A stretch of DNA of 46,526 nucleotides from positions 78,394-124,919 of the forward strand of contig JAGVUB010000164.1 in NCBI GenBank assembly GCA_019136515.1, written 5' to 3'. This DNA is from Verrucomicrobiota bacterium. GTDB lineage: Bacteria > Verrucomicrobiota > Verrucomicrobiia > Opitutales > Opitutaceae. Below, one piece after another: positions 1-46,526 of this stretch. How positions within the stretch are numbered: position 1 is the first letter of the stretch; each line of letters opens with the position of its first letter. The translations under genes and the position numbers were made by a program. Below the pieces are notes generated by a model. That model was not told the DNA's origin and made no database searches. It was given only the letters and a program-made list of their open reading frames with translations.

Positions 1-597
1 CGTTTCCGGGCTCACGCGGCAGACGTGCTGGATGGTGCGCAGGGCGCGGTCGGCGCGGGCGGCGAGCTTGCGGGCGAAGGCCTCGCGGGAGACGCGGAAA
101 TCGGTGTAGTAGATCTGCCACTGGCCGGTCTCGTCGTTGTAGGCCGGGGTGATGCCGCGGCCGGTGGAACCGCGAGGCTCCTCGCCGAGGATGTTCACGC
201 GGTAGTCTTCCCACGCGAGGTCGAGCAGGCGGTGGGTGAGGTCGGAGACGAGGGTGCGCTCGTCGATGGCGAGACGCTCGACGACCTTGAACCCCTTCTT
301 CTCGAGCGGCTTGATCTCCCACCAGAACTTGCGCGGGTCGGCGACGACGCCGCTGCCGATGGCCAGATGGGTGACGGTGGTCTCGATGATGCCGGCCGGG
401 AGGAGGTTGAGCTTGATGCCGCCGGCGGTGTGGCCGGAGTTGGCCCCGCCGTTGACCTTCAACACCACCGTGACGGGCTTGCCGCCGGCGGTGGCGCGGA
501 GTTCCTCGACCACTTCGGAGATGAGGCGGCCCTTACCTTCGTCGCCGAAGCTGATGCCGACGTCGGCGATGATCTGGCTGGTGATGGGAGTGAGCAT
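1..597 (-). CDS. purA: Adenylosuccinate synthetase (partial, C-terminus beyond left edge)
   Basis: Converts IMP and aspartate to adenylosuccinate using GTP, the first committed step to AMP, in the cytosol. About 199 N-terminal residues are present. The phosphate-binding loop FGDEGKGR lies near residues 17-24, followed by [12 protein letters not shown], which carries the family's catalytic His, and later [11 protein letters not shown]. The start is the ATG complementary to 595-597, which puts the GDEGKG loop at the usual distance from the N-terminus. The reading frame runs off the window, so the remaining half of the roughly 430-residue enzyme is not visible. It is on the same strand as guaB 0.7 kb away, with one small gene between, so both IMP-consuming branch points are neighbours. 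The family assignment is secure. Confidence 0.93.
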
Positions 598-740
598 GGC
601 GGCGGAAAAAATGCTGATAACGGATTTCGAATTGCGGAATGGCGGACGAGTCGGCGGCGGAAAGTGGGTGGCTGGTGACAGCGCAGCGGGGAAAGAAAAG
701 GAGCTGAAGGGCGCTTGGCGAGCGCGGAGAAGGGGCGTGG

Positions 741-1163
741 TCAGTGGTTCTGGGTTGGTGCTGCCTTCCTCCGGGACGCGAACTCGGCTGCCCGTTGCTC
801 GCTCCACTCTCGGACGGCGATTGATCTCAACTTCCGCCTGTAGATCCAACCCCCTATCCCTTGTACAGCGCCAGCCAGTGCCAGAGGATAGCCATAGAGT
901 TTGAGATACCGAGGATCCTGGGTCCTGTTTCTTTCGCGGTCCTCGCGGATAAGCTCTTGGTGAAGGGCGAACACCCCGAGAAAAACGAGACAGAAGACCA
1001 ACCCCGTTGTGCACCAGACTTTGGTCCAGTAGCGCTTCTTCCATCGCTGGAAACCCGGGTCATCCTTCGTGGCCGTTTCCGCGATCGCTCTCCACTGTTC
1101 ATCCTGTACTGCCTGACGTCTTTCAGCCTCTTCGGGCTCGGGAATTTCGTAACGGGCGGACAT
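741..1163 (-). CDS. Small membrane protein of unknown function
   Basis: I do not recognise a family. About 140 residues: a charged N-terminal third rich in Glu, Arg and Gln, one clear membrane segment ([19 protein letters not shown], about residues 48-66), a short basic linker, a weaker second hydrophobic stretch ([17 protein letters not shown]), and a basic tail. The ATG complementary to 1161-1163 was preferred; an upstream TTG at 1187 would add eight residues. It lies between guaB and purA on the same strand, with about 110-145 bases of spacer on each side. A function in purine metabolism should not be inferred from position alone. Codon use is typical of the window, which supports a real gene. 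Confidence 0.6.
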
Positions 1164-1274
1164 AGGGCATCCGGTTGTAGCCGCCAAACGCTTGCGCGGC
1201 GGCGGCAGTTGAGCGCGGGGAACGGAGTTGATCGGTGGAACAGACCGGTCGAGGCGGGAGCCGGGCAGGACGGC

Positions 1275-2843
1275 TCACCCGTTGCTCTTGTGGGTCTTGA
1301 TCTCGATGACGTCGTGCGGGGCGGCTTCCTTCTGGCCGGCGGGGGAGACCCGCACGTAGCGGGCGCGCTGGCGCAGGGCGGGGAGGCTCGGGGCGCCGAG
1401 GTAGCCGAGGCCGCTCTGGACGCCGCCGATGAGCTGGCCGAGCACGTCGTCGATCGAGCCGGAGACCTCCTTGAGGGCCTCGATGCCTTCGGCGGCGACC
1501 TTGCGGGTGGCGTCGTTCTTGTCGTGGCCGTAGCGGGCGGCGGAGCCGGCCTTCATGGCGGCGATGGTGCCCATGCCGCGGTACTGTTTGAAGAGCTTGC
1601 CGTCGATCTCGACGATCTCGCCGGGGGCTTCGCGGCAGCCGGCGAGCAGGCCGCCGCACATGACGGCGTCGGCGATGGTGAGAGCCTTGACGATGTCGCC
1701 GGATTTCACGATGCCGCCGTCGGCGATGAGGCGCACGCCCTTGGCGGCGGCGGCCTTGCTGCTGACGTAGAGGGCAGTGAACTGCGGGATGCCGACGCCG
1801 GCGACGATGCGGGTCGAGCAGATGGAGCCCGGGCCCTGGCCGACCTTGATGGCGTTGGCGCCGCAGTCGGCGAGGTACTCGACGCCGGAGCCGCTGGTGA
1901 CGTTGCCGGCGATGATGGTGAGGGTGGGGAACGCGTCGCGGATGAGCTTCACGGTCTCGCCGACGCCCTTGGTGTGTCCGTGGGCGGTGGAGACGGCGAC
2001 GCAGTCGACGTGCTCGGTGACGAGGGCGGAGATGTGGTTGACGATCTTGTCGCGGTCGAGGGAACCGTCGGCGCGGCGGACAGGAGAGACGGCGGCACCG
2101 CACACGAGGCGGAAATCGGTGTCGCGGGCGGGTTTGCGCAGGGTCTTGGCCTCGGAGAGGATGCGCTCGACGTCGGAGCTGGTGAGCAGGCCGCGGAGCT
2201 TCCCGGCGTCGTCGACGACGAGCATCTTGTTCACGCCGAGGTGCTCGTTGAAGAAACGGTCGGCGGCGCGGATGGGGTCGTTGCCGAGGTCGCGGACGTT
2301 GATGGTGAAGAGCTTCTCGCGCGGGGTCATCGACTCGGCGACGGACTTGGCGCGGTAGCGGTCCTTGACGACGTTGCCGCCGAGCAGGCCGACGAGGCGG
2401 CCGGCATCGTCGACGACCGGGAAGGCGCGGAAGTCGAAATGTTTCTGCTCCACGAGCGCGAGCACGTCGGCGATGTGCTGGGTGGGCTGCACGGTGATCG
2501 GGTCCTGGATCATGCCGTGGACATGGCGCTTCACGCGGGCGACCTCCTTGATCTGGTCCTTCGGGGCCATGTTGTAGTGGACGATGCCGATGCCGCCGTT
2601 GAGGGCCATGGCGATGGCCATGCGCGACTCGGTGACGGTGTCCATGTCGGCCGAGATTATCGGGACCTGGAGGCGGAGGGAGTCGGAGAGGACGGTGGCG
2701 AGATCGGTATCCTTCGGGAGGATCTCGGAGAAGAGCGTGGCCAGGGAGACGTCGTCGTACGTCAGGGCCATGGGCCGGTTGGCGGCGAAGAATTCGTCGG
2801 CCGGGAGATAGAAATTCGCGTCGGTGGCGGCAGTGAAGCTCAT
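1275..2843 (-). CDS. guaB: IMP dehydrogenase
   Basis: Oxidises IMP to XMP with NAD+, the rate-limiting step to GMP. 522 residues, normal length. Residues 1-105 start the TIM barrel. A pair of CBS domains occupies about 112-228 and is the usual purine-nucleotide regulatory module. The barrel then resumes with the catalytic loop GPGSICSTR (Cys342), the phosphate site IADGGI, the flap [10 protein letters not shown] (421-430) and the catalytic Arg-Tyr pair at 437-438. The segment usually read as DTAHGH in bacterial enzymes is STAHGHTKG here, so the Asp that normally contacts the substrate ribose/NAD is Ser285. The loop GIGPGS is also GQGPGS. The enzyme should still be functional by motif content but is divergent. 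The start ATG is complementary to 2841-2843. Confidence 0.95.
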
Positions 2844-2985
2844 GGGCGAGTTTAACTTCGCCGGGGAGGGGAAGGGGTCAATGCGGATTTGCGCGGGTCG
2901 GTGATGGTTGCCCCGGGCCTTGTGGGATTCCCGGGGCGGCCCGACTTGCGCGGGGATCGGGGCCCGCCCGCCCTCTGGCCGGCGT

Positions 2986-4482
2986 TCACACGAGGGCGGT
3001 GCGGTCGAGGGCGCGGTACTGGATCGCCTCGAGCAGGTGCGGGGCCTCGATGTGTTCGGCGCCGGCGAGATCGGCGATGGTGCGCGAGACCTTCAGGATG
3101 CGGTCGTAGGCGCGGGCGGAGAGCGAGAGCTGGTGCATCGCGTGCTCGAGCAGGTCGCCGAGCATGGTGTTGTGCGCGCAGTGGCGGCGGATCTGGGCGG
3201 GTGTCATGCGGGCGTTGCTGTGCGTGCGGGTGCCGGCGAAGCGCGCCTGCTGCACCGTGCGCGCGGCCTGGACACGGGCTCGGATGGCGGCGGAGCTCTC
3301 GCCGAGGCGATCGGAGCGCAGCTCGGCCACGGAGAGCGACGGCGCCTCGACATGGAGATCGATGCGGTCGAGCAACGGCCCGCTGACGCGGGCGCGGTAG
3401 TTCGCGTCGCCGAGGTAGCCGCAGGGGCAGGGGTTCATCGCGGCCACGAGCATGAAGCTGGCGGGGAGCGTCACCTTGCCGGCGCTGCGGGAGATGGAGA
3501 CCTGGTTGTCCTCGAGCGGCTGGCGGAGCACCTCGAGGGCGGAGCGCTTGAACTCCGGCAGCTCGTCGAGGAAGAGCACGCCGTGGTGGGCGAGCGAGAT
3601 CTCGCCGGGGCCGGGGATGGCGCCGCCGCCGATCAGGCCGACGTCGGAGATGGTGTGGTGCGGGGCGCGGAAGGGGCGGGCGAAGGTGCGCAGCTCGCCG
3701 TGGAGCGTGTGGCCGGCGGCGCTGTGGATGGCCAGCATCTCGAGGAACTCGTCGAGCAGCGGCGCTGGCATGATCGTGGGGATACGTTTCGCGATCATCG
3801 ACTTGCCGGAGCCGGGCGGCCCGACGAGCAGGAGGTTGTGGTTGCCGGCCACGGCGATCTCGACGGCGCGCCGCACGGCCGCCTGGCCCTTGATCTCGGC
3901 GAAGTCGGGGGCGCCCTCGGGGTCGGCCGCCGGTGACGGCGCGGTGGCCGGAAGCGGCGGGAGCGCGAGCTGGCCGGCGAGAAAGCGCACGGCCTCGTCG
4001 AGCGTGCGAACCCGGTACACGGGCATGCCGGCGACCAGTGCGGCCTCCTCGGCGGAGACGGGCGGCAGCACCACGCCGCGCTTGCCGAGCCGGCGGGCGA
4101 GCAGCGCCATGGCCAGCGCGCCGCGCACGGGCCGCGTGGCGCCGGAGAGCCCGAGCTCGCCGGCGATGAGGTAGTCGCCGATGGCGTCGGCGGCGAGTTG
4201 CCCGGTGGCGACAAGCATGCCCAGCGCGATGGGCAGGTCGTAGCAGGGGCCCTCCTTGCGCAGATCGCCGGGCGCGAGGTTGATGGTGGTGCGGGTGCGC
4301 GGCGGGTGCAGCCCGCTGTTGGCGAGGGCGGAGCAGACGCGGTCGTCGGACTCCTTGACGGCGGCGTCGGGCAGGCCGACGAGGATGAGGCGCGGATCGC
4401 CGGATTCCCCGGTGTTGACCTCGACCTGCACGGGAACGGCCTCGATGCCCTGGAGCGCGGCGGAGAAGATGGTGGCGAACAT
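2986..4482 (-). CDS. comM: YifB/ComM family Mg-chelatase-like AAA+ ATPase
   Basis: 498 residues, the standard size for this family. The N-terminal ChlI-like fold (about 1-170) includes the family hallmark [10 protein letters not shown] and [11 protein letters not shown]. The AAA+ core has Walker [10 protein letters not shown], Walker [11 protein letters not shown], and the sensor region [11 protein letters not shown] with paired Cys. A C-terminal Mg_chelatase_C helical domain ends in [12 protein letters not shown]. In Gammaproteobacteria ComM is a hexameric helicase that helps branch migration during natural transformation; elsewhere the role is unproven. The start is the ATG complementary to 4480-4482; a much longer open frame upstream is a high-GC artefact because family homology begins at [13 protein letters not shown] heptamer repeat array lies about 110 bases upstream. 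Confidence 0.93.
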
Positions 4483-4591
4483 ACGGCGACGGGGTACGCG
4501 CCGGGGGGCTGGCGGGTAGTGGAATGCCGGAGCCGTGGAATGCCGGAGCCGGCGGCGCGGGGCAAGCCGGGAAGCGCGGGCGGTCGCAGAC

Positions 4592-4633
4592 GGTGCCCTG
4601 TGGTCGGTTGCCGGTGGTCGCTGGACTGTCGGC
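4592..4633. repeat. GGTNNNC heptamer array D (6 units)
   Basis: Six contiguous 7-base units in register: ggtgccc, tgtggtc, ggttgcc, ggtggtc, gctggac, tgtcggc. Their pattern matches the larger arrays at 34.4, 35.2 and 38.8 kb. It shares the run gtggtcggttgccggtgg with the 35.2 kb array. It lies in the divergent intergenic region between comM (minus) and coaE (plus). Seven is not a multiple of three and the units do not form a credible peptide. Confidence 0.7.
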
Positions 4634-4689
4634 GCACCGGCCAGAAGGGGGTTGCCGGGGCGGGAGGGGCGGGCATCGTGGGCCGGCCC

Positions 4690-5266
4690 ATGGGCAACCA
4701 GACTTCCAGCACCGCCAACCCGCCCTGCGAGATGCCGCCGGCCGACTGGCCGCGCCCGCGGCTGGTGCTGGGGCTGAGCGGCGGCATGGGGTGTGGCAAG
4801 TCGACCGCGACACGGCTCTTCGCCGAGTGCGGGTTCCGCACGGTCGATTGCGATCGGATCGTGCGCGACGAGCTGTTGCCGCGGGCCGATGTGGTGGCGG
4901 CGGTGGCGGCGCGCTTTGGGGCGCAGGTCGTCGGGGGCGATGGCCGGCTCGATCGGGGGGCGGTGGCGGCGCGGGTTTTCGCCGACGACGCGGACCGGCT
5001 GTGGCTGGAGGCGTTGCTGCACCCGCTGGTGCGGGCCTCGTGGCGGGCCGCCCTGGCCGGCGATCTGGGCGCGCGCTGGGTGGTGGAGGTCCCGTTGCTG
5101 TTCGAGAAGGGCTTGGAGAATTGGTTTGATTCCACCATCTGCGTCGCCACATCGTCCGCCCAGCAATTGTCACGGCTGCAGGCGCGCGGAGTCCCACCCG
5201 ACCTCGCCGCCGCACGGATCGCCAAGCAAGGAACAGGTCGCTTCGCTTGCCGGCCGCTGGCTCTAG
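4690..5266 (+). pseudogene. coaE: Dephospho-CoA kinase, interrupted near the C-terminus (deletion/frameshift)
   Basis: Catalyses the last step of coenzyme A synthesis, ATP-dependent phosphorylation of dephospho-CoA. The N-terminal 180 codons are excellent: P-loop [34 protein letters not shown] and LAAARIAKQ. Immediately after AKQ (codon ending 5229) the family normally has a Leu-Pro-rich linker and a 20-25 residue helix. Here that frame runs on without a stop deep into rho. The +1 frame, from 5231, gives EQVASLAGRWL and a stop at 5264-5266, which looks like the natural last helix. The simplest reading is a deletion of roughly 50-70 bases with loss of frame at 5229/5231. CoaE is normally essential, so an assembly error is as likely as a real lesion. 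The start could also be a Met 16 codons downstream. Confidence 0.7.
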
Positions 5267-5326
5267 CGAAACCACTATCGCCTCCTCTTTGCCGCGCGTG
5301 TTCGCCGGCCGTTTTCCCGTTCCGCA

Positions 5327-7411
5327 ATGGAAACTCCCCGTTCGTCGAAAGACTCCGACAGCAGCGCTGTCTCTCCAGATTCCGAAGGCTCGGCTCCGAA
5401 GCGCCGAACCTCGCGCCTGACCCGTGGCAAGTCCGCTTCCCCGCGTGTGCGCAAGAAGGCCGAGCCCGAGCCCGCCACCGCCCCCGTGCCGGTGACCGAG
5501 TCGCAGCCGCAGCCCGAGGCGCCGCGTGCTGCCGCGCCCGAGGTGACACGGGAACGGGCCCCGGAGCCGGAATCCCGCCCGCCGGCGCGCCAGGAGGTGT
5601 TGTCCTTCTCGCCTGACGAAGAACCGCCTGCTGCCGCGGAGCGTTTCTCCGAACCCGCGGGCGAGCCGGTCGCTCCAGTCGAGTCGGCCATGCTGGGGGA
5701 AGCCACCGCACAACCCGCCGCCGGCCAGCCTCCGCAGATGCCGGAGCCCGGCCAAGGCCAGGGCGGCGGCGGTTTTCCGCCCGGGGGCAAACGCTTCGGC
5801 CGCGACTACTGGAAACAGCTCAAGCTCGAGAAGAAGAAGGCCAAACTGCTGCGCCAGCAGGCGCAGGGTGGCCCGCCGGCCCCCGGAGGCCAGCCCGAGC
5901 AGGGCGGCGCGCCCGGCGGCCAGTTCGAGCAGGGCGGCGGCGCGTCGCACCATCGTGGCGATCGTCCCGGCCGCGGCGAGCGCGGTGGCCGGCACGAGCG
6001 TGGCAACCGGTTTGAACGCGAGCGCGGCCCGCAGCAGCCGCCTCCGCCCAACTTTGTGCAGGTCACCGGCGACCTGCCGCAAACCGAGCGCTTCGTCGAT
6101 CTTGCCGCGTTGGACACGCTTGCGGCCGACATTGGCAGCGCCGGCGGCGATCCGGTCGCCATCAACGAGCTCGCGCCGCTCTCGCTCGCCGACCTCGGCA
6201 ACTTCGCCCGCCAGCAGGGCGTGACCTTCGATGGCGTACCGAACCGTTTCCAGATCCTGAAGGGGATTCTCCAGCATGCTGCCGAGCAGAAGCGCCCGAT
6301 CGTCGACCGCGGCTGGCTCGACCTCACCGACCGCGGCTACGGCTTCATCGTGCACGCGCACGACAACTACCGGCTCTATCCCGACGACACGTTCGTGCCC
6401 GAGAGCCTCGTGAAGAAGTACGGCCTCAAGCGCGGCGTGCAGCTCGAGGTGCAGGTGCAGGCGCCCCAGGAGAACGAGCGTTGCCCGGCCGCCGTGAAGA
6501 TCGTCTCCGCGATGGGCCGTGCGCCCGAGTTGCTGGCGACCGTCACGCCGTTCGAGGAGCTCGAACCGTATTATCCGCTCAAACGCATCCTGCTCGAGGT
6601 CCCTGGGGCCGAGTCGAAGGACATCTCGATGCGCCTGGTCGACATCGTCACCCCGATCGGCTTCGGCCAGCGCGGTCTGATCGTCGCGCCGCCGCGCACC
6701 GGCAAGACGGTGCTGATGCAGAACATCGCCAACTCCGTCTCGGACAATTTCCCCGAGGTGAAGCTGATCATCCTGCTCGTCGACGAACGTCCCGAGGAGG
6801 TGACCGACTTCCGCCGCCACACCAAGGGCGAGGTCGTGAGCTCCACGTTCGACGAGTCCCCCGAGAGCCATGTGCACTGCGCGGAGATGGTCGTCGAGCG
6901 CGCGCGCCGCATGGTGGAGCAGGGCGAGCACATTGTCATCCTGCTCGACTCGATCACGCGCCTGGCTCGCGCCTACAACAACCTCACCGGCAACAGCGGC
7001 AAGATCGGCACCGGCGGCCTCGAGACCACCGCGCTGCAGAAGCCGAAGCGCTTCTTCGGCTCCGCCCGCAACATCGAGGGCGGCGGCAGTCTCACAATCG
7101 TGGGCACGGCGCTCATCGACACCGGCTCCAAGATGGACGAGGTCATCTTCGAGGAGTTCAAGGGCACCGGCAACATGGAGCTCCACCTCGACCGCGACCT
7201 GGTCAACAAGCGCATCTTCCCCGCGGTGAACATGGACCGCTCCGGCACCCGCAAGGAGGAGCTGCTCTACCACCCCGACGAACTCCAGCGCATCTTCTCG
7301 ATGCGCCGCTCGATGCAGGGCTTGCCCGGCACCGAGGCGATGGAGATGGTCATCAGCCGTCTCAAGAAAACGAAGTCGAACGTCGAGTTCCTGATGGGGC
7401 TCAATCGCTGA
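5327..7411 (+). CDS. rho: Transcription termination factor Rho with long disordered N-terminal extension
   Basis: Hexameric RNA-dependent ATPase/translocase that ends transcription. 694 residues against 419 in E. coli; the surplus is an N-terminal extension of about 270 residues. That extension has a Pro/Glu/Ala-rich part, a basic patch (residues about 160-185, with [13 protein letters not shown]) and a Gly/Gln/Arg-rich stretch (about 185-240) with RG motifs. The conserved body follows: Rho_N helices (about 275-320), the cold-shock RNA-binding fold with GYGFIV, Walker A PPRTGKT (455-461; Arg where E. coli has Lys), Walker [13 protein letters not shown], the Q-loop region SGKIGTGG, and the C-terminal [11 protein letters not shown] and SGTRKEELL. 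The start ATG is 61 bases after the putative coaE stop. Cotranscription with coaE and the pilus ATPases is likely from spacing. Confidence 0.96.
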
Positions 7412-7451
7412 GCTGGCGGGACCGCACGAGAGACCGCGTATCGCGTCCGCC

Positions 7452-9128
7452 GTGCAAGCCACCATCGAAAACGTCGTCCGCCTGGCCGAGGAACGCCACC
7501 TCCTCGGACCGGAGGCCGCGGCGATCGTGCGGGGGCGGCTCCAGGTTCCGGCGGCCAGCCGGCCGCCGCTGATCGACCTGCTGGGCGAAGCGGGCGCGGT
7601 GCCCGTGGAGTCGGCGGTCGCGCTGCTGGGTGAGGCGCTGGCCCTGCCGGTGCTCGCCGCCGCGGAGCTGGCTCCGGAGCCGGCCGCCTTGGCCGCGGTC
7701 TCGCGCGAGACCGCCCAGCGCGCCGGGGCCTTGCCGCTGGCGCGCCGCGGCGCGGTGCTGCGGGTGGCGGTGGCGGACCCCTTCCATCCCGCGCTCGAGG
7801 CGATTGGCCAGGAGGCGCAGGCCGCGCTCGATCCCGTGTTGGCGCCGGCCGAGGCGATCCGTGCGGCTTTGGCGATTCACTACGCGCCGGTGCGCGCGCC
7901 GGCGCCGACCGCGGCGGACGCGGAACCGGTCGGCGGGACCGCGACCGCAGGAGACGCCGCCGCGCCGATCGCGCGCCTGGTCCAGCACATCGTCGAGGAG
8001 GCGCTCCGCCGCCGCGCCTCCGACATCCATCTCGAGCCGCGCGCCCGGGGCCTGCGCATCCGGTTGCGCATCGACGGCGTGCTGCAGGAGATGGACGCTC
8101 CACCGCCGCACGTGCGCGCCGCGCTGATCTCGCGGCTCAAGCTCATGGCGCGGATGGGGCTCGACGAGAAACGCGTGCCCCAGGATGGCCGCATCCAGCT
8201 GACGGTGAGCGGGCGCGCGATCGACCTGCGCGCCTCGTGCCTGCCGACGATCCACGGCGAGAGCATCGTGTTGCGCGTGCTCGAAGTGGAGCGTCTCGCG
8301 CTCGACTGGGCCACGCTCGGGCTCTGGCCCGACGACGAGCGTACGTTTGCGCGAGCGGTGGCCGCGCCGGACGGGCTGGTCCTTGTCACCGGCCCGACGG
8401 GCTCGGGCAAGACCACCACGCTCTACTCCTGCCTGCACCGGCTGAACCGGCCCGACCGCAAGATCGTCACCGTCGAGGATCCGATCGAGTATCAGCTGAC
8501 CGGAATCAATCAGGTGCCGGTGCGGCCGGAGGCGGGGATGACCTTCGCCGCGGCGTTGCGCGCGCTGCTGCGGCAGGCGCCGAACGTGATCATGGTGGGC
8601 GAGATCCGCGACCGCGAGACGGCCGAGATCGCCCTCAACGCCGCGCAGACCGGTCACCTCGTTTTCAGTACTTTGCATACGAATGATGCCGCGGGAGCCG
8701 TGGCGCGGCTCATCGACCTCGGGGCGAAACCGTACCTGCTCGCGGCGACGTTGCGGGCCGTGGTCGCGCAGCGGCTGGTGCGCCGCGTCTGCGCCGATTG
8801 CGCACGGCGGGCGCTGCCCACGCTCGCGGAGCTGGAACTGCTCGGCATGAATCCGGTGACGGCGGAGCAGGGCGACTGGCGCCGGGGCGAAGGCTGCCCG
8901 CGCTGCCTCGGCAGCGGCTTCCGGGGACGGGTCGGCCTCTACGAGTTGCTCGTCGCCGACGAAGAGATTCGGCGGCGGATTTACGACAACGTTACCGCCG
9001 CGCAATTGCGGGCCGAGGCGCGGCGGCGTGGAATGCGCACGCTGCGCGAGGATGGCCTGCGTAAAACGCTCGCCGGTTGGACCACGATCGGCGAGATTCT
9101 GGCCCACACCGTCGGCGACGTCGGCTGA
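7452..9128 (+). CDS. GspE/PilB-type secretion/pilus assembly ATPase (first copy)
   Basis: 558 residues. Cytoplasmic ring ATPase of the type II secretion/type IV pilus extension class. The N-terminal third matches the GspE_N/MshEN region. Then come ASDIHLEPR, Walker [14 protein letters not shown], the Asp box [11 protein letters not shown], Walker [18 protein letters not shown] and the His box [14 protein letters not shown]. The zinc-binding four-Cys element is CADC...CPRC. It begins at GTG (7452-7454), 40 bases after rho; no nearby ATG keeps the N-terminal domain. It is followed 40 bases later by pilT. All ATPase motifs look intact. Sequence alone does not decide between pilus extension and secretion, because a second homologue lies two genes on. 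Confidence 0.93.
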
Positions 9129-9168
9129 CCCCGCCCCATCCAACTGCCCCCCCCACCATTTTCCCGCC

Positions 9169-10251
9169 ATGAGCTACGAGATGAACGATCTGCTGGAGCT
9201 GGTCTGCGAGGAGAACGCCTCCGACCTGCACATCCATGTCGGCCAGCCGCCGACCCTGCGCATCAGCGGCTCGATGACGCCGATCGACGGCGCGCCGCTC
9301 ACCCCGTACGACACCGAGCAGCTGATGCTGTCGATCACGCCCGACCACCATCAGCAGGGCCTGAAACTCAACGGTGGTGCCGACTTCGGCTTCGCCTACC
9401 TCGACAAGGCGCGCTTCCGCGTGGCCGTCTTCAAGAGCAAGGGCTCGATCGGCATGGTCTTGCGCCAGATCCCCAACCGCATGTTCGGTCTGCGCGAGAT
9501 CGGCCTGCCCGACAAGGTGAAGGAACTGCTCTACCGCCCGCGCGGCCTCATCCTCGTCACCGGCCCGACCGGCTCCGGCAAGTCGACCACGCTGGCGTCG
9601 ATGATCAACTACATCAACGAGAACCGCGAGGGGCACATCATCACGATCGAGGACCCGATCGAGTACTACCACGAGCACAAGCGCTGCGTGGTTGCCCAGC
9701 GCGAGATCGGCGTCGATGTGCCCAACTTCGCCGAGGCCATCCGCCGCGCGCTCCGTATGGACCCCGACTACATCCTCGTCGGTGAAATGCGCGATCTGGA
9801 GACCATCGAGGCCGCGATCACCGCGGCTGAGACCGGTCACTTGGTTTTCGCCACCCTGCACACCAACGGCGCGGCCAAGACCATCGATCGTATCGTCGAT
9901 GCGTTCCCGTCGAACATGAAGGAGATGATCCGCACGCAGCTCGCCTCCTCGCTGGTCGCCGTCATCTCGCAGGTGCTCTGCAAGAAGAACGGCGGGGGGC
10001 GCATCGCCGGCTTCGAGCTGATGGTCGCCACGACCTCCATCCAGTCGTTGATCCGCGACAACAAGACCTTCCGCATCACCTCCGACATCCAGACCGGCGC
10101 CAACCTCGGCATGATCACGCTCGACGCCCACCTGCTCAGCATGGTCAATCGCGAGATCATCTCGCCCGACGAGGCGGTCGAGAAGGCCCAGGATTCCAAC
10201 AGCATGCGCGAGCGGCTGATCGGCATGGGTATGCGGTTGCGCGACGTCTAG
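9169..10251 (+). CDS. pilT: Type IV pilus retraction ATPase PilT
   Basis: 360 residues, standard length. ATP-driven depolymerisation of type IV pili, giving twitching motility and DNA uptake. It begins [12 protein letters not shown] with [12 protein letters not shown], typical of PilT/PilU. It has Walker [16 protein letters not shown], the Asp box [15 protein letters not shown], Walker [25 protein letters not shown], the His box [11 protein letters not shown] and the PilT-specific C-terminal [21 protein letters not shown]. It lacks the four-Cys zinc element of the flanking extension ATPases, as expected. The internal ATG at 9169 was chosen over the longer open frame because similarity begins there and it clears the preceding stop at 9128. 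It lies between two GspE/PilB homologues. Confidence 0.95.
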
Positions 10252-10288
10252 GCACCGCGGCCCGCGCCGCTCCGACGAGACTCCGACG

Positions 10289-11983
10289 ATGTTCGCCCGG
10301 CGTAACCGCGAGATCGGCGAGCTGCTCTGTCGCCGTGGGATGCTGACGCCGCTGCGGTGGCAGGAGGTGTGCGCGGCGGCGGCGGCCGGCGCGGTCACGC
10401 CGGTGGAGCTGCTGGCCTCTTCCGGGGAGCTACCGCGGGCGCAGGTGCTCGCGGCGATCGCCGGGGAGCTGGGCTGCGAGCTGGTCGATGCGCCGCCGGC
10501 GCGGTTGCCGGCGGAGGTGGTGTCGCTGGTGCCGCCGGCACTGGCCCGGCGGCACGGCGTGGTGCCTTGGCGCCGCGGGCCTCGCGGCGTGGAGGTGTTG
10601 CCGCTCGATCCCTTCGGCGGCGAGGACTTGGCCGGGCTGGCGTTCGCGCTGGGCCGGGAGGTGCGCCGTTGCGTGGCCGACCCCGGCGTGGTCGCCGCCT
10701 TGTTGCGTGAGCACTACGGTGACGGCGCCGACGGTCTGACCGAGGTGCTGGCGACCACGGAGATGGCGGCGGGCACCGCTGCGGCGGAGGCCGCGGAAAC
10801 TGGCGGGCTGGCGGAGCAGGCCGGGCAGGCGCCGGTGGTGCGCTATGTCGACGAGGTGCTCGACCAGGCGGTGCGGGAGCGGGCCTCCGATATCCACTTC
10901 GAGCCGTTCGAGCGCGAGTGCCGGGTGCGCTGCCGGATCGATGGCGCGCTGCGGGAGTGGCCGGCGCCGCCGGCGGCGCTGGCGTTGCCGGTGATCTCGC
11001 GGCTGAAGGTGTTGGCCAACCTGGACATCGCCGAGCGCCGCGTCCCGCAGGACGGACGCATCCGGTTTTCGGTGAGCGGGCGGACGATCGACCTGCGGAT
11101 CTCGACGCTGCCCACGCAGTTCGGCGAGAGCGTCGTGCTGCGCGTGCTCGACGCCGAACGCGCCGCCGGGCTCGGGCTTGGCGCACTCGGTCTCGCGCCG
11201 CCGCTGCTGGCCGAGCTGCGCGCGGTCATCCGACGGCCGAGCGGCATCGTGGTCATCACCGGACCAACGGGTTCGGGCAAGACGACCACCCTCTACGGGT
11301 GTCTGCGCGAGATCAACGAGGCCGGGGCGAAGCTGCTCACGGTGGAGGATCCGGTCGAATACGAGCTGGAGGGGGTGACGCAGGTAGCGGTCAATCCCGC
11401 GGCCGGGCTGACGTTCGCCACCGCGCTGCGCTCCTTCCTGCGGCAGGATCCCGACGTGGTGATGGTCGGCGAGATCCGGGACCTGGAGACGGCGCAGGTC
11501 GCCATCCAGGCCGCGCTCACCGGGCATCTGGTCCTCACCACGCTCCACACGAACGACGCGGCCGGCGCGGTCACGCGGCTGACCGACCTTGGGGTGGAGC
11601 CGTTCCTGGTCGCGGCGAGCCTGGAGGCGGTGCTCGCGCAGCGGCTGGTCCGCTGCATCTGCCCCGATTGCCGCTGCGAGCAGGTGCCGGCGCCCGAGAC
11701 GCTGGCGCGGCTGGACCCGGGCGGCGGGGCGTTGACCGGACTGCAGTACTTTGCCGGAGCCGGATGCCCGAATTGCCGCGGCACCGGGTACCGTGGCCGC
11801 AAGGGTTTGTTCGAGTTGCTGCGGGTCGACGAGGGGATGCGCGAACTCATCGCCCGCGGCGCCGGCACCCAGGAGTTGCGGGATCTCGCCAGGGCGCGGG
11901 GGATGCAGACCCTGCGGGCGGGCGGGATCGCCGCGATCGCGGGGCGAGAAACGACCCCCGAGGAAGTACTCACCTACGCCTGA
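10289..11983 (+). CDS. GspE/PilB-type secretion/pilus assembly ATPase (second copy)
   Basis: 564 residues, a paralogue of the gene at 7452 but clearly diverged. The MshEN/GspE_N region (about 1-150) is followed by ASDIHFEPFE, Walker [56 protein letters not shown], and a zinc site CICPDCRC...CPNCRGTGYRG. The C-terminal helix pattern (RGMQTLRAGGIAAIAG) is the usual one. The ATG start lies 37 bases after pilT. Two extension-type ATPases around one retraction ATPase suggests that either two pilus/secretion machines share this locus or one copy has been repurposed. The pilin and platform genes are not in the window. Confidence 0.93.
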   Translation: MFARRNREIGELLCRRGMLTPLRWQEVCAAAAAGAVTPVELLASSGELPRAQVLAAIAGELGCELVDAPPARLPAEVVSLVPPALARRHGVVPWRRGPRGVEVLPLDPFGGEDLAGLAFALGREVRRCVADPGVVAALLREHYGDGADGLTEVLATTEMAAGTAAAEAAETGGLAEQAGQAPVVRYVDEVLDQAVRERASDIHFEPFERECRVRCRIDGALREWPAPPAALALPVISRLKVLANLDIAERRVPQDGRIRFSVSGRTIDLRISTLPTQFGESVVLRVLDAERAAGLGLGALGLAPPLLAELRAVIRRPSGIVVITGPTGSGKTTTLYGCLREINEAGAKLLTVEDPVEYELEGVTQVAVNPAAGLTFATALRSFLRQDPDVVMVGEIRDLETAQVAIQAALTGHLVLTTLHTNDAAGAVTRLTDLGVEPFLVAASLEAVLAQRLVRCICPDCRCEQVPAPETLARLDPGGGALTGLQYFAGAGCPNCRGTGYRGRKGLFELLRVDEGMRELIARGAGTQELRDLARARGMQTLRAGGIAAIAGRETTPEEVLTYA

Positions 11984-12116
11984 GGTGGGCGCCTCCGCGG
12001 CCTCGCTGCAGCGCGGGTAGGTGGAACGTGCGGGCGTCGGTTTTTTCGCTTCCTCCAGAAGCCTGTGCCGGGTTTGCTGATCAGGTTTCGTCCAACGCCT
12101 TCATCCATCCACGACC

Positions 12117-13700
12117 ATGTCCAGCAACCGTAAGCCCGTTCTCCTCGTGATCCGCGACGGCTGGGGGTTCAATCCCCACGCCGAGCAGGACAAGTACAAC
12201 GCCGTGAAGCTCGCCCGCACCCCGTGCGACGACATGCTTCAGGCCAATTACCCGAAGGCCCTTGTCGCGGCCAGCGGCCTCGACGTGGGCGTGCCGGTGG
12301 GCGTGATGGGCAACAGCGAGGTCGGCCACCAGAACATCGGTGCCGGCCGCATCGTCGACCAGGAGATCGTGCGCATCACCAAGGCGCTCTCCGACGGCGA
12401 GATCGAGAACAACGCCGTCTGGCACGCCGCGCTCAAGCGTGTGAAGGAGCGCGGCTCCAAGCTGCACTTCATGGGCCTCTGCTCCGATGCCGGCGTGCAC
12501 GCCCTGCTCGAGCACCTCTACGGCTTCCTCGGCCTGGCCAAGAAGGCCGGCCAGACCCAGAACGTCTTCATCCACGCCCTCATGGACGGCCGCGACACGC
12601 CGCCGAAGAGCGGCCTGGACTTCATGAAGCAGCTCGACGGCAAGCTGAAGGAGATCGGCGTGGGCCAGGTCGCCAGCGTTTGCGGACGCTTCTGGGCGAT
12701 GGATCGCGACAACCGCTGGGAGCGCGTGAGCAAGGCGTACTTCCTCCTTACCGGCCAGAAGGCCGACGCCACCGCCAAGAGCGCCGTCGAGGCCGTGCAG
12801 GCCTACTACGACAAGCCGCTCAGCGAGACCCAGCAGGGCGACGAGTTCGTCTCCCCCACCTGGATCGTCGGCGCCGACGGCAAGCCGGTCGCCACGATCG
12901 CCGACGGCGACGCCGTGATCTTCTTCAACTTCCGCGGCGACCGCCCGCGCGAGATCGCCCGCGCCTTTGCGCAGGACGACTTCAAGGAGTTCGAGCGCGG
13001 CAAGAAGCTCGACCTGTTCTTCGCCGGCCTCACCGAGTACCAGAAGGGGCTGCCGATCGAGGCCATCCTCAAGAAGCCCGCCAAGATGAAGAACATCCTC
13101 GGCGAGTGGGTGAGTAAAAACGGCAAGACGCAGTTCCGCTCGGCGGAGACGGAGAAGTTCCCGCACGTGACCTTCTTCTTCAACGACTACCGCGAGGAGC
13201 CGTTCCCGGGCGAGGAGCGCGGTCTGGCCGCCAGCCCGAAGGTCGCCACGTATGATCTCGCCCCCGACATGTCGGCGGCGAGCGTCACCGTGATCGCGCG
13301 CGACGCCATCACCTCCGGCAAGTACGATCTGCTCGTCATCAACTACGCCAACCCCGACATGGTCGGCCACACCGGATCGGTGCCGGCGGCGGTCCGCGCC
13401 TGCGAAGCGACCGACCTCGGCGTGGGCGTGCTCGTCGAGGCGGTGCTGAAGATGGGCGGCAAGGCGGTCGTCTGCGCCGACCACGGCAACGCCGAGCAGC
13501 TCTGGGATCCGGCGATCAACAGCCCGCACACCGCGCACACGCTCAACCTCGTCGAGGTGTTCGTGGTGGGCGAAGGCTTCTCCACGAAGACCAAGATGCG
13601 CTCGGGCGGCCGCCTGGCCGACATTGCCCCGACCGTGCTCAAACTTATGGGACTTCCCCAGCCGCCGGAGATGACCGGCCAGTGCCTGTTCGAGGCCTGA
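12117..13700 (+). CDS. gpmI: 2,3-bisphosphoglycerate-independent phosphoglycerate mutase
   Basis: Interconverts 3- and 2-phosphoglycerate in glycolysis/gluconeogenesis, with Mn2+ and a phosphoserine intermediate. 527 residues, alkaline-phosphatase superfamily. Metal and nucleophile motifs are present: IRDGWG near the N-terminus (first metal Asp), GNSEVGHQNIGAGR (nucleophile Ser), DGRDTPP, FFNFRGDRPREI, a central inserted domain, NYANPDMVGHTG and CADHGNAEQL with HTAHTLN at the C-terminus. The start ATG is 133 bases after the preceding stop, and the gene is followed 26 bases later by a strong terminator hairpin. It is therefore probably a single-gene transcript. Confidence 0.96.
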   Translation: MSSNRKPVLLVIRDGWGFNPHAEQDKYNAVKLARTPCDDMLQANYPKALVAASGLDVGVPVGVMGNSEVGHQNIGAGRIVDQEIVRITKALSDGEIENNAVWHAALKRVKERGSKLHFMGLCSDAGVHALLEHLYGFLGLAKKAGQTQNVFIHALMDGRDTPPKSGLDFMKQLDGKLKEIGVGQVASVCGRFWAMDRDNRWERVSKAYFLLTGQKADATAKSAVEAVQAYYDKPLSETQQGDEFVSPTWIVGADGKPVATIADGDAVIFFNFRGDRPREIARAFAQDDFKEFERGKKLDLFFAGLTEYQKGLPIEAILKKPAKMKNILGEWVSKNGKTQFRSAETEKFPHVTFFFNDYREEPFPGEERGLAASPKVATYDLAPDMSAASVTVIARDAITSGKYDLLVINYANPDMVGHTGSVPAAVRACEATDLGVGVLVEAVLKMGGKAVVCADHGNAEQLWDPAINSPHTAHTLNLVEVFVVGEGFSTKTKMRSGGRLADIAPTVLKLMGLPQPPEMTGQCLFEA

Positions 13701-13725
13701 GCGGGCGGGCAGGCGATAGTGTTTC

Positions 13726-13765
13726 GCGCGACGCGCGCCCGCCGGGGCGGCGTCGCGCTTTTTTT
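13726..13765 (+). terminator. Rho-independent terminator after gpmI
   Basis: Perfect 9-bp stem GCGCGACGC (13726-13734) / GCGTCGCGC (13750-13758), 15-base GC-rich loop, followed directly by seven T (13759-13765). It sits 26 bases past the gpmI stop. Confidence 0.85.
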
Positions 13766-13821
13766 CGGTCAACGGTGAGCGGAGGGTTGCCAAGTTCACG
13801 GGGTCTTCACAATATCCGGGC

Positions 13822-14247
13822 ATGGTACCCCGGCCCCTCATCCCACTGCTGGTGTTCTGCGCAACTTTCACTCTCGTCGCTGCCGCGCCCATTGCCGGAC
13901 GTCCGGGCTCCTACGACAAGCCGCAGGCCCCCGCCATCGTCCAGAAAACAATTACCGTCGAGGTGATGACACCCGACGGAGGTTGGGGGCTGGAGATCGA
14001 GGAGATCCGTCGGGTGCGCGACGAGCTGTGGGTCTTCGCCAAGGTGGCGCGCCCCAGCGGAGTGATCGCCGCGATGATGCGCTCTGCGGCCAGCGATGCG
14101 GTGACCGGCCGGTTCCCCGACCTGGCGATCAAGACCTTCGTCGTCGGCAAGACCTGGACCTGGGCCAACGAGGAGCCGGTGATCTGGCTCTCCAAGAACG
14201 ACGCTTCCGAACGCCGGCGCCAAGGCGAACGGGTCTGGCGGCGGTGA
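13822..14247 (+). CDS. Exported protein of unknown function
   Basis: 141 residues with a convincing Sec signal peptide: hydrophobic core LIPLLVFCATFTLVAAAP, with likely cleavage after the Ala-Ala-Ala near residue 22. The mature part (about 118 residues) mixes short beta-like stretches (TITVEVMTPDGGWGLEIEEI, LWVFAKVARP) with a C-terminal WLSKND and a basic tail. This looks like a small periplasmic beta fold, but I cannot name a family. It has its own terminator downstream and a terminator upstream, so it is probably monocistronic. Typical codon use supports a real gene. Confidence 0.72.
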   Translation: MVPRPLIPLLVFCATFTLVAAAPIAGRPGSYDKPQAPAIVQKTITVEVMTPDGGWGLEIEEIRRVRDELWVFAKVARPSGVIAAMMRSAASDAVTGRFPDLAIKTFVVGKTWTWANEEPVIWLSKNDASERRRQGERVWRR

Positions 14248-14271
14248 GGTGTACCGTGATCGGGTTTCGGC

Positions 14272-14297
14272 GGGCGGGCGTGGTGCCCGCCCTTTTT
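14272..14297 (+). terminator. Rho-independent terminator after the exported unknown protein
   Basis: Perfect 8-bp stem GGGCGGGC (14272-14279) / GCCCGCCC (14285-14292), five-base loop gtggt, then five T. It begins 25 bases after the stop at 14247. Confidence 0.83.
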
Positions 14298-14385
14298 GTT
14301 GTCCCGGCGCGGCGCGGCTGCGGGCGGTGCCGAGAAAGGCGTTGAACTGGGCCGGGGTGTACGGATGCTCGTGGCTCTTTCCCCC

Positions 14386-14948
14386 ATGGCGCGCCGCACG
14401 AAACAGCCCAGCCGCGACACCAGTCCGATCGATCTCATCGCCGAGACCATCGGGCGCTTCAGCACGCGCCCCTCGTGGGACGAGTATTTCATGGCGACGG
14501 CGCATCTCATCGCCTCGCGTTCGCCCTGCGACCGGCTGCATGTGGGCTGCGTGATCGTCTCGGCCGGCGTGCGCAGCAACCGCCTCGTCGCCGCCGGCTA
14601 CAACGGGTTCCTCCCCGGCACCCCGGCACTCCGCATGTCTCGCGCGTGCGCGACCAGCACGAGCAGGGCACCGTGCACGCCGAGCAGAATGCCATCGCCG
14701 ACGCGGCGCGGCGCGGCAGCAGCCTCGACGGCTGCATTGCGTACGTGACCCATTACCCGTGCATCAACTGCGCGAAGATCCTGGCCGCCGCCGGCATCCG
14801 CACGATCAAGTACCACAGCGACTATCACAACGATCCGCTGGTGCCGCTGGTCATCGGCGACGCCGGGGTCGATCTGGTGAAGCTTGCGGATTTCGCGCTC
14901 GCGCCACGCGCCAAACCGCGGCTGTTTCACAGCCCGTCCCTGCGATGA
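14386..14948 (+). pseudogene. Deoxycytidylate (dCMP) deaminase, frameshifted
   Basis: ComEB-type zinc enzyme converting dCMP to dUMP for dTTP synthesis. The first frame gives MARRTKQPSRD, then SWDEYFMATAHLIASRS, CDRLHVGCVIV and AAGYNGFLPGTP. The second frame continues HVSRVRDQHEQGTVHAEQNAI (zinc His and catalytic Glu in HAE) and THYPCINCAKIL (zinc Cys pair) to the stop at 14946-14948. The break coincides with an 8-base near-perfect tandem duplication: gcaccccg at 14618-14625 and gcactccg at 14626-14633. Removing one copy restores the expected GYNGFLPGTPHVSRV. A single missing base within the duplication is the alternative. Both active-site halves are well preserved, so recent damage or an assembly indel is likely. 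The stop overlaps the yqgE start (ATGA), implying translational coupling. Confidence 0.82.
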
Positions 14949-15423
14949 GAGAACGAGGCAACAAGTCCGAGTGGCTGGCCGGCTCGCTGCTGCTGGCCCA
15001 CCCGAAGCTGCGCGATCCGAACTTCGCGCGGACGGTGGTCCTGTTGTCGCTGCACAACGCCGAGGGCGCGATGGGCGTGGTGCTCAACCGGGCCCCGTCA
15101 ACCCCGAGCAGCTCATTCTCGTCGCCTGGCAGACCGCCTCGTTCGACGGCACGTTCAAACTCTACTTCGGCCTCGACCCGAAGAAGCTCCAGGAGCTCAT
15201 GGAGGAGACGCAGCTCGAGGTACGCGCGTTCCTCGGCTACTCGGGCTGGAGCGGCGGGCAGCTCGAGGCGGAGATGAAACAGAGCACCTGGCTCGTCTCG
15301 CCGGTGCCGGCGGAACTGCTGGGCCGCCTGGAGGGCGTCGATCTGTGGAAACGCATCGTCGGCGGGCTCAGCCTCGAGTGGCGCGTGCTGGCCGACGAAC
15401 CCGAGGATCCCAGCCAGAACTGA
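14945..15423 (+). pseudogene. yqgE: YqgE/AlgH family protein, internal deletion with frameshift
   Basis: The first frame reads SEWLAGSLLLAHPKLRDPNF and then ARTVVLLSLHNAEGAMGVVLNR, the exact N-terminal signature of YqgE/AlgH (UPF0301). It is then lost. From 15091 another frame gives GPVNPEQLILVAWQ, LEVRAFLGYSGWSGGQLEAE, STWLVSPVPAELL and LWKRIVGGLSLEWRVLADEP, the family's C-terminal two thirds. In E. coli about 30 residues lie between the IVNKP and GGPL motifs. Here LNR (ending 15091) abuts GPV directly, so about 80-100 bases appear missing. The function of the family is not settled. The start ATG overlaps the dCMP deaminase stop. Confidence 0.8.
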
Positions 15424-15448
15424 GCGCCGCACGCCGTACCTTTTCCCG

Positions 15449-15900
15449 ATGAAGCTTCAGCTCACGCCCAAGGAATACCGCCGCATTCTTCAGATGCTCT
15501 ACATCGCCGACCACGTGCTCAACGGCCGGCGCGACGACGAGCCGGTGGGCCTGCGCCTGAAATGCGAGGAGGCGTTGCAGGGGTTCCTGGGATACGCGGA
15601 GGCGTTCGGCTGCGCCGATCTGGTCGACCAACCCGACGAGGCCGTCTTCAATTTCACCGCGGCCATGCCCGAGGAGCCCGGGGTGAGCGAGGCGATCAAC
15701 GACTACGACGAGGACACCTTCTGGCAGGAGCTGGTCACCCGCCTGGCCGAGCGCGACTACGAGCGGCGGAGACCACCGAGCAGCGCGAGGAGCGCGAGGC
15801 CGAGCTGAAGTCGCTCGAGGAGGGATACTGGAAGGAGTTCGAGGCGGTCGGCGCGAAGCACCTCGAGCTGATCAAGGGCGGTTTCGGCCGGCCGTCGTGA
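15449..15900 (+). pseudogene. Conserved-looking acidic protein of unknown function, one-base frameshift
   Basis: I do not recognise the family. The frame from ATG 15449 gives a helical, acidic protein: KLQLTPKEYRRILQMLYIAD, DEPVGLRLKCEEALQGFLGY, and DYDEDTFWQELVTRLAERDY. The signal then changes frame near 15764-15768. The other frame continues AETTEQREEREAELKSLEEG and YWKEFEAVGAKHLELIKGGF to a stop at 15898-15900. One missing base in the cgagcggcgg tract explains the change. The restored product would be about 150 residues, mostly alpha-helical with a charged C-terminal coiled-coil-like part. It lies 25 bases after yqgE on the same strand, probably in the same operon. Confidence 0.6.
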
Positions 15901-15907
15901 GCGCGGC

Positions 15908-16768
15908 TCAGAGGCGGCGCTTTTCCAGCCACTGCGCGTAGAGCGCGGCGGCGAGCAGCAGGCCGCCGCCGACCAGCAGGCGCAGCAGGTCGGTCTTCTC
16001 CCCGAACACGAGCAGCGACACCGCGACGCCGAGGGGCAGTTTTGCGTTGTTCATCACCGCGAGCGTGCCGGTGGAGACGCGGACGGCGCCGAGATTCCAG
16101 AGGAAGAACGCCGCGCCCGAGGCGAGCACGCCGAGGTACACGAGCACGCCGAGCTGCGGGGTGGTGAGGGCGCGGGCGAGCACCGGGACATCGAGCCGCG
16201 TGCAGGCGTAGGGCACGGTGGCGAGCACGGCGCCGAGGTAGAGCCACGCGAAGACCTCGCGGTCGCGCACCTGCGGCGCGGCCAGCTTCCAGCGGCGGTA
16301 GAGCACCTGGCCGAGCGCGAAGCAGACGTTGGATACCTGCACCAGGATGATGCCCGTCCACTCGGCGCGGCCCAGCGGCTTCTGCGCGACGATCACGCCC
16401 GAGCCGCCGACGGCGGCCAGCGCGGCGAGCAGCGGCGCCCAGCGCAGGCGGCGGTCGAGCAGATCATCGGTGAGGCAGACGAAGATCGGGGTGATGATCG
16501 TGAGGACCGCCACCTGATAGGCCTCGAGCGCGTCGAAGGCGGCGAGGTAGGCGAGATACATCAACCCGAACTGCACCGCGCCGATGCCGACCAACCGCAC
16601 CGCGACCCTCGCCGGTACCGCGCGTGGCCGCAGGAACGGGAGGAAAACGAGCAGGGCGAGCGCCACGCGCACCGCGGCCACGAACGTGCTGTCGACGCCG
16701 ACCAGACGCGTTTTGATCAGACCGAACGAGAAGGCCCAGATCAGCGAGACGAGGAGCAGGTGTGGCAT
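15908..16768 (-). CDS. EamA/DMT-superfamily transporter
   Basis: 286 residues, ten predicted membrane helices arranged as two EamA repeats (about 1-135 and 145-286). Features include SLIWAFSFGLIKTR at the N-terminus, GLMYLAYLAAFDALEAYQVA and LTIITPIFVCLTDDLLDRRL in repeat one, and SNVCFALGQVLYRR opening repeat two. Members export or import small metabolites such as amino acids; the substrate cannot be predicted. The ATG complementary to 16766-16768 was preferred because the first helix begins directly after it; the longer frame adds 20 residues of poor quality. The stop lies 7 bases from the convergent unknown gene's stop at 15900. Confidence 0.88.
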   Translation of the reverse strand: MPHLLLVSLIWAFSFGLIKTRLVGVDSTFVAAVRVALALLVFLPFLRPRAVPARVAVRLVGIGAVQFGLMYLAYLAAFDALEAYQVAVLTIITPIFVCLTDDLLDRRLRWAPLLAALAAVGGSGVIVAQKPLGRAEWTGIILVQVSNVCFALGQVLYRRWKLAAPQVRDREVFAWLYLGAVLATVPYACTRLDVPVLARALTTPQLGVLVYLGVLASGAAFFLWNLGAVRVSTGTLAVMNNAKLPLGVAVSLLVFGEKTDLLRLLVGGGLLLAAALYAQWLEKRRL

Positions 16769-16843
16769 GGCGCGGCACGCAGCGAAGCGCAGGGGCCCGG
16801 GCGGCGGCAACCCGCGAATGCGGGGCAAAAGCCTCGCGGGCGC

Positions 16844-18538
16844 TCAGCCGCGGAAGAGCGTGCCGGCCTTGCGGCCGAGGAGCACGCCGAGGGCGACGAT
16901 CGTGAGCGCGAGGAAGGCCATCGCCCAGGTGCCGAGCGCGGAGGCGAGATAACGGCCGTCGCCGAGAAGTTGGAACAACTCGTAGATCGCCTTCGTGATC
17001 GGGAAATAGGCGGCCTTCTGCGCGAGGATGATCGAGTCGGAGACCTCGAGCATCGCAAAGGCGAAGGCGAGCAGGCCGCCGGCGACGAGGTTGGCGGCGA
17101 TGAGCGGCAGCGTGATCCGCCGCAGCGCGCGCCAGGCCGTGGCCCCGAGGCTCTGCGCCGCCTCCTCGAGCGTGACGCTGGTCTGCTGGAGCCCGGCCAC
17201 CGCCGCGCGGACGACGTAGGGCAGGCGGCGCACGGCGTAGGCGATGACGAGGAGCAGCGTGGGATTCTCGACCGGGTCGAGCGCGGCGAAGAAGCGGCCC
17301 TCGCGTGTCATCGCCAGATAGCCGAAGGCGAGCACCAGCCCCGGCACGGCGAGCGGCACCATCGCGATCGCATCGAGGAGCTGGCGACCGGGCAGGCGGC
17401 TGCGGACAATGACCCACGCGATCGCAACCCCCAGGACGAGGTCGAGCGCGGTGGCGAGGGCGGCGTAGCGCAGGCTGTTGCCGATAGCGGGCACGGTGAG
17501 GTCGTGGCCGAGCGCGAGCCGGAAGTTCTCGAGCGTGAACTGCTCGGGGAGCAGCGTGCCGTACCAGTCTCGCGAACTCGCGACGAGCACCACCCCGAGG
17601 TGCGGCAACACCGCGAGGAACAGCACGGCGACGAAGAAGAACGAGACGGGCAGCGCGCGCCACCAGGGCAGGCGCCGCGCGGCGGAGGCGGCGGTGGCGC
17701 GCGCCATCATCGCGTGGCCGGTGCGGCCGAAGATGCCGCGGCCGACGGCGTAGAACAGCGTGCTCAGGATGAGCAGCAGGGCGACGAGCGCGTACGGCAC
17801 CGGGTTGCCCGTCATCTCCTTGAGCAGCGCGAAGACCTGCACGGAGGCGAGCCGGTCGTAGTCGAAGACCAACGGCACGCCGAGCTCGGTGAACGACCAG
17901 ATGAAGACGATGGTGCCGCCGGCGAAGAGCCCCGGGCGGATGAGCGGCAGGGTGATGCGGCGAAAACGCCGCCAGCCCGTGCAGCCGAGGTTGGCGGCGG
18001 CCTCCTCCATCGCGGGATCGACGTTGGCCAGGGCGGCGACGGCGTTGAGGAAGATGATCGGGTAGAGGTTGAGCGCCTCGACCAGCGCGATGCCCCAGAA
18101 GCGGCCGTGCGCGAGCCAGTCGACCGTGGCACCGTGGGCGAGCAGACCGGCGTGCTGGAGCAACGCGTTGAGCGCGCCGTATTGGCCGAAGATCTGCCGC
18201 AGGCCGATCGCGCCGACGAAGGGTGGCAGCACGAGGGGCACGAGGATGAGCGCGGTGAGGGCGGTCTTCCCAGGGAAACGGAATCGGTCGGCGCAATAGG
18301 CGAGCGGCAGGCCGAGCGCGAAGGCGAAGACCGTGGTGACGCAGGCCAGCAGGAACGAGTTGACCAGTCCCTCGCGATAGAGCGGGTGCGCGAGCAACGC
18401 ACCGAGGTGCGCGAGCGTGAATCCACCGTCGGCGTCGAGAAAGCCGCCCTGCACGATCTGGGCGACCGGCCAGATGATGAACGCGCCGAAGAACGCGAGT
18501 GTGCCGAGGAAGACGAGGCTGGCGAGCCAGCGGGACAT
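16844..18538 (-). CDS. ABC transporter permease, fused double-module (FbpB/ThiP type)
   Basis: 564 residues: two BPD_transp_1 permease modules in one chain, each about six helices, joined by a linker. Each module carries an EAA loop that docks the ATPase: EEAAANLGCTGWRRF in the first half and EEAAQSLGATAWRAL in the second. This fused arrangement is typical of iron(III), thiamine or phosphonate-type importers; iron(III) is the commonest, but the substrate is not determinable here. The start is the ATG complementary to 18536-18538. Neither the ATPase nor the periplasmic binding protein lies within at least 5 kb on either side, so the transporter's partners are encoded elsewhere. Confidence 0.92.
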   Translation of the reverse strand: MSRWLASLVFLGTLAFFGAFIIWPVAQIVQGGFLDADGGFTLAHLGALLAHPLYREGLVNSFLLACVTTVFAFALGLPLAYCADRFRFPGKTALTALILVPLVLPPFVGAIGLRQIFGQYGALNALLQHAGLLAHGATVDWLAHGRFWGIALVEALNLYPIIFLNAVAALANVDPAMEEAAANLGCTGWRRFRRITLPLIRPGLFAGGTIVFIWSFTELGVPLVFDYDRLASVQVFALLKEMTGNPVPYALVALLLILSTLFYAVGRGIFGRTGHAMMARATAASAARRLPWWRALPVSFFFVAVLFLAVLPHLGVVLVASSRDWYGTLLPEQFTLENFRLALGHDLTVPAIGNSLRYAALATALDLVLGVAIAWVIVRSRLPGRQLLDAIAMVPLAVPGLVLAFGYLAMTREGRFFAALDPVENPTLLLVIAYAVRRLPYVVRAAVAGLQQTSVTLEEAAQSLGATAWRALRRITLPLIAANLVAGGLLAFAFAMLEVSDSIILAQKAAYFPITKAIYELFQLLGDGRYLASALGTWAMAFLALTIVALGVLLGRKAGTLFRG

Positions 18539-18611
18539 GCGCGGGCAGTTTCCGCGCAACGCATGGTCGCGCCAAGGGCAAACTCGGTGGTGGGCGGGGT
18601 GCGTCCGGATG

Positions 18612-19886
18612 TTACGACTGTTTTGCGTCCCCGGTGGCGCGGCCGAGGGTGCGCACGGAGGCGCGGTCGGTCTTGCCGGCGGGCGTGCGGGGCCAGGTGG
18701 CGATGGGACACCAGCGGCGGGGAAGTTTGTGCGGGCTTAGCGTAGCGCGCAGCATCCGCTCAACCGCGGCGAGATCGGGGGCGTCGGCGGCGGGGAAGAC
18801 GGCGGCGACGCACTCGCCCCAGCGCGGGTCGGGCAGGCCGAGCACGAGCACCTCGGAGAAGGCGCCGGTGGCGCGCAGCGCCGTCTCGATCTCGGCAGGG
18901 TGCACCTTCTCGCTGCCGGTGTTGATCGCGGCGTCGGCGCGGCCGACGAGCTGGAGGTTTCCGGCGGAGTCGATGCGGCCGAGGTCCTCGGTGCGGAACG
19001 GGCCGGGTGGGCGCGGTTCGGGCCAGTAGCCGAGAAAGAGCGACTTGGCGGAGACTTCGATGCGGCCGAGCGCGTTGGGCGGTTGCGGCTCGGCCGTGTC
19101 GGGATCGACGATGCGGAGGGTTGCGTGGGGCAGCGGGCGCAGGCCGGTCTCGCCGGCGAGGAAGGCGGCGGGTGGCTGGACGGCGAGGGCGGCGGCGAAC
19201 TCGCTCGCGCCATAGGAGACCGCGAGGGGCAGTCGCTCGGCGCGGGCGCGCTCGAGCAGCGCGGAGCCGGCGGGGGCGCCGCCGAGGAGGATCAGGGAGA
19301 AGGCGCGCAGCCAGGCGCATGCGGCGGGCTCTCCGAGCAGGCGCTGCAGTTGGGTGGGCACCAGCGAGAGCATCCAGCCGCCGGCGACGGAGGGCAGCGC
19401 CGGCAACCGGCCGGCGGCGACAGCGTGCCAGTCGGCGAGAAGGAGCGCGCCCCCGGTGGCGAGGGCGCGGACGAGTTGCTGGAAGCCGCCGATGTGGTGC
19501 AGCGGCAGCAGACAGAGGCTGTTGAGGGGGGCGCCGCCGGCGAAGGACTGGAGGGCGAGGGCGGCGGACTCGAGCGTGTCGGGCGTGTGGGTGGCGAACC
19601 GCAACACGCCGCCGGAGCTGCCGGTGGCGACGAGGAGGCGGGGCGGGGCAGCGGCGTCGCCGGGCGCGAGGCGCAGTCGCTCGGCGGTGGCGCGTTCGGC
19701 GGCGGTCCAGTGCGGGCGGCAGAGGAGGACATCGCGCCCCGCGACGAGGGCGGCGATGGCGTGCGCGGCGTAGGCGAGCGGATCGGGCGAGTCGATCGCG
19801 ACCGGGGCGCCGGCGGGGCGGGCGGCCGCGGTGAGCGTGGTGGCGAAGCGGGCGGCGTGGTCACGCCAGTCCGCCCCGGTATCCAT
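18612..19886 (-). CDS. menE: o-Succinylbenzoate-CoA ligase
   Basis: ANL-superfamily acyl-CoA synthetase of menaquinone synthesis: OSB + ATP + CoA to OSB-CoA. About 424 residues, short as is usual for MenE. Visible motifs are LLVATGSSGGVLRFATHT (P-loop-like A3), LLPLHHIGG, SYGASEFAAAL (A5), RTEDLGRIDSAGNLQLVGR (A7/A8) and TPAGKTDRASV with the A10 catalytic Lys. The assignment rests on motif order plus adjacency to menC, whose coding end it nearly touches. An alternative ATG at 19943 would add 19 residues and overlap menC by 37 bases, suggesting translational coupling. The other men genes are not in this window. Confidence 0.88.
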   Translation of the reverse strand: MDTGADWRDHAARFATTLTAAARPAGAPVAIDSPDPLAYAAHAIAALVAGRDVLLCRPHWTAAERATAERLRLAPGDAAAPPRLLVATGSSGGVLRFATHTPDTLESAALALQSFAGGAPLNSLCLLPLHHIGGFQQLVRALATGGALLLADWHAVAAGRLPALPSVAGGWMLSLVPTQLQRLLGEPAACAWLRAFSLILLGGAPAGSALLERARAERLPLAVSYGASEFAAALAVQPPAAFLAGETGLRPLPHATLRIVDPDTAEPQPPNALGRIEVSAKSLFLGYWPEPRPPGPFRTEDLGRIDSAGNLQLVGRADAAINTGSEKVHPAEIETALRATGAFSEVLVLGLPDPRWGECVAAVFPAADAPDLAAVERMLRATLSPHKLPRRWCPIATWPRTPAGKTDRASVRTLGRATGDAKQS

Positions 19887-19906
19887 GGAGCGGACAGCGG
19901 GCTCGG

Positions 19907-20929
19907 TCAGGCGGTGGGCGGCACTGGCGAGGAGAGTTCCCATAACGGGCCCGGGGCAAGACGCGCGAGCCACTTGGTCGAGAGGGTGGGGCCGGGTTCG
20001 GGGAGGTTCAAGCGCTCGTCGGCGAAGCAGCCGATGGTGCCGAAGCCGAGCGCGCGGCCGGCCAAGTTCGCGCGGGCGGCGACCAGGAGGGCTGCGCGGG
20101 CGCCGACGGCGGTCTCGAAGGCGCTGGAGAACACAACCTCGGCCTCGTAGTCGGCGATCAGTTTCAGGATACCCCGCGGGGAGCCGGCGAGCGCTGGCTT
20201 GAGCACGTAGATGCCCGGCCAGCCGAAATCGAGCCAGCGGTGGAGGTCGGCCTCGTGGGCGACGGATTCGTCGAGGGCGAGGCGGGTGGCGAATGCGGTC
20301 GCGAGCTCGAGCACCGGTTGTTCGCGACCGACCGGGAGCGGTTGCTCGATGAACTCGATGGGGCGGCCCTCGCAGGCCTGCAACCAGAGGCGCGCCTCGG
20401 CGAGGTCCCAGGCGCCATTGGCGTCGAGCCGGAGGCGGCCACCGGCGGGGAGCGCGGCGAGCACGTGGGGAAGCAGGGCGCGCTCGGCGGCGTCGTCGCC
20501 GACGCCGACCTTCCACTTCATGGTTGTGAAGCCGCGCGCGGCGGCGCGGGTGGCGGCCTCGACGGCGGCCGGACCGGCGGGGAGGAGTGCGGCGAGCGGA
20601 AGTTGGCGGACGGGCACGGGATCGTCGGGCCGCTGGAGGGCGTCCCATGCCGTTTCCAGCGCGAAGCGGCAACAGGGCAGCGTGGGCGGGACGGCCCGGA
20701 CCGCGGCTTCGTCGAGCATGGCCGGCAACGCGGTGCAGAAGGCCAGCGCGGCGGCGAGCGGCTCGCTGCCCCAGGCGGGCAGGGGGGCGATCTCGCCGAG
20801 GGCGGACCGGCCGGTCTCGGCCGTGAGTCGCACGAACACGCCCTCCCGCTCGGACCATACGCCGTGGGCGGTGGCCAGCGGTTGGCGGAAGGCGGCGCGG
20901 AAGGTGCGGTATTCGAAGCGGACGGGCAT
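19907..20929 (-). CDS. menC: o-Succinylbenzoate synthase
   Basis: Enolase-superfamily dehydratase converting SHCHC to o-succinylbenzoate in menaquinone synthesis. 340 residues. The N-terminal capping domain (about 1-115) is followed by the barrel with the general acid/base motif TMKWKVGVG (KxK), metal ligands in RLDANGAW, EFIEQP and LALDES, and the second catalytic Lys in YVLKPALAG. The start is the ATG complementary to 20927-20929; the longer open frame upstream is not supported by similarity. It is directly upstream of menE, and together they perform consecutive steps. Confidence 0.92.
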   Translation of the reverse strand: MPVRFEYRTFRAAFRQPLATAHGVWSEREGVFVRLTAETGRSALGEIAPLPAWGSEPLAAALAFCTALPAMLDEAAVRAVPPTLPCCRFALETAWDALQRPDDPVPVRQLPLAALLPAGPAAVEAATRAAARGFTTMKWKVGVGDDAAERALLPHVLAALPAGGRLRLDANGAWDLAEARLWLQACEGRPIEFIEQPLPVGREQPVLELATAFATRLALDESVAHEADLHRWLDFGWPGIYVLKPALAGSPRGILKLIADYEAEVVFSSAFETAVGARAALLVAARANLAGRALGFGTIGCFADERLNLPEPGPTLSTKWLARLAPGPLWELSSPVPPTA

Positions 20930-21063
20930 CGACGAGTGGGCGCGGATGGAGACTGGGCCGGTTCGGGCCAGAAATGAAGGACGAACCTTGCGCGCGGTGC
21001 GGGGGCCCGAGGCGTTCTTTTCGGCTATTGCCGCCCCGGGGGGCTGGGCTAGGTTCGCGCCAC

Positions 21064-22863
21064 ATGAAGTCGTTTTTCGCGAGTTTCTTCGGGGCCCTGA
21101 CGGCGCTGGTCGTGTTCGTCTTCGGCGGGATGTTCCTGATGTTCGTCGGCATCGTGATGCTGGCGGCATTGGGCGAGCAGCAGCCGAAGCAGCAGCACGT
21201 CGAGAAGGGATCGTTCCTCGTGCTCGACCTGAACACGAACATCACCGATGCGCCCTCGCCGTTCGAGGGCGGCGGCAAGCTCGCGGGGCTGCTCGGTGCG
21301 GACGGCAACCGCCTGCAGCTGCGGCTTGTGCTCGAGACCCTGCAGCGGGCGCAGGCGGACGGGCGGATCCGCGGCCTGCTGCTCACCGGCAACCTGCTGC
21401 CGCAGGACTACGGCAGCGGCTATGCGGCGTTGCGCGAAGTGCGGCAGGCGGTCGAGGCGTTCCGCGCCGCGGGCAAGCCGGTGGTCGCCTACGCGGAGAA
21501 TCTGGACACCCGGAACTACTACCTGATGTCGGCGGCGTCGGAGGTGGTGCTGCATCCGTTTGGCATGGTGTGGATGCCCGGATTGGCCTCCGAACCGATG
21601 TTCCTGGCCGGTACACTCGAGAAACTTGGCGTGGGAGTGCAGGTCACGCGCTCGGGCCGCTACAAGAGTTATGCCGAGACGTATGTGCGGCGCGATTTCA
21701 GTCCGGAGGCCCGCGAGGCCACCCAGAAGCTGCTCGACGATGTATGGAGCGAACTGCGCGCACAGGTGGCACAGTCGCGCAAAATCACGCCGGAGCAGTT
21801 GCAGGCGCTCGTCGAGCAACCGCAGGTCCAGATGGGCGAGGTGGCGGTGAAGAGCGGACTGGTCGACCGCACAGCCTACTGGGATGAGGTGCTGGCAGAC
21901 CTCAAGACCCGCACCGATGCCGAGGACGAGCACACGTTCAAGCAGATCGGTCTGCGCGCCTACGCGAAGGCGCTCGCCCCGCAGCATCACACGGGCGGCA
22001 CGATCGCGGTCGTTTACGCCGAAGGGGTGATCGTCGATGGCGAGGGCGCGGAGGAGGGCGAGGTGGGCGGCGACCGTTTCGCCCGGGAACTGCGGGCCCT
22101 GCGGCAGGACGAGAAGGTGAAGGCGGTGGTGTTGCGGGTGAACAGCCCCGGCGGCAGCGCCAACGCCAGCGAGGTGATCCAGCGCGAGCTGCGTCTGCTG
22201 CAGGAGGAAAAGCCGGTGGTGGTCTCGATGGGCACGGTGGCCGCTTCCGGTGGATACTGGATCTCGGCCTACGCGGATCGGATCTACGCCGAGCCGAACA
22301 CAATCACCGGCTCGATCGGGGTGATCGGAATGCTGTTCAACGTGAAGGAGCTTTCGCAGAAGGTCGGCGTTTCGTTCGACGTGGTGAAGACGGGCAAGTT
22401 CGCCGACACCGAGACGCTCTCGCGGCCGAAGACCGACGAGGAGCTGCGCGCGATCCAGTCGGTGGTGGACTGGCTCTACGAGTCGTTCATCGAGCGCGTG
22501 GCCGAGGGTCGCAAGCTGGACGGCGCGAAGGTGCGCGAGATCGCGGAGGGCCGCGTGTGGTCGGGCCGCGACGCCAAGCGGCTCGGCTTGATCGACGAGT
22601 TCGGTGGTTTGGAGGCGGCGATCGAATATGCGGCGCAGAAGGCGCAGGTTGGCCGGACCTACCGGTTGCAGGAGTATCCCGGAAAGCGGGAGCTGGGCGA
22701 GATCCTCAAGGAGCTCTTCGAGGACTCCGGCGATTACCTGAGCCGGAATCGGATCGAGGCCCGAATCCTGGGGCGGGTGCGCCAGCAGGTGCGTTCGCTC
22801 GAGCAGTACAACGATCCGCGGAACGTCTATCTGCGGCTGCCGGTCGAACTGCAGCTCAACTGA
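21064..22863 (+). CDS. sppA: Signal peptide peptidase SppA, 67K type
   Basis: Membrane-anchored serine protease that degrades cleaved signal peptides on the periplasmic side. 599 residues, the long form with tandem peptidase S49 domains. One N-terminal membrane anchor (about residues 8-37) is followed by the first S49 half with the catalytic Lys in GRYKSYAE (K201) and the second half with the nucleophile in VAASGGYW (S395). Supporting motifs are LRVNSPGGSANASE and TGSIGVIGM. The start ATG at 21064 was chosen because the anchor begins there; the open frame continues further upstream without support. It is divergent from menC, with about 134 bases between the two starts. Confidence 0.95.
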   Translation: MKSFFASFFGALTALVVFVFGGMFLMFVGIVMLAALGEQQPKQQHVEKGSFLVLDLNTNITDAPSPFEGGGKLAGLLGADGNRLQLRLVLETLQRAQADGRIRGLLLTGNLLPQDYGSGYAALREVRQAVEAFRAAGKPVVAYAENLDTRNYYLMSAASEVVLHPFGMVWMPGLASEPMFLAGTLEKLGVGVQVTRSGRYKSYAETYVRRDFSPEAREATQKLLDDVWSELRAQVAQSRKITPEQLQALVEQPQVQMGEVAVKSGLVDRTAYWDEVLADLKTRTDAEDEHTFKQIGLRAYAKALAPQHHTGGTIAVVYAEGVIVDGEGAEEGEVGGDRFARELRALRQDEKVKAVVLRVNSPGGSANASEVIQRELRLLQEEKPVVVSMGTVAASGGYWISAYADRIYAEPNTITGSIGVIGMLFNVKELSQKVGVSFDVVKTGKFADTETLSRPKTDEELRAIQSVVDWLYESFIERVAEGRKLDGAKVREIAEGRVWSGRDAKRLGLIDEFGGLEAAIEYAAQKAQVGRTYRLQEYPGKRELGEILKELFEDSGDYLSRNRIEARILGRVRQQVRSLEQYNDPRNVYLRLPVELQLN

Positions 22864-22890
22864 GCTGCCCGCACGACCAACTTTCTTCCC

Positions 22891-23433
22891 ATGCACAAGG
22901 ACACTGTTCTGCTCCGCGACTGCCCGGCGACGGAGATCCCCGCCGGGACCCCGGCGGTGCTGCCGGCCGGGACTGCGGCCATCATCACCCAGATGCTCGG
23001 TGGCAGCGTGACCGTGCGCGCGCTGGGGACGCTCTACCGGATCGCGCCCGAGCAGGTGTCGGCCCTCAAGGGATTCGCACCGCCGGCGCCCGCCGCAGGG
23101 GCGCCCGTGGCGCCGGCCGCCTTCGACGAACAGGCGGTGTGGGCGGTGCTCAAGACGTGTTTCGATCCGGAGATTCCGCTCAACATCGTGGATCTCGGGC
23201 TGGTGTACGACCTCGCCGTCGAGCCTGACGAGGGCGGTCGCTGGAAGGTGGCGGTCAAGATGACGCTCACCGCGCCGGGCTGTGGCATGGGGCCGGTGAT
23301 CGCCGAGGATGCGCGGACGAGGATTCTCGCGTTGCCGGGCGTGGCCGAGGCGACGGTGCACATTGTCTGGGATCCGGCGTGGACGCCCGAGATGATGTCG
23401 ACCGAGGGTCGGCAGGTGCTGGGCTTGGAGTGA
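22891..23433 (+). CDS. sufT: SufT-like Fe-S cluster assembly protein (DUF59/MIP18)
   Basis: 180 residues. An N-terminal segment of about 70 residues with LRDCPATEIPAGTP is characteristic of the SufT subgroup. The MIP18/DUF59 domain follows, with DPEIPLNIVDLGLVYDLAV and the functionally important Cys in LTAPGCGMGPVIAED. The role in Fe-S cluster maturation is known from Gram-positive SufT and from eukaryotic MIP18, and is inferred here. It lies 27 bases after sppA on the same strand, likely cotranscribed. No suf operon is nearby. The ATG start is unambiguous. Confidence 0.9.
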   Translation: MHKDTVLLRDCPATEIPAGTPAVLPAGTAAIITQMLGGSVTVRALGTLYRIAPEQVSALKGFAPPAPAAGAPVAPAAFDEQAVWAVLKTCFDPEIPLNIVDLGLVYDLAVEPDEGGRWKVAVKMTLTAPGCGMGPVIAEDARTRILALPGVAEATVHIVWDPAWTPEMMSTEGRQVLGLE

Positions 23434-23466
23434 TCCGCTGCGGCCGGGCGCGCCACCGATTCGTGG

Positions 23467-28467
<5,001 letters not shown>

Positions 28468-28624
28468 GGGGCGAGGTGGGTGGGGGGGGCGGGCGCGATG
28501 CGCGCTTCTACTATCGGCCGGCTCCGCGCGGGGTTTACCCGGGAATGCGGAGCGGCGGGACAGGGAGGCGCCGAACGGAAGCCCGCGGGCACGCGCCCGT
28601 CTTGGGCTGGGTCGACCATCCGGT

Positions 28625-31600
28625 TCAGGCCTGCCGCGTGGGCGGCCGGGCGGGTAATGCGAAGAAGAAGGTGGCACCTTCGCCGGGGATGCTTTCGGCC
28701 CAGATCCGTCCGCCATGGCGCAAGATGATGCGCTTGGCGTTGGCCAGACCGATGCCGGTGCCCTCGAAGTCGCGGGTGTGGTGCAGCCGCTGAAAGACGC
28801 CGAAAAGCTTGGTGGAGTATTTCGGATCGAAGCCGGCTCCGTTGTCGCGGACGAAGACGACATGCTCGCCGGGGTGTGCGGGTGTGGCGGATGGCATGCC
28901 GATCTCGATGATCGCCGGTTGGCGATGACGGGTGAATTTCACCGCGTTGCTGAGGAGGTTGGCCACGACTTGGCGGAGCAGTGCGGGATCGGCGACGACG
29001 GTTGGTAACGGACCGATCTTCCACTCGATGAGCCGGTCTTCACATTCGGGGCGCAACTCGGCGATGACTTGGGTGACGAGCGTGGCGACGGAGACCTGCG
29101 CGCTCTTGAAATCGGCGCGGCTGAGGCGGGCGAAGGTTAGGAGACTGTCGATGAGCTGGCTGAGGCGGATCGTCTCGGCGGCGATGATCTGGAAGAAGCG
29201 CCGGCTCTCGGCATCGAGGTTGTCGCGGTTGCGGCGACGCAGCAGATCGACGAACCCGTTGATATTGCGCAGCGGAGCGCGAAGGTCGTGAGAAATCGAG
29301 TACGAGAAGGACTCGAGCTCCTGGTTGTTGGCGACGAGTTGCTGGTTGGCGCGCACCAGCGCCTCGGTGCGCTCGGCGACGCGGCGCTCAAGCTCGGCGC
29401 TGAGCTGCCGGTAGCTCTCCTCGCTGGTGCGGAGCCGCTCCGCCTGCCGAAGGGTGGCATCCATGTTGGCGGCGAGCTGGCGATTGGCGTCGTTGAGCTC
29501 CTTGGTGCGCAGGGCGACGAGGCGCTCGAGGCGGGCCTTCTCGCGGCGCTCGTGCCAGCCGGCGTACCAAACGAGCAGGGCGAGGAAACCGAGGGCGGCG
29601 ATCGTGTAGGTGGCGTACGCAGCGGGGGCTCGGAACCAGGGCGGTGCGATCGTGAGGGCGAGCTGGGTGACCGGCCCGGGGACGCCTTGGACGACGGGGC
29701 GTACCTGGAGCGTGTAAGCGCCCTCCTTGAGTCGGTTGAAGGCGATCGTGCCGACGACACCGGTGGACACCCAGCTGTCGCTGGCGCCGGCGAGGCGGAT
29801 CTCGAAGGTGACCGTTTGCGACGGGGTGGCGCCGACCGCCAGAAAGTGCACGGCGATGGAATTGTCGGCGAATGGCAGGCGTGGCAGTGCTGCCTGGGGC
29901 GCGAAGAGGGTGCGGTGGTGGTTGGTGAGCTGTATCTGGGTGATGATCGCTCGGGGGGCGCTGGGTGGCGGGGCGGGAATGTCCGGATCGTAGCGCAGGA
30001 GTTGGCGCCGCTCGTGGAGCCAGACAGGGCCGCCGGCGTCGGCCGTGAGGGAGACCGGATGCAGGCCAGTGGGAAACGGGACGTCGAGCTCGCGATAGTT
30101 TGCACCCTGGCGCGCGAACAGGCGGGGTGTGGCGGCGGTACCGACCCAGAGGATGCCGCGGGCGTCGATGCAGGGGCGGCCGACGATCTCGAAGCTGGCG
30201 GGCAGTGCGCGATGAAAGGCGGTATCGGGTTCGAAGCGTCGGCTTTGGGACTCGAAGCGCAGGAGGGTGCCGCGGACGTTGGCGCGGAGTTCGCCGTCCA
30301 ACACCGTCAGCTGGGCCCAGCCGCCCTCGAGACCGGCGGCCGACCCGAGCACCTCGATTCGGGGCACCTCGGCGGTGAGCTCGACGCGGGCGACGCCGAG
30401 CTCCGCCCAGAGGACGCCGTGGGCGTCGCGGATGGCGCCGTAGATGCTGCCGATCTCAGGGGCCGGGGTGGGGGCGACCTCGTAGCCGGTGCCCTGCGGG
30501 CGTAGCCAGCCGGCGACCCCTTCGGCGATGAAGGCCCACCGGCCATGCGCGTCGGGGGCGGTGCTCACGTGCGGGTTGACGAGCCCGGGCACGACGAGGC
30601 GCCATGTGTCTTCGTCGCGCCGGTACAGGCCGCGGCGACCGCTGGCGAGCAGCGCCCCCGTCTCGGGGGCGAGCTGGCCGAGGAACTCGTCGGGCGGGGT
30701 GTCGATTTCGAAACGCAGAAGGCGACCGGCGGCGTCGTAGATACCTCGCTGGGCCTGGCCGTCGCTGATGAGCCACAGGCGGCCGGCGAAGCGATAGGGT
30801 TGGGCGAAGATGAGCCCGGTGGAGACCATCGGTTCGTAACGGGCGAGGCGGGAGGGAAACTCAACGCACACGATACCGTCGTTGAGCAGTCCCCACACCA
30901 CCCCGGTACCGGTGGCGTGGAGCCGGCTGACGCGCGCCAGGCGGTGGTCGAGAGTGCGGTCGAGGACCTGGATGGTGCGCAGTTGGCGGTCGAAGAAGAC
31001 GATGCCGAGGTTGTCGACCGCGGCGGCAAAGAGGCCGTCGCCGGCCGGGCAGAGGTCGTTGATTCGGCTGCCCCCGGAGAGCGGGCCGCCGGCGGGCAGT
31101 GGCGTGCGGGTCCCTGCGGCGAAGAACTGGAGTCCGTGGCCGTTGGTGCCGACGACGTGACGACCGTCGCCGAGCGCAAGGCCACAGGTGACGGTGTGGC
31201 TGACGTTGGTGTCGCTGGCGGCGATGACGGACTCCAGCCCAGCGGGAGTCTCGCGCCAGAGCGCGCCGTCGGCCTTGTCGCTGAGGTAGATGGTGCCGCC
31301 GAGGTCGAAGGCTCGTTCGAGGTCGGCGATCCGGCCCGCAGTGCGTGGCGGCTCGCCGGGCTTCCAGCTGATGACCTCGCCGATGCCGCCGTACCAATAC
31401 CAGTGTTCGCCGGCCTTCACCACCGTGATGGGCATCATCAGGGGATTGGGCGTGGGGGCGACGGCGGTGCGACGGAGGGTGCCGTCGGGCAGGAAGTCGA
31501 GGCGGGCGATCGCCGAGGGAGTGCCGGTGTAGAGACGGCCGGTGGGGTCGACGGCGACCTGGGTGGGAGGGGCGGCCGAATCGGCGCGATCGAGGTGGTG

Positions 31601-31891
31601 GAGTTCCCAGCGGACGCCGTCGCCGAGGGCCAGTTCACGCCCGGCCAGGGCGAGGATGCGGCCGTCGGGCAGAAGCTGGAGGTCGGTCGGAGGCGAGCTC
31701 AGGCCCATGGCCGCCGGGGAGGTGATCGCGAAGAAGGGGATCCCGGACTCATTGAGGCCGGGGGCGGCCGGAGGCAGGGGCGAGGACTGGGCGCGGAGCG
31801 AGAGGGCGGCGACGATGGCAGCGAACGTAAGCAGCCAGACCACGCGGCGGCGGTGGGGCGGCGATGGGGCGGGCGACGGCGGAGGCTGCAT
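28625..31891 (-). CDS. Membrane sensor histidine kinase with periplasmic propeller-like and Y_Y_Y domains
   Basis: 1088 residues. A signal anchor (VVWLLTFAAIVAALSL, about 17-32) precedes a roughly 600-residue periplasmic region with repeated blade-like strands (LLPDGRILALAG, VAVDPTGRLYTG, DAHGRWAFIAEGVA), as in two-component-regulator propellers. Next come a Y_Y_Y domain (about 645-745), a membrane helix (about 750-775) and a long coiled coil. HisKA of the bacteriophytochrome class has SYSISHDLRAPLRNI near 867. HATPase ends the protein (NLLSNAVKFT, DNGAGFDPKYSTK, FEGTGIGLANAKRI). There is no receiver domain, so the partner must be elsewhere or be the neighbouring hybrid kinase. Such architecture is often tied to carbohydrate sensing in related phyla; that is inference. 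The start is the ATG complementary to 31889-31891. Confidence 0.92.
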   Translation of the reverse strand: MQPPPSPAPSPPHRRRVVWLLTFAAIVAALSLRAQSSPLPPAAPGLNESGIPFFAITSPAAMGLSSPPTDLQLLPDGRILALAGRELALGDGVRWELHHLDRADSAAPPTQVAVDPTGRLYTGTPSAIARLDFLPDGTLRRTAVAPTPNPLMMPITVVKAGEHWYWYGGIGEVISWKPGEPPRTAGRIADLERAFDLGGTIYLSDKADGALWRETPAGLESVIAASDTNVSHTVTCGLALGDGRHVVGTNGHGLQFFAAGTRTPLPAGGPLSGGSRINDLCPAGDGLFAAAVDNLGIVFFDRQLRTIQVLDRTLDHRLARVSRLHATGTGVVWGLLNDGIVCVEFPSRLARYEPMVSTGLIFAQPYRFAGRLWLISDGQAQRGIYDAAGRLLRFEIDTPPDEFLGQLAPETGALLASGRRGLYRRDEDTWRLVVPGLVNPHVSTAPDAHGRWAFIAEGVAGWLRPQGTGYEVAPTPAPEIGSIYGAIRDAHGVLWAELGVARVELTAEVPRIEVLGSAAGLEGGWAQLTVLDGELRANVRGTLLRFESQSRRFEPDTAFHRALPASFEIVGRPCIDARGILWVGTAATPRLFARQGANYRELDVPFPTGLHPVSLTADAGGPVWLHERRQLLRYDPDIPAPPPSAPRAIITQIQLTNHHRTLFAPQAALPRLPFADNSIAVHFLAVGATPSQTVTFEIRLAGASDSWVSTGVVGTIAFNRLKEGAYTLQVRPVVQGVPGPVTQLALTIAPPWFRAPAAYATYTIAALGFLALLVWYAGWHERREKARLERLVALRTKELNDANRQLAANMDATLRQAERLRTSEESYRQLSAELERRVAERTEALVRANQQLVANNQELESFSYSISHDLRAPLRNINGFVDLLRRRNRDNLDAESRRFFQIIAAETIRLSQLIDSLLTFARLSRADFKSAQVSVATLVTQVIAELRPECEDRLIEWKIGPLPTVVADPALLRQVVANLLSNAVKFTRHRQPAIIEIGMPSATPAHPGEHVVFVRDNGAGFDPKYSTKLFGVFQRLHHTRDFEGTGIGLANAKRIILRHGGRIWAESIPGEGATFFFALPARPPTRQA

Positions 31892-32011
31892 CGGTGGGGA
31901 CGGTTGACAGATCGGCAGCAGGTGCCGCCACAGTACGGGAAGCGGTTTTGCGGCGTTGGCGAGCTTGGACCGGGTTTGCGTCAGTCACACGGATGGCCTC
32001 AACCTGCGGCC

Positions 32012-32518
32012 ATGCAAAATGAGGAATGGTTCGATGTCGTCGACGAAGCGGATCGAGTGGTTGGGGCGGCGCCGCGGCGCGAAGTGCATGCGCGCGGGCT
32101 GTTGCACCGGGCGGTGCATGCGCTGGTGTTCGACGGTACCGGGCGCGTGCTGCTCCAGAAACGCTCGGCCACGAAGGACACGTTTCCGCACTGCTGGGCG
32201 GCCTCGGCCTCGGGCCATGTCGACCGTGGCGAGGATTATGATACGGCGATGGTGCGCGAACTGGGCGAGGAGATCGGGGTGCACGTGGCCGCCGTGCCGG
32301 AGCGGGTGTGCCGGATCGAGGCGTGCGAGGAGACCGGGCGGGAGTTTGTCTGGGTCTATCGCTGCCGGCACGACGGGCCGGTGCGCGGGCAGCCTGAGGA
32401 GGTGAGCGAGCTGGGCTGGTTCACCCCGGCCGAGGTCGACGCCTGGGTGGCGGTGCGGCCGGAGGAGTTCGCCCCTTCGTTTCTGCTGGTGTGGTCGCGG
32501 TGCCGGCCGGAGTGCTGA
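32012..32518 (+). CDS. Nudix hydrolase (isopentenyl-diphosphate isomerase-like subgroup)
   Basis: 168 residues. A perfect Nudix box lies at about 73-95: GHVDRGEDYDTAMV followed by RELGEEIGV, fitting GX5EX7REUXEEXGU. The N-terminus FDVVDEADRVVGAAPRREVH and LLHRAVHALVFDGTGRVLLQ resembles the YfcD/Idi-like subgroup. Members hydrolyse nucleoside diphosphate derivatives; the substrate here is unknown. The ATG at 32012 fits the family N-terminus. It is divergent from the sensor kinase at 31891, with 120 bases between starts. Confidence 0.9.
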   Translation: MQNEEWFDVVDEADRVVGAAPRREVHARGLLHRAVHALVFDGTGRVLLQKRSATKDTFPHCWAASASGHVDRGEDYDTAMVRELGEEIGVHVAAVPERVCRIEACEETGREFVWVYRCRHDGPVRGQPEEVSELGWFTPAEVDAWVAVRPEEFAPSFLLVWSRCRPEC

Positions 32519-32792
32519 GGCGCACGCTCCAGCCGAGCGACAGCGCGAGCTTCGGGACGGTGCGCTCGGAGGCATTCGCCACGGTGTTGCGCGGTGCGAC
32601 AACCGACGCATGCGCAGAGCGCGGAGTCGCCAACAACCGGTTGCCCCCTCGCCTCGACGCCCCCATGTCATGGATGATCGGAAGCGGATGGATTTGCATG
32701 GTGGTCATAGGTGGTGCAGATCGAAGGACCGGGGCGGTGTGCGATGCGCGAAGCAGTGCCACCCCCCGCGCCGCACTTCCTCCACCACCGCC

Positions 32793-33337
32793 ATGCAACG
32801 CAAAGAGTTCCTCACCACCGCTGCTGCGACGCTCGGTTCGTGCCTGTGTGGCGGCGGCTTCTCGCTGCCGAGACGCCGTCGGCCGAGGCCGACTCGCCCG
32901 AAGTCCGCGATCTGCGGCAGAAGATCGAGTTCATGCAGAAGCGGATGGCCCGGCTGGTTGCCGCGCTGGACGCGCCCACCCGACATCGGGTGCTCGAAAC
33001 CATGGGACGCGAGTGCGCGAAGGAATTCGCCTCCCTCACGGAGCGCTTTCGCGGGAAACCGCGGGAGTTCCTCGACGAGGCCCGCCGCCAATGGATGAAG
33101 GAGGCGAGCTACGATCCGGCCACCGGGACCGTCCGTGTCGTGGATCGGGCAGCCCACTGCACCTGCGCCTTTGTCCGGCCCGGCCTCACTCCGGCGGACT
33201 TCTGTGCCTGCACCCTGGGGTGGCAGAAGGAGGCGTACGCGACCATCCTCGGTGAACCGGTCGATGCGGAGCTGGAGTCGTCGGTGCTGCGTGGCGACAG
33301 CTGCTGCGCCTTTCGCATGCGGGCGCGGCGTGGATGA
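32793..33337 (+). pseudogene. Exported DUF6144-like protein, one-base frameshift after the signal peptide
   Basis: ATG 32793 opens a signal-peptide-like N-terminus (KEFLTTAAATLGSCLCGGG). The frame is then lost near 32850-32864. The +2 frame carries the clear mature protein: LAAETPSAEADSPEVRDLRQ, RMARLVAALDAPTRHRVLET, and a Cys-rich C-terminal half (AAHCTCAFVRPGLTP, FCACTLGWQKEAYATILG, DSCCAFRMR) to the stop at 33335-33337. The Cys pattern and the GWQKEAYATILG helix recall the DUF6144/ATC-hydrolase-like group, which I hold at moderate confidence. One base lost in the ggcggcgg run would explain the break. The restored length is about 181 residues. Confidence 0.68.
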
Positions 33338-33362
33338 AGCGACGCGCCCCGTCGGCTGGAGC

Positions 33363-34361
33363 TCACGTGCAGGCCATGCCGAGCGGGAGCTCGCAGTTGG
33401 GGCGGGCGATCACGCCGGGGTAGGGCTCGGCGGCGAAGGGGATGGTGGGATCGCGCAGAAGGTGCTCGTCGCACACGGCGAAGAGCTCGGCCTCGGTGCG
33501 GGCGTGGCGCATGGCGCGGAGAAAACGGCTCTCGGGGTCCACGCTCTGGGCGACGAAGTTGAGGTACTTCTTCAGCTTGCCGGTGCGGGCGAACTCGGGG
33601 GCGGCGGGGTTGGCGGTGGCGCGGTGGAGCCGGTCGATGTACTCGCGCACGTCGCCGAGCGTGGGCGCGAAGACGGGTTCGCCGGCGGAGTGCTCGCGGA
33701 GCTGGCGGAAGATCCAGGGATTGCGGATGGCGTGGCGGCCGACCATCACGCCGGCGCAGCGCGTGGCGGCGAGCACGGTGGCGGCCTTGGCGGCGGAGGA
33801 GATCTCGCCGTTGGCGAGCACGGGGCAGCGCAGGCGCGCGGCGGCGCGGGCGGCGTATTCGTAGTGCGGCTCGCCGCGGTAGAGTTCCTTCACGCTGCGG
33901 CAGTGCACGCTCAGCAGGTCGACGTCGTGTTTGTCGATCAGCTCGAGGAGCGCGTCGAAGGTGGCGCCGTCGTCGAAGCCGATGCGGGTCTTGACGGTGA
34001 AGAGGCCGGGCGTGGCGGCGCGCAGGGTGCGCAGGATCTCGTCGACCTTGGCGAGGTCGCGGTGGAGGCCGCCGCCGACGTTCTTGCGGTAGATCTTCGG
34101 GGCGGGGCAGCCGAGGTTGAGGTCGATGCCGGCGATGGGGAGCTTGAGCAGATCGGCGGCGGCGCGGGCGAGGTCGGGCAGGCTCTCGCCGATGAGCTGG
34201 GCGAAGACGGGGCGGCCGGTCCGGTTCTCCGTGATCGAGCGGACGATTTGGTCCTCGAGGCGCGAAGTGGCGTGGACGCGGAAGAACTCGGTGACGAAGT
34301 AGTCGGGTGCGCCGTAGTGCGCGCTCACGCCGAAGAAGGCGAGGTCGGTCACGTCCTGCAT
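33363..34361 (-). CDS. dus: tRNA-dihydrouridine synthase
   Basis: Flavin enzyme reducing uridine to dihydrouridine in the tRNA D-loop. 332 residues from the only standard start. Seen: APMQDVTD at the FMN phosphate loop, LNLGCPAPKIYRKNVGGGL with the catalytic Cys, VKTRIGFDD, SVHCRSVKELYRGEPHYE, PVLANGEI and GVMVGRHAIRNPWIF. The Met of APMQD is normally internal, preceded by 10-15 residues. In frame upstream the sequence reads LRPGLPLTALAP, which looks like the true N-terminus, but no ATG, GTG or TTG precedes it before a heptamer repeat array. The real start may be a rare CTG, or the 5' end may be damaged. The Dus subgroup (A, B or C) is not assigned. Confidence 0.9.
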   Translation of the reverse strand: MQDVTDLAFFGVSAHYGAPDYFVTEFFRVHATSRLEDQIVRSITENRTGRPVFAQLIGESLPDLARAAADLLKLPIAGIDLNLGCPAPKIYRKNVGGGLHRDLAKVDEILRTLRAATPGLFTVKTRIGFDDGATFDALLELIDKHDVDLLSVHCRSVKELYRGEPHYEYAARAAARLRCPVLANGEISSAAKAATVLAATRCAGVMVGRHAIRNPWIFRQLREHSAGEPVFAPTLGDVREYIDRLHRATANPAAPEFARTGKLKKYLNFVAQSVDPESRFLRAMRHARTEAELFAVCDEHLLRDPTIPFAAEPYPGVIARPNCELPLGMACT

Positions 34362-34407
34362 GGGCGCGAGCGCGGTGAGCGGCAGGCCGGGGCGCAGCGG
34401 CGGCGGC

Positions 34408-34540
34408 AGTTGCCGGTGGACGGTGAGCGGTGGACGGTCGCCGGTGGGCGGTGGACTGTGGTCGGTGCTCAGGAGATGGGTACCGGTGGACGGTAAACGG
34501 TGGGCGGTGGACAGTGGGCGGTGGGCGGTGCGCAGCCGGC
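34408..34540. repeat. GGTNNNC heptamer array A (about 19 units in register)
   Basis: Tandem 7-base units running in one register: ggtggac, ggtgagc, ggtggac, ggtcgcc, ggtgggc, ggtggac, tgtggtc, ggtgctc, two degenerate units (aggagat, gggtacc), then ggtggac, ggtaaac, ggtgggc, ggtggac, agtgggc, ggtgggc, ggtgcgc, agccggc. Bases 1-3 and 7 are nearly fixed while 4-6 vary, mostly among purines. It begins 47 bases upstream of the dus start and ends about 95 bases past the DUF151 stop. It is the longest of four such arrays. Confidence 0.85.
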
Positions 34541-34569
34541 GGAGGATCGGGCGGCGGGCGGGCGGCGCG

Positions 34570-34603
34570 GGATCAAAACGTTCCCGCGTTTCGCGCCGAG
34601 AGA
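34570..34603. repeat. Conserved 34-base intergenic motif, copy 1
   Basis: Starts ggatcaaaacgtt and ends cgcgtttcgcgccgagaga. It matches copy 2 at 38836-38870 at about 28 of 35 aligned positions, with cgcgtttcgc and cgagaga shared exactly. In both places it lies just beyond a heptamer array and just after the stop of a minus-strand gene. It contains the small inverted repeat GCG-ttt-CGC. Confidence 0.65.
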
Positions 34604-34634
34604 AAGGGCGGAGCGCGCAGGCGCAGGGCGAGAC

Positions 34635-35132
34635 TCAGAACGGCTTGTCGTTCTCGTCTTCCTCGTCGTCGGCGTCGTCCTCCTCGTCCTCGTTCTGCTG
34701 CTTGAGCACGCGTTCGAGGATCTCCGTCATGTCCTCGACGGCGTCGTAGACGGCGCGGGCGACGAAGACGGGCTTCTTCTGCTGGAGGGCGAGGACGAGG
34801 GAGTCGCTCGGGCGGGCGTCGACCTCGATGATCTTGCGGCCGAGCTCGTTGGACATCGTGAGGATGATGCGAGCGAAGAAGGTGCCGTTGTCGACGTCGT
34901 TGATGACGACACGCTCAAGCACGACACCGAGGCCGAGGAAGATGTTGCCGATGAGATCGTGGGTGAGCGGCCGGTCCTTCTTCACCCCCTGCATCGTCAT
35001 GGAGATGGCGTTGCCGACGGAGTGGTCGACGTAGATGACGAAGTTCTTGTCGTCGTCGCCGAGGAAGACGGCGCAGCCGTTGGCGGTGGGCATCACGCCT
35101 TTGACGGAGACTTCGACAACATCGTTCTGCAT
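34635..35132 (-). CDS. DUF151/bifunctional nuclease family protein
   Basis: 165 residues. It begins MQNDVVEVSVKGVMPT; the core NGCAVFLGDDDKNFVIYVD, LTHDLIGNIFLGLGV, LERVVINDVDNGTFFARIIL and IIEVDARPSDSLVLALQQKK is the DUF151 (BFN) signature. It is followed by a strongly acidic tail (NEDEEDDADDEEDENDK). In other bacteria DUF151 proteins have been linked to nuclease activity or to uncharacterised UV/stress roles; the activity here is unproven. The ATG complementary to 35130-35132 is the family start; the longer upstream frame runs through a repeat array and is spurious. It lies between dus and a DEAD-box helicase on the same strand. Confidence 0.9.
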   Translation of the reverse strand: MQNDVVEVSVKGVMPTANGCAVFLGDDDKNFVIYVDHSVGNAISMTMQGVKKDRPLTHDLIGNIFLGLGVVLERVVINDVDNGTFFARIILTMSNELGRKIIEVDARPSDSLVLALQQKKPVFVARAVYDAVEDMTEILERVLKQQNEDEEDDADDEEDENDKPF

Positions 35133-35183
35133 GCGGGGCGAAATGTGCGGGTGGCGCCGGGGGACTGCAAGTCGGGAGAGGAC

Positions 35184-35253
35184 GAGGGACGGTGGGCGGT
35201 ATCCGGTTGCCGGTGGACGGTGGGCGGTGGTCGGTTGCCGGTGGGCGGTGGGT
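35184..35253. repeat. GGTNNNC heptamer array B (about 10 units)
   Basis: In-register units: gagggac, ggtgggc, ggtatcc, ggttgcc, ggtggac, ggtgggc, ggtggtc, ggttgcc, ggtgggc, ggtgggt. It begins 52 bases upstream of the DUF151 start and abuts the double-hairpin element at 35255. It shares gtggtcggttgccggtgg with the array at 4592. Confidence 0.82.
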
Positions 35254-35254
35254 A

Positions 35255-35336
35255 GGGCCGGTCTGCGACCGGCCCCGGCAGGCGAGGGCCGGGGGAAGGG
35301 GCGGAGCGCCGAGGCGGTCCGGTCGGAGACCGGACC
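35255..35336. repeat. REP-like double hairpin
   Basis: Two perfect 9-bp hairpins with three-base loops: GGGCCGGTC-tgc-GACCGGCCC (35255-35275) and GGTCCGGTC-gga-GACCGGACC (35316-35336), separated by about 40 G-rich bases. The arms share the core CCGGTC/GACCGG. The second hairpin lies 7 bases past the helicase stop but has no T-run on either strand, so a repetitive extragenic palindrome fits better than a classical terminator. A role in mRNA 3'-end stability is possible. Confidence 0.7.
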
Positions 35337-35343
35337 CACTTGC

Positions 35344-37062
<1,719 letters not shown>

Positions 37063-37234
37063 GCGGGACTGTGTGGGGGTGGGGGCGGGAGAGCAAGGCG
37101 CGGGAAGCGGTGCCGTAGAAATGGGCGGAGCGGGGCGAGCCGGAGTGCGCCGGCCGCGCAGAGCGCGGGGTGCCGGCGCGGTTTCGGGACCTGCCTTGAC
37201 AAAGCTGGGGGCGGGCGGTTGCCTCGGCCGCTTC

Positions 37235-37582
37235 ATGAACATTTTGATCGTTGTCCTGACTTTTCTGCTCGTGATCGTCTCGCTGTTCCTCGGGCTGCTC
37301 GTGCTTGTGCAGAAGCCCCGTTCCGATAGCGGTCTTGGCACGGCGATGGGCGGCGGCGTGGCGGAGGCGACCTTTGGCGCCGAGACCGGCAACGTGCTGA
37401 CGCGCTCGACGATCGTGCTCGCGGTCGCCTTCTTCGTCCTGGGTTTTGGTGCCTATCTCGGCCAGATCTATGTGGTGAAGCATAAGGACAAGTCGGTCGA
37501 GAGCCTTCCGACGGCCCCGGTGTCCACCGCGCCCGCCGCCCCGGCTCCCGAGGCCGTGCCGGCCCCGGCCGCGCAACCCTGA
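37235..37582 (+). CDS. secG: Preprotein translocase subunit SecG
   Basis: 115 residues; small inner-membrane partner of SecYE that stimulates protein export. Helix one is ILIVVLTFLLVIVSLFLGLL, then the conserved cytoplasmic loop VLVQKPRSDSGLGTAMGGGV and ATFGAETGNVLTR, then helix two IVLAVAFFVLGFGAYLG. The Ala/Pro-rich tail (about 30 residues) is typical of this phylum's SecG. ATG 37235 is the only start that keeps helix one. A TTGACA hexamer at 37196-37201 is a candidate -35 box, but the -10 match 17 bases on (ttgcct) is poor. The next gene follows after 23 bases. Confidence 0.94.
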   Translation: MNILIVVLTFLLVIVSLFLGLLVLVQKPRSDSGLGTAMGGGVAEATFGAETGNVLTRSTIVLAVAFFVLGFGAYLGQIYVVKHKDKSVESLPTAPVSTAPAAPAPEAVPAPAAQP

Positions 37583-37605
37583 GGTTTCGGGTTCTTCCCC
37601 TTTCC

Positions 37606-38472
37606 ATGAACGCGAGGCGCATCGGCCGGTACACGGTCTGCGGTCTCGCGTTTTTTTTGGCACTGACGGCTGTAGCCGAGCGGCGGATTCGCCCGGAACC
37701 GCGTTATGCATTCACCGGGTCGGCCGATCCCGTCGAGGGGCGGCGCATCTTGGCGGAGTTTCGCCAGCTTGGGCTGGCGGGGGACTACGCGCTGGATTTT
37801 TCGCTGCGGGTGATGCCGCGGCGTGGCGACGAACGCACGGTCACCGGCCGGCTGTACGGCACGCGCAACGAGGTGGGTCCGCTGTCGTTGGTCGAGTTTC
37901 CGGCCGCCACCGAGGGCGCCCGCCGCATCCTGGTGCAGAACGGCCCGCAATCGGCGGTGTGGACGGTCGCACGTGACGGCACCGACGCGGTCGCGGTGGG
38001 GGCAGCGCAGCTCTTCTCGCCGCTCGCTGGCACCGACCTGACGGCCTTCGACCTGCAGATGCCGTTCCTCTTCTGGCCGGATTGCGTGTTCGAGGGCGTG
38101 GTCAGCGTGCGGGGGCGCCCGGCGCACCGGTTCCTGGCGTATCCTCCGGACGAGATCGCGGCGGCGCGGCCGGCCTTGGCGGGCGTGCGCTTCTACCTCG
38201 ACACCCAGTTCAACGCGCTGGTGCAGGCCGAGGAACTTGGGCCGGACGAGACCCCGGTGAAGACGATCAGCGTGATCGACCTGAAGCGGACGCAGGACCA
38301 GTGGATCGTGCGCACGATCGACCTGCGCGACGAGGCGACGCGCAACAAGACGCGGTTTCGCATCACTGGCGCCGCGCTCAATCTCCAGCTGCCGCGCGTT
38401 GTATTCAGCCCGGCGCACCTGCCGGTCCCGCCGGAACTGGACGCCTCGGTGAAGTTCGAGGTGTTCAACTAG
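37606..38472 (+). CDS. Outer membrane lipoprotein-sorting (LolA-like) periplasmic protein
   Basis: 288 residues with a signal peptide (VCGLAFFLALTAVAE, cleavage near residue 25). The mature part looks like the LolA/LolB-fold 'outer membrane lipoprotein-sorting protein' group: repeated beta strands such as GDYALDFSLRVMPRRG, VTGRLYGTRNEVGPLSLVEF and RILVQNGPQSAVW, then LQMPFLFWPDCVFEGVVSVR, RFYLDTQFNALVQAEEL and TRFRITGAALNL. Members bind lipid or lipoprotein acyl chains in a concave sheet; the ligand here is unknown. It follows secG by 23 bases, so export functions are adjacent. Family confidence is moderate because motifs in this fold are weak. Confidence 0.72.
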   Translation: MNARRIGRYTVCGLAFFLALTAVAERRIRPEPRYAFTGSADPVEGRRILAEFRQLGLAGDYALDFSLRVMPRRGDERTVTGRLYGTRNEVGPLSLVEFPAATEGARRILVQNGPQSAVWTVARDGTDAVAVGAAQLFSPLAGTDLTAFDLQMPFLFWPDCVFEGVVSVRGRPAHRFLAYPPDEIAAARPALAGVRFYLDTQFNALVQAEELGPDETPVKTISVIDLKRTQDQWIVRTIDLRDEATRNKTRFRITGAALNLQLPRVVFSPAHLPVPPELDASVKFEVFN

Positions 38473-38514
38473 CGCGGCGGGCCCTGCCGTGGGCTTGGCG
38501 CCGACGTGGTCCGC

Positions 38515-38754
38515 TCAGTTGGTGCGGCGGTGTTCGCGGATGGTGGCGACCACGATGCCGGTGCCGGGCGCCCAGATGAAGAAATAGAAGCCGAGCGTGC
38601 GCGCCCCGGTGAGGGCGAGGTCGCCCGGCGGCACCCGACTGCCGGACCACGCCCCGACGAGCGGCCACAGGACTGCGCCGAGGATCGCGCCGATGCCGGT
38701 GATGAGCGCGGTCACCCCGAGCGTGATGGCGCAGAACTGGAGGACGGGCTTCAT
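38515..38754 (-). CDS. Small two-helix membrane protein
   Basis: 79 residues. The first hydrophobic segment is LQFCAITLGVTALITGIGAI (continuing LGAVLWPLVGAW). A polar loop (SGSRVPPGDLALTG) is followed by a second segment (TLGFYFFIWAPGTGIVVATI) and a basic tail. No family recognised. The coding evidence is a clean pair of membrane helices and an ATG (complement of 38752-38754) without competing starts. A heptamer array begins 5 bases upstream of this ATG, so its leader is repeat sequence. It is convergent with the LolA-like gene, with 42 bases between stops. Confidence 0.6.
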   Translation of the reverse strand: MKPVLQFCAITLGVTALITGIGAILGAVLWPLVGAWSGSRVPPGDLALTGARTLGFYFFIWAPGTGIVVATIREHRRTN

Positions 38755-38758
38755 GGGC

Positions 38759-38828
38759 GGTGGACGGTGGACGGTGAGCGGTGAGCGGTAGGCGGTAGGC
38801 GGTAGGCGGTGAGCGGTGGACAGAAAAC
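38759..38828. repeat. GGTNNNC heptamer array C (10 units)
   Basis: In-register units: ggtggac twice, ggtgagc twice, ggtaggc three times, ggtgagc, ggtggac and a decayed agaaaac. It contains the most homogeneous stretch of the four arrays (three identical units). It starts 5 bases upstream of the small membrane protein's ATG. A detached trio (ggtggac, tgtgggc, ggtgaag) lies at 38883-38903, beyond the conserved motif. Confidence 0.87.
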
Positions 38829-38835
38829 GAGGGGC

Positions 38836-38870
38836 GGATCGAGACGTTTGGCGCGTTTCGCCACGAGAGA
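38836..38870. repeat. Conserved 35-base intergenic motif, copy 2
   Basis: Starts ggatcgagacgttt and ends cgcgtttcgccacgagaga. Partner of the copy at 34570, in the same orientation and on the same side of a heptamer array. It lies 55 bases past the methyltransferase stop. Confidence 0.65.
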
Positions 38871-38924
38871 GCGTGAGGCGGCGGTGGACTGTGGGCGGTG
38901 AAGGCGCCTGCGGTCGCCAGACCG

Positions 38925-39947
38925 CTATCTCGCGGTGGCCTTCCGCTGGGCCCGCAGCACCGCGATCTTGGTGGCGTGGTTGAAGGGCGCCGGATCGGCG
39001 GGGAGCGGGCGGATGCGCGTGTCCGGGAACCCGGTGCAGTCGGCGGGCACGGGGATGAACTCCTCGATTGCGAGGTAGCCGTCGGCGCAGAGCTCCTCGA
39101 GCGTGCGGAGATACTCGGCGCCGGGGAGGAAGAGCGCGTTGTTCACCGCCACGAGGCGGCCGCCATCGGCCAGCAGCGGGCGGACTTTGTTGATGAGTCG
39201 CTGGGATTCGGTGACGAGGTTGACCGTGCCCTGCGCGGAGGTGGAGAAGAACGGCGGGTCGAGGAAGATGCAGTCGAAGAGGGCGCGGTCGCGCTTGAGC
39301 CGGGCGACGGCGGCGAAGAAGTCGCCGGCCCAGAAGGTGTCGGGCGTGGTGGGGTGGCCGTTTAGGGCGTGGGACGCGCGGGCGAGGTCGAGGAAACCGC
39401 GAGTGCGGTCGAGCTGGACGAGCCGCTTCGCGCCGGCGGCGAGGGCGGCGACGCCGAGGCTGCCGGTGTAGGCGAAGGTGTTGAGGACGCGCGCGCCGGC
39501 GAGGTGGTCGAGCGCCCAGCGGCGGAGCAGGTGCGTGTCGGGATAGAAGCTGGTGTCCTGGTTGAGGAGCAGGTCGACGGCGTAGCGCACACCGTGTTCG
39601 CGGATCTCGCGGGCGGGGGCGTCGCCGTGGGTGACCACGCCGTTGCGCGTGAAGCGCCGGTCGAGCGGGAGCGCGTAGCGGGATTTCACCACCACGGTGC
39701 GCAGCCAGGGCAGTTGGCCGAGGTAGAAGCGCTGCGCCTCCTCGATCGCGCCGGCGCCGGCTTCGGCCGAGCGGGCGTGGTTGAGGAGCACGAGGGTGTC
39801 GGCGTACACCTCGGCAACGAGGTCGGGCTGGCCTTCGAGGAAGCCGTTGAAGAGGCGTACGGCGCTCTCGTGCGGCTCGGCGAGGAGAGGGGCGCGGGGC
39901 GCGAGCGCGGTGGCGAGGAGGGCGGAGAGTGGAACGGCGTCCGGCAT
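38925..39947 (-). CDS. RlmI-like class I SAM-dependent rRNA methyltransferase
   Basis: 340 residues. The middle domain (about 20-150) carries RYALPLDRRFTRNG and VDLLLNQDTSFYPDTHLLRR. The Rossmann core has motif I NTFAYTGSLGVAALAAGAKR, an acidic residue in QLDRTR for SAM ribose binding, and motif IV DCIFLDPPFFSTSAQGTVNL. The last strand region is DTRIRPLPADPAPFNHATKI. This matches the RlmI/RlmK-type 23S rRNA methyltransferase family, but the N-terminal PUA domain of E. coli RlmI is absent, so the target base is uncertain. The start is the ATG complementary to 39945-39947. It is divergent from serC; the 251-base gap shows no feature I recognise. Confidence 0.88.
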   Translation of the reverse strand: MPDAVPLSALLATALAPRAPLLAEPHESAVRLFNGFLEGQPDLVAEVYADTLVLLNHARSAEAGAGAIEEAQRFYLGQLPWLRTVVVKSRYALPLDRRFTRNGVVTHGDAPAREIREHGVRYAVDLLLNQDTSFYPDTHLLRRWALDHLAGARVLNTFAYTGSLGVAALAAGAKRLVQLDRTRGFLDLARASHALNGHPTTPDTFWAGDFFAAVARLKRDRALFDCIFLDPPFFSTSAQGTVNLVTESQRLINKVRPLLADGGRLVAVNNALFLPGAEYLRTLEELCADGYLAIEEFIPVPADCTGFPDTRIRPLPADPAPFNHATKIAVLRAQRKATAR

Positions 39948-40198
39948 GGGCGGGGAACGTGTCGCCTGGGGTGGGGCGAGTCGATGCAAACGCGACGTAG
40001 GCGCGCGCTGCGGATGTCGTCGACGCCGGCGAGGGCGCGGGCTTGCGGCGGAGTGGTGCGGTGCCGGGGATGTGCCGTTGAGAGGAGGGACGAGGCGCGG
40101 GGCCCCCCGCCGCTGAAACCGGGATTGCGCCCGGTGGCGGCGGTGTTTCAACTGCGCGCTTCGTTTCTTCCGAAACCAACCTCCGACCTCACGTCTCC

Positions 40199-41317
40199 AT
40201 GAAGCCAACGGTCAAACCGGCCAACCCGAACTTTTCTTCCGGCCCGTGCAGCAAACGCCCGGGCTACGCGCTGAGCGCGCTGCCGACCGACATCCTCGGT
40301 CGCTCCCATCGCTCCAGCCTCGGCAAGGCTCGCCTGGAGAAGGCCATCAACGAGACCAAGGCGCTGCTCGGCCTGCCGGCCGACTACCGGCTTGGCATCG
40401 TGCCGGCGTCCGACACGGGCGCGTTCGAGATGGCGATGTGGAACCTGCTCGGCGCCCGCGGCGTCGACGTCTTCCACTGGGAATCGTTCGGCGAAGGGTG
40501 GCTGACGGACATCCGCAAGCAGCTGAAGCTGTCCGATGTGCGCGAGTTCAAGGCGCCCTACGGGCAGTTGCCCGACATGAAGCAGTACGACGCAAGTCGC
40601 GACTGCGTCTTCACCTGGAATGGCACGACCGGCGGCGTGAAGGTGCCGAACGCCGACTGGATTCCCGACAACCGCCAGGGCCTCGTGCTCTGCGACGCGA
40701 CCAGCGCCGTTTTCGCGATGAACATGCCGTGGCCGAAGCTCGATGTCGTCACGTTCTCGTGGCAGAAGGTGCTCGGCGGCGAGGGCGCGCATGGCGTGCT
40801 GATCCTCTCGCCCCGCGCGGTCGAGCGGCTGAAGACCTACAAGCCCGCCTGGCCGATGCCGAAGATCTTCCGCATGACCAAGGGCGGCGAGCTGATGGAG
40901 GAAATTTTCGAGGGCTCGACGATCAACACCCCGTCGATGCTCGCCAACGAGGACTACCTCGACGCGCTGGCGTGGGCGAAGTCGATCGGCGGCCTGCCGG
41001 CGCTGATCAAGCGCAGCGAGGCCAACCTCGCGGCGTTCGAGCGCTTCGTCGCCGCGCATCCGTGGATCCACTTCCTCGCGCAGAACAAGGAGCAGCGCTC
41101 CAACACCTCCGTGTGTTTCTCCGTCGACGCCACGCCCGAGCAGGTGAAGCAGATGGTGAAGCTGCTCGGAGCCGAGAAGGCCGCCTACGACTGCGGCGCG
41201 TACAAGGACGCCCCCCCGGGACTGCGTTTCTGGTGCGGCGCCACCGTCGAGACCGCCGACATCGAGAAGGTCTTCCCCTGGCTCGAGTGGGCCTACGCCG
41301 AGGTGAAGAAGGCCTGA
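40199..41317 (+). CDS. serC: Phosphoserine aminotransferase
   Basis: PLP enzyme converting 3-phosphohydroxypyruvate to phosphoserine in serine synthesis. 372 residues. It begins with the substrate loop [13 protein letters not shown], then SHRSSLGK, the cofactor region [38 protein letters not shown] (PLP Asp) and [14 protein letters not shown] (PLP Lys). C-terminal residues follow the archaeal/alphaproteobacterial SerC subtype. The ATG immediately precedes the family N-terminus. It stands alone with a strong terminator downstream. Confidence 0.94.
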
Positions 41318-41363
41318 GCCTTCGCACCGACTCCGCGGCCAGCGACACGAACACGTTTCCCGC

Positions 41364-41396
41364 GCCCGCCGGTCCGAAAGGCCGGCGGGCTTTTTT
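41364..41396 (+). terminator. Rho-independent terminator after serC
   Basis: Stem GCCCGCCGG (41364-41372) / CCGGCGGGC (41382-41390), extendable by CC/GG around a GAAA tetraloop, followed by six T. It begins 47 bases after the serC stop. Confidence 0.9.
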
Positions 41397-41513
41397 GCGG
41401 GTGGATTTGTTTGGAGTCCGGCGGCCGGTCGTGGCTGAGTCGTGGCGCATGAAGGACCGAACTTGTGACCGCGTTGCGGATGCGCTGGGCGCTCCGGAAA
41501 GGGACGCTGCCGC

Positions 41514-43169
41514 ATGAGCGGGCTCCTGCGCATGGCGCTCGGCTCGACGCCCGTCGTCGTGGCGGCCCTGGCTCGCCGGCTCGGTGGTGCGGGCGCTGGT
41601 CGCCTCTGGCGGCGCCTGCTGGGCGGGGCCTTCGTTGTCGGGTTCGTCGCGATGATGGTCGCGCAGTGGCACCCGGTGTACCGGTTCACCACGTTGCTGC
41701 AGTGCGGTCAGGACGCGATGGCGCGCGCCGTGCCGGCGCTGCGCACGCAGCCGGTGGCCGTTCACGAGGGCGGCTACGACGGACAATACTACGTGCAGCT
41801 GGCGTGTGATCCGTCGTTGCGGGCGCCGGAGCTGCCCACCGCCGTGGATACGCTGTCCTATCGCGCGCGCCGGATCCTGTTGCCGGCGGTGGCGTGGGGC
41901 TTGGGTGGGGGCGACGCGGAGCGGGCGGTCCAGATCTATCCGTGGCTGAACATCGTGTGCTGGTTCGCGGTGGCGGCTTTGCTTTGGCCTTTGCTGCAGG
42001 CGGACCACCGCTGGCTGGGCGTGGCCGCGTGGAGCGGGGTGTTGTTTTCCGCCGGGGTGTTGGCGAGCGTTCGCTACTCGCTGACCGATTTGCCGGCACT
42101 CCTGCTGCTGGTGCTCGCGTTGCGCGCGGCCGCCGCGGGGCGGTCGAGTCGGATGGCCGGCTGGTTCGCGGCGAGCCTGCTCACGCGGGAGACGATGCTG
42201 GTGAACGCCTGGGGGCTGCTACCGAAGGCGTGGGACTCGTGGCGCGCACTGTGGCGCGCGGGCCTGCTCCTGGCTCTGGCGGTCCTGCCGCTCCTGCTCT
42301 GGCTGCTCTACATCCAGTGGCAGATCGGCGCCTCCGGCCCCGGGGTGCGGAATTTTGCCTGGCCGGGCGCGGGCTGGTGGGGCGAGTGGCTTGAGGAGGT
42401 GGGCTTCGCCGCCTCCTGGGAGTATCCTTGGCTCGGAATCGCCTCGCTGCTGGCCACCGTCGGGCTGACTGTGCAGGCGGTCTTCGTGTTGTCCGACTGG
42501 AGGCCGGCGGAGCGCTGGTGGCGGGTGGGGGCGGGATCGGTGGTCCTGATGCTGTTCCTCGGCCCGGCGGTGTGGGAGGGCGTGGCGGGCGCCTCGCTGC
42601 GCGTGCTCCTGCCGCTTCTGTTGGCGTCCAACGTGATGGCGCTTCAGCGCAAGCGCGCGTGGCTCTGGCTGCTCCTGATCAATCTGTCGGTGCCAGCCGG
42701 ACTGAGCGACATGGTGCCGATGCCCCGCGAGCAGGAGTTGGCGGCGGTGCGCGCGGGTGACACCGCCGCGGTGCTGAACGTGGGCGACGGCTGCTACGGG
42801 CAGGAACGGTTGCGCAAGGAACACTGGGTGTGGACGCAGTCGGACGCGCAACTGCGGCTGCAACTCTGGACCAGCGAGACTGCCGGGGCCGAGGTGACAC
42901 TGACGGCGCGGGTGCGGGCGCTCGACGAGCGGGAGCTGGTGATCTCCTGGGCGGGCGGTGAGCTCTGGCGCGGCCGGGTGGGCCGGAACTGGTCGCAAGT
43001 GCGGTTAGTACCACTGGCGGTGGCTACCGGTGAGGTGACGCTGCTCCTGCATTCCGAAGCGCCAGCGGTGCGCGAAGGGTCGGGGCTGGATGTTCGGCAA
43101 CTCTCGGTGTGTGTGCTCAACCCGTCGATTGAGCTCCGGGCGCGGCCGGGGCGGTCGGTCGACCGGTGA
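41514..43169 (+). CDS. Polytopic membrane protein, glycosyltransferase-C-like (AZOBR_p60025-type surface glycopolymer protein)
   Basis: 551 residues with about ten membrane helices in the first 390, then a roughly 150-residue C-terminal beta-rich soluble part. The early extracytoplasmic loop has EGGYDGQYYVQLACDP, the signature of a family annotated in cell-surface glycopolymer formation; the Asp in such loops is usually catalytic in GT-C enzymes. Reaction and polymer are not known. The start ATG at 41514 precedes the first helix. It is followed by a DegT-type sugar aminotransferase 74 bases on, which fits surface polysaccharide work. Family confidence is moderate. Confidence 0.75.
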   Translation: MSGLLRMALGSTPVVVAALARRLGGAGAGRLWRRLLGGAFVVGFVAMMVAQWHPVYRFTTLLQCGQDAMARAVPALRTQPVAVHEGGYDGQYYVQLACDPSLRAPELPTAVDTLSYRARRILLPAVAWGLGGGDAERAVQIYPWLNIVCWFAVAALLWPLLQADHRWLGVAAWSGVLFSAGVLASVRYSLTDLPALLLLVLALRAAAAGRSSRMAGWFAASLLTRETMLVNAWGLLPKAWDSWRALWRAGLLLALAVLPLLLWLLYIQWQIGASGPGVRNFAWPGAGWWGEWLEEVGFAASWEYPWLGIASLLATVGLTVQAVFVLSDWRPAERWWRVGAGSVVLMLFLGPAVWEGVAGASLRVLLPLLLASNVMALQRKRAWLWLLLINLSVPAGLSDMVPMPREQELAAVRAGDTAAVLNVGDGCYGQERLRKEHWVWTQSDAQLRLQLWTSETAGAEVTLTARVRALDERELVISWAGGELWRGRVGRNWSQVRLVPLAVATGEVTLLLHSEAPAVREGSGLDVRQLSVCVLNPSIELRARPGRSVDR

Positions 43170-43243
43170 TGGGACGGCGCGCTCCGGCTGACGCGGACTT
43201 TGGCATGGATTCCGGGCGTGGGGTCTGAATTAGTCGGGGACCC

Positions 43244-44344
43244 ATGAAAGTCCCGTTCCTCGACCTCACGCTCCAGCACCAGCCCTTGCGCGACGAGATT
43301 CTCGCCGCGTGGGCCGCCACGCTTGACGGCAATCGCTTCTGCCTCGGCCGCGACGTGGAGGAGTTCGAGAAGGCGTTCGCGGTTGCCTGTGGGGCAACCG
43401 ATTCGGTGGGCGTGGACAACGGCACGAGCGCGCTGCACCTCGCTTCGCAGGCGCTGGGGCTCGGGCCCGGCGACGACGTCATCGTGCCGGCGTTCACCTT
43501 CATCGCCTCGGCGTGGACGGCGACCTACGTCGGTGCGCGGCCGGTCTTCGCCGACATCGATCCGGCGCACTACTGCGTGACGGCCGACACGATCCGGGCG
43601 GTGCTCACGCCGCAGACCAAGGCGATCGTGGTCGTGCATCTCTTCGGTCAGCCGGCGCCGATGGATGCGATCCTCGCCCTCGCGGCCGAGCGTGGCCTGA
43701 AGGTGATCGAAGACTGCGCGCAGGCGCATCTGGCGCAGTACCGAGGCTGGCCCGTCGGCCTGCTGGGCGACGCCGGCACGTTCAGCTTCTACCCGACAAA
43801 GAACCTCGGCGGCTGCGGCGAGGGCGGGGCGGTGATCTCCAAGCACGCCGAGGTGCTGAAGCGTGTGCGCACGTTGCGCGTGCACGGCTCCGACCGGCGC
43901 TACTACCACGATTTTGTCGGCGGCAACTTCCGCATGGAGGGCCTGCAGGCCGGCGCGCTCAACGTGAAGCTCAAGCATCTCGCCCGCTGGACGGCCCGCC
44001 GCCGGCAGATCGCCGCGCGCTATCGGGCCGGTCTGAAACTCGCCGGGCTCGCGCTGCCGCAGGTGCCCGAGTGGGGCGAGGCGGTGTTCCACCAGTTCAC
44101 GGTCACCCATCCGCGGCGCGACGCCCTGCGCGAGCACCTGACGAAGGCCGAGATCGGCACCGACCTCATCTACCCGATGCCGCTGCATCTGCAGCCCTGC
44201 TACGCTGCGCTCGGCTACAAGCCGGGCTCGATGCCGCAGGCCGAGCGTGTGTGTGCGAACTGCCTGAGCCTGCCGATCTTCCCCGAGCTCGCCGATGCGC
44301 AGGTCGACCACGTGATCGCGACGATCAACGCGTTCCAGGGATGA
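43244..44344 (+). CDS. DegT/DnrJ/EryC1/StrS family sugar aminotransferase
   Basis: 366 residues. PLP-dependent transamination of a nucleotide-linked keto-sugar, for example in lipopolysaccharide or glycan synthesis. Opening KVPFLDLTLQHQPLRDEI, GVDNGTSALHLASQALGLGP (PLP phosphate), VIVPAFTFIASAWTATYVGA, VVVHLFGQPAPMDAI, IEDCAQAHLAQYRG (PLP Asp), and FSFYPTKNLGGCGEGGAVI with the Schiff-base Lys are all present. The position of the product amino group (3- or 4-amino) cannot be decided. The stop overlaps the trpF start by four bases (ATGA), implying coupled translation. Confidence 0.93.
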   Translation: MKVPFLDLTLQHQPLRDEILAAWAATLDGNRFCLGRDVEEFEKAFAVACGATDSVGVDNGTSALHLASQALGLGPGDDVIVPAFTFIASAWTATYVGARPVFADIDPAHYCVTADTIRAVLTPQTKAIVVVHLFGQPAPMDAILALAAERGLKVIEDCAQAHLAQYRGWPVGLLGDAGTFSFYPTKNLGGCGEGGAVISKHAEVLKRVRTLRVHGSDRRYYHDFVGGNFRMEGLQAGALNVKLKHLARWTARRRQIAARYRAGLKLAGLALPQVPEWGEAVFHQFTVTHPRRDALREHLTKAEIGTDLIYPMPLHLQPCYAALGYKPGSMPQAERVCANCLSLPIFPELADAQVDHVIATINAFQG

Positions 44345-44982
44345 TCGGCGAACTCCGGCTGAAGGTCTGCGGCCTCACCACGGCGGAAGACGCCGCGGCC
44401 GCCGCCGGCATCGGCGCGGATTTCCTCGGTTTCATCCTCTATCCGAAGTCGCCGCGGTATCTGCCCCTGGCGCGTTTTGCCGAACTGCGCGAGCGGCTGC
44501 CGGCGCGGCCGCGGGTCGCGGTGCTGGTGACACCGAGCGAAGCGGAACTCGCCGCGGCGCAGGCGGCCGGCTTCGATTTCTTCCAAATCCATTTTCCGGT
44601 GACGGACGCGGCGGCGGCCCGCCGCGCCAGCGCTGCGGTGGGCGCTGCGCGCCTGTGGCTTGCGCCGAAGCTGCCGCCGGAGGCGGAGCTTGCGCCGGAG
44701 CTGCTCGCGCTCGCCGACACGTGGTTGCTCGACACCTATCGCGCCGAGAGTTTCGGCGGCACGGGTCACACCGGCGACTGGGCGAGACTCCGCCGCCTCC
44801 GCGAGGCGTACCCGGCGAAGACGTGGGTGCTCGCCGGTGGGCTTACGCCCGACAACGCCGTCGCTGCGGTGGCGGCCACGGGAGTTCGGATGATCGACGT
44901 GAACAGTGGCGTGGAATCGTCGCCAGGGATAAAAGATAGGGTAAGGCTTGGGGCGTTGCGGGCGATGTTGCTGAGGGGATAG
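44341..44982 (+). CDS. trpF: Phosphoribosylanthranilate isomerase
   Basis: Third step of tryptophan synthesis, an Amadori rearrangement in a TIM barrel. 213 residues. LKVCGLT carries the catalytic Cys, followed by GADFLGFILYPKSPRYL, VAVLVTPSEAEL, FFQIHFP (family QLHG is relaxed to QIHF), WLLDTYRAESFGGTGHTGDW with the catalytic Asp, VLAGGLTPDNA and MIDVNSGVESSPGIKD. It is not in a trp operon; it overlaps the sugar aminotransferase instead. The start ATG is fixed by that overlap and by the N-terminal strand. Confidence 0.93.
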   Translation: MIGELRLKVCGLTTAEDAAAAAGIGADFLGFILYPKSPRYLPLARFAELRERLPARPRVAVLVTPSEAELAAAQAAGFDFFQIHFPVTDAAAARRASAAVGAARLWLAPKLPPEAELAPELLALADTWLLDTYRAESFGGTGHTGDWARLRRLREAYPAKTWVLAGGLTPDNAVAAVAATGVRMIDVNSGVESSPGIKDRVRLGALRAMLLRG

Positions 44983-45545
44983 ATTGAGGCGTATGTGCGT
45001 GCGGTCACCAATGGCACCGATTTGTGGCGAGTTTTGCCATTAGGCAGTTGATGTCCATCGATGGTCTCGGCGCTTTCGGTCGCAAGCTGTCGATGACCTG
45101 GACCTGAGGACGCGGAAAGCGTGGCGCGGCGAGGCGAACCTTGAGGGTTGTGTTCAACCTTGAGGGTTGTGTTCGCCCGGAGCGCAGCGGAGCGGTGAAC
45201 ACAACCATTGTTGAACAAGCTCGGGGCGGACCGGAGACGAAGCCTCAATCACCGAAGGACTGAACGGAGCGCGCGGCGAGGACGCCGACTATGCGCTTTG
45301 TGTTTTCCGCGTTGTTGTCCGGCGGACGGCATCGCGGCGGGTTGAGGTGATCGTCGGTCGCCGATTGGGCCGGTGCGGCAGACCGCGGAGGACCGGGGAC
45401 AGGCGACGGAGCCGCGGAGCGAGGGCAAAACACGTGGCGTCGCCGAAGAACGGGCCCGCGGGCGCAAAGCGGCGGCTGCCGCGTAAAGCGCGTTCGCGCC
45501 ACGCGGCTGAAAACCGGACCAGGGAGACGGAGTCGGTGGGCGGCT
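44983..45545. other. Long intergenic region, probably the non-coding end of the decayed IS91-like element
   Basis: 563 bases without a gene I can support; short open frames here have no recognisable motifs. It contains the tandem and inverted repeats described separately at 45137-45206, then G/C-rich sequence up to the transposase remnant's stop. Similar non-coding tails follow the transposase in IS91-like elements, so part of this may belong to the element; the outer boundary was not located. Confidence 0.4.
45137..45206. repeat. 19-bp perfect tandem repeat plus 10-bp inverted repeat
   Basis: aaccttgagggttgtgttc occurs twice head to tail (45137-45155, 45156-45174). Its last ten bases, ggttgtgttc (45165-45174), pair perfectly with gaacacaacc (45197-45206) across a 22-base loop. 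A short palindrome TTGTT-g-AACAA follows at about 45209-45219. The gaac and caag tetramers recall IS91-family insertion-site preferences, so this may be one end of the element whose transposase remnant begins 340 bases away. That link is inference. Confidence 0.6.
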
Positions 45546-46105
45546 TCATGGGGGCGCGCGTGAAGGCATGAGCCGGCCGACGACGACCAGTGTGAACTGC
45601 TCGCAGACTGGGCAGCGCAGGTGCCAGCGGGGCGCGGGTGCGGGCTTCTCGCGGACGACGATCACCTTCTCGAGCAGGTTCTCGACAAGCATGCGGCGGC
45701 GTTTGGCGCTGGGGTGCATCCAGCCGAAGTAGCGCACGCGGTGCTGGCCGGCGGGGAGGATGTGCTGCAAATACTGCGCACCAGGTCGAACAGCTTCCAG
45801 TCGCGGCCCAGATGCGTGCCGAACAGCGCCCGCATCGCCGCCACCGCCGTGCGCATCGAGCTGGGCGAATAGCCGTGCTCCTCCTTGAGCCGCAGCAGAT
45901 GGGCGCGCAACTGCTCCTCGGTCACGACCTCCGGCGCGCACGCGAGCCGCTCGAGCAGCTTGCGCGCGAACCGCACGTACTCGGACTGCGTCGCCGCCGC
46001 CAAACCTCGGAGCTTGAGCGTCTCGGCGAAGCGGAGCAGCGTCGGGGAATCGGGAACGAGGGGCTCGCCTTGGCGACCCCGCTTGGTGGATCTGTTATTA
46101 GGCAT
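45546..46105 (-). mobile_element. IS91-like element remnant: recombinase N-terminus joined to transposase C-terminus
   Basis: From ATG 46105 the minus strand encodes a tyrosine-recombinase-type N-terminal SAM-like domain: LLRFAETLKLRGLAAATQSE, YVRFARKLLERL, and YSPSSMRTAVAAMRALFGTH. Coherent sequence stops at FDLV (about 45785). In another frame, from about 45775 to the stop at 45546, the strand encodes the C-terminus of an IS91-type (Y2/IS801-like) transposase: LQHILPAGQHRVRYFGWMHP, KRRRMLVENLLEKVIVV, and a zinc-ribbon-like WHLRCPVCEQF ending in MPSRAPP. Such recombinase-transposase pairs are adjacent in intact elements. Here about 1.5-2 kb between them is missing, so neither protein is complete and mobility is lost. 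Confidence 0.78.
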
Positions 46106-46526
46106 ACCCCTTCCACTCTTGCCGCCCCTCGTCCCGTCACCACTCTTTCACCTCATGCGCCAAGGCCCACCCCCGACTCGAGAACCCCGCCGCCGCGCAG
46201 CGGCTTGGTTCAACTGGGCGCTAGAACTGTCAGTATTCACACACGCACAGCAAGGAGCAGTCGAGTATCTCGTGCTCATACTGTGAGTTCGTGTCGATGT
46301 CGGACGGCAAGTCGCCTTTGATGGGACGTTGCTGCGGCCACTCCGAGGTAAAACAAACGACCGAAGACGCTAATAGATAGCGAGATAGATTGTTGTCGGG
46401 AAACTAGGATAAAAATCTCTTGCGGGTGATGGGACTGGGTGCAGTGTCCGGCGCCTCAACTATGTTCTTTGGCTGATTTGCAGCGAGAGAGGGTTCACCT
46501 AGTGAGCCGCGGAAAAAAACTTCCGA
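46106..46526. other. Terminal region without recognisable genes, lower GC
   Basis: 421 bases. Composition falls visibly toward A/T in the last 250 bases (for example cgagatagattgttgtcggg), unlike the rest of the window. No ORF with plausible composition, no tRNA and no convincing hairpin were seen. It may be flanking foreign DNA brought in with the IS91-like element, or an unrelated island beginning at the right edge. Confidence 0.4.

Follow-up and report, generated by a model that had tools for sequence, protein, structure and literature searches.

Strand-polarised arrays of degenerate heptamers in Opitutaceae genomes, with multi-unit slippage as a possible origin

The GGTNNNC tandem arrays of the window (the whole stretch of 46,526 nucleotides that was analysed) represent one dialect within a broader period-7 phenomenon in Opitutaceae. 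They belong to a class of degenerate heptamer arrays present in all four sampled genomes of the family, in which the purine-rich strand is mostly the G-rich strand of the chromosome, and multi-unit slippage anchored on CGG(T) is an origin that we judge about equally likely to be right or wrong. The strand polarity is a new observation, absent from an earlier note on this DNA in which the arrays of the window were described. Congruent with the remark made there that no account of the CGGT-NNN form in this type of genome was known, our literature search, with most subscription papers beyond its reach, found no description of such arrays or of strand-polarised heptamer arrays in Verrucomicrobia.

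Heptamer arrays in the window and among relatives

A two-mismatch scan of the window yielded 31 GGTNNNC matches, as compared to a mean of 0.34 and a largest count of 4 in 100 shuffles, far from the equal frequency in shuffled sequence that the earlier note had named as evidence against its arrays. Three of the four loci it proposed are strong (Table 1), and the longest array holds its register through the degenerate stretch just as described; the array at 4592 is in register but weak, and was not called by the array scorer. All four (4592, 34408, 35191 and 38759) are placed between called genes, with the calls originating from a small custom script. The array at 34408 separates the dus and bifunctional-nuclease genes and runs on the strand opposite to both, while the one at 38759 begins only 4 bases away from where a small minus-strand ORF with weak support (38515-38754) starts. 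The array at 4592 is flanked by a minus-strand gene that ends at 4482 and by the CoaE gene, the latter missed by the script. The short array at 27821 is located within a large called gene of the minus strand (23467-28467), antisense to it. Scans of the window against Rfam (gathering thresholds) and for tRNAs gave no match. Other tandem repeats of the window include a perfect 16-bp tandem of 2.1 copies at 4519-4551, in which GGAATGC occurs, a word belonging to a different heptamer family in this genome, and a perfect 19-bp tandem duplication at 45137-45174 with less AT-rich surroundings.

Table 1. Heptamer arrays of the window and some neighbouring genes
Feature	Position	Strand	Details
Weak array	4592..4633	+	3/6 units intact; in register
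Short array	27821..27844	+	one mismatch to the four-core pattern
Dihydrouridine synthase (Dus)	33363..34361	-	Pfam PF01207, E 1.8e-43
Longest array	34408..34533	+	18 heptamer units, one register, degenerate middle included
Bifunctional nuclease domain protein	34635..35132	-	Pfam PF02577
Array	35191..35253	+	9 units; between bifunctional-nuclease and DEAD-box helicase genes
DEAD-box RNA helicase with DbpA domain	35344..37062	-	Pfam match on the longer ORF 35344-37392
Array	38759..38821	+	9 units

The genome-wide search proposed along with the arrays returned 104 exact matches to the five-core pattern in this genome (G000; 4,114,243 bases in 202 contigs) versus 0 for the reversed control. A sister species of the same genus (G002) has 135 five-core matches and another member of the genus (G001) has 0; altogether the pattern is present in five of 38 genomes, G000 included. 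Class-wide, GGTNNNC was matched in 31 of 384 genomes (G000 included) and the reversed control in 38 of 384 by table count, and thus GGTNNNC is not favoured at this level. Many of the class-wide matches listed are uniform microsatellites, and mixed units are also found, among the matches listed, in G400, G405, G221 and G143. For named genome contigs, the exact mixed-unit pattern matched seven stretches, five of which derive from one Opitutaceae assembly; the other two are one Kribbella stretch, with 4 units, and one from an Actinomycetes bin, in which no array passed the scorer. A looser pattern matched eight viral contigs, with one short array called in seven of them, and a plasmid search with the spacer between the Dus and bifunctional-nuclease genes gave a single record, a 14-bp tandem in Nonomuraea. 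Nonomuraea gerenzanensis (L267, NZ_LT559118.1 near 7.79 Mb) carries GGTGGTC AGTGAGC six times, a regular 14-bp tandem that resembles two fused heptamers.

Comparison between species was possible for the 11 of 56 arrays whose two flanks could both be placed in the G002 stretches used. An array was called in G002 at nine of these 11 loci, in either orientation, and orthologous arrays of the two species differ in unit number. The longest array of the window has an orthologue in G002 and no counterpart in the equivalent spacer of G001, and the G002 spacer corresponding to the array at 35191 is without a called array. In one G001 spacer examined, neither an array nor an insertion footprint was evident. 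As judged from their first 150 bases, the G002 contigs C32 and C115 start inside an array or a few tens of bases away from one, and arrays may therefore break short-read assemblies and be under-counted.

A wider period-7 phenomenon

Motif-free detection in G000 recovered 89 lag-7 tracts in 750,636 bases, a sample in which many stretches had been selected for arrays, as compared to 1-4 at lags 4, 5, 8, 10, 11 and 13. Counts were high at lags divisible by three (36-41 tracts) and at lag 14 (70). Period-7 tracts of other heptamers, such as GGAAGGC/TGAAGGC, GGCTGAA and AGTTGAG, were found in G001 (26 in 209,350 bases) and in G005 (18 in 400,000 bases), and samples of 100 kb each from E. coli and Nonomuraea contained none. 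G000 itself harbors further degenerate families, such as GGANTGC, RGANGAC, GTAGYGR and GGCGARA. Stretches L037, L041, L042, L048, L050, L055, L104, L105 and L107 carry such other families, which share the polarity of GGTNNNC with few exceptions. The arrays are clustered, with 26 of 56 stretches holding any, as follows also from the low yield of the 556,338 bases of G000 stretches that were not selected for arrays (5 lag-7 tracts and 1 array).

Strand polarity

Strand skew was separated from gene direction through the third-position GC skew of the genes on each strand. In G000, 52 of 55 arrays are oriented along the G-rich strand of the chromosome (37/40 spacer arrays and 15/15 coding arrays). 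Taken contig by contig, most main arrays follow this strand in all 20 contigs; the votes for the contig-level sign test were entered by hand from the array data. In G002 the same holds for 53 of 60 arrays. The three exceptions in G000 comprise a GGTNACC-type array, an array that calls of the opposite orientation overlap and a weak array, and five of the seven in G002 come from a single stretch whose skew estimate is weak. Arrays of GGTTTCC/GGTCTCC were considered as further exceptions and dismissed, since read on the other strand (GGARACC) they agree, in 12/12 cases in G002 and 2/2 in G000.

The polarity extends to lag-7 tracts irrespective of their family: the purine-rich strand coincides with the G-rich strand for 74/77 tracts in G000, 97/105 in G002, 17/19 in G001 and 8/9 in G005. 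These counts include clustered tracts, which are not independent, and omit stretches with |R| < 0.05 and tracts with little purine skew, and therefore cover 19 of 26 tracts in G001 and 9 of 18 in G005. In other spacer windows the two strands coincide at fractions of.67 (G000),.70 (G002),.67 (G001) and.60 (G005). A purine-matched background of G000 predicts 59.4 of the 77 tracts to be on the G-rich strand; thus, composition accounts for much, not all, of the polarity. We rejected the idea that the neighbouring genes alone set the strand of spacer arrays: both neighbours are on the array strand for five arrays, three of which follow the G-rich strand, and the two that lie off it are weak calls.

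The G-rich strand is probably the leading strand, because the ribosomal L2 gene resides on it and ribosomal operons are usually co-oriented with replication. This placement of L2 is found in G005 and, judged by the neighbouring 18 kb, in G000, where R is -0.08 in the ribosomal half of contig C147 and +0.18 in the next 18 kb. The dnaA gene was rejected as an origin marker, as it sits inside a skew arc in G005, off any skew switch. On the closed chromosome of G005 (L209-L228), skew switches are found at 0.9-1.2 Mb and 4.2-4.5 Mb, and dnaA at base 410.

Unit structure and likeness between units

For motif-free scoring, each tract was compared with its own modal unit (59 tracts with 537 units in G000, 69 tracts with 743 units in G002). 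Across positions G, G, T, N, N, N and C, the match to the mode is.83,.91,.81,.65,.77,.49 and.87 in G000 and.74,.86,.77,.72,.78,.60 and.86 in G002. The earlier note had regarded GGT and the final C as fixed and bases 4-6 as free. C-G-G is indeed the firmest part and positions 4 and 6 are freer, but position 5 comes close to T3 in constancy, and the CGG(T) anchor is consequently not sharply bounded. The commonest variable triplets are GGA (58), GGG (56) and TGC (33) among 297 intact units of G000, and GGA (136), GGG (38) and AGA (29) among 298 of G002. This vocabulary is common to unlinked loci within a species and differs between the two.

Growth in whole units with later point mutations, as had been proposed from the register of the longest array, is not borne out in its simple form, since adjacent units agree in their variable triplet more rarely than permutation of the arrays would give. 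Identical adjacent triplets number 24/248 in G000, against a permutation mean of 32.8 (P(null<=obs).028), and 68/281 in G002, against 82.4 (.015). The near-identical neighbours expected from single-unit slippage are thus not the general pattern in either genome, rendering simple single-unit slippage a poor account, while multi-unit slippage may still apply. Identical triplets are on the other hand in excess at longer lags. In G000 this is seen at lag 6 (19/70, permutation mean 9.8, P.005), and in G002 at lag 2 (83/245, P.020) and lag 3 (70/195, P.018), with uncorrected P values from five lags in each of the two genomes. The lag-6 excess may derive largely from one array, and a six-unit block occurs twice in one G000 array (L046 6527-6624). 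Identity is slightly higher within than between arrays (.137 vs.106 and.304 vs.258 in the two genomes), and uniform arrays, e.g. of GGTTTCC, also occur.

Placement in spacers and coding sequence

The placement census covered 55 main arrays in 1,006,976 bases of G000, 79% of which are coding. The intergenic placement claimed earlier stands as a preference rather than a rule, with 40 arrays falling in spacers and the other 15 within called coding sequence; per base, spacers are enriched about tenfold, and coding regions do not carry arrays as often as spacers, the outcome that had been named as contrary evidence. The coding arrays are nearly all antisense (14/15), which is to be expected given that AGN and GAN units would produce stop codons in one sense frame. 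Ten called proteins carrying arrays were scanned, all of which have Pfam matches; array-bearing proteins include ZnuA, an Fe-S protein, a class I methyltransferase, RsmB/F, a DUF748 protein and secreted-type enzymes. As 7 and 3 are coprime, the encoded peptide has a seven-residue period (PATDNRQ type), and the heptamer repeats here are thus read as seven-residue linkers inside proteins. In RsmB/F, the array fills a loop of variable length that is nearly absent in some homologues, as seen in an alignment of 22 sequences of 120 listed. At the same loop (alignment A3, columns 401-460), array-less homologues have other, unrelated inserts, some of them mutually alike.

Possible origin of the arrays

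In the slippage explanation that we favour, the nascent 3' end would re-pair at least one unit away through the contiguous C-G-G-T. Units that keep this anchor would join later slips while their remaining bases drift, and the core could persist without needing a function, because anchor-keeping units stay able to slip. Slips of at least two units would copy blocks of units, which fits the G002 excess at lags 2-3, the G000 excess at lag 6 and the deficit at lag 1. Arrays would survive where a change of length is tolerated, presumably in spacers, after likely signal peptides and in protein loops, and the polarity may be caused by asymmetry of the replication fork. The period-7 excess, the change of unit number between orthologues, the lag excesses, the six-unit block repeat, the tolerance-like placement and the polarity support slippage. 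Counting against it are the unlike neighbours, an anchor without sharp bounds and the part of the polarity that composition accounts for, as well as the shared species-specific vocabulary, which slippage alone leaves unexplained. Period, degeneracy, clustering, copies in coding sequence, polarity, the unlikeness of neighbours and the survival of arrays of altered length at orthologous loci are direct observations, whereas slippage, the role of the anchor, the assignment to the leading strand and neutrality are inferred.

A more tentative reading is that a strand-specific process coupled to the replication fork writes purine-rich heptamers on the leading strand. Such a generator would keep a short contiguous anchor, avoid identical neighbours and give rise to species dialects, in spacers as well as in frame within proteins. 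The period-7 arrays of Opitutaceae would offer a natural system for testing whether the replication fork sets the seven-base step.

We consider it unlikely that selection holds the core, with a DNA-binding protein (or an RNA-binding protein acting on the transcript) contacting CGG(T) at 7-bp intervals near genes while the remaining positions are neutral. Such a role agrees with the identity between G000 and G002 per unit position,.84,.89,.61,.58,.59,.52 and.81 for the 11 mapped arrays, where positions 1, 2 and 7 are kept above the flanks (.66) and the rest range from.52 to.61. It also agrees with the enrichment in spacers, and with 25 of the 37 spacer arrays that have an opposite-strand gene start on that side being at most 213 bases from it, although these distances hang on the custom gene caller. 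However, T3 is not conserved between species, copies reside inside protein genes, and G001 of the same genus is without a GGTNNNC match. Moreover, several unrelated heptamer vocabularies have a common period and polarity, which weighs against one dedicated binding protein in the choice between a repeated binding site and a slippage-driven element that the earlier note had left.

Copying between loci, through gene conversion or an unseen mobile mechanism that spreads arrays and keeps a species-wide vocabulary, is doubtful. The shared vocabulary is indeed species-specific, arrays occupy loops that are short in homologous proteins, and three array pairs in G002 share runs of at least six units (shuffle mean 0.45, largest 3). 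In G000, however, a single array pair shares a run of at least four units against a shuffle mean of 0.8, and the G001 spacer without an array is also without an evident insertion footprint. Shared unit runs between loci were hence set aside, there being no excess in G000 and a slight one, at six units or more, in G002.

Equally doubtful is a function of the arrays as directional markers read by a DNA translocase or an enzyme of recombination, akin to AIMS, KOPS or Chi. The strand polarity exceeds matched composition and the commonest units contain GGTGG, which resembles the Chi sequence of E. coli. Nevertheless, the arrays are clustered, their words vary within arrays, and GGARACC and other families have the same polarity. 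That they represent G-quadruplex elements like the Xanthomonas and Nostoc heptamers is highly improbable: they are likewise G-rich spacer heptamers often opposite to the strand of the adjacent gene, a placement that the accessible text of PMC4692102 also reports, but a fixed GGG per unit was not found in the unit frequencies of G000 or G002 (a second GG is present in 142/297 and 186/298 intact units), and hairpin folding of the G-rich strand of three window arrays shows just a mild advantage over shuffles (z -1.2 to -2.0, in folding without a quadruplex model).

Comparison with known systems

A seven-base period above chance, enrichment outside genes and a unit number that changes between relatives place the arrays in the class of heptameric tandem repeats (SSR/STRR). 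The STRR heptamers of cyanobacteria are short tandem heptamers as well, with other sequences and in other hosts. One of these has been described inside a functional gene (Vioque 1997, as cited in the accessible text of PMC2858038).

The nearest known systems are the Xanthomonas/Nostoc heptamers, GGGNATC and GGGGA(C/T)T (Rehm et al. 2015, PMC4692102), and the TAACTGA repeats of Beggiatoaceae (MacGregor 2015, PMC4679880), both compared here on the accessible text of these sources. The former are degenerate seven-base tandem units in many copies, enriched in spacers, often opposite to the strand of neighbouring genes and kept between species with changed length, in all of which they are alike to the GGTNNNC arrays. 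In contrast, their core is another one, with a fixed GGG where GGTNNNC arrays have only GG, and that text reports no leading or lagging preference for Xanthomonas, as opposed to the strong polarity found here; in GGTNNNC arrays, furthermore, the non-core positions are widely variable and neighbours are unlike. The over-representation of heptamers among bacterial tandem repeats is discussed in the same text as an open question. The TAACTGA repeats are also direct repeats of seven bases, found mainly ahead of start codons, but consist of one fixed word, whereas the Opitutaceae arrays combine variable words, several families and polarity. Finally, architecture imparting sequences (AIMS), 8-base words that rise in frequency towards the terminus (Hendrickson et al. 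2018, PMC5993296, accessible text), share a preference for one replication strand, for GGTNNNC probably the leading one, yet are single words rather than clustered tandem arrays of mixed words.
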